A stretch of DNA of 64,000 nt, from assembly GCF_002283365.1 (NCBI RefSeq), contig NZ_MQWD01000001.1, positions 2,465,665 through 2,529,664 of the forward strand, written 5' to 3'. How positions within the stretch are numbered: position 1 is the stretch's first letter; each line of letters starts with the position of its first letter. The stretch is from Rubrivirga marina (GTDB taxonomy: Bacteria; Bacteroidota; Rhodothermia; Rhodothermales; Rubricoccaceae). The notes beneath the pieces were generated by a model. The model had not been told where the DNA came from and searched no databases. It saw only the letters and a list, made by a program, of their open reading frames with translations. Made by a program: the position numbers and the translations under genes. This document shows positions 1-64,000 of the stretch, one piece after another.

Positions 1-673
1 CGAACGCCTCGACGCGTCCGTTCGCAACGCGCGCCAGGCCGCCTCGCGTCCCGACCCAGAGGCCGCCTCGCCCGAGGAGGAGGGTGCGGACGTAGGCCGT
101 CGGCAGGCCGTCGTCCTCGCCCAGGCACTGGAACCGGTCGGCGCCGGGCGCCAACTGGCAGAGCCCATCGAACGTGCCGGCCCAGACGGCACCGTCGGGG
201 GCCACGGCGAGGGCGGCTACGGCCGGGCTCGGGAGGCCGGCGTCCGTGTCGAACGTCCGCACGCGGAGGTCGCGGTCGACGTGGGCGAGCCCGCCGCGAC
301 GCGTGCCGACCCAGAGCCCTCCATCGGCTGAGGGGGCGAGGGCTCGGACGTCGCCGTCGGGGAGCCCGCCTCGCCCGCGGCCGACGACCGTGAACGTCAC
401 GCCGTCGAAGCGGGCGAGGCCCTCCTGGGTCCCGAACCAGAGGTGCCCGTCGGCCGTCCGCGCGATGGCTTCGACGCGGCTCTGAGGCAGACCCTCCTCG
501 GCGCCCCACGCTTCGGCGTGAAGCTGGGTGAGCGCGAGCCGCGGGTCGAGCGCCGCCTGCTCGGGACGACCGGTAGGGAGCCCAGCCGCCGTGGACTGGG
601 CCACGGTCAGACCGGGCCAGACGACGCTCGCTACGAGCGCCCCGATCGCGCAGAGTAAACTGAGACGGGCCAT
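1..673 (-). CDS. Two-component regulator propeller (Reg_prop) protein, N-terminal part
   Basis: Reading the minus strand from an ATG at 673 gives an open frame that runs off the left edge (224 codons seen). Residues 1-26 look like a signal peptide (MARLSLLCAIGALVAS, ending VAQ). The mature part has four blade-like repeats built on LWFGT, LWVGT, VWAGT and LWVGT followed by G-L-A-R/H, starting with a W-G-x-E-x-GLPQ segment. These are the hallmarks of the Reg_prop beta-propeller that forms the periplasmic sensor of hybrid histidine kinases, LuxR-type or GGDEF proteins in Bacteroidota. The output domain lies outside the window. An exact TAnnTTTG box sits 11 nt upstream of the ATG. Confidence 0.85.
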   Translation of the reverse strand, partial: MARLSLLCAIGALVASVVWPGLTVAQSTAAGLPTGRPEQAALDPRLALTQLHAEAWGAEEGLPQSRVEAIARTADGHLWFGTQEGLARFDGVTFTVVGRGRGGLPDGDVRALAPSADGGLWVGTRRGGLAHVDRDLRVRTFDTDAGLPSPAVAALAVAPDGAVWAGTFDGLCQLAPGADRFQCLGEDDGLPTAYVRTLLLGRGGLWVGTRGGLARVANGRVEAF

Positions 674-683
674 CGACACGAGG

Positions 684-691
684 CAAACGTA
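684..691 (-). promoter_or_regulatory. -7 promoter box TACGTTTG
   Basis: On the minus strand this reads TACGTTTG, an exact match to the Bacteroidota primary sigma -7 consensus TAnnTTTG, 11 nt before the ATG of the propeller protein. No convincing -33 TTTG at the usual spacing was seen. Confidence 0.5.
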
Positions 692-887
692 CCCCGAGAT
701 CGGGGAGAGAGGCGCGTAGGACAAACGCGGACGACGGTACCGAGCCGGATCCTACGCGGATTGCGGATCGGGGAAAATGGGCGTTCCAAAGGGGATCGTC
801 AGGTAAAACGACCCGTGGGACGGTCGATCATAGGGGGGTGCCGAGACCCGTCACGTCGCATGGCTTCACGGCGCGGCCGCTGGGTTT

Positions 888-895
888 TAGTTTCC
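888..895 (+). promoter_or_regulatory. -7 promoter box TAGTTTCC
   Basis: TAGTTTCC lies 21 nt upstream of the ATG at 917 and fits TAnnTTTn. A transcript starting just downstream would exclude the longer in-frame start options further upstream, which supports the start chosen for the subtilase. Confidence 0.4.
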
Positions 896-916
896 CTGAT
901 CGTCCCCTGGCACCTG

Positions 917-2245
917 ATGACGACTCGTTCTCGCACCCTCGTCGCTCTCGCGATCGCCCTCGTCGCCGTCGCCGGCTGCGACAGCCTGACCGATACCGGC
1001 TCCGCCGGGCTGGCGGCGTCCTCAGCCCACGACTGGCAGTCCGAGGTGCTCGCTGCGGCGGAGGGCCTGGACCCGCTCGGGTCGATCGACCTCTTCGTGA
1101 GCTTCGCCCCGGGCACCGATCCCGAGGCCGAGTCCGACGCGATGTTCGACGGCCACGACGTCCGCCGACGGGGCTACGTCCAGGAGACGAACCCCGGCGT
1201 CGCGATCCAACTGTCGCTGGTCGACCTCAACACGATCCTCGGCATCCTCGGGCTCAACCCGCTCGTGATCGACGTCGAGGTCGACCTCCGCATTCCGCTG
1301 GAGGCCTTCCCGGGTACGTACGTCCCCCTCAGCGACCGGTACACCGGACGCGAGAGCGACGTCCTGATCGCGCAGACGACCATGCCGGGAGAGTTCGAGG
1401 GCCAGATGCTGCCGTGGAGCGTCCGCCAGGTCCGCGGCCACCTTTCCTCGACCGCCTCGGGCGACGGCGCCGGGACGGTCGACGTCGACGTGTACGTGAT
1501 CGACTCGGGCGTCGACCATCCGGACGTGAACGTCGTCGAGAGCGTGTCCTTCCTCGACGAGGGCGCCGAGGCGGGCCCGACGACGCACGGCAACCACGTG
1601 GCCGGCATCATTGGCGGGACCGACGACGAGGGCGGGATGGTCGGCGTGGCGCCCGGCGTCCGGATCCACTCGCTGGACGTGTTCGACGCGTCGGGGACGA
1701 CCTCGATGAGTCAGGTCATGCGGGCGGTGGACCACGTCACGGCGGCGAAGCGGGCCAACCCCGCGGCTCCGATTGTCGTCAACCTGAGCCTCGGGGCAGC
1801 GACCAGCACGACGGAGCTCAACGCGCTCGACCGGGCCATCCAGACATCGATCCGGGCGGGCGTCGTGTACGTCGTCTCGGCCGGCAACGACGGCGTGAAC
1901 GCGGCCTACGTGTCTCCGGCGCGAGTGCCCGAGGTGATTACCGTCGGGGCCTACGACTCGCGGTGGCAGTTCGCGTCGGAGTTCTCGAACCACGGCCCGG
2001 TCGTGGACCTCCTGGCGCCGGGCGTCCGCGTCGTCTCCGGCGCTGACGGCGGGCGGTACGCCCGGCTGGACGGGACGTCGATGGCCGCGCCCCACGTGAC
2101 GGGCGCCGCCGCGCTCAACCTCGCGCGGCGGCCGTCGGCCAAGCCGGGGCACGTCGAGACCCAGCTCTGGCGCCGCGGCCGGTCGCTGGGCCAGGGCGTG
2201 CCGCCGAACACGACGACGCGTTCCGTCTGGGTCGGCACGATGTAG
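917..2245 (+). CDS. Subtilisin-like serine peptidase (S8), lipoprotein
   Basis: 442 aa. The ATG at 917 was chosen because it gives a clean lipoprotein signal (hydrophobic run ending VAVAGC, lipobox VAGC); earlier in-frame starts only add a basic, non-conserved leader. The S8 catalytic triad is visible: Asp196 in VIDSGVDHP, His224 in HGNHVAG (family usually HGTHVAG) and Ser388 in GTSMAAPHVTG, with the oxyanion-hole Asn in SAGNDG. Residues ~40-150 resemble an inhibitor-I9-like prodomain region. It is probably a surface-exposed or periplasmic endopeptidase anchored by lipid. The next gene (HmuY-like) follows after 88 nt. Confidence 0.92.
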   Translation: MTTRSRTLVALAIALVAVAGCDSLTDTGSAGLAASSAHDWQSEVLAAAEGLDPLGSIDLFVSFAPGTDPEAESDAMFDGHDVRRRGYVQETNPGVAIQLSLVDLNTILGILGLNPLVIDVEVDLRIPLEAFPGTYVPLSDRYTGRESDVLIAQTTMPGEFEGQMLPWSVRQVRGHLSSTASGDGAGTVDVDVYVIDSGVDHPDVNVVESVSFLDEGAEAGPTTHGNHVAGIIGGTDDEGGMVGVAPGVRIHSLDVFDASGTTSMSQVMRAVDHVTAAKRANPAAPIVVNLSLGAATSTTELNALDRAIQTSIRAGVVYVVSAGNDGVNAAYVSPARVPEVITVGAYDSRWQFASEFSNHGPVVDLLAPGVRVVSGADGGRYARLDGTSMAAPHVTGAAALNLARRPSAKPGHVETQLWRRGRSLGQGVPPNTTTRSVWVGTM

Positions 2246-2333
2246 CCGCGGCGTTTTCCCGTCCCTTTCGCCAGTCGTTCGACCGGAGCGGGGCGGGAGT
2301 AGTGAGGTTGACGGTCGATCCCACCGCCGTCCC

Positions 2334-2903
2334 ATGACCCGCCTTCTCGCGCTCGCCGCCCTCTTCGCTGTCCTCCCGGCCGCCTCGCAGGACGCCCTCC
2401 TCATCGAGGACGTCCCCACCGTCTCCGCCGGCATGGGCACCGCCGACGGCCCGTTCACGCTCCTCTCGCTTCGCGACGGCTCCGTCGTCGTCCCCTACGA
2501 CGCCGCGACGCGCGCCGACTCGGCGTCGGCGGCCTGGGACCTCGGTCTCCGCGGCACGGAGGTCATTCTCAACGGCGGGGCCAGCGGCCCAGGCGGGATC
2601 GAGGGCGCGCTCGTCGCCGAGCCCTTCGAGTCGGTCCTCGGCGTTCCCAGCGACGTGGTGGCCGACGGCGCAGGCGAGTGCCCGCGTGGCGCCGCGCGCG
2701 TCGTGTGCCACGGCTCGGGCAACGGCTGGTACCTCTACGCCGACAACGGCGTCGAGCCGCTCGCCGACCGCACGCTCGTGATCCGCCGCGCCGACGGGAC
2801 GGCCGCGAAGGTCCGGTTCGTGAGCTACGAGCTCGGCGACGCCGTCGGCGACGTCCGGCCGCGCTACGTGACGCTGGAGGTCGCCCCGCTCGTGGCCGAG
2901 TAG
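2334..2903 (+). CDS. HmuY-family haem-binding-like exported protein
   Basis: 189 aa with a signal peptide (MTRLLALAALFAVLPAAS-Q). The mature part carries HmuY-type features: AAWDLGLRGTEVILNGG near residue 65, a GxGPGG loop, GNGWYLY near residue 138, and a late strand with KVRFVSYEL. In Porphyromonas, HmuY captures haem outside the cell and passes it to the TonB receptor HmuR. No receptor gene is adjacent here, so haem binding is an inference from family resemblance only. A perfect palindrome directly follows the stop codon and probably ends transcription. Confidence 0.82.
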   Translation: MTRLLALAALFAVLPAASQDALLIEDVPTVSAGMGTADGPFTLLSLRDGSVVVPYDAATRADSASAAWDLGLRGTEVILNGGASGPGGIEGALVAEPFESVLGVPSDVVADGAGECPRGAARVVCHGSGNGWYLYADNGVEPLADRTLVIRRADGTAAKVRFVSYELGDAVGDVRPRYVTLEVAPLVAE

Positions 2904-2927
2904 GCCCGCCTCGGCGCCGAGGCGGGC
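2904..2927 (+). repeat. GAGGCGG-type palindrome, probable terminator
   Basis: A perfect 24-bp palindrome with core CCGCCTCGGCGCCGAGGCGG starts at the base after the HmuY-like stop codon. It is one of a family of dispersed inverted repeats in this window. There is no T-run. Confidence 0.75.
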
Positions 2928-2984
2928 GGCCTCGCGTTCCGGGACTCTTCACTCGACGCGCCGGACGCCGCTTGGGGCGGTGTG

Positions 2985-2992
2985 TAGATTGG
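2985..2992 (+). promoter_or_regulatory. -7 box TAGATTGG of tRNA-Ser
   Basis: TAGATTGG resembles TAnnTTTG and lies 10 nt before the first tRNA base, a sensible distance for a tRNA promoter. Confidence 0.4.
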
Positions 2993-3002
2993 CCGCCCCC
3001 AC

Positions 3003-3089
3003 GGAGGGGTGCCAGAGTGGTCGAATGGGGCGGTCTCGAAAACCGTTGTGCCCTCACGGGTACCGTGGGTTCGAATCCCACCCCCTCCG
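3003..3089 (+). tRNA. tRNA-Ser (anticodon CGA)
   Basis: An 87-nt cloverleaf. The acceptor stem is GGAGGGG (3003-3009) paired with CCCCTCC (3082-3088), with discriminator G3089. The anticodon loop CTCGAAA (3035-3041) has anticodon CGA at 3037-3039. The long variable arm is typical of serine tRNAs, and the T stem-loop is GTGGG-TTCGAAT-CCCAC (3065-3081). It reads UCG codons. CCA is not encoded. Confidence 0.96.
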
Positions 3090-3361
3090 CTTCGCGCTCC
3101 GCTGGCCAGTTCGGCCGGCGGGGCGCGTTCCGTTTGGGGAGGCCTGCCGGGGCGATCGATGAATTTCGCGGGGCGCGGGGGCGACGGGTCCGGACGGCGT
3201 ACATAGCGCGCGGATGGTCCCACGTTTGCGAGAGGAGAGGTGGGCCTGTCGCGAGCGGCCGTCCGTCAGCCACCGCCCACCCTGCCCCCACACCCTTGGC
3301 AACTCTCGTCGGCAGCACGCCCGCCGTCCACCCCACGACCCCGTCGCCGCGCCGCGGCGAC
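3090..3361. other. Non-coding stretch downstream of tRNA-Ser
   Basis: No convincing gene was seen. The longer open frames here are GC-driven and one runs through the tRNA. The last 19 bases (3343-3361) form a hairpin GTCGCCGC-gcc-GCGGCGAC immediately before the ATG of a tiny membrane ORF. Confidence 0.5.
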
Positions 3362-3439
3362 ATGATGGGGCTCGTCTTCTTTGTCGTCCTCGTTGTCCTC
3401 GGCCTGGTGGCCGTCGCGATCTCGTTCATGAGGCTCTGA
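3362..3439 (+). CDS. Possible 25-residue single-span membrane peptide
   Basis: A 25-codon ORF beginning ATG-ATG encodes MMGLVFFVVLVVLG followed by LVAVAISFMRL, almost entirely one hydrophobic helix with a C-terminal Arg, as in small bacterial membrane proteins. It is flanked by a hairpin ending at the base before the ATG (3343-3361) and another starting 3 nt after the stop (3442-3456), an arrangement that suggests a discrete transcription unit. There is no recognisable homologue or ribosome-binding site. The evidence is compositional only. Confidence 0.35.
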   Translation: MMGLVFFVVLVVLGLVAVAISFMRL

Positions 3440-3441
3440 CC

Positions 3442-3456
3442 GACCAGGGGCTGGTC
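3442..3456 (+). terminator. Short hairpin after the small membrane ORF
   Basis: GACCAG-ggg-CTGGTC forms a 6-bp stem with a 3-nt loop just after the stop codon at 3439. There is no T-run, so termination is tentative. Confidence 0.3.
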
Positions 3457-3583
3457 TCCGACGTTCGACTGGCCGGGCTCGCGCCCCGTCGGCTTCTCCG
3501 GTCGGCGGGGCGCTCGCACGTGGGGAGGTCATCTAAAGGGGCGTTCGGGACGAGAAGCGGCGGTGGACGTCTCGCGTTGCCGG

Positions 3584-3591
3584 TACTTTTT
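3584..3591 (+). promoter_or_regulatory. -7 box TACTTTTT
   Basis: TACTTTTT lies 25 nt before the ATG at 3617 and fits TAnnTTTn. It would drive the coupled DsbD-N/M28 pair. Confidence 0.4.
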
Positions 3592-3616
3592 CCCGCCCCG
3601 TCTCGTTCGCCGTCGC

Positions 3617-4081
3617 ATGTACCGAGTCCTGATCCTACTTCTCAGCGTCGCCGCACTCCCGGCCGTCGCCCAACCGCGGGCGAGCGACCTGGTCGAGTGG
3701 CGCGTCCGCGCCGACCGGACGGCGCCGGGTGCCGAGGCCCGCGTCGTGCTGGACGCCACGATCGCGCCCGGGTGGCGGCTCTACGCGCTCGACTCGCCCG
3801 TCGGCATCCCCCTGACGATCGCGTTCGACGCGCTGCCGTCGGGGGTTCGGGCCGGGCGGGTGGCCCAGGCCGAGGCGCGTGAGGGCTACGATGCGGTATT
3901 CGAATCGAAGTACCCGTACTTCGCCGGGACGGGCCGCGTGGTCCAGCGGCTCCACGTGGGCGAGGGCGTCGCGGCCGGGACGCACGAGGTGGCCGGGGCC
4001 GTCCGCTTCGCCGTCTGCGACGACCAGATCTGCCTGCCGCCGACGCGGAGGGCGTTCCGCGTGCCGCTCGTGGTCGAGTGA
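3617..4081 (+). CDS. DsbD N-terminal (alpha) domain-like exported protein
   Basis: 154 aa with a signal peptide (MYRVLILLLSVAALPAVA-Q). The rest is a single Ig-like domain of the DsbD alpha-domain type: an APGWRLYALD segment near residue 50, a FESKYPYFAGTGR segment, and the paired cysteines near the C-terminus in AVCDDQICLPP, which in DsbD accept electrons and pass them to periplasmic partners. The transmembrane and gamma domains of full-length DsbD are absent, so a separate CcdA/ScsB-like partner would be needed for reduction. The ATG at 3617 starts directly at the signal peptide. The stop overlaps the next start (GTGA), implying translational coupling. Confidence 0.82.
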   Translation: MYRVLILLLSVAALPAVAQPRASDLVEWRVRADRTAPGAEARVVLDATIAPGWRLYALDSPVGIPLTIAFDALPSGVRAGRVAQAEAREGYDAVFESKYPYFAGTGRVVQRLHVGEGVAAGTHEVAGAVRFAVCDDQICLPPTRRAFRVPLVVE

Positions 4082-5007
4082 GCGGGTCCCGGCTCGTCCT
4101 CGGTCTCGCGGTCCTCCTCGTCGGGTGCCAGACGAACGCCCCGTGGCCCGTCGTCGAGACGCCCGCGGCTCCAGCCGCGCCGCTCCTCGTCGACGCTGGC
4201 CAGTTGATGGCCGACGTGACGGCACTGGCGGATGACGCGTACGAGGGACGCCGTGCCGGGACCGAGGGCGGCTACCGCGCGGCCGACTACGTCGAGCGAC
4301 GGTTCCGAGAGGTCGGGCTCGAGGGCGCGTTCGAAGGACAGTTCCGCCAGCCCGTCGTGCTCCCCCAGGGAGGCGAGGGCGTCAACGTCGTCGGGCAGAT
4401 TTCGGGGACCGTCTTCCCTCAGCAGGCCCTCCTCGTGACGGCCCACTTCGACCACCTCGGCGTCCGCGCCGGCCAGGTCTACAACGGGGCCGACGACAAC
4501 GCCTCGGGCGTGGCAACGCTGCTGGCGGTCGCCGAGGCGTTCCGAGCCGATCCGCCCGAGCACACAGTCGTGGTCGCCGCGCTCGACGCCGAAGAGATGG
4601 GCCTCGTCGGCGCGCAGGCCCTCGCCGAGGCACCGCCGGTCCCACTCGGCGCCGTCCTCGCCGTCGTCAACCTCGACATGGTCTCGCGCGGGCCGCTGTG
4701 GGTCGCTGGGGTCGCCCACTACCCGCACCTCGGCGCGCTCCTCCGCGACGCCGGGCTCGACCTCCGTTTCGGTCACGACACTGGGCAGGGGACGGACAAC
4801 TGGACCGGCGCCTCCGACCACGCCGTGTTCCACCGCCTCGGCGTCCCGTTCGTCTACTTCGGCGTCGAGGACCACGCCGACTACCACGAGCCGACGGACG
4901 ACGCAGCCCGGATCGACCCCGCGACGTTCGGGAGGGCCGCCGACGCGATCCTCCGCGCGGCCCGCGTGCTCGACGGGAGTCACGCCGAACTCGTCGCCGG
5001 GCGCTAG
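4078..5007 (+). CDS. M28-family zinc metallopeptidase lipoprotein
   Basis: 309 aa, GTG start in a GTGA overlap with the previous stop. The signal ends LAVLLVGC (lipobox LVGC, Cys17). The M28 aminopeptidase metal ligands are in order: His123 in TAHFDHLG, Asp139/140 in NGADDNASG, the catalytic Glu pair 172-173 in LDAEEMGL, Asp200 in VNLDMVSR and His270 in ADYHEPTD. Members hydrolyse N-terminal residues of peptides in the periplasm or at the surface. Coupling to a DsbD-like domain suggests joint envelope handling of proteins, but this is only context. A degenerate palindrome lies after the stop. Confidence 0.92.
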   Translation: MSGSRLVLGLAVLLVGCQTNAPWPVVETPAAPAAPLLVDAGQLMADVTALADDAYEGRRAGTEGGYRAADYVERRFREVGLEGAFEGQFRQPVVLPQGGEGVNVVGQISGTVFPQQALLVTAHFDHLGVRAGQVYNGADDNASGVATLLAVAEAFRADPPEHTVVVAALDAEEMGLVGAQALAEAPPVPLGAVLAVVNLDMVSRGPLWVAGVAHYPHLGALLRDAGLDLRFGHDTGQGTDNWTGASDHAVFHRLGVPFVYFGVEDHADYHEPTDDAARIDPATFGRAADAILRAARVLDGSHAELVAGR

Positions 5008-5033
5008 ACCGCAGCGGCCCGTGGCCGACTCGG

Positions 5034-5055
5034 TCCGCCGCGGCGTCGAGGCGGA
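5034..5055 (+). repeat. Degenerate GAGGCGG-type palindrome
   Basis: TCCGCC-g-CGGCGTCGAGGCGGA differs from the family form by a single T-to-G change in the left arm. It lies 26 nt after the M28 peptidase stop. Confidence 0.5.
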
Positions 5056-5157
5056 GGGCGGATCAGGGCGCCGTGGTGGAGGGAAGCCGTTCCGACGGGC
5101 GTGGCTGATTGAGGCGGTGCGGCACTGGACGAGGAGTCTTCAAACGCCTCGGTCCCC

Positions 5158-5649
5158 ATGCGCCCGCTCTGCCTGTTCCTCGCCGCGTTCGTCGCCCTCG
5201 CGGGCTGTGACTCCGTGGGGCCCGGCATCCCAGTGACGCCCGAGGCGGACGCCGACGCTTGGGACGAGATGCTGGTCGCCGTCAACGACCTCCGAGCCGA
5301 AGGCGCGACCTGTGGCGGCGAGTGGATGGCGCCGGTCCCGCCGCTCGTGTGGGACGCCCGGTTGGAGGCCGCGGCCCATCGGCACTCCGACGACATGGCG
5401 GCTCACGACCGGTTCTCGCACCGCGGCAGCGACGGGCTCAGCACCGGCGAGCGCGTCCGGCGGGCCGGATACGACTGGCGCGTCGTCGGCGAGAACATCG
5501 CGCGCTACCAGCGGTCGGTCCCCGAGGTCCTGGAGGACTGGGTCGAGAGCCCGGACCACTGCCGCCAGCTGCTCAGCCCGCGGTTCTTCGAGATTGGCGC
5601 GGCCGAGGTCGAGGGGTACTGGACGCAGGTCTTCGGCGTGCCCCGGTGA
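5158..5649 (+). CDS. CAP-domain (SCP/PR-1-like) lipoprotein
   Basis: 163 aa. Lipoprotein signal MRPLCLFLAAFVALAGC (lipobox LAGC). The CAP fold motifs are complete: AHRHSDDMAAHDRFSH near residue 75, GENIARYQ near 108, an SPDHCRQLL segment near 126 and YWTQVFGVP at the end, so the protein is a minimal CAP domain. The CAP His and Glu residues (HS, GEN) are present. The function of bacterial CAP proteins is mostly unknown; lipid, metal or peptide binding has been proposed for the family. It is followed by a convergent operon. Confidence 0.92.
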   Translation: MRPLCLFLAAFVALAGCDSVGPGIPVTPEADADAWDEMLVAVNDLRAEGATCGGEWMAPVPPLVWDARLEAAAHRHSDDMAAHDRFSHRGSDGLSTGERVRRAGYDWRVVGENIARYQRSVPEVLEDWVESPDHCRQLLSPRFFEIGAAEVEGYWTQVFGVPR

Positions 5650-5682
5650 GGAGCGGGCCGGGGCTGCAATCCGCCCCCACCG

Positions 5683-6705
5683 CTAGAGCCCGTGCCGTTG
5701 GCGGACGGCGGCCGTCAACGGGGAGAGGTCGATCGGGGGGCGAGACGTCGGCCCGAACGGGTCGTCGATGACGGAGGTGGGGTCGACGAGGCGCCGGAGC
5801 ACGGCGGTGACGCTCGCGGCGAGGACGTCGGGCAGGTAGCCCCCTTCGAGCGTCACGACGAGCCGGCCGTCGGCCTCGGCGTCGGCGACCTCTTGGATCA
5901 CGCCGACCGTGTCGACGAGCCCGGCGACGCTCATGTTGAGCCCCGCCAACGGGTCGAGGCGGTGCGGGTCGGCGCCGAAGGAGAGGACGACGAGGTTGGG
6001 TCGGAACCGAGCCGCGAGCGGGGGGAGGAGGTCGCGGTAGAGCCCCGCGACCTCGTCGCCGGCCCCCGCTGGCAGGGGGAGGTTCACGGTGGCGCCCTCG
6101 CCCGCCTCGGCGCCGGTCTCCTCGAGGCGGCCGGTGCCGGGGTAGATCTCGGCCTGGTGCGACGACACGAAGAGCACGGACGGGTCGTCGTAGAAGCACT
6201 CCTGCGTTCCGTTCCCGTGGTGGACGTCGAGGTCGATCACGAGCACGCGGTCGGCCCCGTGCTCCATCTGGGCGTGGCGCGCGGCGATCGCCGCGTTGGC
6301 GAGCAGGCAGAACCCCATCGCCTGCGCCGGCCGCGCGTGGTGGCCCGGCGGCCGGGCGAGGGCGAACGCGTTGTCGGCGCCGCCGGCCATCACGGCGTCG
6401 ACCAGCGCGAGCAGGTTGCCCACCGACTGGCGGACGACCTCGAACGAGTCCGGCGTCGCGTACGTGTCGATGTCGAGGTCGCCGCCGCCGCTCTCGCAGA
6501 AGGCCTCCACGAGGTCGAGGTACTCGGGGAAGTGAATCCGCTCGAGCGCCTTGCGTGGGGCCGGCGCGGCGTCGAGGCGCGGCAGGGCCGCCAGGGCCGG
6601 GTCCGCCTCGATGGCGTCGCGGACGGCCTCCAGCCGAGCCGGGCGCTCGGGGTGGCCGGGCTGGGCGTGCCGCGCGTGCTCGTCGAGGAACGTGGTCGCC
6701 GTCAC
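5683..6705 (-). CDS. Histone-deacetylase-family amidohydrolase (AcuC-like)
   Basis: 340 aa. The GTG at 6705 was chosen because the protein begins in family fashion (TFLDEHARHAQPGHPE) and because the GTG overlaps the stop of the upstream gene. The zinc hydrolase motifs are all present: the His122-His123 dyad in RPPGHHARP, the metal ligands Asp160-x-His162 in DLDVHHGNG, and the third ligand Asp in GADPHRLDPL. The family removes acyl groups from acyl-lysine, acetylpolyamines or similar amides; the substrate here is unknown. It is cotranscribed with the HD hydrolase just upstream. Confidence 0.93.
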   Translation of the reverse strand: MTATTFLDEHARHAQPGHPERPARLEAVRDAIEADPALAALPRLDAAPAPRKALERIHFPEYLDLVEAFCESGGGDLDIDTYATPDSFEVVRQSVGNLLALVDAVMAGGADNAFALARPPGHHARPAQAMGFCLLANAAIAARHAQMEHGADRVLVIDLDVHHGNGTQECFYDDPSVLFVSSHQAEIYPGTGRLEETGAEAGEGATVNLPLPAGAGDEVAGLYRDLLPPLAARFRPNLVVLSFGADPHRLDPLAGLNMSVAGLVDTVGVIQEVADAEADGRLVVTLEGGYLPDVLAASVTAVLRRLVDPTSVIDDPFGPTSRPPIDLSPLTAAVRQRHGL

Positions 6706-7991
6706 GGGGCGACCGGCTTGGGGAGGCACACGTAGGCCCGCTCGCGGCGCGCTTCGAGAGCGCCGGCCGTCGGCGCGTCCGCGGCCTGACTCAATTCGCG
6801 GACCGTCCCGTCGCGCTGCAAGATGCAGATGCTCTCGCTCGCCGCGTCGTACGCCGCCAGGCGAGCGGTGCCAGTGGCCACGTAGAGGTCGGCGTCGCGG
6901 GGGGCGTCGTCGCGGGACGAGAGGCCTTCGGCGACGAGCCAGGCGGCCGTCCGTGCTCGCCAGTCTTCGACCTGGGCGTCCGTCGGGGGCGCGTCGAGCG
7001 GTGTGGTGCGAAAGAGGTCGCGATCCAAAAACCGCCGCGCGAGATCGGCCAGGACGTGGTCGTGGGACTCGGTCCAGCGCTTGATGCTGTACAGGACGTC
7101 GGGGTCGTCGAGGGCCGTGTAGGCGTCGAGGAGCGCGTCGTGGTGGTCGGCGTCGGGGTCGATGTCGTCGGCCGTGGCCTCCTCGGCGAGGAAGAAGGCG
7201 AGGCTGGGGGCTGTGTGTTCCAGGGCCGGGTCGGTGCCCCACCGTTCGCGGGCCCGCGCGAACGTCGCGCGGAGGACGTGGTCGGCGGCGAGGACCGTCT
7301 TGTGGAGGTATACCTGCCAGTACATCAGCCGTCGGCTCAGGAGCACGTTCTCGACAGCGTAGGCGCCCTTGGCCTCGATCACGATCCGCCCCTTGTGCAC
7401 CCGCATCGTCTTGATGATCCGGTCGACGCCGACGACGCCCTCGGCTACGCCCGTGTAGAACGAGTCCCGCCGGAGGTAGTCGAGCCGGTCCATGTCGAGT
7501 TGGCTCGCGACGAGGCTGTGGAAAAACGGCCGCGCGTACGTCCCGTCGAAGATGGCGAGCGCCATCGCGAGGCGCCCGCCGAGGCGGCGGTCGAGCCGGG
7601 CCATGAGCGCCCGGCTCATCCGCTCGTGGTGGAACCGGCGCCCGCTCGGCCCCGGCCGCAGGAGCTGGTGCTCGAGCGTGTGCGAGAACGGCCCGTGCCC
7701 GATGTCGTGCAACAACGCCGCAGCGCGGGCCCCGTCGATCTCGTCGACGTCCATCAGCGTCCCCTTCTCGCGGATCGTGTCGAGCGCCTCGCCCATGAGC
7801 GCCATCGCCCCGATCCCGTGCTCGAACCGCGTGTGGACGGCACCCGGGAAGACGAGAAACCCGAGCCCCAACTGCCGAATCCGCCGGAGCCGCTGGACCT
7901 CCGGCGTCTCGACGAGCTCCAGCACGAGCCCCTTCGGGACGGAGACGAACCCGTGGACGGGGTCATTGAACAGAGTGAACCGACTCGACAC
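6702..7991 (-). CDS. HD-domain phosphohydrolase (SAMHD1/dGTPase-like)
   Basis: 429 aa. It begins FTLFNDPVHGFVSVP, the usual opening of the YdhJ/SAMHD1-like HD proteins. The metal-binding HD set is visible: His53/His58 in HTRFEHGIG, His95-Asp96 in LLHDIGHGPFSH, and a later Asp in SQLDMDRLDYLRRDS. Members cleave dNTPs or other nucleotides. The stop codon overlaps the GTG of the deacetylase gene by four bases (GTGA), so translation is probably coupled. The substrate is not determined by the sequence. Confidence 0.9.
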   Translation of the reverse strand: MSSRFTLFNDPVHGFVSVPKGLVLELVETPEVQRLRRIRQLGLGFLVFPGAVHTRFEHGIGAMALMGEALDTIREKGTLMDVDEIDGARAAALLHDIGHGPFSHTLEHQLLRPGPSGRRFHHERMSRALMARLDRRLGGRLAMALAIFDGTYARPFFHSLVASQLDMDRLDYLRRDSFYTGVAEGVVGVDRIIKTMRVHKGRIVIEAKGAYAVENVLLSRRLMYWQVYLHKTVLAADHVLRATFARARERWGTDPALEHTAPSLAFFLAEEATADDIDPDADHHDALLDAYTALDDPDVLYSIKRWTESHDHVLADLARRFLDRDLFRTTPLDAPPTDAQVEDWRARTAAWLVAEGLSSRDDAPRDADLYVATGTARLAAYDAASESICILQRDGTVRELSQAADAPTAGALEARRERAYVCLPKPVAP

Positions 7992-8048
7992 GGAGGGCTT
8001 GCAGGGGAGAGGGGAGGCGGTCTACCCTCCCGGCCCGCCGAGGTGCCC

Positions 8049-9422
8049 ATGTCGCGTTTGCTCCCCTGTTGTGTCGACGTGCCGTCCGCGGAGGGCCTGG
8101 TGCGGTACGGGCTCGACGAGCTCCTCCGCGGTCTCGGCCTCGCGCCCGAGTGGACGCACAGGGACTCGGCCCGCCTCGGCGTGTCGACGGAGGAGGGGAG
8201 GGGGGACGGGCTCTGGCTACGGATCACCCCGCAGGCGCTCGCGGATCTGGCGACACCTCGGCTCCGCACATCCGCCGAGGCGGGCCGGGTCAAGATCGAC
8301 GGGGAGGCGTGGCCGGTGCCGGTCGGGCCGAGCGGGCCCACCGACGCGCTCGGCGACCTCGTCGCCGGCGCGGCGTGGTGGCTGGCGGGGCTCCAGGAGC
8401 GAGCCGTGTCGGAGCGCGACCGGCATGGGCGGTTCCCGTACGCCCGATCCCTCCAGGCCGCGCTCGGCGCCGCGCCCGGCGGCCCGCTCCGCCCGGCCGT
8501 CGACGTGTACCGCCGGCGGCTTGCGGCAGCGCTCCGCGAGGCCGGCATCGACGTGCCCGGGCGGACGTGGGACGGGGCCCCGTGGGCTGTCGCGCTCACC
8601 CACGACCTCGACGCACTCCGCACGCGGCGGCTTCGGGCGTTGGTCGGCGGGCTCCTGCGCGGCGACGTCCGCGGCGCCCTCCGCCAGGCGCTCGGCCCCG
8701 ACCGTCGGTGGACGACGACCGAGGCGCTGGCGGACCTGGGGCAGCGGCATGAGGCCCCGGCGACGTGGTTCGTCAAGCCGGGCCAGTGGACACCGGAGGA
8801 CCTCCCGGTTGATCTCACGGCGCGGGCCGACCGCCTCCGCACGCTCGTCGCAGACGGAGAGATCGGCTGGCACCCCGGCTACGGCGTCCACGACCACCCC
8901 GCCCGCTGGAACGCCGAGGCGGAGCGGTTCGAGTCCGCGATCGGCACGCCGCCGCGTCTCGCGCGGACGCACTTTCTCCGCTGGTCGGAGCCCGAAACGC
9001 CGCGCGCCCTCGCCGGCCGCGGCGTCCGGATCGACAGCACGCTCGGGTTCGCCGAGCACGAGGGGTTCCGCCGCGGCACGTGTCACCCGTTCCGCCTCTA
9101 CGACCTCGACGCCGACCGCCCGTCGGACCTGTGGGAGGTCCCGCTCGCGGTCATGGACACGACGCTCACCGACTACCGCGGGCTCGACCCTGAGGCGGGC
9201 GCCGAGGCGATCCGGTCCATCTTCGAGGCGGCCCGCCGGCGCGGCGGTATCGCCGTCGTGCTGTGGCACAACCAGATCGGGGGGGACGACGCGGCGTGGG
9301 ACAGGTGGGTGGACACCCTCGACCGCGAACTCGGACGGGCCCGCGACGAGGGCGCCCGCCTCGGTCCGCTCGCAGGCCTCCTGAGCGCCTGGCAGGGCGA
9401 TGCGAATCAAAAACGCGTGTAG
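8049..9422 (+). CDS. Polysaccharide-deacetylase-like protein
   Basis: 457 aa. The ATG at 8049 begins MSRLLPCCVDVPSAEGLVRY; the open frame extends upstream only as antisense shadow of the HD gene. The N-terminal ~150 residues resemble the DUF7033-type leader found before deacetylase domains in Bacteroidota. The rest has polysaccharide-deacetylase-like features: an Asp-containing first motif ALTHDLDAL (near 185), EIGWHPGYGVHDH (near 280) in place of the usual H-S-x-x-H, RTHFLRW, and VVLWHNQIGG near the C-terminus. Members remove acetyl groups from surface glycans. There is no signal peptide, so a cytoplasmic role in glycan precursor or capsule synthesis is possible. Confidence 0.72.
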   Translation: MSRLLPCCVDVPSAEGLVRYGLDELLRGLGLAPEWTHRDSARLGVSTEEGRGDGLWLRITPQALADLATPRLRTSAEAGRVKIDGEAWPVPVGPSGPTDALGDLVAGAAWWLAGLQERAVSERDRHGRFPYARSLQAALGAAPGGPLRPAVDVYRRRLAAALREAGIDVPGRTWDGAPWAVALTHDLDALRTRRLRALVGGLLRGDVRGALRQALGPDRRWTTTEALADLGQRHEAPATWFVKPGQWTPEDLPVDLTARADRLRTLVADGEIGWHPGYGVHDHPARWNAEAERFESAIGTPPRLARTHFLRWSEPETPRALAGRGVRIDSTLGFAEHEGFRRGTCHPFRLYDLDADRPSDLWEVPLAVMDTTLTDYRGLDPEAGAEAIRSIFEAARRRGGIAVVLWHNQIGGDDAAWDRWVDTLDRELGRARDEGARLGPLAGLLSAWQGDANQKRV

Positions 9423-9556
9423 AGGCCACGCGGCTGGCGCTTGGCACAGCGTTCTCATGAGAGACGGGCACGGACCCCCGTGACGAGCTTGCGTCCGCGC
9501 AGCCAGCGGGGATCTCACCTCTCTGCCGCCTGTTCTCGGTCGCCCCCCTCCCGCCC

Positions 9557-11680
9557 ATGAGCTCATTGCGTCCGCTCGCTTCCGACACGCTGGACCGCCG
9601 CCTGCTCGACGTGCTCCCCGTCGGCGTCGCCATCTACGAGCTCGACGACCCGGGCGACCCGGCGACGCTCCGCATCCGGTATGCGAACCCGGCCAGTGCG
9701 ACGGTGGCGGGTGTCGACTTGCGCGCCCGCACCGGCGAGCGGCTCGCGGAGGTGGCCCCGGTCGCGACCGAGGCCGGCTTGCTCCGGCTCTACGCCGACG
9801 TTCTCCGGTCGGGCCAACCGCGCGATCTGGGGGCAGAGGGCGACCCGACCGGGAGCGGCGCCGCGGTCCGCGCGATCCCGCTCGACGACGGGGCTCTCGC
9901 CGTCGTGTCGGAGAGCGCCAGCGAGGGCGCGCAGGCGCTCCAGGACGCGCAGGCCGACCTCGCGCGGGAGGAGAACCGCTCGCGGACCCTCCTCGACGCC
10001 ATCGGTGACGTGGTCCTCGTGTACCCGATCGGGCCGGAGGGGCCAGGGACGTTCCTCGTCTTCAACGACGCCGCCGTCAACCGCTACGGCTACTCGCCCG
10101 ACGAGCTCCGCGCGATGACGGTCCACGACCTCATCGACTCGGACCGCTTCGACGCCGAGGGGGCGCTCACGGAACTCCGCCGGACGCGGCGGGCCACGTT
10201 CGACTCGGTCCACCGCACGAAGTCCGGCGACCGGCTCTACATGTCCACGCACGCGCGGCTGGTCGAGCTCGCCGGGAAGCTGTGCGTCGTCGCCCTCTGC
10301 CGCGACGACGCCGACCGCCGCCAGTTCCGCCGCTCGATCGCGCGGTCGAACCGCCAGCTCGAGGCGTCCGTCGCCCAGCGCACCCGCCAGCTCGAGGCGT
10401 TCTCCGAGGACCTCAAGATCCTCCACGCCATCACGACGGCCGAGCACGACTCGCCGGCCGACCGGTTCGACGCCTACCTCCGCGCCGGCTGTGAGATGTT
10501 CGACCTGCCCGTCGGCATCCTCTCCGCGACGCCGGTCGACGAGGTCACGGGCGAGAGGATGTACCGCCTGGAGGCCGTCGTCTCGCCTGACCCCGGATTC
10601 CACCCCGGGCTGACCGTCCCCCTCAGCGAGGCATTCTGCGACGCCGTCGTCGACCTGGGCCACACCGTCACCTACGGCGACGCGCAGGAGCAGGCGCCGG
10701 ACCACCCGGCCTGCGTGGCCCGCGGCCTCCGCGCGTTCATCGGCACGCCGGTGACCGTCGACGGCGCGCTGTTCGGGACGCTCAACTTCGTGTCGCCGGA
10801 GCCGCGACCGGAGGGGTTCTCCGACGTCGAGCGCGACCTCATCGAGGTCATGGCCCAGGCCGTCGGTCGCCGGATCGAGGCCGACCGGGCCGAGGCGGCG
10901 GAGGCCGCGAGCCGCGAGCGCTACCGCGCCATCGTGGAGACCGTCGACGCCGGCGTGATCGTCGTCGACACGAACTTCGAGGTGGTCATGTCGAACCCGT
11001 CGGCCCGCGAGTTCCTCGGCCTCGACGTGGCCCACGACGCGGAGACCGACGACCTGCCCGACCGCTGGCCCGTCCTCGACGCCGACGGGACCCCCCTCAC
11101 GCCGGCCGACCTCCCCGAACGGGAGGTGCTCCGGACCGGCGAGCCCGTGCGCGGCCTGGTCCAGGGCATCGTGCCGCCCGGCAAGCCGGTCCGCTGGTAC
11201 CGCGTCAACGCGACGCCGCTCGACCACGACGGGGACGGGACGCCCGAGGCGGTCGTCGTCTCGTTCCACGACGTCACGGACCTCCGGGCGACGGCCCTCG
11301 CCGCCGAGCGGTCCGAGGACCTCCTCCGCGCCGTGCTCTCGGCATCGGCCGAGGGCGTCATGGCCTACCGCGCCGTCCGCGACGGCGACGGGGCCGTCGA
11401 GGACTTCGAGTGGCTCCTCGTCACCGACCGGGCCGCCGAGATCGTGGGGCGCGACGCCGACGACCTCGTCGGCCGCCAGCTCCTCGAGGAGTTCCCCGAG
11501 GTGGCCGAGACCGACGTGTTCGAGGCGTATATCCGCGTCGTGGACGAGGGCGAGCGCTTCGAGGGCCCGACGCCCGACGTCGAGGTGCTCGACCGGCCGT
11601 GGTGGATCCGGGCCGTCCCGCTCCGCGCCGTCGACGGGCTGGCCATGCGGTTCGTGCCCCTGGACGAGGCCGGCTCGTGA
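9557..11680 (+). CDS. PAS-PAS-GAF-PAS-PAS sensory protein without an output domain
   Basis: 707 aa, no transmembrane segment. Domains in order: PAS ~12-115, PAS ~143-250, a coiled-coil linker ~255-290 (RSNRQLEASVAQRTRQLEAF), GAF ~300-438 and two more PAS domains ~453-575 and ~588-705. The GAF segment has the MAQAVGRRIEAD helix typical of Bacteroidota light/redox-type kinases. The reading frame ends with the last PAS domain; no histidine kinase, GGDEF, EAL or phosphatase domain follows. It may signal by protein-protein contact. The stop overlaps the GTG of the glycosyltransferase gene (GTGA). Confidence 0.85.
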   Translation: MSSLRPLASDTLDRRLLDVLPVGVAIYELDDPGDPATLRIRYANPASATVAGVDLRARTGERLAEVAPVATEAGLLRLYADVLRSGQPRDLGAEGDPTGSGAAVRAIPLDDGALAVVSESASEGAQALQDAQADLAREENRSRTLLDAIGDVVLVYPIGPEGPGTFLVFNDAAVNRYGYSPDELRAMTVHDLIDSDRFDAEGALTELRRTRRATFDSVHRTKSGDRLYMSTHARLVELAGKLCVVALCRDDADRRQFRRSIARSNRQLEASVAQRTRQLEAFSEDLKILHAITTAEHDSPADRFDAYLRAGCEMFDLPVGILSATPVDEVTGERMYRLEAVVSPDPGFHPGLTVPLSEAFCDAVVDLGHTVTYGDAQEQAPDHPACVARGLRAFIGTPVTVDGALFGTLNFVSPEPRPEGFSDVERDLIEVMAQAVGRRIEADRAEAAEAASRERYRAIVETVDAGVIVVDTNFEVVMSNPSAREFLGLDVAHDAETDDLPDRWPVLDADGTPLTPADLPEREVLRTGEPVRGLVQGIVPPGKPVRWYRVNATPLDHDGDGTPEAVVVSFHDVTDLRATALAAERSEDLLRAVLSASAEGVMAYRAVRDGDGAVEDFEWLLVTDRAAEIVGRDADDLVGRQLLEEFPEVAETDVFEAYIRVVDEGERFEGPTPDVEVLDRPWWIRAVPLRAVDGLAMRFVPLDEAGS

Positions 11681-12357
11681 GCCGTCCCGCGCTGATCGTG
11701 TTCGCGAAGGTGCCGGAGCCCGGGCGCGTCAAGACGCGGCTGTGCCCGCCCCTCACGCCCGAGGAGGCCGCCGGCCTCTACGAGGCGTTCCTCCGCGACG
11801 CGCTCGACCGCTACGCCCGCCTCGGCGCCGAGGCGGCCGGGCCCGCCGTCCGGCTGTACCTGGCTGGGCCCGACGACCTGGACGGCGTGCCGTCTGGCGT
11901 CGGCACGTTCCGCCAGCGAGGCGACGGGCTCGGCGAGCGGATGCTCCGCGCCTTCGTCGAGACGTTCGCCGCTGGCCACGACCGCGCCGTTGTCGTCGGG
12001 ACCGACCACCCGACGCTCCCGGTCGACTTGTTCGGCATCGCCTTCGAGTGCCTCGACGACCCGCTCACGGCCGTCCTCGGCCCGAGCGACGACGGCGGCT
12101 ACTACCTGCTCGGGCTCAACGACATCGTCCCGGACCTGTTCGACATGGACTACAGCCACCCCGACGTGTTCGAGGACACGCTGGAGCGCGTGATGGAGTC
12201 CGATCTCACGCCGGTCGTCCTCCCAGCCCACTACGACGTGGACGACGGGCCGGCGCTGGCGCGGCTGGTGGAGGAGTGGCGCGATGGGGCGGAGGTCGGG
12301 GAGCGCACCGACGGGGTGCTCCGATCCCTGACCGAGGGGGGACGGCTCGGGGCGTAG
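11677..12357 (+). CDS. TIGR04282-family glycosyltransferase (DUF2064)
   Basis: 226 aa, GTG start inside a GTGA overlap with the upstream stop. It has the family's opening LIVFAKVPEPGRVKTRL, a GERM segment near residue 88, VVVGTDHPTLP (the DxD-like nucleotide-sugar site) near 105 and GPSDDGGYYLLGL near 135. TIGR04282 proteins are GT-A-fold transferases, in some organisms tied to arsenosugar synthesis, but no arsenic genes are adjacent. A family palindrome (11817-11836) lies inside the coding region. Confidence 0.85.
   Translation: MSRPALIVFAKVPEPGRVKTRLCPPLTPEEAAGLYEAFLRDALDRYARLGAEAAGPAVRLYLAGPDDLDGVPSGVGTFRQRGDGLGERMLRAFVETFAAGHDRAVVVGTDHPTLPVDLFGIAFECLDDPLTAVLGPSDDGGYYLLGLNDIVPDLFDMDYSHPDVFEDTLERVMESDLTPVVLPAHYDVDDGPALARLVEEWRDGAEVGERTDGVLRSLTEGGRLGA
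11817..11836 (+). repeat. GAGGCGG-type palindrome inside a coding region
   Basis: A perfect 20-bp palindrome CCGCCTCGGCGCCGAGGCGG lies in frame within the glycosyltransferase gene, where it contributes the residues RLGAEAA. It is identical to the core of the intergenic copy at 2904-2927. Confidence 0.65.
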
Positions 12358-12395
12358 CTTCCGGCGACCCGTTCCCCCGGAAGCGACTTCCCCTT

Positions 12396-13475
<1,080 letters not shown>

Positions 13476-13570
13476 GTGCGTCGAGGGAGGCGCCCTCAGG
13501 AAAGCCTCAACAGGCGGTGGGATCGTCGCGCCAGTGTGACCGTTGGCGGCGTCCATTCTCCCTACCGCCC

Positions 13571-14032
13571 ATGCGCTTCTCGCTCCTCGCTCTCGCCGCT
13601 CTCCTTTTCGCCGCCGCGCCGCGCGCCCAAGTCTACCAGGGCCTCGTCGAGCTCGGCGGCTCGGCCTCGTTCCAGTCCACCGAGGGCAACACGGTCTTCC
13701 GGCTCGCGCCGGCCCTCGGGTACTTCTTTACTGACGCGCTCGAAGCCGGCGTCCGGCTCAATTACGTCAAGTTCGAGAACGTCGACGGGAACGGGACGCT
13801 CTTCGTGTTCGGGGCCTACCACTTCGGCCGGCCCGGCGCGACGACGGTCCCGTTCCTGGAGGCCAACCTCGGGACGAGCATCACTGACGACTCGGACCTT
13901 GTGTTCGGCGGGCGCGGCGGGGCCAAGTTCTTCTTCCTCCCCGGCGGCGCCCTCACGGCCGACGGGTTCGTCTACACGACGGGCGACGTGACGACGGTCG
14001 GCGCCGAGGCTGGCGTCTCGATCTTCCTGTAG
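13571..14032 (+). CDS. Small outer-membrane beta-barrel protein
   Basis: 153 aa. Signal peptide MRFSLLALAALLFAAAPRA-Q, then alternating hydrophobic/polar strands with aromatic girdles (ALGYFFTDALEAGVRLNYV, FVFGAYHFG, KFFFLPGGAL) and a terminal strand EAGVSIFL, consistent with an 8-stranded barrel of the OmpW/OprF-like superfamily. The precise family was not recognised. It is convergent with a second small barrel gene; both end at a shared 16-bp hairpin. Confidence 0.8.
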   Translation: MRFSLLALAALLFAAAPRAQVYQGLVELGGSASFQSTEGNTVFRLAPALGYFFTDALEAGVRLNYVKFENVDGNGTLFVFGAYHFGRPGATTVPFLEANLGTSITDDSDLVFGGRGGAKFFFLPGGALTADGFVYTTGDVTTVGAEAGVSIFL

Positions 14033-14070
14033 CCCCGCCCGCGGGCGCCTGGCCACGGGCGCCCGAAATG

Positions 14071-14110
14071 ACACCGCCCGCCTCGGCACGTTGACCGAGG
14101 CGGGCGGTGT
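14071..14110. terminator. Bidirectional terminator hairpin (GAGGCGG family)
   Basis: A perfect 16-bp stem (ACACCGCCCGCCTCGG, 14071-14086; partner 14095-14110) with an 8-nt loop lies between two convergent barrel genes. The stem contains the CCGCCTCG/CGAGGCGG core of the dispersed repeat family. Confidence 0.8.
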
Positions 14111-14128
14111 GGTGGAACGCGAGGTGAG

Positions 14129-14602
14129 CTAGAAGCCGAGGGCGACGCCGCCCATGATGGTCAGGGCATCTGGACCATCGCCGATCGTGTATCGGGCCTG
14201 GGCAAACGGCTGACCAAACCCTGTCGGGTTGAAGAGGACGCCTCCAAGGACGTTGAGGCCGAGGTCTGTATCGCTCGTCCCTCCCGCATCGACATATCCG
14301 ACAGCGAGGCCAGCCCCTGCGTAGGGCGCGACCATCGCGCCGTTGAACTGGGCCACAGCGTTGAGGTCGAGTTGGAGAACCGTAACGTCGTCCACGTCAA
14401 CAAACTGATACTCGATCGCAGGCTGGGCGGTGAGTGAGATCGGAACGTTGAGCGGGAATCCGAAGCGGGCTCCGACGCCGAGCACGACGTTTTCTGAATC
14501 GAGGTTGTACCCGAGGTAGGGCATGAAGGCGCCCTGGGCCTGAGCAGGAGCGAACGCGGCGGTGAGGCCGAGAAGGGCGAGGGCGAGAGCGAACGTGCGC
14601 AT
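14129..14602 (-). CDS. Small outer-membrane beta-barrel protein
   Basis: 157 aa. Signal peptide MRTFALALALLGLTAAFAPAQA-Q. The mature part consists of alternating strands (AFMPYLGYNL, VVLGVGARFGFPL, APYAGAGLAVGYV) and ends MGGVALGF with the terminal Phe that BAM recognises on barrels. Its codon third positions are slightly less GC-biased than its neighbours. Function unknown; its fold is like the convergent neighbour. Confidence 0.82.
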   Translation of the reverse strand: MRTFALALALLGLTAAFAPAQAQGAFMPYLGYNLDSENVVLGVGARFGFPLNVPISLTAQPAIEYQFVDVDDVTVLQLDLNAVAQFNGAMVAPYAGAGLAVGYVDAGGTSDTDLGLNVLGGVLFNPTGFGQPFAQARYTIGDGPDALTIMGGVALGF

Positions 14603-14702
14603 GGAGGGGGGAGGTGGGGGGCTGAGAGGAGAACCGGAAACGGGTCAGGAAACCGTCACCGGCGGCGGGGAGGCCGGAGCGCTTCCGCGGCCGCTTCAAC
14701 GA

Positions 14703-14736
14703 CCGGCGCCCCGGTCCGTTCGGGCCGGGGCGCCGG
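14703..14736 (-). terminator. Terminator hairpin after hsp20
   Basis: CCGGCGCCCCGG (14703-14714) pairs perfectly with CCGGGGCGCCGG (14725-14736) around a 10-nt loop, 23 nt beyond the Hsp20 stop on the minus strand. Confidence 0.65.
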
Positions 14737-14758
14737 GAAATCAAACCTTGTCTGGGAC

Positions 14759-15250
14759 CTAGGCCTCCACGAGCTCGGCCTCCTCGGGCTGGCGCTCGCC
14801 GTCGGCCTGGGCGCGGCTGCCGACCGGGATCCGGCGCGGCTGCTTCGCCTCGCTCTTGCCGATGCGGACGGCCAGCACGCCGTCGTCGTACGTCGCCTCG
14901 ATGGCCTCGGGGTCGACGTCGGTGCCGAGGCTGACCGAGCGGAAGAACCGGCCGTGCGCGCGCTCGACGCGGTGGACGCGGCCCTCGGAGCGCTCGGCCG
15001 TCCGGTGCCGCTCGCCGCTGATCTTGAGCGTGCCGTCGTCGAACGTCACGTCGAGCGAGTCGCGGTCGATGCCCGGGAGGTCGAGCAGGAGCCGGTACGC
15101 GTCGTCGGTCTCGACGACGTCGGCGCGGGGGCTCCAGACGGTCCGCTGGTCGGCCTCGCGACCGCCGGTGAACACGTCGTCGAAGAGGCGGTCCATCTCC
15201 CGGCGCAGGACGGCGAAGTCGCGACCGGGACGGATCGGGAGAGTCGTCAT
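14759..15250 (-). CDS. Hsp20 / alpha-crystallin small heat-shock protein
   Basis: 163 aa, ATG at 15250. Small ATP-independent holdase. The N-terminal region RREMDRLFDDVF is typical of class A sHSPs, the alpha-crystallin domain spans ~40-140 (WSPRADVVETDDAY, DLPGIDRDSLDVTF, LKISGERH, FFRSVSL), and the GVLAVRIGK strand is followed by the C-terminal anchoring motif RIPV (an I-x-I/V type). A mature chaperone of this kind forms oligomers in the cytoplasm. An A-rich stretch and a small inverted repeat lie upstream. Confidence 0.95.
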   Translation of the reverse strand: MTTLPIRPGRDFAVLRREMDRLFDDVFTGGREADQRTVWSPRADVVETDDAYRLLLDLPGIDRDSLDVTFDDGTLKISGERHRTAERSEGRVHRVERAHGRFFRSVSLGTDVDPEAIEATYDDGVLAVRIGKSEAKQPRRIPVGSRAQADGERQPEEAELVEA

Positions 15251-15355
15251 GGGAGTGGGGGAGAGTGGGACAAAAGGACACCCGCTCGGGTGCGAGGATC
15301 GACCCTGCAGACCTCGTGCCACCTCCGTTATTGGAAAAAATGTCAGTCGGCCGCT

Positions 15356-15368
15356 TGTCACTGTGACA
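15356..15368. promoter_or_regulatory. TGTCA-ctg-TGACA inverted repeat upstream of hsp20
   Basis: A 5-bp-arm inverted repeat lies in the divergent region between hsp20 (start 15250) and the gene at 15422, next to an A-rich segment (AAAAAA at 15335-15340). It could bind a regulator of either gene. It is not a CIRCE element. Confidence 0.3.
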
Positions 15369-15421
15369 GTCGGACCCCCGCTGCCGCCGCCGGGTACCGA
15401 CCGCGCGCCCTCCGCCCGACC

Positions 15422-16201
15422 GTGACGCCCGACCTCCCGCCCGTCCCCGACGCCGCCCCACCGTTCGGTCGCCCTCAGCCGCTCGACCTTACGTTTGAGG
15501 GCTTTCCTGTTGAGGGCTACGAGGCGCTGGCGGCCCTCCGGGACGACCCCCACATCGGCACGTACCGCGACCTCAAGGACGTCCTCGACCGCGCCGTCAC
15601 GGCGCCGTTCAAGCGCTACCGCGACGACCTCGCCGTCAACTGGGTGATCCCGAACGCGCTCCCGTTCGAAACCGAGCGGAACGTGTTCTCGCGGATCCTG
15701 AAGAACGACTTTGGCAGGGGCGGCTCGCACAGCCACCTCTGGATGAGCTTCTACCGCCCGCCCCGGAAGCGGCTCAGCGACGTGCAGCTCAGCCACGCCG
15801 TCCACCCCGACGCCTTCCGGTGGGGGATCTACGTCGGCGACTACGCCAAGGGCATCTTCCCGGCCGCTCGCCAGCGGCTGGTCGAGGACGAGGGCCGGTC
15901 GCTCCCGCTCCTCAACGCCCTCATCGACCGCGGCTACCGCCTCGCGTTCGCACCCCACGTGACGAAGCCGGAGGGCCACCCCGAGTTCACCGAGCCACTC
16001 GACGCGATCCCCGAGGACCTCGGCCGGGCGAAGGGCATCTGGCTGATGCGGCGGATTTCGCGTGAGGAGGCCGAGGCGCTCGGCCCCGACCTCGTCGGCG
16101 CGGCCATCGACGCGCAGGAGGAGCTCTGGCCGCTGTACCGGTTTCTCGTCGAGGCGCCCGCGCTCGCCGAGGAGACGGCACTCCGACGGGGGAGGCCGTA
16201 G
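15422..16201 (+). CDS. Conserved protein of DUF2461-like layout
   Basis: 259 aa, GTG start at 15422 (MTPDLPPVPD); the frame further upstream is antisense to hsp20. There is no signal peptide or membrane span. Visible segments: FEGFPVEGYEALAALRDD, FSRILKNDFGRGGSHSHLW near residue 95, YVGDYAKGIFPAARQRL near 140, and PEFTEPLDAIPEDLGRAKG near 185. Their order and spacing resemble the DUF2461 family, but the resemblance is weak and function is unknown. It is divergent from hsp20. Confidence 0.6.
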   Translation: MTPDLPPVPDAAPPFGRPQPLDLTFEGFPVEGYEALAALRDDPHIGTYRDLKDVLDRAVTAPFKRYRDDLAVNWVIPNALPFETERNVFSRILKNDFGRGGSHSHLWMSFYRPPRKRLSDVQLSHAVHPDAFRWGIYVGDYAKGIFPAARQRLVEDEGRSLPLLNALIDRGYRLAFAPHVTKPEGHPEFTEPLDAIPEDLGRAKGIWLMRRISREEAEALGPDLVGAAIDAQEELWPLYRFLVEAPALAEETALRRGRP

Positions 16202-16214
16202 GGGAGAGGTGAGG

Positions 16215-16244
16215 TCGCTCCCTCCACCTCGGTGCTGAGGCGGG
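16215..16244 (+). repeat. GAGGCGG-type repeat with TCGCTCCCTCC leader
   Basis: TCGCTCCCTCC followed by CACCTCGG...TGAGGCGG, two mismatches from the family arms. The same leader plus palindrome occurs at 17091-17120, so the repeat unit is ~30 bp, longer than the palindrome itself. Confidence 0.55.
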
Positions 16245-16295
16245 GCCGGTCAGTCCGCTCCTGCGATCTTCCATCTCCTCTCCCCGCGTTCCCCC

Positions 16296-17081
16296 ATGCT
16301 CCAGGTCTCTCGCGCTGGCTCCATCCTCACGCTCACGCTCGACCGGCCGGAGGTCCGCAACGCCCTCTCGGCTGAGCTGGTCGGGCGGCTGACCGACGCC
16401 CTCGTCGAGGCGGGGGGAGACGACAGCGTGCGCGTCGTGGTGTTGACCGGGACCGGCCGGGCGTTCTCGGCCGGCGCCGACCTCGCCGCTCTCCAGGCCC
16501 TGAGCACCGCCAGTGCCGAGGCCAACCTCACCGACTCGGAGACGCTGGCTCGGCTTTTCGAGACGATCTACACCCTCCCGAAGCCGGTCGTCGCGAAGGT
16601 CCAGGGCCACGCGATCGCGGGCGGGTGCGGGCTGGCGGCCGTCTGCGACATCTCGATCGCGGCTGACGGCGTCAAGCTCGGGTTCACGGAGACGCGGATC
16701 GGGTTCGTCCCGGCCATCGTGTCGGTCTTTCTGGTTCGCAAGCTGGGTGAGGCCGATGCTCGCAACCTGTTGCTGCGGGGGCACTTGATCGACGCCGATG
16801 AGGCCGAGCGGATCGGGCTCGTCACCCGCGCCGTCGCCCCCGACGACCTCGACGAAGCGACCGATGCGCTCTGCCTCGAACTCGCGACCGAGACGAGCGC
16901 GAGCGCCATCGCTCTCACCAAACGCCTCCTCGCCGACGTGCCGTCGCTCGGCATCGCCGAAGGCCTGAGCTACGCGGCCCGCCTCAACGCGCTCGCCCGC
17001 GCCACCGACGACTGCAGGGCGGGCGTCGCCGCGTTCCTCGACAAGGAGGACCCTCCGTGGAAGCGGGGGCAGAGCGCGTAG
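16296..17081 (+). CDS. Enoyl-CoA hydratase/isomerase family (crotonase) protein
   Basis: 261 aa. Acts on acyl-CoA thioesters in the cytoplasm, probably in fatty-acid or branched-chain amino-acid breakdown. The oxyanion-hole motifs AFSAGADLAAL (57-67) and AIAGGCGLA (106-114) are present. Of the two catalytic glutamates of classical hydratases, the second is kept (Glu132 in TETRIGF) but the first is Gly112. The pattern FTETRIGFVPA occurs in the methylglutaconyl-CoA hydratase-like group of Bacteroidota as known to me. The loss of Glu144-equivalent makes the precise reaction uncertain. Confidence 0.88.
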   Translation: MLQVSRAGSILTLTLDRPEVRNALSAELVGRLTDALVEAGGDDSVRVVVLTGTGRAFSAGADLAALQALSTASAEANLTDSETLARLFETIYTLPKPVVAKVQGHAIAGGCGLAAVCDISIAADGVKLGFTETRIGFVPAIVSVFLVRKLGEADARNLLLRGHLIDADEAERIGLVTRAVAPDDLDEATDALCLELATETSASAIALTKRLLADVPSLGIAEGLSYAARLNALARATDDCRAGVAAFLDKEDPPWKRGQSA

Positions 17082-17090
17082 CGCCTCGCG

Positions 17091-17120
17091 TCGCTCCCTC
17101 CGCCTCGGCGTCGAGGCGGG
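17091..17120 (+). repeat. GAGGCGG-type repeat with TCGCTCCCTCC leader
   Basis: TCGCTCCCTCC leads into a perfect CCGCCTCG-gcgt-CGAGGCGG hairpin (17100-17119). It follows the crotonase stop codon and is a near copy of the element at 16215-16244. Confidence 0.7.
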
Positions 17121-17185
17121 CACGCTCGTTCCGATCCGTCACCCCTCCTCCGCGCCTCTTCTCCTCCGCACCTCCCGTCTCGCCC

Positions 17186-17193
17186 TAGCTTTC
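17186..17193 (+). promoter_or_regulatory. -7 box TAGCTTTC
   Basis: TAGCTTTC lies 22 nt before the purM ATG and fits TAnnTTTn. Confidence 0.4.
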
Positions 17194-17215
17194 CCGCCGC
17201 ACCACGCTCCCCCCG

Positions 17216-18220
17216 ATGGCAACGTACAAGGAGGCCGGCGTCGACATCGACGCGGGCGAAGAGGCGGTCCGCCGGATCAAGGGCCACGTCCGCGGCACGT
17301 TCACGCCCGGCGTGCTGACCGACATCGGCGCGTTCGGCGGGTTCTTCGCCCTCGACCAGAGCCAGTACCGCGACCCCGTCCTCGTCTCGTCGATGGACGG
17401 CGTGGGGACGAAGCTGAAAGTGGCCCAGCGCGTCGACAAGCACGACACGGTCGGCGAGGACCTCGTCAACCACTGCGTCAACGACATCGCCGTCTGCGGC
17501 GCGCGGCCCCTCTTCTTTCTCGACTACTTCGCCGCGGGCCAGCTCCGGCCCGACGTCGTGGAGGCCGTCGTGAAGGGGTTCGCGAAGGCGTGCACCGAGA
17601 ACGGCTGCGCGCTCATCGGCGGCGAGACGGCCGAGATGCCCGACCTCTACGCCCGCGGCGAGTACGACCTCGCGGGGACCATCGTCGGGGTCGTCGAGCG
17701 CGACGGGATCGTGGACGGCTCCGCGATCGAGGAGGGCGACCTGCTCCTCGGCCTTCCGTCGACTGGCCTCCACACGAACGGCTACACGCTCGCGCGGAAG
17801 GTCCTGTTCGACCGGTTCGTGGCCGGCGACACGCCCGACGTCCTCAAGGGCGAGACGATCGGCGACGCCCTCCTCCGCGTCCACAAGAGCTACCTCGACG
17901 CGATCCAGGCACTCATCGCTGAGGGCCTCGCGCACGGGTTCGCGCACGTGACCGGCGGCGGCCTCGTCGGCAACACGTCGCGGATCCTCCCCGACGGCCT
18001 CGGGCTCGACGTGGTGTGGGACGCCTGGGCCCGCCCGCCGCTCTTCCGGCTGATCCAGGAGGTCGGCGACGTGCCGGAGGACGACATGCGGCGGACGTTC
18101 AACCTGGGCGTCGGGCTCGTGGTCGTCGTCCCGGAGGCCGCGCGCGAGCGCGCGCTGACGGTCCTCGGCGCGCTCGGCGAGCCGGCGTTCGAGGTCGGCC
18201 GCGTGGTCCGAGAGGGGTAG
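17216..18220 (+). CDS. purM: Phosphoribosylformylglycinamidine cyclo-ligase (AIR synthetase)
   Basis: 334 aa. Converts FGAM to 5-aminoimidazole ribonucleotide with ATP in purine synthesis (cytoplasm). It is typical from the start: YKEAGVDIDAGEEAV, then VSSMDGVGTKLKVA (~57-70), VNHCVNDIAVCGARPLFFLDY (~84), the GGETAEMPDLY site (~139), GLPSTGLHTNGYTLAR (~176) and HVTGGGLVGN (~242). The length is normal for the family. No other pur genes are adjacent. gpsA follows after 51 nt. Confidence 0.97.
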   Translation: MATYKEAGVDIDAGEEAVRRIKGHVRGTFTPGVLTDIGAFGGFFALDQSQYRDPVLVSSMDGVGTKLKVAQRVDKHDTVGEDLVNHCVNDIAVCGARPLFFLDYFAAGQLRPDVVEAVVKGFAKACTENGCALIGGETAEMPDLYARGEYDLAGTIVGVVERDGIVDGSAIEEGDLLLGLPSTGLHTNGYTLARKVLFDRFVAGDTPDVLKGETIGDALLRVHKSYLDAIQALIAEGLAHGFAHVTGGGLVGNTSRILPDGLGLDVVWDAWARPPLFRLIQEVGDVPEDDMRRTFNLGVGLVVVVPEAARERALTVLGALGEPAFEVGRVVREG

Positions 18221-18271
18221 GGGAGACCCCGCTGCCTCCGAACCCCGCCCGCCGAACCACGTCCCACCGAC

Positions 18272-19318
18272 ATGACACCGACACGCATCGCGGTCCTCGG
18301 CGCCGGGAGCTGGGGCACGGCCCTCGCCGTGAGCCTCGCCCGTGGGGGCCACGCCGTCACGCTCTGGGCGCGGCGGGAGGACGCCGCCGCGGCCATCCGG
18401 GACACCCGCAGGAACGCGCCCTACCTCCCCGAGGCCGAGGTCCCCGCGTCCGTCGCCGTCACCTCCGACCTCGGCGCTGCCGTCAACGGGGCCGACGTGT
18501 GGCTCGTCGCCGTGCCCAGCCAGTCGGTCCGCGACGTGATGGCGCCGCTCGCGGACTGCGTGGCCGACCGACTCGTCGTCGTGTCCGTGGCCAAGGGAAT
18601 CGAGACGGACACGCTGCTGACGACGAGCGGCGTGCTGCGGGAGGTTCTGCCCACGGCGGATCCGGACCGCGTCGGGGTGCTGTACGGACCGAGCCACGCC
18701 GAGGAAGTCGCCCTCGAAAAACCGACCAGCGTCGTCGCCGCATTCTCGGATGGCCGGATCGCATCCCTTGTCCAGCAAGTGTTTATGCGTCCGGCGCTTC
18801 GGGTCTACACGAACACCGACCTGGTCGGCGTCGAGGTAGGCGGGTCGGTCAAGAACGTGATGGCCGTGGCGGCGGGGATGGCCGACGGGCTCGGGTTGGG
18901 CGACAACGCGAAGGCCGCGCTCGTCACGCGCGGGCTGGCCGAAATCACCCGCCTCGGGCTCGCCCTCGGCGCGGACGCCCACACGTTCGCCGGCCTCGCC
19001 GGGCTGGGCGACCTCGTGGTCACGTGCTTCAGTCGGCACAGCCGCAACCGCGCCTTTGGGGAGCGCGTCGGGCGCGGCGAGACGCGTGCGGAGGCGCTCG
19101 GGCACTCGACGATGGTCGTCGAAGGCGTCCGGACGACGGAGTCCGTCCGCCAGCTGGCCGATCGGACCGGCGTCGAGATGCCGATCACCGAGGCCGTCCA
19201 CGCCATCCTGTTCGACGGGCTCGACCCGGCCGCGGCCGTCGGCCAGCTCATGGAGCGCGACCCGAAGCTCGAGGCAGCCCACTTCGACACGCCCGCCTTC
19301 GACGGCACCGAGGCGTGA
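18272..19318 (+). CDS. gpsA: NAD(P)-dependent glycerol-3-phosphate dehydrogenase
   Basis: 348 aa. Reduces dihydroxyacetone phosphate to sn-glycerol 3-phosphate for phospholipid synthesis. The Rossmann motif VLGAGSWGTALA (8-19), the VSVAKGIE segment (~107), YGPSHAEEVA (~139), GGSVKNVMAVAAGM (~191; catalytic Lys) and FAGLAGLGDLVVTCFS (~240) followed by R-N are all present, so the enzyme should be active. Confidence 0.97.
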   Translation: MTPTRIAVLGAGSWGTALAVSLARGGHAVTLWARREDAAAAIRDTRRNAPYLPEAEVPASVAVTSDLGAAVNGADVWLVAVPSQSVRDVMAPLADCVADRLVVVSVAKGIETDTLLTTSGVLREVLPTADPDRVGVLYGPSHAEEVALEKPTSVVAAFSDGRIASLVQQVFMRPALRVYTNTDLVGVEVGGSVKNVMAVAAGMADGLGLGDNAKAALVTRGLAEITRLGLALGADAHTFAGLAGLGDLVVTCFSRHSRNRAFGERVGRGETRAEALGHSTMVVEGVRTTESVRQLADRTGVEMPITEAVHAILFDGLDPAAAVGQLMERDPKLEAAHFDTPAFDGTEA

Positions 19319-19386
19319 GGCGGGTGGCGCGAGGCGGAAGGTCTCGCGTCGCACCCTCGCGCCTCGATCCTCACGCCTCCACCCTC

Positions 19387-20055
19387 ATGACACACGACGA
19401 CGTCAAACGGCTCGCGGCGCTCGGGGAGGGGCAGCACATCGAGTTCAAGAACCGCGTCCCGCGTCCGGAGCGGATCGCCCGCGAAGTCATCGCGCTGGCC
19501 AACACGGACGGCGGGAAGGTGCTGGTGGGCGTCGACGACGACGGGACAGTGTTGGGCGTGAAGGACGCCCAGGAGGAGTTTTACGCGCTCCGGACCGCGC
19601 TCGACGACCGAATCCTGCCGCCCGTCGATCTCCGGTTCGAGCCTGTCCGCGTCAGCCGGACGCGCGAGGTCCTCGTCGTTCACGTGCCCGCCTCGGCGGA
19701 CCGACCGCACGTGCTGAAGCCCGACCGGCGGCCGGACGGGACGCTCCCCAAGCAGCGCGCGTTCGTGCGCGTGGCCGACCAGTCGGTCGAGGCGAGCCGC
19801 GAGGCCGTCGCCCTCATGAAGGCTGAGGGCCGGGGGGACACCGTGACGTTCACGTTCGGGGACGCCGAGCGGAAGCTGCTCCAGTACCTCGAGCGCCACG
19901 AGCGGATCACGGTCCGCGAATACGCCCGGATGAACCGGCTGCCCCCGTGGAAGGCGTCCAAAGCCCTCGTCACGCTGGCGCGGGCGGGCATCGTGGCGCT
20001 CCACCCGCGTGAGGGCGGCGACGACTACTTCACGGCCGCGCTGACCGGCGAGTGA
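19387..20055 (+). CDS. AlbA_2/Schlafen-like putative ATP-binding protein with C-terminal HTH
   Basis: 222 aa. Residues ~10-115 form an AlbA_2 domain: GEGQHIEFKNRV at the start, ALANTDGGKVLVGVDDDG, then a strand VLVVHVPASADRPHVL and FVRVADQSVEAS. The C-terminal ~70 residues (YLERHERITVREYARM, ASKALVTLARAGIV) look like a winged helix. Proteins of this architecture are annotated as transcriptional regulators or nucleic-acid-binding proteins; the cellular role is not known. It is followed by a long non-coding leader region. Confidence 0.82.
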   Translation: MTHDDVKRLAALGEGQHIEFKNRVPRPERIAREVIALANTDGGKVLVGVDDDGTVLGVKDAQEEFYALRTALDDRILPPVDLRFEPVRVSRTREVLVVHVPASADRPHVLKPDRRPDGTLPKQRAFVRVADQSVEASREAVALMKAEGRGDTVTFTFGDAERKLLQYLERHERITVREYARMNRLPPWKASKALVTLARAGIVALHPREGGDDYFTAALTGE

Positions 20056-20490
20056 GTCCGGTGGGTGTCATGGGCTCTGTCTTGTGATCCGGAACGGGGC
20101 CGAACGCGAGGGCCGGGGCTGGCTCGCGAGGAGCGCGACGCGGCGAGAGGGATTCGGAACCGCGTGCAGGCCGATCTGGATTCGCGAGACTCGGCCTAGT
20201 ACTCATGGACTAGGTGAGCCGTCCCGGTGCTTCATCGAAAGGAAGAAAGTGGCCCGTCTCGTTTCGATACGACCCCATTTGGTTGATGCCGTGTTGGATT
20301 CTGTCCGGCAGCGGGTTGGGACTCCAAACAGGGGTGTGTGGTATGGGTTAGGAGGTCCTGCAGGCCCTAAGTGATGTTTTTTTATGGGAGTCTGAGGTCC
20401 TGTGGAAGCGTTTGCGCACCTGGCGGCACGCGCTTGGCAAAGGGGTCAGCACCCACGGGCCCTTGCCCGACACCCCACACCCCCAGCCTC
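20056..20490. other. Non-coding, locally AT-richer leader upstream of the exported cluster
   Basis: 435 bp with no convincing gene; GC falls notably between ~20200 and 20400. It holds a small hairpin CCTAGT...ACTAGG (20195-20214) and a terminator-like structure with a T-run at 20348-20383. It could encode a small RNA or act as an attenuator for the downstream operon. A 96-codon open frame here has no protein-like features. Confidence 0.5.
20348..20383 (+). terminator. Terminator/attenuator-like hairpin with T7 run
   Basis: TTAGG (20348-20352) pairs with CCTAA (20366-20370), enclosing the self-complementary CCTGCAGG, and a run of seven T (20377-20383) follows shortly after. T-runs are rare in this window, which makes this the most classical rho-independent-like structure seen. 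It lies 108 nt before the first gene of the exported cluster. Confidence 0.45.
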
Positions 20491-20967
20491 ATGCTCCACC
20501 GAATCCTGGCCATCACCGCGATGGCGCTCGTCGCCCTTCCGGCCACTGCCCAGACTGCGACGCAAGACGTCACCGTCGTCGTTCCCGAAGTCGAGTCGAT
20601 CGCGGTCGGCGCCGGCGCCGTCACGCTCACGTTCACGACGCCGACCGCCGGTAGCGCCTTCTCCGACGCCACGCAGACGAGCTCGTACAACATCACCGTC
20701 AACACGGAGGACAACAAGATCACGGGTCTGCTCGACAGCGACTTCGCGACGGGCATCACGCTCTCCGTCAAGCTCGCCGCCCCGTCGGGCGCCTCGAGCG
20801 AGGACTACGTCGACCTCTCGACCACGGCCGCCGACCTCGTCACGGACGTCGCGACCGTCAACGCGACGGGCCTCAGCATTGACTACACGGCCTCGGCCAC
20901 GTCGGAGGCGCTCCCGAACGGCCCTGGCGAGACCAACACGGTGACGTTCACGATCACCGACCAGTAG
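20491..20967 (+). CDS. Small exported beta-rich protein, putative fibre subunit
   Basis: 158 aa. Signal peptide MLHRILAITAMALVALPATA-Q. The mature domain is Thr/Ser/Asp-rich with no cysteine and alternating strands (QDVTVVVPEV, AVTLTFTTP, SYNITVNTED, LSVKLAAPSG) ending TVTFTITDQ. It resembles pilin-like or spore-coat-U-like beta-sandwich subunits, but no family was recognised with confidence. It heads a four-gene cluster; the next gene (36 nt on) ends in a very similar strand, TVVYTITQQ. Its AT-leaning codon use suggests high expression or structural constraint. Confidence 0.7.
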   Translation: MLHRILAITAMALVALPATAQTATQDVTVVVPEVESIAVGAGAVTLTFTTPTAGSAFSDATQTSSYNITVNTEDNKITGLLDSDFATGITLSVKLAAPSGASSEDYVDLSTTAADLVTDVATVNATGLSIDYTASATSEALPNGPGETNTVTFTITDQ

Positions 20968-21003
20968 CCGCTCCCCGCGTCGCTCGCCGGCCTGGCCCGG
21001 TCC

Positions 21004-21450
21004 ATGCGTACGCTCGCGCTCTTGCTCCTCGTCGGCCTCGGGCTCGCCCCCGAGGCCGGCGCGCAGGCCCTGGCCGTCTCGCCCTCCGGCGTTGACATCC
21101 AGGTCCCGTTCACGGGCGTCGGGTTCGGGACCGGCGTCGACACCGGCTCGCTCCTCCGCTGGCGAGGCCTGCTGTTCAGCCAGACCAAGGTCACGGTCGA
21201 GACCGTCACCCCCGCGCAGGCCTACGGGCTGAGCGTCCAGGCGACGAGCCCGTACCTCGGCCGGTCGGCCGGGCGGGTCGTGCTCCAAGACGGCGCGCCG
21301 GCCCGAGACCTCGTCACGGACATTCCCGGGACCATCCTCTTCCTGTTCCTCGAGGGGCGGGCGACCCTCCGCTACGAGGCGACGGTCACGGGGATGCCCG
21401 CCAGTGGGAGCGACGACCACACCGTCGTCTACACCATCACGCAGCAATGA
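21004..21450 (+). CDS. Small exported beta-rich protein, putative minor subunit
   Basis: 148 aa. Signal peptide MRTLALLLLVGLGLAPEAGA-Q. The mature part is strand-rich (ALAVSPSGVDIQVPF, KVTVETVTPAQAYGLSVQA, TLRYEATVTGMP) and ends TVVYTITQQ, matching the C-terminal strand of the preceding protein. No known domain was recognised. The stop overlaps the ATG of the next gene (ATGA), so this protein and the chaperone-like protein are probably translated together. Confidence 0.7.
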   Translation: MRTLALLLLVGLGLAPEAGAQALAVSPSGVDIQVPFTGVGFGTGVDTGSLLRWRGLLFSQTKVTVETVTPAQAYGLSVQATSPYLGRSAGRVVLQDGAPARDLVTDIPGTILFLFLEGRATLRYEATVTGMPASGSDDHTVVYTITQQ

Positions 21451-22256
21451 CGCTCCGACTCGCCGTCGTCGCCGCGCTGGCGGCGCTCCTCGCCGCCCCC
21501 GCCGCCGCCCAGATCGTCGTCTACGGCGCGCTCTCGCGCGACCGCGACGTGACGCCGGGCCAGGCCTACGAGGAGGTCGTCCGACTCCACAACCCGACCG
21601 ACCAGCCGCAGCAGGCCCGGCTGTTCCTCACCGACTACCGGTTCGCGGCCGACGGCTCGAACGTGTACCCCGACCCCGGCACCTCAGAGCGCTCGAACGC
21701 GCGCTGGATCACGTTCGCCCCGCCCGTGCTCACGCTGCCGGCCGGCGAGACCGTCCCCGTCACCCTCACCGTCGCCGTCCCGGCCGACCTGCCCGCCTCG
21801 GGCTCGTACTGGTCCATGCTGATGGTCGAGCCGATCGCCCGCGGGTCCGCCGAGTCGACGCTCGAGCCGGAGGAGGGCGAGCAGGTCCGGTACGGCGTGT
21901 TCGAGCGGGTCCGCTACGGCGTCCAGATCGCCAGCCACGTCGGGGAGGCCGAGGCCGTCGCCGAGGTGGTCGACGTCGCGCTCCTCGACCGGGCCGAGGG
22001 CGGGCGGATCCTCGCCGCGGCCGTCACGAACCCGGGCGAGCGGATGATCGACGGCCCGGTCTACGTCGACGTGTTCGATGCCGACGGCGTCGCGGTCGGC
22101 CGGATCGAGGGCTCGTCGGCCCGGATCTACCCGGGCACGTCGTTCCGTCACCGCGTCGACCTCAGCGCCCTCGACCCCGGCGTCTACGAGGCGCTGTTGG
22201 TGATCGACGGCGGGGAAGCCGGCGTGTTCGGGGCGCAGTACACGCTCGAGCTCTAA
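21447..22256 (+). CDS. PapD-like two-domain periplasmic chaperone candidate
   Basis: 269 aa. Signal peptide MTLRLAVVAALAALLAAPAAA-Q. Domain 1 (~25-135) has the layout of pilus chaperones: EEVVRLHNPTDQPQQARLFL early and PPVLTLPAGETVPVTLTV then PASGSYWSMLMVEP late. Domain 2 (~145-269) is a second Ig-like fold (RILAAAVTNPGERM, YVDVFDADGVAVG, GVYEALLVIDGG) ending AQYTLEL. Similarity to PapD/DUF916-like proteins is structural in character only. Its place between small exported subunits and a large barrel protein supports a chaperone role. The start overlaps the previous stop and the next gene begins 3 nt downstream. Confidence 0.65.
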   Translation: MTLRLAVVAALAALLAAPAAAQIVVYGALSRDRDVTPGQAYEEVVRLHNPTDQPQQARLFLTDYRFAADGSNVYPDPGTSERSNARWITFAPPVLTLPAGETVPVTLTVAVPADLPASGSYWSMLMVEPIARGSAESTLEPEEGEQVRYGVFERVRYGVQIASHVGEAEAVAEVVDVALLDRAEGGRILAAAVTNPGERMIDGPVYVDVFDADGVAVGRIEGSSARIYPGTSFRHRVDLSALDPGVYEALLVIDGGEAGVFGAQYTLEL

Positions 22257-22259
22257 GGC

Positions 22260-25200
22260 GTGGCCCGCGCGCTCCTGGCAGTCCTGTTGGCGCTCGCGAC
22301 CGGGTCCCCTCGGGCGCAGGCCCCGTCGCGGCCCGCCGACCTGGTAGCCCTGGCCGCCTCGGCGAGCCCGGCCGTGACGCCCGCGACCGACGCCCCGCTC
22401 CGCGTCCGGACGCCGGGACCCGACACGCTCCTCGTCGCTCCGGGCGGGACAGTCGGTTTCGGGATCCGCATCGACGAGACCTCCGGCCGCTCGCGGGCCG
22501 TCCACCTCGACGCGACGCCCCTCGGTGGGTGGCGGACCCTCATCACGCGTCCCACGCTCGACCTCACGGCCCGGGGCTCGACGCTCCAACTCGTCAGCCT
22601 CCGCGCCCCGATGGACGCCGAGGCGGGGTTCTACCCGATCGACGTGTGGGTCCGGGCCGACGGCCACACCCCGACGCGCGTGCGGAAGGTCGTGGAGGTG
22701 TCCGTGCGGGAGGCGATCGCCGTGATGGTGACCGGCGGCCCCCGCTACGTCCCGGCCGGCGAGCCGTACTCGGCGACGGTACTCGTGTCGAACGGCGGCA
22801 ACGCGCCCGCGCTCGTCGCGCTCGCGCTCCGGTCCACCGAGCGCCACGCGGTCGACCCCGCTGAGACGGCCGTCGAGGTCCCCCCGGCCACGACCGTGGA
22901 GGTCCCCGTCGTCGTGCAGACGGCCGTGCGGCCCACCGCGACGACCGACCGGCTCCTCGTGGAGGCGCGGCTTTCGGGCCGCCCCGGGCTCGCGGCGCGT
23001 GGGCAGACCACCGTGGAAGTCATCCCGCGAACGGGGTCGGCGGCCCCGGACCACACGTGGCCGCTCGTCGGCGCGATCTCGGCCGTCGGGCGTGATGGGG
23101 CGTCGGTCCCACTCGTGGGGCTGGCGGGGCGTGTCCCGCTCGACCCGGCCGGCCGCCACCAGGCCTCGCTCGTGCTCGCGGGCATCGGCCAGCGGTCCGA
23201 GTCGGTGTACGCCGGGACGCCGGAGTGGTGGGCGGAGTACCGCGGGCCGGGCGTCGAGGCACGGGCCGGGACCGGGTCGTACATGCTTTCGCCCGCGACG
23301 GCGTCGTCGACGTACGGCGCGGGCGCGCGCGTCCAGCTCGAGCACCGGGGCGTGATCGCCGCCGCCCACGTGCGCCAACCCTTGACCCGCACCGCCCAGG
23401 TGCCGAACACGGACGTCGGTGCGACGGTAGGCGCGCGCGGCCGGCTAGGCGAGGCGACCCTCAACGCGCTCATGGGCGTCGGCGAGCTCGGCGGTCGCGT
23501 CGTGACCGCCCGGGTCCAGTCGGAGGCGCTGCCGCGGCTCGACCTGGACACCGAGGCCGGGCTCGCGCTCGACCGGATGCGCCCCGTCTACTCTCTCCGC
23601 GCCTCCGCCGACGTCGGGCGCCTCGCGCTTGGGGCTACGGCTCGCCGGCGCGACCAGAGCCAGCCCGGCCGCTTTACCTCGCACACGGCGCACACGCTCC
23701 AGGGGCGGATGGCCCTCGCTCCGCGTTCCTTCATCCGCGTGAGCTGGCGGGCTGCGTCGCAGGACGCCGGGCGGGGCGACATCCTCCGGCCGTCGTCGGA
23801 GGATCTCCTCGACGCGATGGTGGAGGGCACGACGGACCTCGGCGGTGTGACGCTGACCGGCGGCCTCGGCGCTGCCCGTGAGCACCGCGTCCGCCTCGGC
23901 CTGTTCGACCGGACGCAGACCGCCGCGCGCGGCCAGTTGGGCCTGGCGTGGCGGGGCGCGCGCCTCCGCCTCGACGGCGACCTCGGACGAGTCACGTTCG
24001 CCGACGCGGACGGGGCGACCCCGGGGTGGACGGCCCGACTGTCCACCGGCTACAACGGGTCCTGGGGCCACGTCAGCGGGCACGTCGAGGGCGCGGAAGG
24101 CGGCTCGATGTGGGACACGTACGCGTCGCGCCGGTGGCTCGGCGGCGTGTCGGGCGCCGTCCGCCTCGGCGAGTGGCTGCGGCTGCAGGCCGGGCTCGAC
24201 GTCGGGGAGTACCGCGTCGACACGCCCGAGCAGGCGCTCCGCGACGCGACGGCCTCCGGCCGGCTCGACGCGACGGTCCAACTCCCGGCCGACCGCGAGC
24301 TGTCGCTCGGCGCCAGCGTCTACCGCGCCGGCGACTACCGGGCCGACCACGCGCACCTGACGCTCCGCGTCCCGGTCCGCGTGCCGCTTCCGTATCGGGC
24401 CGAGGTCGCCCGGGTCCGCGGTCGGTTCGTCGACGCGGGGACAGGGCGCGGCGTGTCCGGGCTCGTCGTGTTCTTCGGCTCGGACCGCGTCGTGACGGAC
24501 CGCGACGGCGCGTTCAGCTTCGACGCGACGCCGGCCGGCGGCTACCTCTTTGTCGACCGGTCGACGCTCGGGGCCGATCAGGTGCCCCTGACGGCGCTCC
24601 CTTTGCAACTCCGGCCCGGCGAGCCGGTCGAGATCGAGATCGGCCGTCGCGTCTCGATCCGCGGCGCGCTCCGGCGGGTCCGGGTCCTCGGCACCGGCGC
24701 GCGCACCGACACGACGGACGCCGCCGGGGTGCCCCACGTCGTCGTCGAGGCGGAGGGGACCGGCCAGCGGCATCGCGTCGTCACCGACGCCGAGGGGCGC
24801 TTCGACTTCCTCGACCTCCCAGCCGGGGTGTACACGCTCCGCGTCGTCCACGGCCGAATGCCGGAGGGGCACCGTCTGGAGCGCGAGACGTGGCCGCTTC
24901 ACGTCACGGAGCCGGTCGATCTGTTGTGGCGCGTCGTCCCCGAGCGCCGCGAAATCCGCATCCTGCGCGGCGGAACGATCCGGGCGGAGGCCGCCCCCGC
25001 GTCCCGGCCGCTCTTGACCGTCCGGCCTCAACCCGCCGACCCGGTCGCAGCCGCCTCGGCGCCGTCGTCGAGCGAGCCGGGCGCGCGCTCTGACGCCGGG
25101 GCCAGCCCGGTGGCCGCTCGCCTCTCTGTGCGGGAGCAACCGGAAGGCCCCACGCCCCAGCCGATCGCGCCCCCGCCGGCGCACTCTGTCGACGCCGACT

Positions 25201-25670
25201 CCGCGCAGGGCGCCCGTCCCCAGGTCCTTACCGAGCGGGCGAGCGTCGTGACGGCGGAGGCCGGGCTCCCCGTCCCCGCCGAGGGCGCGACCCGGCGGTC
25301 CCGTGACGGAGCCTTCCGTACGGTCGGTGCGAGCGCACCGCCGAGCGCGCGTCGCCGAAAGGCGGCCGGCCTCCCTGGGCGTTCGTCGTCGGTCTCGAAG
25401 GGCTCGCCGGTCCGCGTCCTCGCGCCGGCGATCGTCGGGCGCGGGCTCCATTGTCTCGCTGGCGGGCCGGAGTGGCCAGGGGCGCCTGCGAGCGCGCGCG
25501 ACGCTCGTCTCGCGAAGGCCCGGTCGCCGGTGCCGGCTGCGGATGGGACGGACTGCGCCCGGATGTCCCGCTCGCCGTTTCGGATGCCGGCGCCGGTTCA
25601 GCAGCCCGTCGTCTCGTGTCGCGCGACGCGGCGGAGGACCACCCCGGGGGAGGCCTCGCTCGAGACGTAG
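22260..25670 (+). CDS. Large Ig-like / outer-membrane barrel / CnaB-like protein, usher-like candidate
   Basis: 1136 aa, GTG start 3 nt after the chaperone-like gene; signal peptide MARALLAVLLALATGSPRA-Q. Residues ~60-260 are two Ig-like domains of NPCBM/NEW3 type (LLVAPGGTVGFGIRI; EPYSATVLVSNGGNAPALVA). Residues ~270-710 show dense amphipathic strands with aromatic ends, as in a large outer-membrane barrel (VGARGRLGEATLNALMGVG, GQLGLAWRGARLRLDGDLG). Residues ~715-790 and ~795-890 are two carboxypeptidase-regulatory/CnaB-like domains (GRGVSGLVVFFGSDRVVTD; GRFDFLDLPAGVYTLRV). The tail ~900-1136 is Pro/Ala/Arg-rich and may be disordered or out of its original frame. It could be a non-canonical usher or fibre anchor; canonical usher motifs were not identified. 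Confidence 0.65.
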   Translation: MARALLAVLLALATGSPRAQAPSRPADLVALAASASPAVTPATDAPLRVRTPGPDTLLVAPGGTVGFGIRIDETSGRSRAVHLDATPLGGWRTLITRPTLDLTARGSTLQLVSLRAPMDAEAGFYPIDVWVRADGHTPTRVRKVVEVSVREAIAVMVTGGPRYVPAGEPYSATVLVSNGGNAPALVALALRSTERHAVDPAETAVEVPPATTVEVPVVVQTAVRPTATTDRLLVEARLSGRPGLAARGQTTVEVIPRTGSAAPDHTWPLVGAISAVGRDGASVPLVGLAGRVPLDPAGRHQASLVLAGIGQRSESVYAGTPEWWAEYRGPGVEARAGTGSYMLSPATASSTYGAGARVQLEHRGVIAAAHVRQPLTRTAQVPNTDVGATVGARGRLGEATLNALMGVGELGGRVVTARVQSEALPRLDLDTEAGLALDRMRPVYSLRASADVGRLALGATARRRDQSQPGRFTSHTAHTLQGRMALAPRSFIRVSWRAASQDAGRGDILRPSSEDLLDAMVEGTTDLGGVTLTGGLGAAREHRVRLGLFDRTQTAARGQLGLAWRGARLRLDGDLGRVTFADADGATPGWTARLSTGYNGSWGHVSGHVEGAEGGSMWDTYASRRWLGGVSGAVRLGEWLRLQAGLDVGEYRVDTPEQALRDATASGRLDATVQLPADRELSLGASVYRAGDYRADHAHLTLRVPVRVPLPYRAEVARVRGRFVDAGTGRGVSGLVVFFGSDRVVTDRDGAFSFDATPAGGYLFVDRSTLGADQVPLTALPLQLRPGEPVEIEIGRRVSIRGALRRVRVLGTGARTDTTDAAGVPHVVVEAEGTGQRHRVVTDAEGRFDFLDLPAGVYTLRVVHGRMPEGHRLERETWPLHVTEPVDLLWRVVPERREIRILRGGTIRAEAAPASRPLLTVRPQPADPVAAASAPSSSEPGARSDAGASPVAARLSVREQPEGPTPQPIAPPPAHSVDADSAQGARPQVLTERASVVTAEAGLPVPAEGATRRSRDGAFRTVGASAPPSARRRKAAGLPGRSSSVSKGSPVRVLAPAIVGRGLHCLAGGPEWPGAPASARDARLAKARSPVPAADGTDCARMSRSPFRMPAPVQQPVVSCRATRRRTTPGEASLET

Positions 25671-26437
25671 AGCGTGGTCACGGTGACGTTGTAGTGCCAC
25701 GACTCGTCGAGGACGAGGTCGAGGCGCCCGTCGCTGTCGAGGTCGCCGGCCCAGAGGAGGCGGGGGTGGCCGCCGTCCCGATTCGGCACGCGGGTGACCG
25801 GCTGGGTGCTTCCGTTGGGGGTCGTGAGCGAGATCTGCCACTGGCGAATGAAGCCACCCTCACTCGAGTCGGCGACGACGGTGAGCGTGTAGGTCGCGCC
25901 GTCGAGTGAGAGCGGATAGGCGCCCGACTCCCGGAGGTACGTCGTCTCGCTGTCCGCGACCACCGAGACCGGACCGTTCGGAAGCGGCCCGGCCTCACGA
26001 CGGACGAACAGGGTCGAGGGGTCCTCGACTCCCCCGAACTCGTCGACGACCGATGCCGGCGTCGTTACGCGGCGGCCCGTGAAGGGTCCGGTGTCGGGGT
26101 CGATGACCTCGTCTCGGGCGGCCTCGACGCGGAGTTGGACGGACCGGAGCTCGGCGCCCGGCCCCGTCGTGTCGACGGCCTGCCACGTCTCGCCGTCGCG
26201 GGCGGGGGCCTCGGCGCCGTGGTAGACACCGAGGACCGTGAACACCTCGTAGCCTCCGAGGACCGTGGTGTCGAACCCCGTGTCGAACGCGGTCCGCGTG
26301 TCTGGCCGGAGCGGATCGGAGGTCGGGGGCGGTGCGGGAGGGACGGCGTACGGGTCCGGATCGGTCGCCGTGTCGGGGGCGAGGCGGCAACCGGCTAGGA
26401 CCACCAGCGCACCGAGGCCGAGGAGGAGACGGAGCAT
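25598..26437 (-). CDS. Lipoprotein with calcium-loop-like motif
   Basis: 279 aa. Signal [17 protein letters not shown] (lipobox LAGC), then a Pro-rich linker. The domain contains [15 protein letters not shown] and, near residue 225, [19 protein letters not shown], a DxDxDG-type loop like those of VCBS/FG-GAP or dockerin repeats, so calcium binding is plausible. It ends in ...ARHETTGC. The function is unknown. Its 3' end overlaps the 3' end of the usher-like gene on the other strand by 73 bp. It is divergent from the topoisomerase gene. Confidence 0.8.
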
Positions 26438-26474
26438 CGGCGGAGGTGTGACGCGGGGTGTCAGGGGGCGACGC

Positions 26475-26482
26475 TACTTTAG
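26475..26482 (+). promoter_or_regulatory. -7 box TACTTTAG
   Basis: TACTTTAG lies 25 nt before the ATG of the topoisomerase A subunit, in the 70-bp divergent region. Fits TAnnTTTn with the final G displaced by one. Confidence 0.35.
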
Positions 26483-26507
26483 CGGCCGTCCCCCTGAGTT
26501 CCAAAAG

Positions 26508-28859
26508 ATGCCCGTCGTCGACACGATCCCGCTCCACGAGACGGCCCGCGAGCGGTACCTCACCTACGCCCTCTCCGTCATCACCAGCCGGGCGCTGCCG
26601 GACGTCCGCGACGGCCTCAAGCCGGTCCAGCGGCGGATCCTGTACGCCATGTACACGAACCTCCGGCTCGGGCCGGAGTCGCGCCATCGGAAGTCCGCCA
26701 CGATCGTCGGTGAGACGATGGGCAAGTACCACCCCCACGGCGACACGGCCATCTACGACGCGATGGTCCGGATGGCGCAGGACTGGTCGCTGCGGGCGCC
26801 CCTCGTCGACGGCCAGGGCAACTTCGGCTCGCTCGACGGCGACTCGCCCGCGGCCATGCGCTACACCGAGGCCCGGCTCCGGGCGCTCGGGGCCGAGCTC
26901 CTCCGCGAGATCAAGCAGGACACGGTCGCCTTCCGGCCGACCTACGACGGCCAGCTGTTCGAGCCCGTCGTCCTCCCGTCGCCCGTCCCCAACTTCCTCA
27001 TCAACGGGGCCACCGGCATCGCGGTCGGGATGGCGACGAACGTGCCGCCGCACAACCTCGGCGAGGTCGTCGACGCGTGCCTCTCGCTCATCAAGAGCCC
27101 GAACGCCCGCCTCGACACGCTCCTGAGGGACGTCCAGGGCCCCGACTTCCCGACGGGCGGGCGGATCCTCAACACGCCCGAGGAGATCGCCGCGATCTAC
27201 GAGACCGGCGAGGGCCCGATCGACCTCCGCGGCGAGTACGAGACGGAGGGGAAGACGACGGTCATCGTCACGTCGATCCCCTACGCGGTCACGAAGGCCG
27301 ACCTGATCGAGAAGATCGCTGACCACATCCGGGCCGGGAAGGTGCCCCAGATCGTCGACGTCCGCGACGAGTCGACGGAGGACGTCCGGATCGTGCTGGA
27401 GATCAAGCGCGGGGCCTCGGCCGAGGCGGCCATGGCGTACCTCTTCAAGCACACGCCGCTCCAGAGCCGGTTCCACGTCAACCTCACGGCGCTCGTCCCG
27501 ACCGACAACCCGGAGGTCGCGGCGCCGCAGAAGGTCGATCTGAAAACGGCGCTCCGGCACTTCCTCGACTTCCGGCTCGAGGTCGTGACGCGACGGCTGG
27601 AGCACGAGCTCCGCGCCCTCGAGAAGCGGATCCACATCCTCAAGGGCTTCGCCATCATCTTCGACGCGCTCGACGAGGCCATCAAGCTCATCCGGTCGTC
27701 GAAGAACAAGGCCGACGCGAACGGCCGCCTCCGCCACCGCTTCCGCCTCGACGAGGAGCAGGCCGACGCCGTCCTCGAGATCAAGCTGTACCGGCTAGCG
27801 CAGATGGAGATCGACGCCATCCTGAAGGAGCTCCGCGAGAAGGAGAAGCGGGCCAAGGCGATCCGCGCGCTCCTCAAGGACGAGGACGGCCGCTGGAAGA
27901 TCGTCCGCGCCGAGCTCCGCGAGATCAAGAAGCAGTACGCCGACGACCGGCGGACCGCGATCTCCGGGCCGGACGCCGTGGTCGAGTACGCCGCCGAGGA
28001 CTACATCATCAAGGAGGACGTCTACGTCATCGTGACGAAGGACGGCTGGGTCAAGCGCCAGCGGTCCTACACCGACCTCGACGCGATCCGCGTGCGCGAG
28101 GGCGACCGCGTGCTCTACGCCCTCGCGGCCTCGACGCGCGCCACGATCGGGTTCTTCTCGTCGGCCGGCCGCTGCTACACGATCCGCGTGGACGACCTCC
28201 CGCAGACGACGGGCTACGGCGACCCGGTCCAGAAGTACTTCGACTTCGCCGACCGCGAGACGGTCGTGGGCGTGGCGAGCTTCGACGCGCGCGTGATGCC
28301 GGTCGGGGTGCCCGAGGTGAACGGGGTCCCGCAGCCGGAGCTGTTCCAGGGCGACGGCGCGCCGCCGTCCGAGGACGTGACGGTCGGGCCGTACCTCGTG
28401 GCCGTGTCGACCGACGGGCTGGCGGTCCGGCTCGAGACCGAGTCGTTCGTCGAGCCGTCGAACAAGAACGGCCGGGTCGTGATGCGCCTCGCGAATGGCC
28501 AGCGGGTCGTCAACGCCGAGGTCTGCTCGGGGTCGGAGAACGTGTGCCTCGCCTCGAAGCAGGGCCGCGCGCTGATCTTCCCGGTCCCGCAGGTGCCCGT
28601 GTTCAAGAGCGCGGCGAAGGGCGTCATCGCGATGCGCCTGGAGGCCCGGGATGACCGCGTCCTCGGCATGGCCGTCTCGGACGCCGCCCGCCGCGGGCTG
28701 GAGGTCGAGACGAGCCGCGGGCGAGAGGAGACCGTCCGGACGACGAAGTTCGACGTGACGAACCGGGGCAACAAGGGCGCGACGATCATCAGTCGGGGCA
28801 CGCTCAAGGCGGCCACGCCGGACCCCGTCGAGCTCCACCTGCCGGGCCGCGAGTCGTAG
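26508..28859 (+). CDS. Type IIA DNA topoisomerase subunit A (ParC/GyrA-like)
   Basis: 783 aa. Cuts and rejoins DNA with the B subunit. ATG at 26508; the longer upstream frame is antisense to the lipoprotein gene. Winged-helix domain with [17 protein letters not shown] and the quinolone-region [13 protein letters not shown] (Thr where E. coli GyrA has Ser83). The catalytic Tyr119 is in [10 protein letters not shown]. Coiled-coil ~350-480 ([14 protein letters not shown]), then a C-terminal region of beta-pinwheel type. A clear GyrA box (QRRGGKG) is missing; [10 protein letters not shown] is found instead near the end, which favours a ParC-type assignment. The B subunit gene lies 6 kb downstream. 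Confidence 0.9.
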
Positions 28860-28866
28860 GCACCCC

Positions 28867-31262
<2,396 letters not shown>

Positions 31263-31285
31263 CCCGGCGCCTCCGCGGCAGGATG

Positions 31286-31336
31286 CGCGTGCCCGCCTCC
31301 GGCTCCGCTCAGGAGAGCCGCCGAGGCGGGCACGCG
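31286..31336 (+). terminator. Two-part stem after katG (GAGGCGG family)
   Basis: An outer 14-bp stem (31286-31299 with 31323-31336, GCGTGCCCGCCTC paired with its complement) and an inner 6-bp stem CGGCTC/GAGCCG (31300-31305/31315-31320) separated by a CC bulge. It starts 24 nt after the katG stop. Confidence 0.75.
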
Positions 31337-31378
31337 TACGTCTTGGACAGACTCGGAACGGAGCGCAGCGTGGCGCTC

Positions 31379-31406
31379 CCGCCCGCCTCGACGTCGAGGC
31401 GGGCGG
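31379..31406. repeat. Perfect 28-bp GAGGCGG-type palindrome
   Basis: A perfect palindrome centred between 31392 and 31393 with core CCGCCTCGAC|GTCGAGGCGG. It lies 6 nt beyond the stop of the minus-strand SnoaL-like gene and faces the katG terminator, so it can end transcription from the right. Confidence 0.75.
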
Positions 31407-31412
31407 AGTCGG

Positions 31413-31778
31413 TCAGGCGTCGGCCTCGACCTCGTCGCGGTCGAGCTCGGCGCCGACCTCGTTCGAGAAGTGGCGCGTGCAGGCGTCGCCGTCGAGCACG
31501 AACGCGTTGACGATACGAAACGTCCCGCGCTCGCCGGTCACCGCGTACATCGCGAACGCGCTGTCGCCGGTCGTCTGCTGGTACACGACCTCGACGCCCT
31601 CGATCTCGCCGTGGAAGTCGAAAAAGTCCGTGAACCGCTGGCGGACGGCTTCGGCCCCCTCGGCGGCCCACTCGAACGAGACGAGGGCCGCGTCGTCAGC
31701 GTAGAGGGCGAGGACGGCGTCGAGGTCGGCCGCGGCGACGGCGGCGACGTGCTGCTGGAGAAAGTCGGAGGCGGACAT
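31413..31778 (-). CDS. SnoaL-like / NTF2-fold protein
   Basis: 121 aa, ATG at 31778. The sequence has the cone-fold signature of the family: an opening helix SASDFLQQHVAAVAAADLDAV, then LYADDAALVSFEW, FTDFFDFHGEIEG, a strand FAMYAVTGERG and FRIVNAFVLDGD. Such proteins are isomerases, hydrolases or ligand-binding domains; no catalytic set identifies a reaction. It is the second gene of a minus-strand pair with another NTF2-like protein 88 nt upstream. Confidence 0.82.
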   Translation of the reverse strand: MSASDFLQQHVAAVAAADLDAVLALYADDAALVSFEWAAEGAEAVRQRFTDFFDFHGEIEGVEVVYQQTTGDSAFAMYAVTGERGTFRIVNAFVLDGDACTRHFSNEVGAELDRDEVEADA

Positions 31779-31828
31779 GGCAGGGGAGGAGAGGGGCTCG
31801 GCTCGAACCCGGCCGGTCCCGCGTCGGT

Positions 31829-31866
31829 CCCGAGGCGGGCCGACTCGGGGATCTCCCCGCCTCGGG
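31829..31866. repeat. Outward-facing GAGGCGG-type inverted repeat
   Basis: CCCGAGGCGGG (31829-31839) and CCCGCCTCGGG (31856-31866) form a perfect 11-bp stem. Here the arm order is opposite to the other copies. It is just beyond the stop of the minus-strand NTF2-like gene. Confidence 0.65.
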
Positions 31867-32328
31867 CTAGCCGTCGCGGTAGTCGGCCGGGCGGAGGGCG
31901 CCGCTCGCGTCGCGGACGTGCGTCTCGGTGCCCGGCACGACGTCCGTGTTGTGGGCCGCCGCGCACCGCCAGCCGTCGGCGTGGCGGCGCATGACGAACG
32001 AGAACACGGTGTGCCGCGCGCCCGGCCGGTCGACGCCGCCGCCCGGGCTCTGCCCGTCGAGCCGGACGCGCGCCTGGACGAGGGCGACCGTCTCGGCGAG
32101 TCGCTTCTCTTCGGTCCGGCCGACGGAGAGCGTCGAGTCGGGGAAGATCTCGGCGAGGCCGTAGGCGTGGGCCCGGCGGATGGCCTCGCGGTCGTGCCAC
32201 CAGAGCCCGACGACGTTGACGAACGCGGCGTCGGGCTCGAACAGGTCGGCGAGGGCGTCGGCGTCACGGGCGGTCCAGGCGTTGGCGAAGGCGGCCGGCA
32301 TGGCGCCGGGCTCGGGGAGGGCAGGCAT
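31867..32328 (-). CDS. SgcJ/EcaC-family NTF2-like protein
   Basis: 153 aa, ATG at 32328 (an internal ATG at 32301 is possible). Features: FANAWTARDADALADLF, AAFVNVVGLWWHDREAI and RRAHAYGLAEIF, SVGRTEEKRLAETVALV and WRCAAAHNTDVVPG, characteristic of the SgcJ/EcaC (DUF4440-like) family. The enzymatic role is unknown. It pairs with the second NTF2-like gene downstream and is divergent from the histidine kinase. Confidence 0.82.
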   Translation of the reverse strand: MPALPEPGAMPAAFANAWTARDADALADLFEPDAAFVNVVGLWWHDREAIRRAHAYGLAEIFPDSTLSVGRTEEKRLAETVALVQARVRLDGQSPGGGVDRPGARHTVFSFVMRRHADGWRCAAAHNTDVVPGTETHVRDASGALRPADYRDG

Positions 32329-32361
32329 GGCAGAAAGGCGTCTCTGGAGGCGCGAACGCGC

Positions 32362-32369
32362 TAGGTTCG
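32362..32369 (+). promoter_or_regulatory. -7 box TAGGTTCG
   Basis: TAGGTTCG lies 19 nt before the kinase ATG and differs from TAnnTTTG at one position. Confidence 0.45.
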
Positions 32370-32388
32370 GGCCGGTCTCCTCCGTCCC

Positions 32389-33738
32389 ATGCCCTCGCTC
32401 CTCCGCCGGCTCCGCTCGGCGTTCGCCGTCCACCCCAACGGCCCGACGCCCGTCACCGACGCGGTCGCGGGCGACCTCGCAGCGCTGTCGCGGCGGCGGG
32501 CCCGCGTCGTGGCCTGGGTCGGGGTCGTCTCCGCGTTCCCGGCCCTCTACATCGACCACTGGGTGCCGTACGAGGCGGGGCTCTGGGCCGAGGATCCGAC
32601 CTACCACGTCGGGATCCTCGTCTGGCGTTTCGCCACGATCGTGACGCTCGGGGCGTTCCTCTGGATCGACCGCCGGACGCCGGCGGGGCGAGCGCCGGAC
32701 ACGAGGCTCGCCAGCGGGTTCGGCGTGCTCGGCATCGCGCTGACGGCTTGGTTCGGCGTGTGGTTCGTGCAGAATGGGCCGTCCTACCCGATGTTCTCGT
32801 TCCTGCTCCTGATGCTGGCGTTCTTGCTCCACCCGCCGTCGCGGTGGATGGTCGGAGCCTACGCGCTCGCGGCTCCCGCTGCGCTGGCCGGGGCGTTGGT
32901 CCACGGGACCCCGCCACCCGTCGTCGTCGAGTGGGTCGCGCCCTACGTCCTGACGGTGGTCCTCGTGATCATGGTGGACCGCGTCCTCTATCGGCGGGTG
33001 TACCAGGGGTTCGAGTCGGAGCGGCGGCTCGGGCGCGCGAACGCGGAGCTCCAGGCCACGCTCCAGACGCTCCACGAGACGCAGGCCCGCCTCGTCGAGG
33101 CCGAGCGCCAAGCCGAGCGGACGAGGATCAGCCGCGACCTCCACGACTCGGTCGGCGCGCAGCTGTCGTCGCTGCTGGCCGGCGTCGAGCTGGCCAAGCT
33201 GGCCCGCCGATCCTCCGATGACGACGCCCCACCCGTCACGCTCGAGGAGGTCGAGGCCGACGCCCGCGAGGCGCTCCAGCAGCTCCGCGAGACCGTCTGG
33301 GCGCTCCACACGGCCGAGATCACGGTCGAGGGGCTGGCGGCCCAGCTCCGGCGGTTCGCCGAGGCGCGGGCGCGGCGGGCCGGGATGCACGCGGCCGTCC
33401 ACGCCGAGGGCGACCGGTACGCGGCGCTCCCGGCGGCCCACGCGCTCCAGCTCTACCGGATCGGGCAGGAGGCCGTTCAGAACGCGGTCAAGCACAGCGG
33501 CGGGACGGCCGTGTCGGTCCGCGTGGTCGTCTGCGGGGGGCGGGTCGATCTCGTGGTCACCGACGACGGGACATTCCGGACGCCCGTGCCCGTCGCCGGC
33601 GACGGCGCACCGTCCGGCTTCGGGATGTCGACGATGCGCGACCGGGCCGCCGGCCTCGGCGGGTCCCTCGACCTGGACACCGAGGCGGGCACGACCGTCA
33701 CGGCGTCGGTGCCGCTGGACCCGGAGCCGGTGGGCTAG
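32389..33738 (+). CDS. Membrane sensor histidine kinase, NarL/DesK type
   Basis: 449 aa. Four to six transmembrane segments fill ~40-205, with little extracytoplasmic sequence, so the sensor is probably the membrane itself. A coiled coil (~210-245) leads to the HisKA_3 motif RISRDLHDSVGAQLSSLL, with phospho-acceptor His252. The ATPase part has QEAVQNAVKHSGG (N box), VTDDG (G1-like, short) and GFGMSTMRDRAAGLGGSL (G2). No response regulator lies next to it, so its partner is unknown. The stop overlaps the convergent SDR stop within CTAG. Confidence 0.93.
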   Translation: MPSLLRRLRSAFAVHPNGPTPVTDAVAGDLAALSRRRARVVAWVGVVSAFPALYIDHWVPYEAGLWAEDPTYHVGILVWRFATIVTLGAFLWIDRRTPAGRAPDTRLASGFGVLGIALTAWFGVWFVQNGPSYPMFSFLLLMLAFLLHPPSRWMVGAYALAAPAALAGALVHGTPPPVVVEWVAPYVLTVVLVIMVDRVLYRRVYQGFESERRLGRANAELQATLQTLHETQARLVEAERQAERTRISRDLHDSVGAQLSSLLAGVELAKLARRSSDDDAPPVTLEEVEADAREALQQLRETVWALHTAEITVEGLAAQLRRFAEARARRAGMHAAVHAEGDRYAALPAAHALQLYRIGQEAVQNAVKHSGGTAVSVRVVVCGGRVDLVVTDDGTFRTPVPVAGDGAPSGFGMSTMRDRAAGLGGSLDLDTEAGTTVTASVPLDPEPVG

Positions 33739-34643
33739 CCCGCCAGTCGGGAGAGCGCGTCCCACACGGCGGCGCCGACCGTGGGGGCGCGCGCGGCGGC
33801 GGGTGGGTCGGCCTCGTGGGGGCGGCGGACGTGGCTGCGGGTGAGCCAGCGGCCCGTCCGCTCGCCGTACTCGGGCGCGGTCGCGAGCACGAACGGGCAC
33901 CGCGCGCCGACCGACGGCGGGAGGTAGAGGAGAGAGAAGAGCTGCGCGAACAGGCCGCTCAGGCCGCCTAGCCCCATGAAGATGCCCGTCCTCACGACGC
34001 CCGGATGGCAGGCGTTGGCCGTGACGCCGGTGCCGTCGAGGCGCCGCGCGAGCTCCAGCGTCCAGACGGTCGCGGCCAGCTTCGAGCGGCCGTACGCCTT
34101 GATGGGGGAGTAGCGCCCGTCCGCGTAGCGGAACGTCTCGGCGAGGGCGTCGGGGGTGGCGGACGAGAACCGGCGGCTCTGGGCCTCGCTCGACACCGTG
34201 ACGACGCGCGCGCCGCCGTACGTCTCCGCCGTCCGGAGGAGGAGCGGGTGGAGCGCCTCGGTGAGGACGAACGGGGCGAGCGCGTTCAGCGCCATCGTCA
34301 ACTCGACGCCTCCCTCCGTCATCCGGCGTTCGGGCTGGAGCGTCCCGGCGTTGTGGATGAGGACGTCGAGCCGGCCGGCCGCCTCGGCGACGCGCCGGGC
34401 CAGGTCGCGCGCGCCGTCGGGCGTCGAGAGGTCGCCCCGAAACGCGGCGTGCGGACCGTCGACGGCGAGGGTGGCACGGGCTCGGGCGAGCTTGTCGGGG
34501 TCGCGGCCGTGGAGGAGCACGCGCCAGCCGTCGGCGGCGAGCTGTTTCGCGAGGGCCAGGCCCAGGCCGCCGTTCGATCCCGTAACGAGGGCGGTCGGTC
34601 GGCCGTCCGGACCGGACGGGGAGTGGGTGGGGGCGGACTCCAT
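33735..34643 (-). CDS. Short-chain dehydrogenase/reductase (retinol-dehydrogenase-like)
   Basis: 302 aa, ATG at 34643. NAD(P)-binding TGSNGGLG (TGxxxGxG; ~24-31), HNAG (~103, NNAG-like), catalytic Ser in VVTVSSEAQS (~154) and YGRSK (~190; YxxxK), followed by CHPGVVRTGIF. This is the classical SDR tetrad arrangement of the RDH/WWOX-like group. Substrate unknown. It converges with the kinase gene; stop codons overlap by CTAG. Confidence 0.9.
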   Translation of the reverse strand: MESAPTHSPSGPDGRPTALVTGSNGGLGLALAKQLAADGWRVLLHGRDPDKLARARATLAVDGPHAAFRGDLSTPDGARDLARRVAEAAGRLDVLIHNAGTLQPERRMTEGGVELTMALNALAPFVLTEALHPLLLRTAETYGGARVVTVSSEAQSRRFSSATPDALAETFRYADGRYSPIKAYGRSKLAATVWTLELARRLDGTGVTANACHPGVVRTGIFMGLGGLSGLFAQLFSLLYLPPSVGARCPFVLATAPEYGERTGRWLTRSHVRRPHEADPPAAARAPTVGAAVWDALSRLAG

Positions 34644-34752
34644 GGCGGCGAGGGTGGGGCCGGGGCTACGCCTCCGGGGTGGTCGAATCTCCCATCGAGG
34701 CGGGAAGGGTGGCCCTCGATCCACTGTCGGTGCGGTGTCACCGGGCCCCGCG

Positions 34753-34760
34753 TACCTTCG
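34753..34760 (+). promoter_or_regulatory. -7 box TACCTTCG
   Basis: TACCTTCG lies 26 nt before the ATG of the topoisomerase B subunit; one mismatch from TAnnTTTG. Confidence 0.45.
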
Positions 34761-34786
34761 GCCAAAGACGTCCCCCCAACGTTGAT

Positions 34787-36724
<1,938 letters not shown>

Positions 36725-36735
36725 GGTGTCCAGGC

Positions 36736-36773
36736 CCGCCTCGGCGACCGTCCCGACCGACCCGTCGAGGCGG
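36736..36773 (+). repeat. GAGGCGG-type repeat with long spacer
   Basis: CCGCCTCG (36736-36743) and CGAGGCGG (36766-36773) are separated by 22 nt. It fills the gap between gyrB and the next start codon (GTG at 36782). Confidence 0.6.
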
Positions 36774-36781
36774 ACCGCCCC

Positions 36782-36982
36782 GTGACCCGACTCGACCGGC
36801 TCGGACTGTCGCTGCTCGCGGGCGGGATCGGCCTCGGCGTCGTGAACGTCGTGACGTGGGCGCTGGGGCGGGGGATGGGCGCGTGGCGGCCGCCGCTGTC
36901 GGGGGCGTTGATGGCCGCGGGCCTCGTCCTCCTGGCCGTCGGCGTGTCGCGGGGGATCCGCCAGCAGCGGGAGGAGGACTGA
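36782..36982 (+). CDS. Small two-span membrane protein
   Basis: 66 aa, GTG start. Two hydrophobic segments (LSLLAGGIGLGVVNVVTWAL and GALMAAGLVLLAVGV) connected by a Gly/Arg/Pro loop and followed by a charged tail RGIRQQREED. No family was recognised. It lies directly behind a repeat downstream of gyrB and converges with the DUF3667 gene. Confidence 0.6.
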   Translation: MTRLDRLGLSLLAGGIGLGVVNVVTWALGRGMGAWRPPLSGALMAAGLVLLAVGVSRGIRQQREED

Positions 36983-37005
36983 GCCGCCGACGGCGGGCGC
37001 CCCGG

Positions 37006-37866
37006 TCACCCCATCGCCTGGATCGCGACCACGGCGCCGTAGAGGATCGACCCGCCGATGACGGCGCCGAAATAGACGACGAGGGCGAGGACCATCGAGA
37101 ACGCGGAGAGCGCGGCCGTCGACAGGCGGCGGTCGAAGAAGCCCCGTGCGCTCCAGGCGGCGTACCCGACGTAGAGCAGGAGCCCGGCCGACCCGATCCA
37201 CTGGTTGCCGAGCGCCGCCGAGAGCGGCGTGAACACGAGCATCGACGGGAGGACGACGGCGACCTCGATGTACGCGCCGAGGACCGCGCACTCGGCCAGG
37301 GTCCGGCCGCGGTCGCCCAGGAGCCAGCGGCACGCGAGCGCGAACGGGAGGATCATGAAGACCGCGAAGTACGCGCCGTAGGTGTAGAACAGGTGGAACG
37401 CCTCGATCACGCCGTCGAGATACGCGTCCATAAAGGCCGCCAACTCGGCGTCGTCGACGGGGCGAGCGGCGAGTTGGCGCTCGAACTGGTCCATCATCAT
37501 CCCGTCCACCCGGTCTCCGATGACGGAGAGGAGCAGCGCGTACACGGCGTACACCACGAACAGGAGCGTGATGGGGTGGGTGTACGTCTGGCGCCGGCCC
37601 TCGACGAACGCGTCGGCCACGGCACCCGGCCGGCGGACCACGTCGAGGAGCGTCCGGAAGAGGCCGCGGTCGAGGTTGAGCCGGCGCTTGCGGAAGTCGC
37701 GCCAGAGCGAGCGGAATGTGAGCCGGTCGGCGACGGACTCGTGCTGGCCGCAGGCGTGGCAGTACGCGCCGACGAGCGGCGTGGCGCACTGGAGGCAGAT
37801 GGCCGCGGGGGCGCCGTCGCCACGTACGAGCACGTCGGGGGCGAGGGCGGGCAGGACGTCGGGCAC
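37006..37866 (-). CDS. DUF3667 zinc-ribbon membrane protein
   Basis: 286 aa. The GTG at 37866 was chosen because the longer frame would translate through the palindrome at 37952-37978 into low-complexity Pro/Arg sequence. An N-terminal zinc ribbon ([18 protein letters not shown]) is followed by the typical DUF3667 segment [18 protein letters not shown] and [11 protein letters not shown], then about five membrane segments. The family is widespread in Bacteroidota; function unknown. Confidence 0.88.
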
Positions 37867-37951
37867 GGGTGTGCGGGGCGTGTGCGACGCGAAGATCGCC
37901 GCCCGGGGGGAGAGCGTCAAGGACGGGTGAAGAGGCGCGGCCCCGCGCCCA

Positions 37952-37978
37952 CCCGCCTCGGCGCGTCGCCGAGGCGGG
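37952..37978. repeat. GAGGCGG-type 12-bp hairpin
   Basis: CCCGCCTCGGCG (37952-37963) pairs with CGCCGAGGCGGG (37967-37978) round a 3-nt loop, in the divergent region between DUF3667 and lepA. A terminator role is not obvious here. Confidence 0.7.
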
Positions 37979-38022
37979 CACACGCTCACGCGGATTTCGG
38001 GGGGCGGTGGCACGGCGGGCGC

Positions 38023-38030
38023 TAGTTTCA
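38023..38030 (+). promoter_or_regulatory. -7 box TAGTTTCA
   Basis: TAGTTTCA, fitting TAnnTTTn, ends 48 nt before the chosen lepA GTG. It would place a transcript start close to an alternative in-frame TTG at 38034, arguing for the later start. Confidence 0.35.
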
Positions 38031-38078
38031 GCGTTGACCGAAACCGACGCCCCCAGCCGCACCGCGCACCGACCGCTC

Positions 38079-39875
38079 GTGGACCAGAGCCGCATCCGCA
38101 ACTTCTGCATCATCGCCCACATCGACCACGGCAAGTCGACGCTGGCGGACCGCCTCCTCGAGGCGACCGGCACGCTGACCAGCCGCGAGATGCAGGCCCA
38201 GGTCCTCGACTCGATGGACCTCGAGCGCGAGCGCGGCATCACGATCAAGAGCCACGCCATCCGGATGCCGTACACGGCGCCCGACGGGGAGAAGTACGTG
38301 CTCAACCTGATCGACACGCCCGGTCACGTCGACTTCACCTACGAGGTGTCGCGCGCGCTGAACGCCTGCGAGGGGGCCATCCTGGTCGTCGACGCGGCAC
38401 AGGGGATCGAGGCGCAGACGATCTCGAACCTCTACCTCGCCATCGGCCAGGACCTCGAGATCATCCCGGTCCTCAACAAGGTCGACCTCCCGAGCGCGCA
38501 GCCGGAGCTGGTAGCCCAGTCGATCACCGACCTCATCGGCGGCGACCCCGACGACGTGCTCCACGTGAGCGCCAAGACGGGCGTCGGCGTCGACAAGGTG
38601 CTGGAGCGCATCGTCGAGCGCGTGCCGCCGCCGACGGGCGACCCCAAGGCGCCGCTCCAGGCGCTCATCTTCGACTCGACGTTCGACACGTACCGCGGCT
38701 CCGTCGTCTACGTCCGCGTCAAGGAGGGGACGCTCCGCAAGGGCGACGCGATCGAGTTCATGGCGACCCACGCCCGCTACAACGCGGAGGAGATCGGGCA
38801 CCTCAAGCTCAAGATGGCGCCCGTCCAGGAGCTCGGGCCCGGCGAGGTCGGCTACGTCATCGGCTCCGTCAAGGACGTGGCCGACACGCGCGTCGGTGAC
38901 ACCGTGACGCACCAGCGTCGGGGGGCGAGCGAGCAGCTCCCGGGCTACCGCGACGTCAAGCCGATGGTGTTCTCGGGCATCTACCCGACCGACTCGAACG
39001 ACTTCGAGGACCTCCGCGCCGCGCTCGAAAAGCTCCAGCTCAACGACGCCGCGCTCACGTACGAGCCCGAGACGAGCGCCGCGCTCGGCTTCGGGTTCCG
39101 CGTGGGCTTCCTGGGGATGCTCCACATGGAGGTGGTCCAGGAGCGGCTCGACCGCGAGTTCGGCCTCGACATCGTGACGACGATGCCGAACGTGCGGTAC
39201 ACCGTCGAGCTGACCGACGACAACCACACCGAGGTCGAGAACCCGTCCGACATGCCGGACCCGGGCTCGATCAAGGAGATCCGCGAGCCCTACGTCAAGG
39301 CCGAGATCATCACGCCGACCGAGTACGTCGGCGCGTTGATGGGGCTGTGCCAGGACCGCCGCGGGACCTACGTCACGCAGGAGTACCTCACGACCGACCG
39401 CGTGAACCTGAAGTACGAGCTGCCCCTCGCGGAGATCGTGTTCGACTTCTACGACAAGCTGAAGTCGCTGAGCCGCGGCTACGCGTCGTTCGACTACGAG
39501 TTCATCGAGGAGCGGGCCTCGAAGCTGGTCAAGCTCGACGTGATGCTCAACGGCGACACGGTCGACGCGCTCTCGACGATCGTCCACCGCGAGAAGGCGT
39601 ACGACATGGGGCGGAAGCTGTCCCAGAAGCTCCGCGAGCTCATCCCGCGCCAGCTGTTCGACGTCGCCATCCAGGCGGCCCTCGGCAACAAGGTCATCGC
39701 GCGCGAGACGGTCAAGGCGCTCCGCAAGGACGTGACCGCCAAGTGCTACGGCGGCGACATCTCCCGCAAGCGGAAGCTCCTCGAGAAGCAGAAGGAGGGG
39801 AAAAAGCGGATGAAGCAGGTCGGCGCCGTGGAAGTGCCTCAGGAGGCGTTCCTCGCCGTCCTCTCGATGGAGTAG
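38079..39875 (+). CDS. lepA: Elongation factor 4 (LepA)
   Basis: 598 aa from the GTG at 38079, the standard length for LepA; a TTG at 38034 would add 15 unconserved residues. GTPase motifs: G1 [10 protein letters not shown]2 region [13 protein letters not shown]3 DTPGH, G4 NKVD, all in place. Domain II ([14 protein letters not shown]), domain III with the LepA-typical [19 protein letters not shown], and the specific C-terminal domain with [20 protein letters not shown], which binds the ribosome. It acts on stalled or misassembled ribosomes. Confidence 0.96.
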
Positions 39876-39901
39876 GGGGGAGGGACATGGGGACTCGGCA
39901 A

Positions 39902-40756
39902 ATGGCACGTGGCAGATGGTGCGTCTCGGCGGGGCGGTGGCTCTTCCTCTGCGTCGTGGCCATGTCCCAGTTCCTCACGCCCCACGCCCAGGCGCAGAAC
40001 GTGGTGCAGCTCCTCCGCGAGCAGCGGCGGGCGGCGCGGGCGGCGGAGGTCGTGGCCGAGCGCGGGGCGCGGCTGGCGGCGAGGCCCCTCGCCGAGCTCG
40101 GCGAGGTCGACCGGTGGACGCGGGCGTTCCTGGCCGTCGAGGCCGCGCGTCAGGCCGAGCGCGACAGCGTCCGCCGCGCCGAGGACGCCAAGGCCGACAG
40201 CCTCATCCGCCTCGCGCAGATGGCGTCGCTGCGGTGGCGGAAGGTCGAGCCTGGCGCGCAGCAGAGCTTCGTCGAGCAGTTCGGCGAGACGTACTGGCAG
40301 GCGGCGATCCCCGGCCCCCGGCTCCTCGTCGACACGGCGGCGACGGACCTCCTGCGGGGTCGCCTCCAGGCCGCCTTCGGCGACCCGACGCGCAACGGCG
40401 ACGCCCGCGAGCGCCACGGCTACGGCGGCTCCGAGTTCGTCCAGTTCGAGTACTGGTTCGTCGTCAACGACTCGATCCCGCTCCTCGCGCTCGACGTCGA
40501 CGGGCCGTTCGGGCACGGGCTCTTGGTGGCCAGCGACGAGCGCTACGCGGGGCTCCTCCGCCCGATCAAGGCCGACCTCTCGGCCCGCCTCGAGGCCGCC
40601 CGCCGGCCCGACCCGTGGCTCGACTACTACCACTCGTACGAGCGCCAGGCGTGGTACCGGACCGGCTACAACGGCGTCGAGCGGTTCACCGTCGAGGTCC
40701 GCCCGCCTCGGTGGAGCCGCCAGCCGCCTACCGACCGCTGGATCATCCACCGCTAG
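39902..40756 (+). CDS. Exported protein of unknown function
   Basis: 284 aa; ATG at 39902 (or 39887). Hydrophobic signal WLFLCVVAMSQFLTPHAQA-Q. A helical stretch (~30-110, rich in Arg/Ala/Glu: LLREQRRAARAAEVV) is followed by an alpha/beta part with FVEQFGETYWQAAIPG, FVQFEYWFVVNDSIPLL, and a C-terminal DYYHSYERQAWYRTGYN and WIIHR. No known family was recognised. It sits between lepA and the signal peptidase genes and is probably secreted to the periplasm. Confidence 0.75.
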   Translation: MARGRWCVSAGRWLFLCVVAMSQFLTPHAQAQNVVQLLREQRRAARAAEVVAERGARLAARPLAELGEVDRWTRAFLAVEAARQAERDSVRRAEDAKADSLIRLAQMASLRWRKVEPGAQQSFVEQFGETYWQAAIPGPRLLVDTAATDLLRGRLQAAFGDPTRNGDARERHGYGGSEFVQFEYWFVVNDSIPLLALDVDGPFGHGLLVASDERYAGLLRPIKADLSARLEAARRPDPWLDYYHSYERQAWYRTGYNGVERFTVEVRPPRWSRQPPTDRWIIHR

Positions 40757-40827
40757 CGCGTAGGCGTGGGGCCGCCCGGCGCGTCGCCCGCAACTCCGCC
40801 CGCGCCCCCCGTACTGCGCCCCGCGCC

Positions 40828-40835
40828 TAGCTTCC
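40828..40835 (+). promoter_or_regulatory. -7 box TAGCTTCC
   Basis: TAGCTTCC lies 17 nt before the chosen GTG at 40853; the frame continues upstream, and this box helped decide the start. Confidence 0.35.
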
Positions 40836-40852
40836 CGGTTTCCCCCCAGCCC

Positions 40853-41950
40853 GTGCCGACGCCCGACCGCTCCCGTTCGTCCCGCAGCGCCCGACGCTCC
40901 GAGCGGCCCCCCAAGCCGACGTTCCGCGAGAACGTGTGGTACTGGGTCAAGGCCATCGCGGCCATCCTCCTCATCCGGGCGTTCATCGGCGAGCCGTACC
41001 GGATCCCGTCGGAGTCCATGGAGGACACGCTCCTCGTGGGCGACTTCCTCATCGTCTCGAAGCTCCACTGGGGGCCGCGGACGCCCGAGACGATCGGGAT
41101 CCCGGTGACGCAGATTTACCTGCCGGGCCTCCGCTTCCCGCAGGTCCGGCTGCCGGGCTTTACCGAGCCCGACCGCGGCGACGTCGTCGTGTTCAACTAC
41201 CCGGCCTCGGTCGACGTCGAGCGGGGGACGATCCCGTCGACCGTCCCGATCGAGCGACGGGCGCCCTACATCAAGCGGCTCATGGCGCTCCCGGGCGACA
41301 CCCTCGCGGTGTTCGACAAGGTCCTCCACGTCAACGGGACGCCGATGCCGCTGGCGCCCACCATGAAGCAGCGCTGGACGGCGTACGCGCGGGGCGACAC
41401 GCGGCCCAACGTCCGCCAGCTCGAGGAGATGGGGATCGACCTGCTCGTCGGCAGCGACCGGCAGGCGGAGGGCGGGGGGCGCGCGTTCGACGTGTTCGCC
41501 ACGCCGCCCGAGGTCGAGGCCCTCACGGCCGACCCCCTCGTCGACCGCGTCGAGCCGTTCATCCTCCGCGAGGACGTCGTGGACCAGACCTACGGCGCGA
41601 ACCCCGACCACGTCCCGCCGCGCGTGGTCCCGGCCGCCGGCATGACCATCCGGCTCGACGACACGACGCTCCCGATCTACGGCGAGGCGATCGCGCGCCA
41701 CGAGGGCCGCCGCCTGGAGCGCGGGCCCGACGGCGGCGTTCTCCTAGACGGTGCCCCGGCCGACACCTACACGTTCGAGCAGGACTACTACATGGCGATG
41801 GGCGACGCGCGAGACAACTCGGTCGACAGCCGGTACTGGGGCTTCGTGCCGCACTCGCACCTCATCGGGAAGGCCGTGTTCACGTTCCTCTCCTTCAAGG
41901 GCGAGTTCCCGTTCGTGCGGCCGTCGCGGTTCTTCCGGCCGATCCCGTAG
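40853..41950 (+). CDS. lepB: Signal peptidase I (first of two)
   Basis: 365 aa. Removes signal peptides of exported proteins at the periplasmic face of the inner membrane. One N-terminal membrane anchor (VWYWVKAIAAILLIRAFI), catalytic Ser55 in PSESMEDTLL and Lys141 in APYIKRLMALPGD, then GDARDNSVDSRYWG near the end. The protein has a long insertion between the Lys and the last box, typical of Bacteroidota enzymes. It overlaps the second copy (TAGTG). Confidence 0.93.
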   Translation: MPTPDRSRSSRSARRSERPPKPTFRENVWYWVKAIAAILLIRAFIGEPYRIPSESMEDTLLVGDFLIVSKLHWGPRTPETIGIPVTQIYLPGLRFPQVRLPGFTEPDRGDVVVFNYPASVDVERGTIPSTVPIERRAPYIKRLMALPGDTLAVFDKVLHVNGTPMPLAPTMKQRWTAYARGDTRPNVRQLEEMGIDLLVGSDRQAEGGGRAFDVFATPPEVEALTADPLVDRVEPFILREDVVDQTYGANPDHVPPRVVPAAGMTIRLDDTTLPIYGEAIARHEGRRLERGPDGGVLLDGAPADTYTFEQDYYMAMGDARDNSVDSRYWGFVPHSHLIGKAVFTFLSFKGEFPFVRPSRFFRPIP

Positions 41951-43032
41951 TGGAGCCGCCGTCCGACGACGCGCCCCGGCCCCCCGAGGCGGACGGCCTC
42001 GGGGAGACGACCGGCACGGCCGAGCCGTTGGAGGCGCCCATGGACGCCGCCGCCCCGACCGTCGAGACCGCCCCGTCGCCGACGAGCGCCGCGTCGCTCG
42101 GCGGCTGGGTCCGCGTGGTCGGGGGCGCCGTCCTCTTCGCGCTCGTCCTCCGCGTGCTCGGGTTCGCGGCCTACCGGATCCCGTCGACGTCGATGGAGGA
42201 CACGCTCCTCGTGGGCGACTTCGTGCTGATCTCGAAGGTCCACTACGGCCCGCGCGTGCTCGGCGAGCGGCTCCCGGGCCTCGACGACCCCGACCGCGGC
42301 GACGTCATGGTGTTCAACTACCCGCCGAGCCTCGACCCGGAGATCGGGCGGCGGACGCCCTACATCAAGCGCGTCGTGGGACTCCCGGGCGACACGCTCT
42401 CGATCCGCGGGAAGACGCCCTACGTAGGCGGCGAGGCCGTGCCGACGCCGCGCCGTGGCCGGCGCCTCTGGGCCTTCGAGGGGCGGATCCCGCCGGCCGA
42501 CTCGTTGGAGGCGCTCGGGCTGGGAGGCCGCGTTCAGCGGGCGGGGCCGGGCCGGTGGGTGGCCTCGGCGACCGAGCGCCAAGCCGAGCGGCTCGGGTTC
42601 TCGGAGGGCGTCGAGTCGCTCCAGCCGTACGTCCGCCCGGGCGGCGACGGGAGCGCGGCGTTCCCGGCCGCCAACCGGTTCAGCCTCGACGAGTACGGCC
42701 CGGTCGTGGTGCCCGCGCGGGGCGCGACGGTCCGCCTCGACGACGCCTCGTGGCCGGTCGTGCGGACGGTCATCGAGCGGTTCGAGGGCCACACCGTCGA
42801 GCGGACGGCGACGGGGTTTTTGATCGACGGCCGCCCGGCGGAGACGTACACGTTCGGGCAGGACTACTACTTCGTCCTCGGCGACAGCCGCGACGACTCG
42901 GCCGACAGCCGGACGTGGGGGTTCGTCCCGTTCGACCACGTCATCGGGAAGGCCGTCGGGGTGTACTTCTCGTGGGACGACGAGGCGGGGCGCCCGCGGT
43001 GGGAGCGGATCGGGCGCGGGGTGGGGGAGTAG
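41950..43032 (+). CDS. lepB: Signal peptidase I (second of two)
   Basis: 360 aa, GTG start sharing one base with the first gene's TAG. The N-terminus is Pro/Glu-rich and precedes the anchor (VVGGAVLFALVLRVLGF). Catalytic Ser81 in PSTSMEDTLL and Lys140 in TPYIKRVVGLPGD, and the GDSRDDSADSRTWG box near the end, are present, so both peptidases look active. They are probably tandem-duplication products that have diverged in the middle (~160-300). Confidence 0.93.
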   Translation: MEPPSDDAPRPPEADGLGETTGTAEPLEAPMDAAAPTVETAPSPTSAASLGGWVRVVGGAVLFALVLRVLGFAAYRIPSTSMEDTLLVGDFVLISKVHYGPRVLGERLPGLDDPDRGDVMVFNYPPSLDPEIGRRTPYIKRVVGLPGDTLSIRGKTPYVGGEAVPTPRRGRRLWAFEGRIPPADSLEALGLGGRVQRAGPGRWVASATERQAERLGFSEGVESLQPYVRPGGDGSAAFPAANRFSLDEYGPVVVPARGATVRLDDASWPVVRTVIERFEGHTVERTATGFLIDGRPAETYTFGQDYYFVLGDSRDDSADSRTWGFVPFDHVIGKAVGVYFSWDDEAGRPRWERIGRGVGE

Positions 43033-43079
43033 GTCCAGGCGCCCCGCGCCGGCTCGTGGTCGCTCACGGGATGGAGCGA

Positions 43080-43136
43080 GTCACTACATTCGGTGACTGT
43101 CGTCAGATCTGGTGACGGATCACTAGACGTAGTGAC
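43080..43136. promoter_or_regulatory. Cluster of GTGAC/GTCAC half-sites, candidate operator
   Basis: GTCACTAC (43080-43087) is mirrored by GTAGTGAC (43129-43136). GTGAC recurs at 43093, 43112 and 43132, i.e. at 19 and 20 bp steps (about two helical turns), and CACTA-gacg-TAGTG forms an inner hairpin (43121-43134). It lies 28 nt upstream of the lipoprotein gene at 43164 and looks like a multi-site operator. Confidence 0.45.
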
Positions 43137-43163
43137 CTGCCCCGCCGCCGAATTGCTGCTTAT

Positions 43164-43778
43164 ATGGCCTCTCCTCACATAAAGTATCTAGCACTCGTTG
43201 CCGCGATGATGTTCGCGGTTTTTGTCAGCTGTGCCTCGCCGGACGATCAGGTGCCAGCCCCGAAAGCGCCGATGTCCGAGCCTTCCGAAACGGAAACCTC
43301 TGCGGCGGAGGTGGGGCACTCGGCCTTCGCTGAACCTGAACGTCTGTGCCTCGCATTGGAGGACGAGGGGCTTCCACCTGCGCTCTCGCCTACTTGGAAG
43401 CGGTTTGAGGGCGACACCAAGTATTCCTGCGTCGCGGACGACCTCGAAGTGACGCCGGGCGGCTACAACTACGTCGGTGACGTCCCGAACGTGATTGAGT
43501 ACTACGCCGAGTCTGACACGGCAGACCGCGTGGACCTGTTCAGTTTGACGGCGAGCATCTTCAACGAGCAACAGGCAGGCCCGGTAGTGTCTCGCTTTCA
43601 GGAGTTGACCCAGACCCTCTTCGAGCGGCTCAATCTCCCGATGCCTGACGGACTCTCCGCCGCGATTGATCGGGGCCAGTCCGACACCTTCAACATGGAG
43701 TATGGGACGGTGGCGCTTACCCGCGAGTCTTACAACATGGGGCACGGGCTGGTGGTAAGAGTTGATAGGGCGGAGTAG
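43164..43778 (+). CDS. Lipoprotein of unknown function, atypical composition
   Basis: 204 aa; a hydrophobic N-terminus ends FAVFVSC (lipobox-like). The mature part (EPERLCLALEDEGLPPALSP, WKRFEGDTKYSCVADD, YYAESDTADRVDLFSLTASI, LTQTLFERLNLPMPDG) resembles no family I recognise. It has about 55-60% GC by eye, well below its neighbours, and uses codons (e.g. AAG/TTC/ACA mixes) unlike the surrounding genes, consistent with recent acquisition. Start alternatives: ATG 43164 or 43206. Confidence 0.72.
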   Translation: MASPHIKYLALVAAMMFAVFVSCASPDDQVPAPKAPMSEPSETETSAAEVGHSAFAEPERLCLALEDEGLPPALSPTWKRFEGDTKYSCVADDLEVTPGGYNYVGDVPNVIEYYAESDTADRVDLFSLTASIFNEQQAGPVVSRFQELTQTLFERLNLPMPDGLSAAIDRGQSDTFNMEYGTVALTRESYNMGHGLVVRVDRAE

Positions 43779-43813
43779 TCCCTAAAAGCGCTAACGGTCC
43801 TCGGTCCACCGCC

Positions 43814-43887
43814 GCCCAAAGCGTCGGCGCATGACCGCGCCCGAGACCCCGACCCCGCCCGCCTCGGGCCCGAGGCGGAGGGATTGG
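43814..43887 (+). pseudogene. Truncated 5' copy of the 44566 gene (direct repeat 1)
   Basis: 74 bp match 44549-44622 with about 8 mismatches, including an ATG at 43831 and the first 18 or so codons (MTAPETPTPPAS). After that the frame has no resemblance to the full gene. It carries a 20-bp palindrome (43859-43878). It is probably the remnant of a duplication or of an insertion that separated a gene from a copy of its 5' end. Confidence 0.75.
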
Positions 43888-43994
43888 GCGGGAGATTTCG
43901 TCAAGCCGAACTCTCTCGGCCCACCGTCGCTCGCTGCACATCGGCAACCGAACGCGACGGCAGGTCGTTGCAATGAACGGCACCTCCCGCTCTC

Positions 43995-44204
43995 ATGGAC
44001 CGCCAGCAGATCGTTACCCGCGACCCCGAGGTCATGAACGGCGCCCTCGTCTTCGCCGGGACCCGCGTGCCCGTCGAGATCCTGATCCAGCATCTCGCGG
44101 CCGGCGACAGCATCGACAAGTTCCTGGATGACTTCCCCTCGGTCAGCCGTGAGCAGACGGTCGGCTACCTCGAGATGACGCTGCACGAGGCCGAGGCGGC
44201 GTGA
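43995..44204 (+). CDS. DUF433 antitoxin
   Basis: 69 aa. The DUF433 motif is complete: RDPEVMNGALVFAGTRVPVEIL and DSIDKFLDDFPSVS, ending LEMTLHEAEAA. DUF433 proteins are DNA-binding antitoxins usually paired with a PIN-like toxin, which is exactly what follows here in a 4-bp overlap (GTGA). The pair lies between two direct copies of a neighbouring gene's 5' end. Confidence 0.92.
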   Translation: MDRQQIVTRDPEVMNGALVFAGTRVPVEILIQHLAAGDSIDKFLDDFPSVSREQTVGYLEMTLHEAEAA

Positions 44205-44524
44205 GAGCGCTGTTGGACGAGAACATACCGAGGGCGCTTATCCGGTTGTTCGCGCCCGAGGTCGACGCGTGGACGGTCCCGCAGTGCGGCTGGAGCGGGC
44301 TGACGAACGGGAGGCTACTCACCACCGCGTCGGCGGAGTTCGATGTGTTCATCACGACGGACCAGGGTATCCCGCACCAACAGAACCTGAGCCGGTACGA
44401 GATCGGGATCGTGCTGATGGAGGCCAGAAGCAACCGCTTCGAGGATCTCGCGCCGCTAGTGCCGGAGGTGAAAGCACGGGTCGGGTCGGTCGCTCCGGGC
44501 ACCGTGCTCCGCGTGGCCGTGTAG
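44201..44524 (+). CDS. DUF5615 PIN-like toxin
   Basis: 107 aa, GTG start overlapping the antitoxin stop. The PIN-like (Mut7-C-like) acidic residues are visible in RALLDENIPRAL (Asp, Glu) and VFITTDQGIPHQ (Asp), with a LMEARSNRF segment. It should be an RNase toxin neutralised by the DUF433 protein. Confidence 0.9.
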   Translation: MRALLDENIPRALIRLFAPEVDAWTVPQCGWSGLTNGRLLTTASAEFDVFITTDQGIPHQQNLSRYEIGIVLMEARSNRFEDLAPLVPEVKARVGSVAPGTVLRVAV

Positions 44525-44548
44525 CCCGCTGCCCCTCTGTCCGGCGTC

Positions 44549-44622
44549 GCCCGTAGCTTCGGCGCATGACCGCGCCCGAGACCCCGACCCCGCCCGCCTC
44601 GTCGCCGAGGCGGTGGGACTGG
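44549..44622 (+). repeat. Direct repeat 2: 5' end of the membrane-protein gene
   Basis: Matches 43814-43887 at 735-bp spacing. It contains the start of the intact gene and a CCGCCTCG-tcgc-CGAGGCGG hairpin (44594-44613) inside its coding sequence. The toxin-antitoxin pair is located between the two copies. Confidence 0.75.
44554..44561 (+). promoter_or_regulatory. -7 box TAGCTTCG
   Basis: TAGCTTCG lies only 4 nt before the ATG at 44566, which would make the transcript nearly leaderless. The degraded copy at 43814 has AAAGCGTCG at this place, i.e. the box is lost there. Confidence 0.35.
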
Positions 44623-45366
44623 CGGCGCGGCGTGAAGTGGTTCGGCGCCGAGTTCCTGGTCGTCGTGACCGGCGTCCTCGTCGCGCTCGGCGTCGGCGCG
44701 TGGTGGCAGGGGCGCCAGGACGCCGAGACCGAGCGGGCCTACCTCCGCCAGCTCGCCGCCGACCTCCGCGAGACCGAGGCCGCCGCGACCCAGGCCGACG
44801 CCTACCTCCGCCCGGTGGACCGCGCCGGCAGCCTCCTCTGGCTCGCCTTCTACGAGGCCCCGCCGCCGCCGCGCGACTCGCTCCTCGCCTGGGCGGAGCG
44901 CTCGCTCTGGACCTCGTCGGTCCGCCCCGTCCTCGGCACGGCCGAGGCGCTCGTGGCCACCGGCGACCTCGCCCTCATCCGCGACGACTCGCTCCGCACG
45001 GCCGTCACGGCCTACCTCGAGACCACGCGCGGCCGGCTCTACGACCACGAGCAGTTCGACCGCGTCTGGGCCGGCGCCGAGCGCCGGATGCGCCGCCACA
45101 TCGACCCCACGGAGAGCGCGCTGACGCTCTACGAACCGGCCGTGCTCGACACGTTCCTCACCCAGATGGGCGTCCCCGAGGCCGACCTCGCCGGCCTCGA
45201 CGTCCCGTTCCCATTCGACGCTGCCGCGTTCCTCGGCGACGGCGAGGCGCTGCAGGACGCCTTCGAACTGGCCAACGCCAAGCGGAACCTCCTGACCGTC
45301 CGCCGCGCGATGCGGGACGATGCCCGGAGCCTCCGCCAGCGCGTCGAGGCGGAGCTGGGGGAGTGA
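44566..45366 (+). CDS. DUF6090-like membrane-anchored protein
   Basis: 266 aa. A short Pro/Thr-rich N-terminus (partly encoded by a repeat) is followed by one membrane span FLVVVTGVLVALGVGAWWQG and then a long helical periplasmic part (ETERAYLRQLAADLRETEAA, a coiled-coil-like stretch, RSLWTSSVRPVLGTAEALVA). The layout matches DUF6090-family proteins of Bacteroidota, which have unknown function and often lie in accessory regions. The ATG lies within the second direct repeat. Confidence 0.78.
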   Translation: MTAPETPTPPASSPRRWDWRRGVKWFGAEFLVVVTGVLVALGVGAWWQGRQDAETERAYLRQLAADLRETEAAATQADAYLRPVDRAGSLLWLAFYEAPPPPRDSLLAWAERSLWTSSVRPVLGTAEALVATGDLALIRDDSLRTAVTAYLETTRGRLYDHEQFDRVWAGAERRMRRHIDPTESALTLYEPAVLDTFLTQMGVPEADLAGLDVPFPFDAAAFLGDGEALQDAFELANAKRNLLTVRRAMRDDARSLRQRVEAELGE

Positions 45367-45437
45367 CTCCGGAGCCGGCGCTGAACCACCCGCTGGCGGT
45401 ATCGTAAACGGCATCGGTGCCTCCGTCCCAACGTCTC

Positions 45438-45641
45438 ATGACGCCCTCCATCCCCAAGAGCAAGATCGTCGCAGCCATTCAGAGCCTGCCGGAGGACGCG
45501 ACCGTCGAAGACGCCATCGAGCGGTTGCTCTTCCTCAGTCGGATTGAGGAGGGACTGAACCAGGCGGCGCGGGGTGAGACGATCCCTCACGAGGAGGTCC
45601 GACGCCGGCTCGAGGCGAAGATGGGGGCATGGCGGACGTAG
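45438..45641 (+). CDS. RelB/ParD-like antitoxin
   Basis: 67 aa. Compact protein KSKIVAAIQSLPEDATVEDAI... with EEGLNQAARGETIPHEEVRRRL, the familiar layout of prevent-toxin antitoxins paired with ParE/RelE toxins. It overlaps the toxin gene by 13 bp. The upstream in-frame start at 45417 is less likely. Confidence 0.85.
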   Translation: MTPSIPKSKIVAAIQSLPEDATVEDAIERLLFLSRIEEGLNQAARGETIPHEEVRRRLEAKMGAWRT

Positions 45642-45940
45642 TCTGGACTCCGAGGGCATATGCAGACCTGGAGGCGATCGGCGACTACCACGCCCTGACG
45701 TCGCCGGGCTATGCGGAAGCCCTCGTCCGAAGACTCCTGCGTGCGACGGACCGGCTTGGGACATTTCCCGAGTCCGGCCGCGTCGTGCCTGAGATCGGTG
45801 ACGACAGCATGCGCGAGGTGATCCATCGCAACTACCGCATCGTCTACATGATGTTGTCGGACGAGGAGCGGGTCGAGGTTCTGACCGTGTTCCACGCGTC
45901 GCGCCAGTTCGGATCGGCGTCGGGCGACGCCGATCCGTAA
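45629..45940 (+). CDS. RelE/ParE-family toxin
   Basis: 103 aa. VVWTPRAYADLEAIGDYHAL, PESGRVVPEIGDDSMREVIH and NYRIVYMMLSDEERVEVLTV with VFHASRQF at the end follow the ParE/RelE fold. It is probably an mRNA- or gyrase-targeting toxin neutralised by the upstream protein. The second toxin-antitoxin pair in 2 kb. Confidence 0.9.
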   Translation: MADVVWTPRAYADLEAIGDYHALTSPGYAEALVRRLLRATDRLGTFPESGRVVPEIGDDSMREVIHRNYRIVYMMLSDEERVEVLTVFHASRQFGSASGDADP

Positions 45941-45964
45941 GCCAGCGCGTCGAGTGCCCGTGCG

Positions 45965-48100
45965 TCAGACCATCCCGACCCGCTTGCGCCAGACCCACTC
46001 GACGGTCAGCAGCGCGAGGGCCACGACAAGGAGCCACCAGAAGTCGAGGAGCGGCGTCTCGTCTTCGCGCACGAGCGGGCGGTCTTCGAGGGCGCCCGCT
46101 TCGCGGAGGCCGCGGACGAACTGGCCGAGCGAGTCGAGCCCGACGACGGCGCCGCCGGAGCGGAGCGCGACCTGCCGCATGAGCGCCGGGTCGGCCCCCG
46201 GCTCGCGGAACTCGGCCGCCAGCCTCCCGACGCCGAACGTGCCGCGGTCGCTCCCGAGGCGGGCGCCGCCGCGGGTGGCCTCGGCCGTGAACGCGTACGA
46301 GCCGGGCGGGCGGACGCCGAGGTCGGCGACGTAGCGGCCGTTGCCGAGCGGGCGCATCGTCGCGCGCTCGACGCCGCCGCTCGGCGTGCGGACGGTCAGC
46401 TCGAGGCGGGCGTCGTCGATGGGCGCGAGGGCCTCGCCGTAGACCTGGCCCGTGAACGTGACCCGGTCGCGCTCGCCGAAGAGCGCCCGGTCGGGGCGGA
46501 CGCGGACGGGCCGGCGGTCGCGCGTGGCCGTCGTCCAGCGGACGAGCCGGTCGACGAGGCCGGCGTAGGCCCCGCGGAGGTCGTCGAGGTCGTCGGGGAG
46601 CGTCCGCCAGCGCCACGAGCCGGCGCCGAGGAGGGCCGCCGAGCGGACGTCGCCGTTCTGGCGGAGCGCGAGGAGCGGCGCGTCGAGCACGGTCCCGCCG
46701 CGGCGGACGGTCGCGAGCACGCGGCCGCCGGGCTGGAGCGCCCAGCGCGTCGGCGAGGCGGCGATGGGGGGGAGGGCGCCGAGGCGGTCGGGCGGCACGC
46801 CGAGCCCGTCGAGGACTGGGTGCGCCTCGCCGGCGGCCGTCGGGGCGAGCTGGACCTCGACGCCGCCGCCGCGGACGGCGTCGGGCGCGACCGGCAGCAC
46901 GTCGCCGAACGTCCGCCCGAGGCGGGCGAGGTCGGTCCCGGTCGTCATGACAAAAAGAGCCGGGAGGCCGCCCGCGACGGCCTCGGCGAGCCGCTGGGCC
47001 TGGCCGGGGTCGGCGGCGGCGCCCGGGTAGCCGGCGAGCACGAGGAGGTCGTAGCCGCCGAGCGCGTCGGGAAGCGCGCCCTCGTAGAACTGGCCCGGCG
47101 ACCGCTGCGTGCGGACCGTGAGGTCCACGGAGTCGTCGGCGTCGAGGACGGCGCGGAGGGCGGCGAGGTCGGGGCTCGGCCCTGCGGACACCATCAGGAC
47201 GCGGCGGTCGTCGTCGAGCACGCGGACCGTGAGCGTCCGGCTGTTGTTGCGCGTCGTCGCCTCGCCCGCCAGCGGCCCGACGGTCACGGTGTAGCGGTAC
47301 ACGCCGGGCGCCGTCGGCGTGATCGTGAGGTCGGCCGTCGCCTCGGCGCCGTCGCCCGGCACGGTGATCGTCTCGCGCGTGATGATGCGGCCATTCGAGG
47401 CGACGGTCACCGCCGCCGACTCGCCGCTGAAGCCGGTCGCCCGGACGCCGGCCTGGATCGGGAGCGGGCTCCCCACGCGCGCCACGTCGTTCGTCACGGC
47501 CCGCTCCAGCCGCACGTCGCGCGACGAGAGGCTGTCGCCGGCGACGGCCGTGTAGATCGGGACGGAGAACCGCTCGGCGAGGTACGCCGGGTTGCGCCCG
47601 TCGGTCACGCGCCCGTCAGAGACCAGGACGACGCCACGGAGGTTGCGCCCGGCGAAGTCCGTCTCGACGCGGGCGAGGGCGGCGGCGAGGTCGGTCCGCT
47701 CGCCGGCGAAGGCGAGGCTGTCGCCGGGCAGGTCCGTGCCGGCCGGCGCGGCGTCGCCCGAGAACCGGTAGAACCGGAGCGCCGCGTCGTCGGGGAGGCC
47801 GTCGACGGCCTGGCGGACGGCCGCGGCGGGCGGGCCGGCCCCGAGGCGGAGGCTCTCGCTGTCGTCGACGAGGACGGCCAGCAGCGGCGGCTCGCCGGTC
47901 CGCGTGATGCGCCGCCACACGGGGTCGAACAGGAGGACGAGCACCAAAAAGAGCGCGGCGAACCGGAGGGCGGCCAGACCGACGCGGCGCCCGCCCGAGA
48001 CGGTCGGCGTGCTCCGCCCATAGCTCCACCACGCGAACGCCGCGGCCACGACGGCGCTGACGGCCAGCACGACGGGCGAGACGGCGAAGGTGAGATCCAC
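45965..48100 (-). CDS. Large VWA-type membrane protein (BatA/B-like)
   Basis: 711 aa. Two N-terminal membrane spans (LAVSAVVAAAFAWWSYG; LAALRFAALFLVLVLLF) and one at the C-terminus (FWWLLVVALALLTVEWVW) flank a large extracytoplasmic part. A VWA-like core with a partial MIDAS (VLVDDSESLRLG) and VVLVSDGRVTDGRNP lies at ~70-185, followed by an Ig-like region and a GATase-like region (LLVLAGYPGAAADPGQAQR). Similar proteins are annotated as VWA-domain or hypothetical membrane proteins in Bacteroidota. The function is unknown. It is transcribed away from the ParE toxin. Confidence 0.8.
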   Translation of the reverse strand: MDLTFAVSPVVLAVSAVVAAAFAWWSYGRSTPTVSGGRRVGLAALRFAALFLVLVLLFDPVWRRITRTGEPPLLAVLVDDSESLRLGAGPPAAAVRQAVDGLPDDAALRFYRFSGDAAPAGTDLPGDSLAFAGERTDLAAALARVETDFAGRNLRGVVLVSDGRVTDGRNPAYLAERFSVPIYTAVAGDSLSSRDVRLERAVTNDVARVGSPLPIQAGVRATGFSGESAAVTVASNGRIITRETITVPGDGAEATADLTITPTAPGVYRYTVTVGPLAGEATTRNNSRTLTVRVLDDDRRVLMVSAGPSPDLAALRAVLDADDSVDLTVRTQRSPGQFYEGALPDALGGYDLLVLAGYPGAAADPGQAQRLAEAVAGGLPALFVMTTGTDLARLGRTFGDVLPVAPDAVRGGGVEVQLAPTAAGEAHPVLDGLGVPPDRLGALPPIAASPTRWALQPGGRVLATVRRGGTVLDAPLLALRQNGDVRSAALLGAGSWRWRTLPDDLDDLRGAYAGLVDRLVRWTTATRDRRPVRVRPDRALFGERDRVTFTGQVYGEALAPIDDARLELTVRTPSGGVERATMRPLGNGRYVADLGVRPPGSYAFTAEATRGGARLGSDRGTFGVGRLAAEFREPGADPALMRQVALRSGGAVVGLDSLGQFVRGLREAGALEDRPLVREDETPLLDFWWLLVVALALLTVEWVWRKRVGMV

Positions 48101-48198
48101 AGTGTGAGCGAGAGGAGGCGAGCGAAACGGAGAGAGGCGGTCGTCAGTGCGCCGGTCGGCCAGTCGTCGGTACGTCGGCCCTCAGCGTGCCGGTGGGT

Positions 48199-48218
48199 CC
48201 GCCTCGGCGTCGAGGCGG
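48199..48218. repeat. GAGGCGG-type hairpin
   Basis: CCGCCTCG-gcgt-CGAGGCGG, perfect 8-bp arms, identical in core to 17100-17119. It lies beyond the stop of the minus-strand cytidine deaminase, 50 nt away. Confidence 0.7.
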
Positions 48219-48267
48219 GTGGGGTCGGCTCAACGGCGCACCGACGACTGGCGCACGGAACACCGAC

Positions 48268-49038
48268 CTACCGGGCGAGGGCCGAGCCGTCGAACGCGCC
48301 GGGGAGGAGCGCCGCCGGTGTCGTGATCTCGGGCTCGTCGGCGCCCCGCCAGATGACGACGGCGCAGTCGGGGGCGAGCTCGGCGATGACCTGCCGGCAG
48401 CCGCCGCAGGGCGTCCCCCCGGGCGCCTTGGCGCAGGCCACGTAGAGCCGGCGGATCGGCCCGAGCCCGGCCGCGCGCGCGCCGACGAGCGCCGTCCGCT
48501 CCGCGCAGAGCCCGCGCGTCCAGTCGCCGGCGACCTCGACGTTGGCGCCGAGCACGACGCGCCCGGCCTCGTCCTCGACGGCCGCGCCGACGGGGAAGTT
48601 CGAGGCGGGCACCGCGGCCCGGCTCGCGGCGTCGAGAGCGAGGGCCACGCCGGCCGCCGCGTCGGGCGGCGGCCCCACATCGAGCGTCAGCCCGACCGGC
48701 TCGCCGACGACCGGCAGTGCGACCGCCTCGGCGACGGCGAGGTCGGGGTCGTCGAGGCGCCACGTGCCGCCCGCGGCATCGGTGATTTCGCCGAGCGCCG
48801 CGGGGCCGAACGGCCGGCTCTGCGCGACGGCGATGGCAGTCTGGCCGGCGAGGGCCGCGAGCGACAGCGCGCCCTGCAGCGCCGTGATCGTGAGGGGGAA
48901 CGAGGCGTTCTCGGTCCGCGGCGCGGCTACCCATCGGCCGTCGTCGAGGAGGACGGCGGCACCGGCCGGCGCACCGGAGTAGGGCACGTACGAGCGGGCG
49001 GCGGCGGCCTGGGCGTGGGCGCGGAGGCGGTCGGGCAT
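48268..49038 (-). CDS. cdd: Cytidine deaminase with a degenerate N-terminal copy
   Basis: 256 aa. Deaminates cytidine to uridine. The C-terminal half (~145-256) has the full zinc site: Cys178-Ala-Glu180 in LCAERTAL and Cys211/Cys214 in PCGGCRQVI, of the tetrameric (CAE) type. The N-terminal half (~18-110) aligns in outline (PYSGAPAGAAVLLDD, ENASFPLTITALQGAL) but lacks all zinc ligands. E. coli Cdd also has an active and a broken half, but there the active one comes first. The minus-strand gene is followed by a palindrome and preceded by tRNA-Leu in the opposite direction. Confidence 0.9.
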   Translation of the reverse strand: MPDRLRAHAQAAAARSYVPYSGAPAGAAVLLDDGRWVAAPRTENASFPLTITALQGALSLAALAGQTAIAVAQSRPFGPAALGEITDAAGGTWRLDDPDLAVAEAVALPVVGEPVGLTLDVGPPPDAAAGVALALDAASRAAVPASNFPVGAAVEDEAGRVVLGANVEVAGDWTRGLCAERTALVGARAAGLGPIRRLYVACAKAPGGTPCGGCRQVIAELAPDCAVVIWRGADEPEITTPAALLPGAFDGSALAR

Positions 49039-49137
49039 GGGGCGGGGGAGGGGCGCCCAGTCTACGCCCGGCGCTGTGTGGGGATCGGCGTCGTACGCCT
49101 CCTCGATACCGGGGCATCATCACCCGAACGGGCGAGG

Positions 49138-49145
49138 TACCTTTC
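49138..49145 (+). promoter_or_regulatory. -7 box TACCTTTC of tRNA-Leu
   Basis: TACCTTTC lies 7 nt before the first base of the tRNA, one mismatch from TAnnTTTG. Confidence 0.5.
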
Positions 49146-49152
49146 TTCTCCC

Positions 49153-49237
49153 GCCGGAGTGGCGAAACCGGTAGACGCAGCAGACTTAAAATCTGCCGAT
49201 GCCATGCATCGTACGGGTTCGAGTCCCGTCTCCGGCA
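49153..49237 (+). tRNA. tRNA-Leu (anticodon UAA)
   Basis: An 85-nt cloverleaf: acceptor GCCGGAG (49153-49159) with CTCCGGC (49230-49236), discriminator A49237. The anticodon stem-loop is GCAGA-CTTAAAA-TCTGC (49180-49196) with anticodon TAA at 49187-49189, reading UUA. The long variable arm and the TTCGAGT T-loop fit leucine tRNA. CCA is not encoded. Confidence 0.96.
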
Positions 49238-49463
49238 CCCCGCTCCCCGAGACAGGGGAGGCAATAGGAGATGCCCTCTCCCCGGCCAGGCCACCGAGAA
49301 ACAGCGGTCTAGATCCGGAGGCGGGAGGAAGCCTATGTGCAGAACGGGAGCGGGTGCCCAGCCACGTCAAGGGTGTGGCTAGGTTTACATGATTCCGTAT
49401 GCGCGAGTAGGCCCTGGCCGAGGCGCGTGATTCCTGCGGCCCCCGAACGCCCCCCATCCCACC
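49238..49463. other. Intergenic leader between tRNA-Leu and the Calx-beta protein
   Basis: 226 bp without a recognisable gene. It carries a TAGGTTTA box (49380-49387), 76 nt before the ATG at 49464, as the only promoter-like signal seen. Confidence 0.4.
49380..49387 (+). promoter_or_regulatory. -7 box TAGGTTTA
   Basis: Fits TAnnTTTn, 76 nt upstream of the Calx-beta protein start. Confidence 0.35.
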
Positions 49464-52298
49464 ATGACTCGATTCGCTACGCTCTTGCTGGCGCTGCTCG
49501 CCGTACCGGCGGCGCTCGCCCAGAACCCGACCGTCACGCTCGGCGCCAGCCCGACCTCGATCAGCGAGGCCGGCGGCCAGTCGACGCTGAGGGCCACGCT
49601 CTCGGCCACGACCGACGAGGTCACGACCGTGACCATCGCCGTCGCCGGCGACTCCGACGCCTACTCGCTCGGCTCGAGCACGATCACGATCCCGGCCAAC
49701 CAGACGACCGGGACGACGACGCTCACCGGCACCTCGGACAACGACTTCGAGGACGAGACGATCTCCATCTTCATCACGAACGTCGTCGGCGACGACGGCG
49801 ACACGTCCGACGACCCCGACGAGGACGGGGACCAGCAGGTCGACGTCACGATCGAGGACGACGACATCCCGACCGTCCGCCTCCTCGTCAACAGCAACAC
49901 GCTGACCGAGGGCGAGTCGACGATCGTCCGCGCCCGGCTGCCCGGCAGCGCCACGGCCGACGGCGACATCACGGTCACGCTGGGGTACAGCGGCGGCGCC
50001 GGCGAGTTCGTCTCGCCGACCACGCTCGTCATCCCCGACGGCCAGACCAGTGGCACCGTCACCTTCGAGGCGATCGACGACACCGACTTCGAGAGCCCCG
50101 TCACGGTTACGATCTCGATCGACGCCGTCGCCGGCAACGCGACCGAGGAGGGGACGCAGACGCAGACCATCACGATCAACGACAACGACGCGTCGCCGCC
50201 GACGGTCACGCTCACGTCGAACCGGAACCAGGTCTCTGAGAACGGCGGGACGGCGACGCTCACCGTCCGGATCTCCGAGCTCGTCAGCACGGCGACGGTC
50301 GTCACGCTCAGCACGGAGGGCGACGCCGACGCCTTCGAGCTCGCCGACACCCAGCTCACGATCCCCGCCGGCCAGCGGACGGCGACCACGACGTTCACCG
50401 GCACGCAGGACGACGACTTCGACGACGACGAGGTCCAGGTCGACATCTCGAACGTGTCCGGCGGCGGCGGCGCCATCGAGAGCGGCTCGCAGCTCCTCCA
50501 GATCACCGTGACCGACGACGACACGCCGGCGGTCACGCTGGCGCTCGGCGCGGCGAGCATCACCGAGGGCGACTCGACGACGGTCACGGTCTCGCTCCCG
50601 TCCGGCACCCTCGCCAACGGCCCTGTCCGCGTCCAACTCGGCTACGCCTACGACGACGGCGATGAGGACCCCTCCGACAACCCGAACGAGGTGACCGGCC
50701 CGGCGCAGATCACGATCCCGAACGGTGCGAACTCGGCCTTCGCCTACATCGTCGCCGTCGACGACACGGACGACGAGGTTCAGGGCGAGCTCACGGTCTC
50801 GATCACGGGCGTCACCGGCAACGGCATCGAGGACGAGGAGCAAGGGGAGGAGACCCTCGCGATCCTCGATAACGACGACCTCCCCGAGGTCACCTTCGAC
50901 GCCGACCCGAACGTGATCGCCGAGAGCAACGGGGTCTCGCGCCTCGTCATGACGCTCTCGAACGCGAGCGACCGGCGGGTGGGTGTCGTCCTGTCGTACA
51001 TCGGCTCGGCCTCGCGAGGCAGCGACTACACCGCGCCGGACACGGTCTTCGTCCAGCCCGGCCAGCTTACGGGCGTCGGCCAGCTCCGCTCGGTCGGCGG
51101 CGACGACAAGAACGAGCAGATCTACGTCGAGGTGGCCGAGGTCATCAACGGCGTCGAGGCCGGCGGCAACGGCGGCCAGCAGGAGTTCATCACCCTCAAC
51201 CCGGACCTCAACCAGGTCACGGCCTCGTTCGCCGTCGCCGAGCTCGAGGCGTCGGAGGGCGATGGGTCGATCCAGATCCGCGTGAACCTCGCGCCGGCCG
51301 CCGAGGCGAACTCGTCGGTCCGCGTGACGCTCGACGCCGACGCCTCGACGGGCTCGGCCGCCGATCTCGGTGGCACGACGAGCCAGACGGCGACCTTCGC
51401 CACCGGTGAGACGACGGCCACGGTCTCGTTCCCGATCGCGGACGACGCCATCCTCGAGGGCGACGAGACGTTCGTGTTCACGCTCACGAACGGGTCGAAC
51501 GTGGTCCCCGACGGCAGCACCCTGACGCTCACGCTGGAGGACAACGACACCGACACGGAGCTCCTCATCAGCGAGTTCGACGGGATCGTCGCCGGCGCCG
51601 ACCCCGAGTTCGTCGAGCTAGTCGCGGCCGGCGCCGGCGCCCTCGCCGACGGCCTCTCGCTCGTGTTCTACGACTCGGACTCGACGGCGGTCGTGGTCAA
51701 CGACCTCGACGGGCTCGTGACCGACGACAACGGCTTCCTCGTCGTCACCGGCGACGACGAGGGGATCGCCATTCCGGACGACTTCCTCGGCGTCGCCGTC
51801 TTCCGCGGCAACGGGCCCACGCTCGGCTCGACGTTCGATCCGGAAAACGACGCCGTCGTCGACGCCGTGTTCATCGACGAGCAGGCCGCGGCCGACGAGC
51901 AGGGCCAGCTCGCGCGCGACGGCTCGCTCCAACTCCAGGACCGCGGCGGCTTCGCCTTCGTGGTCCCGCCGACGCCGGGTGAGGAGAACGAGTTCGGCGC
52001 CGGGGTCTCCATCGACCCCGAGGGGCCGATTTCGGAGGCCCTCGTCGGCGACGTGTTCCCGAACCCGTCGGCCGGCCGCGCCGCGGTCGAGTTCGCCGTC
52101 GAGGCGGGCCAGCACGTGACCGTCGAGGTGTTCGACGCGCTCGGGCGCTCGGTCCTCACGGCGTTCGACGGCGACGCGCGCCCCGGTACGGCCGTCCGCG
52201 TCGAGCTCACGGGCCGCGCGCTCACGCCGGGCGTCTACGTCGTCCGCGTGGCGGGCGAGTCGTTCGCCGAGACGCGCCAGCTGACGGTGACGCGCTAG
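49464..52298 (+). CDS. Calx-beta repeat surface protein with C-terminal sorting domain
   Basis: 944 aa. Signal peptide MTRFATLLLALLAVPAALA-Q. About six Calx-beta-like repeats (~20-690) each show an acidic D-N-D/D-D-D turn (IEDDDIPTV, INDNDAS, TVTDDDTPAV, ILDNDDLPEV, LEDNDTDTEL), the calcium-binding signature. A lamin-tail-like domain follows (~700-845, LLISEFDGIVAG, EFVELVAAGA). The end (~865-944; DVFPNPSAGRAAVEF, LTPGVYVVRVAG) is a type-A sorting domain for type IX-type secretion. It should be a calcium-stabilised surface or secreted protein. It is the largest exported gene in the second half. A clean terminator follows. Confidence 0.92.
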   Translation: MTRFATLLLALLAVPAALAQNPTVTLGASPTSISEAGGQSTLRATLSATTDEVTTVTIAVAGDSDAYSLGSSTITIPANQTTGTTTLTGTSDNDFEDETISIFITNVVGDDGDTSDDPDEDGDQQVDVTIEDDDIPTVRLLVNSNTLTEGESTIVRARLPGSATADGDITVTLGYSGGAGEFVSPTTLVIPDGQTSGTVTFEAIDDTDFESPVTVTISIDAVAGNATEEGTQTQTITINDNDASPPTVTLTSNRNQVSENGGTATLTVRISELVSTATVVTLSTEGDADAFELADTQLTIPAGQRTATTTFTGTQDDDFDDDEVQVDISNVSGGGGAIESGSQLLQITVTDDDTPAVTLALGAASITEGDSTTVTVSLPSGTLANGPVRVQLGYAYDDGDEDPSDNPNEVTGPAQITIPNGANSAFAYIVAVDDTDDEVQGELTVSITGVTGNGIEDEEQGEETLAILDNDDLPEVTFDADPNVIAESNGVSRLVMTLSNASDRRVGVVLSYIGSASRGSDYTAPDTVFVQPGQLTGVGQLRSVGGDDKNEQIYVEVAEVINGVEAGGNGGQQEFITLNPDLNQVTASFAVAELEASEGDGSIQIRVNLAPAAEANSSVRVTLDADASTGSAADLGGTTSQTATFATGETTATVSFPIADDAILEGDETFVFTLTNGSNVVPDGSTLTLTLEDNDTDTELLISEFDGIVAGADPEFVELVAAGAGALADGLSLVFYDSDSTAVVVNDLDGLVTDDNGFLVVTGDDEGIAIPDDFLGVAVFRGNGPTLGSTFDPENDAVVDAVFIDEQAAADEQGQLARDGSLQLQDRGGFAFVVPPTPGEENEFGAGVSIDPEGPISEALVGDVFPNPSAGRAAVEFAVEAGQHVTVEVFDALGRSVLTAFDGDARPGTAVRVELTGRALTPGVYVVRVAGESFAETRQLTVTR

Positions 52299-52317
52299 CG
52301 CCCCCGGCCTTCAGCGG

Positions 52318-52354
52318 AACGCCCCGCCTGCGGAATTCGCAGGCGGGGCGTTCT
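52318..52354 (+). terminator. Strong terminator after the Calx-beta gene
   Basis: A 16-bp stem, GAACGCCCCGCCTGCG (52318-52333), with its complement (52339-52354) around the 5-nt loop GAATT. No T-run. It begins 20 nt after the stop. Confidence 0.85.
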
Positions 52355-52366
52355 CGTTCGGGCGGT

Positions 52367-52388
52367 CCGCCTCGGTCTCGAGGCGGAG
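52367..52388. repeat. GAGGCGG-type hairpin
   Basis: TCCGCCTCG-gtct-CGAGGCGGA, perfect 9-bp arms, 14 nt after the previous terminator; it also lies beyond the 3' end of the minus-strand gene at 52450. Confidence 0.7.
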
Positions 52389-52449
52389 GGGGCCGGCGCC
52401 GCGCGTCGAGCGGGGAGGAGAGCCGGCCCGCGCCGCGAACGGCTCGGGG

Positions 52450-52902
52450 TCAGATGGCGAGCCGGATGACGGGCGTGGCGGAGGCCTCGACGGTCGAGCT
52501 AGGGGCGGCGTCGCCGTAGTGCGTCCGGTTGATCTCGCGGATCGTCCGGGCGGCCTCGGCGATCGTCTCGTCGCGGCGGTCGGTCCGCTGGCGGACGCGG
52601 TCGTTGGCCCGGAGGACGGCGTCCTCGAGGTACCGCTTGTGCTTGTCGACGTAGTCCTCGGGCGAGGCGAACAGGACGAGCCCGCGGCGTGCCGCCGTCG
52701 ACCCGGACACGCGGACGGCGCCGACGCGGGCGTTCCGCTTGCGGGGGTAGCTCGTCAGGGCCCACTCGTGGTGGAACGCCTCGACCCAGGCCTCGTCCGG
52801 CGGGTCCGACAGGCGGAGGACGATCGAGGTGATGGTGTCGCCGGCCTGGGACGTGGAGACGGCGTCTTCGTAGAGGCCGACGATGCGGATCTCGGGAGGC
52901 AT
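52450..52902 (-). CDS. Cytoplasmic protein of unknown function
   Basis: 150 aa, ATG at 52902 (52941 also possible). No signal or membrane span. IRIVGLYEDAVSTSQAGDTI, VLRLSDPPDEAWVEAFHHEW, a basic KRNARVGAVRVSGSTAARRG stretch and a C-terminal helix (YVDKHKRYLEDAVLRANDRV). No known family was recognised. It is preceded by the Trx/rhodanese-like gene in the same direction. Confidence 0.7.
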   Translation of the reverse strand: MPPEIRIVGLYEDAVSTSQAGDTITSIVLRLSDPPDEAWVEAFHHEWALTSYPRKRNARVGAVRVSGSTAARRGLVLFASPEDYVDKHKRYLEDAVLRANDRVRQRTDRRDETIAEAARTIREINRTHYGDAAPSSTVEASATPVIRLAI

Positions 52903-53031
52903 GGGCTGGATGTGGTGGGAGGTGCCCCAAGGTCCGTCCATGCCGTGCCCCCTGTGAAGGGGAGACGCTTCGGATGCGGCCCCTCAGGCCGATCCTCAGA
53001 AAACCCTCAGCCGAATCCCACCCCCAGAGAC

Positions 53032-53811
53032 CTACCCGCGGACGCCGCCAGAGCGGATCGGTCGGTCGACGGCCGGGAGAGGCGTGGGGGCGACGGCCGT
53101 GAGCGCGCCGTCCGCGTCGGCGAGGTAGACCGTGACGTAGCCCCACCGCGTGGCTCGCCCCGCGGCCTCGGCGGCCTCGGGCCCGACGAAGGCGATGGGC
53201 GTGCCGAGGTCGGCGGGGAGGTCGAGCGCGGCGAGCGTGTCGGCGGCGACGCGGAGCGCGTGCGGCGGCGCCACGTCGGGGTCGCCCGGCTCGCTCACGT
53301 CGACCACGACGCCGCCGGCCGCGGCCAGCGCGCCGAGCGTCTCGGCACCCTGCCACGAGACGGTCTGGGCGAGGTCGGCCTCGGCGAGGACCGGGCTCGC
53401 GAGCGCGAACAGGTCGTCGCCCGAGTGCGGCGTCGCGCGGGCGCGGACGGCCCCCTCGCCGTCGACGACGACGGCCAGCGGGACGCCGGCGTAGCCGAAG
53501 GCCTCGGCGGCCTCGTCCTCGGCCCCGTCGACCGTCACGGCGACGACCGCGGCGCCGGCCGCCTCGAGGTCCAAAAGCGCGTCGGCGAGGGCGGCCCAGG
53601 CCTCGGCATCGCCCGCCTCGGCGAACTGGAGGACGACCGGGCGGCCCGTGAGGGAGGCGAGGTCGACGGGCCCGTCGGCCGTGGGGAGCGTGACGTGCGG
53701 CGCGGGCTCCCAGGCGGGGGCGACGGCCGCGCGGGTGGCGTCGTGCGCCGGCTCAGTCCCACACGCGGCAAGAGAGAGGACGGCGAGGAGGAGGAGCGGG
53801 CGGCGCGTCAC
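53032..53811 (-). CDS. Catalytically degenerate thioredoxin-like/rhodanese-like lipoprotein
   Basis: 259 aa, GTG start. Lipoprotein signal LLLLAVLSLAACGTE (LAAC). Residues ~40-140 have the shape of an AhpC/TSA-thioredoxin domain (VDLASLTGRPVVLQFAEAGD, VVAVTVDGAEDEAAEAFGY, GVPLAVVVDGEG) but no CxxC; ~160-245 resemble a rhodanese fold (GVVVDVSEPGD, TPIAFVGPEAAEAAGRAT, WGYVTVYLADADG) whose active Cys is missing. Thus neither redox nor sulphur-transfer chemistry is expected; it may be a binding protein. It lies 3 nt after ytxJ. Confidence 0.7.
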   Translation of the reverse strand: MTRRPLLLLAVLSLAACGTEPAHDATRAAVAPAWEPAPHVTLPTADGPVDLASLTGRPVVLQFAEAGDAEAWAALADALLDLEAAGAAVVAVTVDGAEDEAAEAFGYAGVPLAVVVDGEGAVRARATPHSGDDLFALASPVLAEADLAQTVSWQGAETLGALAAAGGVVVDVSEPGDPDVAPPHALRVAADTLAALDLPADLGTPIAFVGPEAAEAAGRATRWGYVTVYLADADGALTAVAPTPLPAVDRPIRSGGVRG

Positions 53812-53814
53812 GTT

Positions 53815-54150
53815 CTAGTTGGCAGCGGCTTCGCGGAGGGCCGCGAGGCGGATCGCCCCGTGGCTCTTGACGTCGACGGCCTCGCCGTCTTTGATGAGGA
53901 TCGCCTGGGGCGTCTCGTGCTTCACGCCGAGCTGCTCGGCGAGGTAGCCCGAGACGTCGCGGGCGTACTGGACCACGACCGCGTAGAGCGGCGGGTCGTC
54001 GTCGCCTTCGAGGCCGACGAACTCCATCTGACCGCGCGCCGAGATCGGGCACGCGATGGAGTGTTTGAGGAGGTACACCGGCTTCTCGTGCGACGCCTCG
54101 AGCATCGCGTCGGCGTCGGCGGTGGTGACGAGCTCTTGGACCTGGGCCAT
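53815..54150 (-). CDS. ytxJ: YtxJ-type bacilliredoxin-like protein
   Basis: 111 aa, ATG at 54150. The single redox cysteine is in KHSIACPISARG, the monothiol-CPIS site of the bacillithiol-linked YtxJ family, with DGEAVDVKSHGAIRLAAL at the end. It should reduce mixed disulfides of bacillithiol with proteins. Coupled to the Trx/rhodanese-like gene (3-nt gap). The upstream longer start (54216) is not supported. Confidence 0.88.
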   Translation of the reverse strand: MAQVQELVTTADADAMLEASHEKPVYLLKHSIACPISARGQMEFVGLEGDDDPPLYAVVVQYARDVSGYLAEQLGVKHETPQAILIKDGEAVDVKSHGAIRLAALREAAAN

Positions 54151-54175
54151 CGGAATCTGCGTTGCGAGTGGGCCG

Positions 54176-54183
54176 TACCTTTC
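54176..54183 (+). promoter_or_regulatory. -7 box TACCTTTC
   Basis: TACCTTTC in the divergent ytxJ/pepF region, 104 nt upstream of the pepF start; one mismatch from TAnnTTTG. The long leader leaves the assignment open. Confidence 0.35.
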
Positions 54184-54287
54184 CGACGTCGCCCTTCGAC
54201 GCCTGCCGACCCACACGCGGAAGGTACGGCGGTCCGGCGCCTGTGGCCGCCCCCATCCCCGGGGAAATCCCCCATAACGTCGTTTTT

Positions 54288-56090
54288 ATGCCCGTCGCCC
54301 CCCCCGAGCTCACCGGGGCCGAAGACGTCCGCTGGGACCTCTCCGACCTGTACCCCTCCGACGACGCCCTCCGGGCCGACCTCGACGCCGCTGAGGCCGA
54401 GGCGCGCGACCTCGCCGCGCGCTACCGCGGCCGCCTCGCGGAGCTCGACGCGAGCCAGCTCGCGACGGCGCTCGCCGAGCTGGCCGACGTCCACGACCGG
54501 TCGGGGAAGGCCTACACGTACGCCTACCTCGCCTGGAGCACCCACACCGAGGCGCACGAGGCCGGCGCGCGGCTCCAGCGCGTCCGCGAGGCCTACACCC
54601 GGATCGGGCAGGACCTCCTGTTCGTCGACGTCGAGTGGGCGCGGATGGACCCCGACCGGGCCCGCCAGCTCACCGAGGCGCCCGAGCTCGCGCCCTACCG
54701 GCACTACCTCGAGCTGAAGACGGAGGCCCGCGACCACGTCCTCTCCGAGCCCGAGGAGCGGATCCTCTCGGAGAAGGCCGTGACGGGGTGGAGCGCCTGG
54801 AACCGGTTCTTCGACGAGACGCTCGGCGCCGCCCGGTTCGACGTCCGCGGCGAGAGCCTCCCGCTCCAGCAGGCGACGGCGAAGCTCCACGACGCCGACC
54901 GCGCGCTCCGCCGCGACGTGCACGAGTCCGTTACCTCCGGCCTCGTGAGGCTGAACCGACCCCTCACCTACGTCTTCAACACGGTCCTCGCCGATACGGC
55001 CTCGTCGGACCGGCTCCGCGGCTACGAGTCGTGGATCGCGTCGCGGAACGAGGCCAACGAGATCGACGGGGCCTCGGTCGACGCGCTCGTCGAGGCCGTC
55101 ACGGGCCGCTACGACCTCGTCGCGCGGTTCTACCGGCTCAAGCGACGGCTCCTCGGCCTCGACGAGATGTTCGACTACGACCGCTACGCGCCGACGGGAG
55201 AGGCGACGACGTTCGTGACGTGGGACCGGGCCCGCGAGATGGTGACCGAGGCGTACACCGACTTCGACGCCGAGATGGGCCGCATCGTCGGCCGCTTTTT
55301 CGAGGACCGGTGGGTCGACGCGCCGCCCGAGGCGGGCAAGCGGGGCGGGGCCTTCAGCCACGGGGCCGTGCCGAGCGCCCACCCGTACATCCTGATGAAC
55401 TACACCGGCCAGCTCCGCGACGTCCAGACACTGGCCCACGAGCTCGGCCACGGCGTCCACCAGTTCCTTGCACGTGACCAGGGCGTCTACCACGCCGACA
55501 CGCCGCTCACGACGGCTGAGACGGCGTCGGTCTTCGGCGAGATGCTCACGTTCCAGCGGACGCTCGCCGCGCTCGACTCCGACGCCGACCGCCTCGCGCT
55601 CCTCGTCGAGAAGATCGACGACACGATGGCGACCGTCTTCCGGCAGGTGACGATGAACCGGTTCGAGGCGGCCATCCACCACCACCGCCGCGAGCGCGGC
55701 GAGCTCTCGCCCGACGCGTTCGCCGACCACTGGATGCGCACGCAGACGGCGATGTACGGCGACAGCGTGACGCTCACCGAGGGCTACCGCTGGTGGTGGA
55801 GCTACATCCCGCACTTCGTCCACACGCCGGGCTACGTCTACGCCTACGCCTTCGGCGAGCTGCTCGTGCTGGCGCTCTACCAGAAGTACCAGTCCGAGGG
55901 CGCCGGCTTCGCGCCGAAGTACCGCCAGCTCCTGGCCTCCGGCGGATCCGACTGGCCGCACGTCCTGGTCGGCCGTCTCGGAATCGACCTGGAGGACCCC
56001 GGGTTCTGGGACCGCGGCCTCGACGCCATCGAGACGCTCGTCGCCGAGGCCGAGGCGCTCGCCGACCGCGTCGCCCGCGACGCGGCCTAG
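54288..56090 (+). CDS. pepF: Oligoendopeptidase F (M3)
   Basis: 600 aa, ATG at 54288. Zinc endopeptidase of M3 type cleaving 7-17-residue peptides in the cytoplasm. N-terminal helical region (VRWDLSDLYPSDDALRADL), HELGH at 384-388 in LAHELGHGVHQF with the third-ligand Glu in TAETASVFGEM about 28 residues on, and the typical YVYAYAFGELLVLALY near the C-terminus. Length is normal for PepF. Confidence 0.93.
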   Translation: MPVAPPELTGAEDVRWDLSDLYPSDDALRADLDAAEAEARDLAARYRGRLAELDASQLATALAELADVHDRSGKAYTYAYLAWSTHTEAHEAGARLQRVREAYTRIGQDLLFVDVEWARMDPDRARQLTEAPELAPYRHYLELKTEARDHVLSEPEERILSEKAVTGWSAWNRFFDETLGAARFDVRGESLPLQQATAKLHDADRALRRDVHESVTSGLVRLNRPLTYVFNTVLADTASSDRLRGYESWIASRNEANEIDGASVDALVEAVTGRYDLVARFYRLKRRLLGLDEMFDYDRYAPTGEATTFVTWDRAREMVTEAYTDFDAEMGRIVGRFFEDRWVDAPPEAGKRGGAFSHGAVPSAHPYILMNYTGQLRDVQTLAHELGHGVHQFLARDQGVYHADTPLTTAETASVFGEMLTFQRTLAALDSDADRLALLVEKIDDTMATVFRQVTMNRFEAAIHHHRRERGELSPDAFADHWMRTQTAMYGDSVTLTEGYRWWWSYIPHFVHTPGYVYAYAFGELLVLALYQKYQSEGAGFAPKYRQLLASGGSDWPHVLVGRLGIDLEDPGFWDRGLDAIETLVAEAEALADRVARDAA

Positions 56091-56180
56091 ACGCGGTCGA
56101 CCGACTCGTGCTCATCAGCGAGGCCGTCCCGGCGGCCCGCCGAGATATCCACATCCCCCGCGGAAACGGGGTGTGGGCAC

Positions 56181-56188
56181 TATGTTTG
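56181..56188 (+). promoter_or_regulatory. -7 box TATGTTTG
   Basis: TATGTTTG is an exact TAnnTTTG match, 22 nt before the ATG of the CYTH/CHAD fusion. The second exact copy in the window. Confidence 0.5.
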
Positions 56189-56210
56189 GGACGGGCGTCC
56201 GTCCCCCCTC

Positions 56211-58433
56211 ATGCCCTCGTTTACCTACGTCGCCCGTCGGCCCGGGCCCTTCTCGGCCCTCGTCCAGGCCGCTGAGATCGGCGGGCTCCGGCTCGACCCG
56301 CACCCGCCGGCCCGCGCGCTCGATCGGTACTACGACACCGACGACGGCGAGCTGCTCCGCCGCGGCCTCGCCCTCCGGGTCCGCGAGCGGGCAGGGCACG
56401 TGGTCGCGGCGCTCCGCCGGGTGGAAGGGGAGGGGACGCTCTCGACCGACTTGGATCTGCCCGAGGCACCCGGCGACGGCGTGCTTCGCCTCCCGTCGAG
56501 CGCCCTCGCCGACACGGTCCGGGCGGCCGTCGGCGACGACGCGCTCCGCTCGCTCCTCACGCTCCGCCAGTACCGGACGCCCCGCGTGGCGTACGATGGC
56601 GAGGTGCCCGTCGGCGTGATCTCGTTCGACGTGGTGGTGTACGAGGTGCCCGGCGCGCGCGTGGTCTCGAACGAGGTGGAAGTCGAGCCGGCCGAGGGCG
56701 CCGACCCGCTGACCTGGCTGGCGCCCGTGTTCGAGGCCCGGGGGTTGGAACGGGCCGCCCGCTCGAAGATGGCGCGAGGGGTGATCCAGGTGCCCCGCTC
56801 GCTGGCCGAGCCCGTCCTCCTGCTCCCCGACGAGCGCCGGGGCCTCGAGGACGCGATGGGCGCCGCGGACGTCAGCCTTCGACGTCGCGCGCACGTCGTG
56901 CTGCTCGACGCCCGGGGCTTCCGGCCCGACACGATCGCCTCGCAAACGGGCCTCAGCATGACGGCCGTCCGCCACTGGCGGGAGCGCTTCCGCGCCGTGC
57001 GCATGGGGGTCCTCGACCCCGAGACGGCGGCCCCCGCTCGGGGCCCGCTCTGGGCCCCCGCGCCGGGCCCGCCCGCGCTGCCGCGCATCCCGGCTCCGCC
57101 CGCCTCGGTGGAGGAGTCGGCTCCGCCAGCGCCCGAGGCGGAGCGGGTGCCAGACATGGAGGACGCGTCCGATCCGGTTCCCCCCCGCGAGGTGTCCCGG
57201 GCTGCACCGACGGGAGGGCCAGAGGGGGATGGCCTCTCGCTCGGTTCGCTCGACACCCTGGAGGACGGCGACATGGCCGACCTGCTCGACCTGTTCACCC
57301 CCTCCGCGCCCGACACCCCGCTCCTCGACGACCGCGTCGACGTCGACGACGAGGAGGCCGAGCCGCCGGAAAGCGGCGGTCCCGATATCGAGGCGCCTCC
57401 CCCCGCAGCGCCTCCCCTCCCGGCGCCGCGCCGCAATCCGTACCCGGTGGTTCTCGGGCCCGTGGCCGCTCCGGCGCGGAAGCGGGACCCGTTCGCGGAG
57501 GTCGACCTCCGTGCCCTCCGTCGGGCTCGTCGAGCGGACGAACCGCCGGCCTCGGCAGGGGCGACCCCGGCGGGTCCCGCTGCTCCGAGGGCGGCCCTGC
57601 CTGCTCGCCCCGTGTTGTCGGGCGACACGCCGCTCTTGGTCGCCTCCGAGGCGGTGGTGTCGCACGCCGTCGCCGCGTTCGACGACCAGGCGAGCCAGTT
57701 CCTCCGCTTGCGCGTTCCCTCCGAGGCCCGTCGGCTCCTCGTCGCCGCGCACGGCCTTCGGCTGGCGGTCGAGACGTTCGAGGCGGCCCTTCCGGAACGG
57801 GCCGCTCGCCGGCTCGTGACGGCGCTTCGCCCGCTCGTCGCCGTGCTCGACGAGGCGCTCGAGGCGGCCCGCGCCGCCGCAGTCCGGGGGGGCGATCCCG
57901 ACCTCGTCCGTTCGGCCGCGGCCGCCCTCGCCGCCGCCGCTGGCCGGCTCGACGGGACGCACGAGGGCTGGGGCGACCGGGCGCGGCGGCTCGTCGCACG
58001 CCTCGCCGCCCAGGCCGCGGATGGGGCCCTGCGCAGCGACGACGCCCCCCTCGCCGACGACTTCGTGGGCGCGCCCGGCGACGCGCCGTCAGCGACCCGG
58101 CTGCGGCACGTCCTCGGCTCCGCCGTGTGGGTCCGGTTCGAGGCCGTCCGCGCCTTCGAGGACGACCTCGATCTGCCCACGCCCGCACTCGCGTCCCATC
58201 TCGCCGTTGCCCTCAGCGGACTCCGGTACGTCCTTGGTCTGGTGGAGCCGAAAGGCGACGCGGCGGACGAGATCTCGGCGGCTCTGGCGACCGCCGAGCA
58301 GACCGTGGTCGACGCCCGGCAGCGCGCCGAGGTGGGCGACGACCGGGCTCTCGACGTCCTCACAGGGGTGTGGGGTGCCGCGACGGGACAGGCCTTCCGA
58401 TCGCGTCTCGCCGCCGTCGTCTCCGCGGTGTAA
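56211..58433 (+). CDS. CYTH - HTH - CHAD-like fusion protein
   Basis: 740 aa. Residues ~1-205 form a CYTH-like triphosphate-tunnel domain (DRYYDTDDGELLRRGLALRV, SNEVEVEPAEG) but the N-terminal ExExK signature is not present (it begins MPSFTYVARRPG). Residues ~220-285 hold a helix-turn-helix (RRRAHVVLLDARGFRPDTIA, SMTAVRHWRERF). A ~180-residue Pro/Asp-rich, probably disordered linker follows. Residues ~485-735 are CHAD-like, all-helical and Arg/Ala-rich (LRVPSEARRLLVAAHGLRLA). CYTH-CHAD pairs are linked to polyphosphate; the HTH in between is unusual. Confidence 0.75.
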   Translation: MPSFTYVARRPGPFSALVQAAEIGGLRLDPHPPARALDRYYDTDDGELLRRGLALRVRERAGHVVAALRRVEGEGTLSTDLDLPEAPGDGVLRLPSSALADTVRAAVGDDALRSLLTLRQYRTPRVAYDGEVPVGVISFDVVVYEVPGARVVSNEVEVEPAEGADPLTWLAPVFEARGLERAARSKMARGVIQVPRSLAEPVLLLPDERRGLEDAMGAADVSLRRRAHVVLLDARGFRPDTIASQTGLSMTAVRHWRERFRAVRMGVLDPETAAPARGPLWAPAPGPPALPRIPAPPASVEESAPPAPEAERVPDMEDASDPVPPREVSRAAPTGGPEGDGLSLGSLDTLEDGDMADLLDLFTPSAPDTPLLDDRVDVDDEEAEPPESGGPDIEAPPPAAPPLPAPRRNPYPVVLGPVAAPARKRDPFAEVDLRALRRARRADEPPASAGATPAGPAAPRAALPARPVLSGDTPLLVASEAVVSHAVAAFDDQASQFLRLRVPSEARRLLVAAHGLRLAVETFEAALPERAARRLVTALRPLVAVLDEALEAARAAAVRGGDPDLVRSAAAALAAAAGRLDGTHEGWGDRARRLVARLAAQAADGALRSDDAPLADDFVGAPGDAPSATRLRHVLGSAVWVRFEAVRAFEDDLDLPTPALASHLAVALSGLRYVLGLVEPKGDAADEISAALATAEQTVVDARQRAEVGDDRALDVLTGVWGAATGQAFRSRLAAVVSAV

Positions 58434-58611
58434 CGACGTTTTTGAGTCCGAATCGCCATGCCGCAATGCGGCGGTGTGGAGCCGGCGTCAATCGTGTCGA
58501 CGGGCGTTCAGTCTTCAACGAGACCCGACATGAGGTGAGCCGCTGCGGGGTTTATTGGACCCAGGCGCCCCGGGAAATCCCCCGTGCAGGCCGGCCCTAG
58601 CCATCTGCCGC

Positions 58612-59889
58612 ATGACACCGCTCGCTTATCTGCGCACGTACCGTCCCGACCGCTCCGTCCTCACGGGCGAGGGGTACAACCAGGGCACGGTGCGCGTCGG
58701 GAAAGGCGACGTCGTCGGGGTGGTGATGATGGAGTTGGGAGGGCCGCTCCAGCCGGACGAAGTGGTCCCGTTCCTCGAGAGCCGCCTGCTCGACCCGGTC
58801 GAGGTCGACCTCCGCGTGCCGAAGGCACTTCGCCCGCGCGTGGCCCACTACATCGCCCGTCGGCGGGGCCGCGAGCTCCGCCGGTCGTTCGAGATGATCG
58901 GTGGGTGCAGCCCACTGCGGCGCCACGTCTCGGAGCAGGCCGCCGCGCTCCAGCGCCGCCTCAACGACCGGTTCGGCGCGGCGACCGACGCCACGTTCCG
59001 CACGTACGTAGCCATGCGGCACGGCGACCCGTCGATGGAGACGGCCCGGCGCCGGATGGTGGAGGACGGCGTGACGAAGGTGATTCTCCTGCCGCTCCAG
59101 CCGCACTACTCGGCCTCGATGGCCGGCTCGGCGCTCTCGTACTGGCAGGCCCACGGGACGGTCTCCGCGCCGACGGCCCTCGTCTCGGAGTACGCCACGC
59201 ACCCTAAGCTCGTCCGCGCGCTCAACGAGCGGATCGACGAGGGGCTCCAGCGCTTCCCGCGCGAGGTCCGCGACCGCGTCCAGATCCTGTTTGCGGCCCA
59301 CGGCGCGCTCCGGCGGCACCTCCAGAAGCTCGACGACCCGTACTGCTGCCACGTCCAGGCGACGGTCCGCGCCGTCCTCGACGTGCGGAGCGACGGCCGG
59401 GGCTCGGCCGTCGCGTTCCTCCCGCCGCTCGGGGCCGGCCGCGCGCTCGGCGCTCGCCTCGGCGACACCATCGCCGACCTCGCCGACGACGGCGCCTCGG
59501 CGCTCCTCGTCGTCCCGATCTCGTTCCTCTCGGAGCGCGTCGACACGGCGTTCGACCTCGACGTGACGGCGCGGGGCCTCGCCTCGAGCGAGGGGATCTC
59601 GCACTTCGAGGTCACGAACGGGCTCAACTGCCACCCGCTCCTCATCGACACCCTCGCGGAGTGCGTCGGCACACACGTGGAGCCCGACGCGCTCGCGGGC
59701 GGCGACGGCGTCGTCGAGGCCGACGACCTCCCGGAGATCGTGACGACCGGCACCGCCGTGCGCGCCCGCGTCCCGGCCTGCCCGGTCTGCGAGCGCTCCG
59801 TCGCGACGCGGACGTGGCGTCCGGAGGGGCCCGCTTACGGCCCATCGCCGGTCGAGGGCGACGTGACGGACCAGCGTTCGGCAGCGTAG
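58612..59889 (+). CDS. hemH: Ferrochelatase-family protein
   Basis: 425 aa, ATG at 58612. Inserts iron into a porphyrin. VVGVVMMELGGPLQPDEVVPF at ~34, FEMIGGCSPL near 93, HGDPSMETARRRM near 137, the proximal-His motif AAHGALRRH (His230) and SFLSERVDTAFDLD (~304) in the place of the usual SDHIETLYEID; there the catalytic Glu appears as Asp311. N- and C-terminal extensions exist; the C-terminal one has a CPVC motif (~400). Whether coproporphyrin or protoporphyrin is used is undetermined. Confidence 0.88.
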   Translation: MTPLAYLRTYRPDRSVLTGEGYNQGTVRVGKGDVVGVVMMELGGPLQPDEVVPFLESRLLDPVEVDLRVPKALRPRVAHYIARRRGRELRRSFEMIGGCSPLRRHVSEQAAALQRRLNDRFGAATDATFRTYVAMRHGDPSMETARRRMVEDGVTKVILLPLQPHYSASMAGSALSYWQAHGTVSAPTALVSEYATHPKLVRALNERIDEGLQRFPREVRDRVQILFAAHGALRRHLQKLDDPYCCHVQATVRAVLDVRSDGRGSAVAFLPPLGAGRALGARLGDTIADLADDGASALLVVPISFLSERVDTAFDLDVTARGLASSEGISHFEVTNGLNCHPLLIDTLAECVGTHVEPDALAGGDGVVEADDLPEIVTTGTAVRARVPACPVCERSVATRTWRPEGPAYGPSPVEGDVTDQRSAA

Positions 59890-59892
59890 ATC

Positions 59893-60366
59893 GTGGGGCC
59901 GTCGGATCACTTGCTGCGGACGCTGGCGGCCGTTCCGCCTGGCATCCGTGTGGTCGACGTGGCCTGCGGACCGGGCCGGCACCTGGACCCGCTCGCCCGC
60001 CTCGGCTTCGACGTGTGGGGCTCCGCCGAGGACGCCGGTGACGTGGAGGCCGCCCGGCGCCGGCTCGCCGAGACGCTTGGAGAGGACGAGTCCGCCCGCC
60101 GCGTGACGCGGGGTGCCCCGGACGCGCTCGGTTACCCCGCCGCCTGGGCCGACTGGATGGTGCTCGCGGGGATCGCCGACCTCGACGCCGCGCTCACCGA
60201 GGCGGCCCGAGTCCTCAAGCCCGGCGCGTGGGTCTGGGTCGAAACCGACGCGGCCGACGGCCTTTGGGAGGCCGCCGACAGCGCGGGGTTGGTCATTGCG
60301 GAGGCACCCGCCGAAGAGGACGGCGTGACGCACGCCATCTTCCGCCGGCCAGGCGACGTCGGCTAG
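59893..60366 (+). CDS. Small class I SAM-dependent methyltransferase-like protein
   Basis: 157 aa, GTG start 3 nt after the hemH stop. Motif I VVDVACGPGRHLDPLARLGFDV, an acidic end of strand 2 replaced by SAED, motif post-I WADWMVLAGIADLD and LTEAARVLKPGAWVWVE. The length is at the short end of the class; the C-terminal beta strands are reduced. Its target is unknown; co-location with hemH suggests a link to tetrapyrrole use. Confidence 0.8.
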   Translation: MGPSDHLLRTLAAVPPGIRVVDVACGPGRHLDPLARLGFDVWGSAEDAGDVEAARRRLAETLGEDESARRVTRGAPDALGYPAAWADWMVLAGIADLDAALTEAARVLKPGAWVWVETDAADGLWEAADSAGLVIAEAPAEEDGVTHAIFRRPGDVG

Positions 60367-61313
60367 CCCGCCGACGGGGTCCGCTTCCAGAGGGGACCGT
60401 AGCGGCGCCACGCCAGGACGCTCGCTGCGGCGATCAGGGCGAGCGGCCACAGTGGGAGCACGCCCAGGACGACAGCCAGCAGCCCGTGCCAGCCGAGCGC
60501 GATGGCGTCCACCACGCGGGCGACGACGCCCGGCGCGGGGGGAGGCGCCGGGACCGTCGCGGGGCCGACGAACGTGGCGCGGATCGTGGCGAGGGCGACT
60601 TGTCCGCGGAGCGACCGCGCGACAGACTCCATCGACTCGATGTCGGCGCGGACGCGGTCGAGGCGCTCCTGGACCGACAGCATCTCGTTGATGGAGCCGG
60701 CCTCGGCGAGGAAGGCGACGTAGCGGGCCTCGGCGGCACGCTGGGCCCGCAGCCGGGCCTCGACATCGACGATCTGGCCCGTCACGTCGTCGACGGAGAC
60801 CGACCGCGACTCCACCGTGCCGAGGGCCGCGAGGGCGTCGAGCGCCGCGTCGAACCGGTCGGAGGGCACGCGGAGGGTGAGGGTCGATTGGGCCTGGCCG
60901 TCGTCGTAGGCCGAGCCGTTCTCGCCCGCGATGAGGCCGCCGTAGCGGCCGGCGACGGCGCGGGCCTCACGGAGCGTCTCGTCGAAAGCCTCAGTCGTGA
61001 CGCGGAGGTCAGCCGATCGGCGGAGGAGGCGGGAGGTCAGCGCGGCGTCCTGGGCGACCGCGTCGGGTGAAATGGCGGGGCGGTCGGCCAGCGGCGGCGC
61101 GGGCTCGACAGCGGCCCCGGCCGCCTCGGTGGCCATTTCGGCCCGGGCAGGCGCCGAGGCGGACACGGCCGCGAGCGGCTCGGCAGCGAGGTCGTCGGCC
61201 TCGATGGATTCGACGGGGGCGTCCCACGGCGGGGCGGAGTCGGCGATGGATTCGGCCGGCGCGTCGCCGGCCTGGCAGCCGACGAGGGCCGTCAAGAGGA
61301 TGAGAGAGCGCAT
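60363..61313 (-). CDS. DUF4349 membrane-anchored lipoprotein
   Basis: 316 aa, ATG at 61313. Lipoprotein signal LILLTALVGC (LVGC), a ~75-residue acidic/Ala-rich linker, then the DUF4349 domain (~90-260: RSADLRVTTEAFDETLREAR, TLRVPSDRFDAALDALAALG) with a coiled coil (RLRAQRAAEARYVAFLAEAG, LSVQERLDRVRADIESME), and a C-terminal membrane span (LLAVVLGVLPLWPLALIAAA). The family's role is not known. The stop overlaps the convergent methyltransferase stop (CTAG). Confidence 0.88.
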   Translation of the reverse strand: MRSLILLTALVGCQAGDAPAESIADSAPPWDAPVESIEADDLAAEPLAAVSASAPARAEMATEAAGAAVEPAPPLADRPAISPDAVAQDAALTSRLLRRSADLRVTTEAFDETLREARAVAGRYGGLIAGENGSAYDDGQAQSTLTLRVPSDRFDAALDALAALGTVESRSVSVDDVTGQIVDVEARLRAQRAAEARYVAFLAEAGSINEMLSVQERLDRVRADIESMESVARSLRGQVALATIRATFVGPATVPAPPPAPGVVARVVDAIALGWHGLLAVVLGVLPLWPLALIAAASVLAWRRYGPLWKRTPSAG

Positions 61314-61488
61314 GGGAGGGGTGGGTGAGTCCCCGGTGGGTGAGCCGTCCCAACGGCGGCGCTTCTGTCTTCGTATTGCCTTCACGTGCAGAGCCGGGTG
61401 CCGGACGGCCGAACGCATGCGCGAGAGGGCGTCGGGGGGATGGAGAGAGTGCGGACCACGGGCGTCCTTCGAAGAGCAGAATTCGGGC

Positions 61489-61520
61489 TTGGAAGTGTGA
61501 GGAACAGTGGCCTATGATTC
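61489..61520 (+). promoter_or_regulatory. Promoter: TTGG (-33) and TATGATTC (-7)
   Basis: TTGG at 61489-61492 and TATGATTC at 61513-61520 are separated by 20-21 nt, close to the Bacteroidota -33/-7 arrangement. They lie 44 nt before the ATG of the peptidase/hydrolase fusion gene. This is the only place where both boxes are seen at good spacing. Confidence 0.45.
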
Positions 61521-61564
61521 TGAGACTTCGCGCAGGTCGTCCCCCGAGTCCACCCTCGCGACCG

Positions 61565-63562
61565 ATGGAACTCGACGCCTCTGCCCCGTACGCCTTCGAC
61601 GTCCGCCCCGACACCGCCGATTTCAGGGACCAGCTCTTCGCCCCGACGTTGGTGGAGGTCCTCCCGGAGATCCGTCCGGCCCGGTACCGGCGGTACGAGA
61701 TCCCCATCCTCGATCAGGGCGAAGAGGGGGCGTGCACGGGGTTCGCGCTCGCCACCGTCGCTCACTACCTCTTGCACCGGCGGCGTGGGGACAAAGCCCC
61801 GCCCTTCCCCGAGGAGGACTACGTCAGCCCTCACATGTTCTACGAACTCGCCAAACGCTACGACGAGTGGGAGGGGGACGACTACGAGGGGTCGAGCGCC
61901 CGGGGCGCGATGAAAGCGTGGCACAAGCACGGCGTCTGCTGTCAGGAGAAGTGGCCGAGCCCGGGCGAGGCCGATTCCTACGATCGTCGCCTGACGGCCG
62001 AGAGGGCGCTCGACGCCCTGGAGCGGCCCCTCGGGGCGTACTACCGCGTCAACCACCGGGACCTCATCGCCCTCCACAGCGCGATCACCGAGGTCGGCGT
62101 CCTCTACGCGACCGGGCACGTGCACACCGGCTGGCAGGAGCCCGGCGCCGACGGGGCCATCGCGTTCACCGACCGGACCCGGATGCTCGGCGGGCACGCC
62201 TTCGTCATCGTCGGGTATGACGCGTCGGGGCTGTGGATCCAGAACTCGTGGGGGGTGGACTGGGGCGACGACGGGCTCGGCCACCTCTCCTACGACGACT
62301 GGCTCCGGAACGGGTTCGACGTCTGGGTCGCCCGCCTCGGTGCGCCCGTGGCGTACCACGATCCGACGACGACGGCCATCAGCTTCTCGGCGAAGGCTCA
62401 GAAGTCCGAGGTCTACGCCTTCCAGAGCCTCCGCCCCCACATCATCAGCGTCGGCAACGAGGGGCGGCTACGGGCTCACGGAACGTTCGGGACCGACCTC
62501 GACGACGTCCGTGACATCGTTGGGAACGACCTCGCGCGGACGGTCGAGCCGTGGGCGACGAAGCGGGTCATGCTCTACGCGCACGGCGGGCTCGTGCCGG
62601 AGAAGGCAGCCGTCCAGCGGGTGGCCGACTATCGCGAGACGCTGTTGCACCGGCAGATCTACCCGCTCGCGTTCATCTGGAAGACCGACTACTGGTCGAC
62701 GCTCCGGAACGTGCTCGAGGACGCGCTCCGGCGGCGGCGGGCCGAGGGCTTCCTCGACGACGCCCGGGACTTCATGCTCGACCGCCTCGACGACGCGCTC
62801 GAACCGCTCGCGCGCACGCTGACGGGCAAGCAGTCCTGGGACGAGATGAAGGAGAACGCCCTCAAAAGCACCCGCGCCAGCGGGGGAGGGGCGGCCCACA
62901 CCCTCGATGCCCTCGCCCCCATTCTCGAGGCCGACGGCGCCGAACTCCACCTCGTCGCGCACAGTGCGGGGAGCATCTTCATGGCTCCCATCGTGGAGGC
63001 GATGGCGGCGCGTGGTCAGCCGATCGCGTCGTGCACGCTGTGGGCACCCGCATGCACGCTCGCGCTCTTCCGGGAGTGCTACCAGCCCGCCATCGAGAGC
63101 GGCGCGATCGAGCGGTTCACCCTCTTTACCCTGACCGACGACGCCGAGAATGACGATCACTGCGCGCGGGTCTACAACAAGTCGCTGCTGTACCTGGTCT
63201 CGAACGCCTTCGAGGACAGGTACCGGATTCCTCTCCTTCGTCCGCGCGGCGAGCCGCTCCTCGGGTTGGCGTCGAGCCTCGACCAGGCCTTGAAGGACGA
63301 CGCGGGCCTTCGAGCCCTGTTCGAGCGGAAGGCCGTTGACTGGGTCCAGGCGCCCAACGGGAGCCCAAAGGGGGCGCCGCTGGCCTCCCGCGCCAACCGC
63401 CACGGCGACTTCGACGACGACGAGCACACGCTCCAGGCGACGCTCTCTCGCATCCTCGGGCAACAGAGCACGACGACGGAGTTCTCGTTCCACCGCTCCA
63501 GTAGCGGGCTCCGCGACCGTCGGGAAGCGCTGAACCGGACCGTGGCCCCACGCCCCCGCTGA
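61565..63562 (+). CDS. Papain-like (C1) peptidase fused to an alpha/beta hydrolase
   Basis: 665 aa, ATG at 61565; no signal peptide. N-terminal C1 domain (~40-262): Gln51 and Cys57 in LDQGEEGACTGFALA, SPHMFYELAKRYDEW, His211 in GGHAFVIVGYDASG and Asn227 in IQNSWGVDWGDDG form a complete papain-like set. C-terminal domain (~330-600): an oxyanion YAHGG at 338-342, nucleophile Ser467 in LVAHSAGSIF and Asp525 and His532 near DDAENDDH as candidate partners, as in lipase/esterase folds. The combination is unusual; the substrate is unknown and the protein is presumably cytoplasmic. It is followed by a shared terminator. Confidence 0.82.
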   Translation: MELDASAPYAFDVRPDTADFRDQLFAPTLVEVLPEIRPARYRRYEIPILDQGEEGACTGFALATVAHYLLHRRRGDKAPPFPEEDYVSPHMFYELAKRYDEWEGDDYEGSSARGAMKAWHKHGVCCQEKWPSPGEADSYDRRLTAERALDALERPLGAYYRVNHRDLIALHSAITEVGVLYATGHVHTGWQEPGADGAIAFTDRTRMLGGHAFVIVGYDASGLWIQNSWGVDWGDDGLGHLSYDDWLRNGFDVWVARLGAPVAYHDPTTTAISFSAKAQKSEVYAFQSLRPHIISVGNEGRLRAHGTFGTDLDDVRDIVGNDLARTVEPWATKRVMLYAHGGLVPEKAAVQRVADYRETLLHRQIYPLAFIWKTDYWSTLRNVLEDALRRRRAEGFLDDARDFMLDRLDDALEPLARTLTGKQSWDEMKENALKSTRASGGGAAHTLDALAPILEADGAELHLVAHSAGSIFMAPIVEAMAARGQPIASCTLWAPACTLALFRECYQPAIESGAIERFTLFTLTDDAENDDHCARVYNKSLLYLVSNAFEDRYRIPLLRPRGEPLLGLASSLDQALKDDAGLRALFERKAVDWVQAPNGSPKGAPLASRANRHGDFDDDEHTLQATLSRILGQQSTTTEFSFHRSSSGLRDRREALNRTVAPRPR

Positions 63563-63593
63563 CGGGGACGCGGGGCACTCCCGTCAGCGGGGG
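63553..63593. terminator. Bidirectional terminator hairpin
   Basis: CCCCCGCTGACGGG (63553-63566) pairs perfectly with CCCGTCAGCGGGGG (63580-63593), 14 bp, 13-nt loop. It overlaps the last codons of the fusion gene and ends 1 nt before the convergent RNase R stop. Confidence 0.85.
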
Positions 63594-63594
63594 C

Positions 63595-64000
63595 TTAGCG
63601 CGACGTGCCCTTGCGCCGGGCGCCGCGCGTCTTCCGCTTCGATCGGCGTTCCTTGGCCTTGCTCCGTTTGTCGTCCTTGGCCTCGCCGTCGGGCTTGCCG
63701 CCCGGCAGCTCGACGAACGCGAGGTCGACGCGGCGCGTCTCGGGGTCGGCCGCCTCGATCTTGACGCGGCACGCCTGCCCGACGCGGATCCGGTGGCCCG
63801 AGCCCTTGCTGAAGAGGGTGTACCGCCGCTCGTCGTACTCCCAGTACCCGTCCATCTCGCGAACGTGGCATAGACCCTCGACGAGCAACTTCGTCATCTG
63901 GACGAACACGCCGAACTTCGTCACGCCCACGACGACCCCCTCGAACTCCTCGCCGAGGTGGAGGGCGGCGTACTCGACCTGCTTGAGCTTGATCGACTCC
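63595..64000 (-). CDS. rnr: Ribonuclease R, C-terminal part
   Basis: About 134 codons seen, running off the right edge. It reads ...KQVEYAALHLGEEFEGVVVG and then VTKFGVFVQMTKLLVEGLCH with YWEYDERRYTLFS: the S1 RNA-binding domain and the preceding helix of RNase R, which degrades structured RNA 3' to 5'. A 45-residue Lys/Arg-rich tail (KDDKRSKAKERRSKRKTRG) ends the protein, as in other RNase R. The catalytic RNB domain is outside the window. Confidence 0.88.
   Translation of the reverse strand, partial: ESIKLKQVEYAALHLGEEFEGVVVGVTKFGVFVQMTKLLVEGLCHVREMDGYWEYDERRYTLFSKGSGHRIRVGQACRVKIEAADPETRRVDLAFVELPGGKPDGEAKDDKRSKAKERRSKRKTRGARRKGTSR

Follow-up and report, generated by a model that had tools for sequence, protein, structure and literature searches.

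Operon layout and conservation

The window analysed here, a 64,000-nucleotide stretch of the Rubrivirga marina genome with a GC content of about 72%, carries four genes, A to D, which all lie on the plus strand and form a tight operon in the list of open reading frames. Gene A (20491 to 20967) encodes 158 amino acids (aa) and is separated by 36 nt from gene B (21004 to 21450, 148 aa); B and gene C (21447 to 22256, 269 aa) overlap at an ATGA, and a gap of 3 nt separates C from gene D (22260 to 25670, 1136 aa). These positions and spacings agree with those given in the first-pass annotation, made from the sequence alone. Judged by eye, each of the four proteins starts with a signal-peptide-like stretch. 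Searches of A to D with Pfam and NCBIfam returned CarboxypepD_reg domains at the C terminus of D as the sole named domains, and a scan for sigma-70 promoters and terminators found none.

Using C alone as the query, we fetched 80 loci from many bacterial phyla and located the relatives' genes by profile searches in all frames. Within this C-selected set, D lay directly downstream of C in 79 of 80 loci, and the pair was usually preceded by at least one A-type gene, with as many as seven copies per locus, and by one B-type gene. Where no B match was found between A and C, the gap held a divergent B-like open reading frame in 27 of 32 cases. Distances among C proteins correlated with those among D proteins (Mantel r = 0.73; 0 of 999 permutations reached this value). 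Because gene order is conserved across phyla and the C and D distances correlate, the arrangement reflects more than chance. The first-pass annotation had proposed looking for this linkage in other Rhodothermota; the linkage holds, but that scope was too narrow, since the order is conserved in many phyla. Plasmid 2 of Deinococcus deserti VCD115 is one place where the gene set is found. C occurred without D in a few cases (L064, L067, L208 and L209), which counts against a chaperone-usher reading.

The small subunits and the tandem-Ig protein

The products of A and B are exported small beta-rich proteins which, as originally noticed, end in nearly the same strand, TVTFTITDQ in A (20938 to 20964) and TVVYTITQQ in B (21421 to 21447). 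The strand is conserved as TVTYTIT in the A family and as TVTFTLTxQ in the B family, and a profile-profile comparison showed that the two families are homologous (probability 99.1%, E = 9e-19). An N-terminal extension found only in A had been missed: a median of 15 residues precede the common core in 118 A-type proteins, compared with 1 in 51 B-type proteins, and the alternating columns of the extension are 99 to 100% hydrophobic. In the mature A protein of the window this extension reads QTATQDVTVVVPEVE (20551 to 20595), and its length and hydrophobic pattern suggest a donor strand. Pilins carry an N-terminal extension and tip subunits lack one, and the distribution seen here follows that pattern of chaperone-usher pilins. 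We therefore propose that A is the polymerising pilin; B, as it lacks the N-terminal donor strand, would most likely sit at the tip or be the first subunit. DUF4402 (PF14352), which had been put forward as a candidate family, gave no match in A or B; the WxL domain was likewise not matched in A (16 members) or in the window B protein, and searches of PDB sequences with the A and B profiles returned nothing usable.

C, an exported protein whose sequence shows two Ig domains, is proposed to be a periplasmic chaperone. A C homologue (L161), modelled at a pLDDT of 92, consists of two beta-sandwiches. In a Foldseek search with this model, an Enterococcus WxLIP ranked first (9i1y, 3e-12), the top matches being WxLIP by itself and in complex with WxL; these were followed by the usher-pathway chaperones CsuC (4e-9), CfaA (5e-9), FaeE, SafB and Caf1M, at 4e-9 to 3e-7. 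The tandem-Ig chaperone fold is thus present in the model, and the Ig chaperone fold predicted for 21447 to 22256 was borne out in this homologue. The link to WxLIP had escaped the first reading, which had DUF916 among its suggested searches; WxLIP_PGBD (DUF916) matched C homologues weakly and below the cut-off (21 of 67, best 5e-4), and WxLIP_HBD was found below the cut-off in 4 of 67. WxLIP is not known to be a fibre chaperone, and its position as the best match of C counts against the chaperone-usher reading. The canonical chaperone domains PF00345 and PF02753 had no match in the window C protein, in 21 relatives or in a further set of C homologues, the comparison of C with a canonical chaperone profile in hhalign was not significant (probability 16%), and a search of PDB sequences with the C profile gave nothing usable.

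Across 67 homologues of C, residues R82, R156, R226 and Y247 are invariant or nearly so. They are similar to the Arg/Tyr carboxylate anchor that CsuC forms with both of its domains (PMC4654587), and archaic and alternative systems share such Arg/Tyr residues in both chaperone domains. Just before the invariant R156, the F1-G1 region of C (aa 147 to 165, VRYGVFERVRYGVQIASHV, 21885 to 21941) shows an alternating conserved pattern, which suggests that it may serve as a donor strand. In the secondary structure of a fused B-C model this region is not a strand, and strand donation is therefore not seen there, a point against the chaperone-usher reading. Alignment and model secondary structure show no C-terminal transmembrane helix in C, which ends with domain 2.

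The outer-membrane barrel protein

The model of D (pLDDT 90.3) comprises two N-terminal Ig-like domains (22398 to 23024, divided into 22398 to 22700 and 22716 to 23024), 26 consecutive barrel strands (23055 to 24386) and two C-terminal sandwich domains resembling CarboxypepD_reg (24405 to 24905, divided into 24405 to 24668 and 24672 to 24905). The model thus has a large barrel with beta domains on its N- and C-terminal sides, and the barrel and N-terminal Ig domains that had been read from the sequence were recovered. Only short loops occur within the barrel (model residues 245 to 688), and no plug is inserted. NEW3-type Pfam families matched the N-terminal Ig domains in 15 of 19 D relatives, Porin_4 matched 5 of 42 D homologues, and CarboxypepD_reg was detected in the window protein at 2.9e-14. 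CooC_C of CS1 ushers was matched by 6 of the 42 homologues (best 1.3e-5), and the alternative usher EcpC shows a CarboxypepD_reg-like C terminus like that of D. The usher domain PF00577 had no match in the window D protein or 19 relatives; among nine D homologues scanned singly, one gave a value of 0.011, below the cut-off.

FimD ushers were the top PDB matches of the D model in Foldseek (1.9e-11), and LptD, AlgE and OprD-type porins appeared at about 2e-6. The TM-score between D and FimD is only about 0.29, and Ig-rich ciliary proteins score almost as well as FimD; both observations count against a chaperone-usher reading, and part of the FimD match may therefore reflect the Ig domains. The D profile matched only NOMO/CnaB-type domains and, weakly, porins among PDB sequences. 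Canonical ushers have 24 barrel strands, between which a plug domain is inserted, and the absence of a plug from D likewise counts against this reading.

Beyond the sandwiches, D ends in an unconserved Pro/Ala/Arg-rich tail (approximately residues 885 to 1136, 24912 to 25670) without a domain match, which overlaps a minus-strand open reading frame (25598 to 26437) by 73 bp. This tail is unlike those of the relatives, which carry LysM, SPOR or MscS-like domains at the same position; these are absent from the window protein, and a search for a frameshifted LysM or SPOR domain recognised none. The LysM and SPOR tails of the relatives indicate that the C terminus of D is periplasmic, as in ushers.

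Proposed assembly system and its relation to known pathways

Chaperone-usher pili are counted as the major class of Gram-negative fibrous adhesins. PF00577 was detected in none of 113 genomes of the order and none of nine others, with a positive E. coli control, and PF00345 in none of 112 genomes of the order. In hhalign, comparisons with the chaperones, ushers and pilins of E. coli K-12 and with EcpB and EcpC gave probabilities of 1 to 26%, none significant, which counts against a chaperone-usher reading. The early suspicion that canonical usher and PapD motifs are missing was therefore confirmed by domain models in the window, in relatives and in genomes of the order, and by sequence tests the operon does not qualify as a member of the classical chaperone-usher family.

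The operon nevertheless shares with type 1 pili (FimA-FimI-FimC-FimD) the order subunit-subunit-chaperone-usher, the tandem-Ig fold of the chaperone, an usher built of N-terminal beta domain, large barrel and two C-terminal sandwiches, and subunits with an N-terminal extension and a C-terminal strand motif. It differs in lacking PF00577, PF00345 and pilin matches, in the 26 strands, missing plug and two N-terminal Ig domains of D, in the LysM/SPOR tails of D in relatives, and in the phyla concerned. We consider it probable that the four genes specify a fibre assembly system of the chaperone-usher type which escapes current family models. In the proposed mechanism, A and B would be exported as beta-sandwich subunits and held in the periplasm by C, which would lend its F1-G1 strand; the subunits would then be polymerised and exported through D, the N-terminal strand of A serving subunit-subunit exchange and B, without such a strand, occupying the tip or first position. 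In relatives, LysM or SPOR tails would tether D to peptidoglycan. The analysis itself shows that the genes are linked, that the predicted folds are as described, that A and B are homologous and that only A has the extension; periplasmic chaperoning, strand donation, polymerisation and the fibres themselves are what we infer.

Within fibre assembly, the operon may represent a deep chaperone-usher class of its own, separate from the known ones and spread across many diderm phyla; its usher would be a plugless 26-strand barrel, which some members of the family tie to peptidoglycan, and its chaperone would link WxLIP to PapD-type chaperones. We put this forward tentatively. It is rather unlikely that the operon is instead a remote branch of an existing class, either alternative (CS1/ECP) or archaic, that has drifted beyond sequence detection. 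Among usher-pathway proteins, CsuC and CfaA, of the Csu and CFA/I-CS1 systems, match the fold of C best, some D homologues have a CooC_C-like C terminus, and the C-terminal end of EcpC resembles that of D, but EcpB and EcpC have no significant profile match to C and D, D has no TcfC-like domain, the plugless 26-strand barrel with two N-terminal Ig domains does not fit, and WxLIP matches C better than CsuC does.

We regard it as improbable that the operon is the diderm equivalent of the WxL clusters of Gram-positive bacteria. A WxLIP-like C would then fasten the small WxL-like proteins A and B to the cell surface or to the wall, D would anchor the outer membrane to peptidoglycan, and no fibre would be polymerised. 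The closest solved structures to C are the Enterococcus faecium WxLIP proteins (9i1y and 9i25) of the Firmicutes DUF916-DUF3324 clusters, which also encode small beta-sandwich partners nearby; the weak WxLIP domain matches in C homologues and the peptidoglycan-binding tails of D in relatives point the same way, and insertion of a WxLIP strand into WxL has been predicted (PMC10599100), a feature in common with the strand donation proposed here. Against this, the strand-like extension is conserved among A-type proteins, of which there are up to seven copies, C has no C-terminal membrane helix, no WxL motif was found in A or B and no WxL domain in 16 A members or the window B protein, and an outer-membrane barrel whose best fold matches are ushers is nearly always paired with C. 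It is very improbable that D is a large outer-membrane channel for some other cargo, be it polysaccharide, lipid or a nutrient, which the remaining three proteins would assist from the periplasm or the surface: D has 26 strands as in LptD, and LptD, AlgE, porins and Porin_4 are among its matches, but ushers rank first in Foldseek by several orders of magnitude and pilin-like and chaperone-like genes accompany D across phyla.

The type V pili of Bacteroidia (FimA/Mfa1, FimB/Mfa2) have Bacteroidota and donor-strand logic in common with the proposed fibre system; they differ in that Mfa/FimA domains did not reach a usable score here, and they are not known to use a chaperone or usher. We found no earlier description of the operon in the journal papers available to the search. 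Proteobacteria, Cyanobacteria and Deinococcus-Thermus are listed as having chaperone-usher pili (PMC4654587); Ignavibacteria, Armatimonadetes, Planctomycetota, Verrucomicrobia and Zixibacteria, which carry the operon, are missing from that list. In these phyla, the conserved four-part operon would explain how surface adhesins are built. It would also supply an evolutionary link between Firmicutes WxLIP and usher chaperones and offer a natural plugless usher for testing pore gating, and if the separate deep class is real, strand-donating surface assembly would predate the split of the known usher classes. The genes in these lineages are now labelled hypothetical or mislabelled FimB/Mfa2, the latter being the PGAP label of a Deinococcus C homologue.

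Operon layout and canonical chaperone-usher domains

Four consecutive forward-strand ORFs, A (20491-20967, 158 aa), B (21004-21450, 148 aa), C (21447-22256, 269 aa) and D (22260-25670, 1136 aa), form the tight operon proposed in the first-pass annotation, with 36 nt between A and B, an ATGA overlap between B and C, and 3 nt between C and D. All four products share a signal-peptide-like N-terminal stretch. The small exported proteins A and B had no Pfam matches, the tandem-Ig protein C matched fn3_5 only, below threshold, and the sole Pfam family found was CarboxypepD_reg in the usher-like protein D (2.9e-14); none of the four exceeded an NCBIfam cut-off. A convergent lipoprotein-like ORF on the reverse strand (25598-26437) shares 73 bp with the 3' end of D, and the D tail at this overlap is unconserved and may be decaying.

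The usher domain PF00577 had no match in 113 genomes of the order and the PapD-type chaperone domain PF00345 had none in 112, the window's own genome being included in both searches and the E. coli control positive in each. PF00577 was likewise unmatched in nine carrier genomes reached via homologous loci. The earlier impression that canonical usher motifs are missing was upheld.

Predicted folds of C and D

We modelled residues 22-884 of the window's own D from a 73-row alignment (mean pLDDT 90.3, pTM 0.68). The model predicts two Ig domains, 26 successive strands and two C-terminal sandwiches, in agreement with the large barrel and N-terminal Ig domains first suggested, and places no domain within the barrel. 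Membership of the canonical chaperone-usher family is not supported, given that neither defining Pfam domain matched and no plug is predicted in the barrel. In a Foldseek search against the PDB, FimD chains ranked first (1.9e-11), with PapC at 1.7e-8 and AlgE, OprD-type porins and LptD further down (about 2e-6). TM-scores to FimD were low (0.29) and Ig-rich ciliary proteins were interspersed among the matches, indicating similar domain order and not close superposition. CooC_C, of alternative ushers, matched 6 of 42 D homologues (best 1.3e-5), and E. coli EcpC, like D, has a CarboxypepD_reg-like C-terminus.

C was modelled through a homologue about 40% identical to it (L161), fused to its own B by reading through the one stop codon that separates them; the alignment comprised ten natural read-through rows plus unpaired rows, and the fusion is a modelling device that implies nothing about translation. 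The model (pLDDT 92) matched Enterococcus faecium WxLIP best, alone and bound to WxL (3e-12), followed by CsuC (4e-9), CfaA (5e-9), FaeE, SafB and Caf1M; it predicts, for this homologue, the Ig chaperone fold anticipated for C. WxLIP is itself predicted to insert a strand into WxL (PMC10599100). In the proposed donor stretch of C (aa 147-165), hydrophobic positions alternate with polar ones, but its first half is non-strand in the fused model, which therefore does not demonstrate strand donation. No variation was seen across 67 C homologues at R82, S83, N84, W87, W122, S123, M126, E128, R156, Q160, P229 and S232 (window numbering); R226 and Y247 are kept in 64. In the archaic chaperone CsuC, a domain 1 Arg together with a Tyr and an Arg of domain 2 binds the subunit's C-terminal carboxylate (PMC4654587); by analogy, we infer that R156 or R82, with R226 and Y247, is a candidate anchor.

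The main rival to a fibre-assembly system is a wall-anchored WxL-like complex that makes no fibres. D tails in relatives carry LysM or SPOR domains, or MscS-like ones in a few Rhodothermales, none of which occurs in the window's D; the wall-binding tails place the D C-terminus on the periplasmic side. In six Rhodothermales loci (L138, L150, L158, L159, L178 and L185), the MscS-like form comprises a C-terminal region of ~300-450 aa with hydrophobic helices and an MscS-like beta-domain in place of LysM or SPOR. PF00924 scored above its cut-off in L159 (22.2 bits) and was weaker or undetected in the other five. These proteins apparently fuse an outer-membrane barrel to an inner-membrane domain.

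Subunit design

The A and B families are homologous. Mature A-type proteins carry an N-terminal extension of about 15 residues that B-type proteins lack; it follows the pattern Q/H-T-V-T-V-x-V-x-x-I-N-x-I, and its alternating columns are 99-100% hydrophobic. Chaperone-usher pilins carry a donor extension that tip adhesins lack, and on this analogy we assigned a putative polymerising role to A, and to B a place at the tip or as first subunit. The same genome has another A-type gene, unlinked to the operon at a distance of 0.94 Mb (L220, G000:C1:1550211-1550663); it too carries the extension, and the 3.4 kb examined around it contain no C or D.

Conservation and spread of the gene set

Of 60 relatives, 18 had C and 17 had D, at mostly shared positions, and the A-B-C-D order repeated among the extracted loci. 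A broader search, in which each GTDB species was represented by one genome, used a single peptide pattern from C and returned 194 relatives, of which 80 loci were retained. Their titles span Ignavibacteria, Bacteroidota, Rhodothermales, Deltaproteobacteria, Planctomycetota, Verrucomicrobia, Armatimonadetes, Spirochaetales, Acidobacteriota, Zixibacteria, Krumholzibacteriota, KSB1, Riflebacteria, Gemmatimonadetes, Aminicenantes, Acetomicrobium, Orenia, Thiohalocapsa and others. Conserved linkage of the four genes was borne out: although loci were selected by C alone, D lies immediately 3' of C in 79 of 80 (in the exception, L172, it is upstream), and A-type genes, in up to seven copies, precede C in most. 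Where B was not recognised, the A-C gap is usually sized for one gene, and 27 of 32 such gaps hold an exported ORF of 150-180 aa, mostly with a ...TTVxYTVVD-like C-terminal strand. Distances for C and D correlated (r 0.73, 64 loci; none of 999 permutations as high), as expected for parts inherited together. In predicted folds, gene order and subunit design, the set resembles a chaperone-usher system. We found no prior description in the searchable literature, which left out preprints and most subscription papers.

The L172 locus (Spirochaetales) reads A-D-A-(small ORF)-C, and four C homologues (L064, L067, L208 and L209) have no recognisable D nearby. In Deinococcus deserti the set lies on a mobilizable plasmid (L197, NC_012529.1 87735-92122), annotated as hypothetical, FimB-Mfa2 and carboxypeptidase regulatory-like; the label "FimB/Mfa2 family fimbrial subunit" on its C was unsupported by profiles. 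A Bacteroidota variant (L213 9391-13657; L217 9349-13600) reads A-A-A-C-D followed by an exported protein of 484-485 aa, which ends in a subunit-like strand (YYSFTAI) and is possibly a two-domain adhesin.
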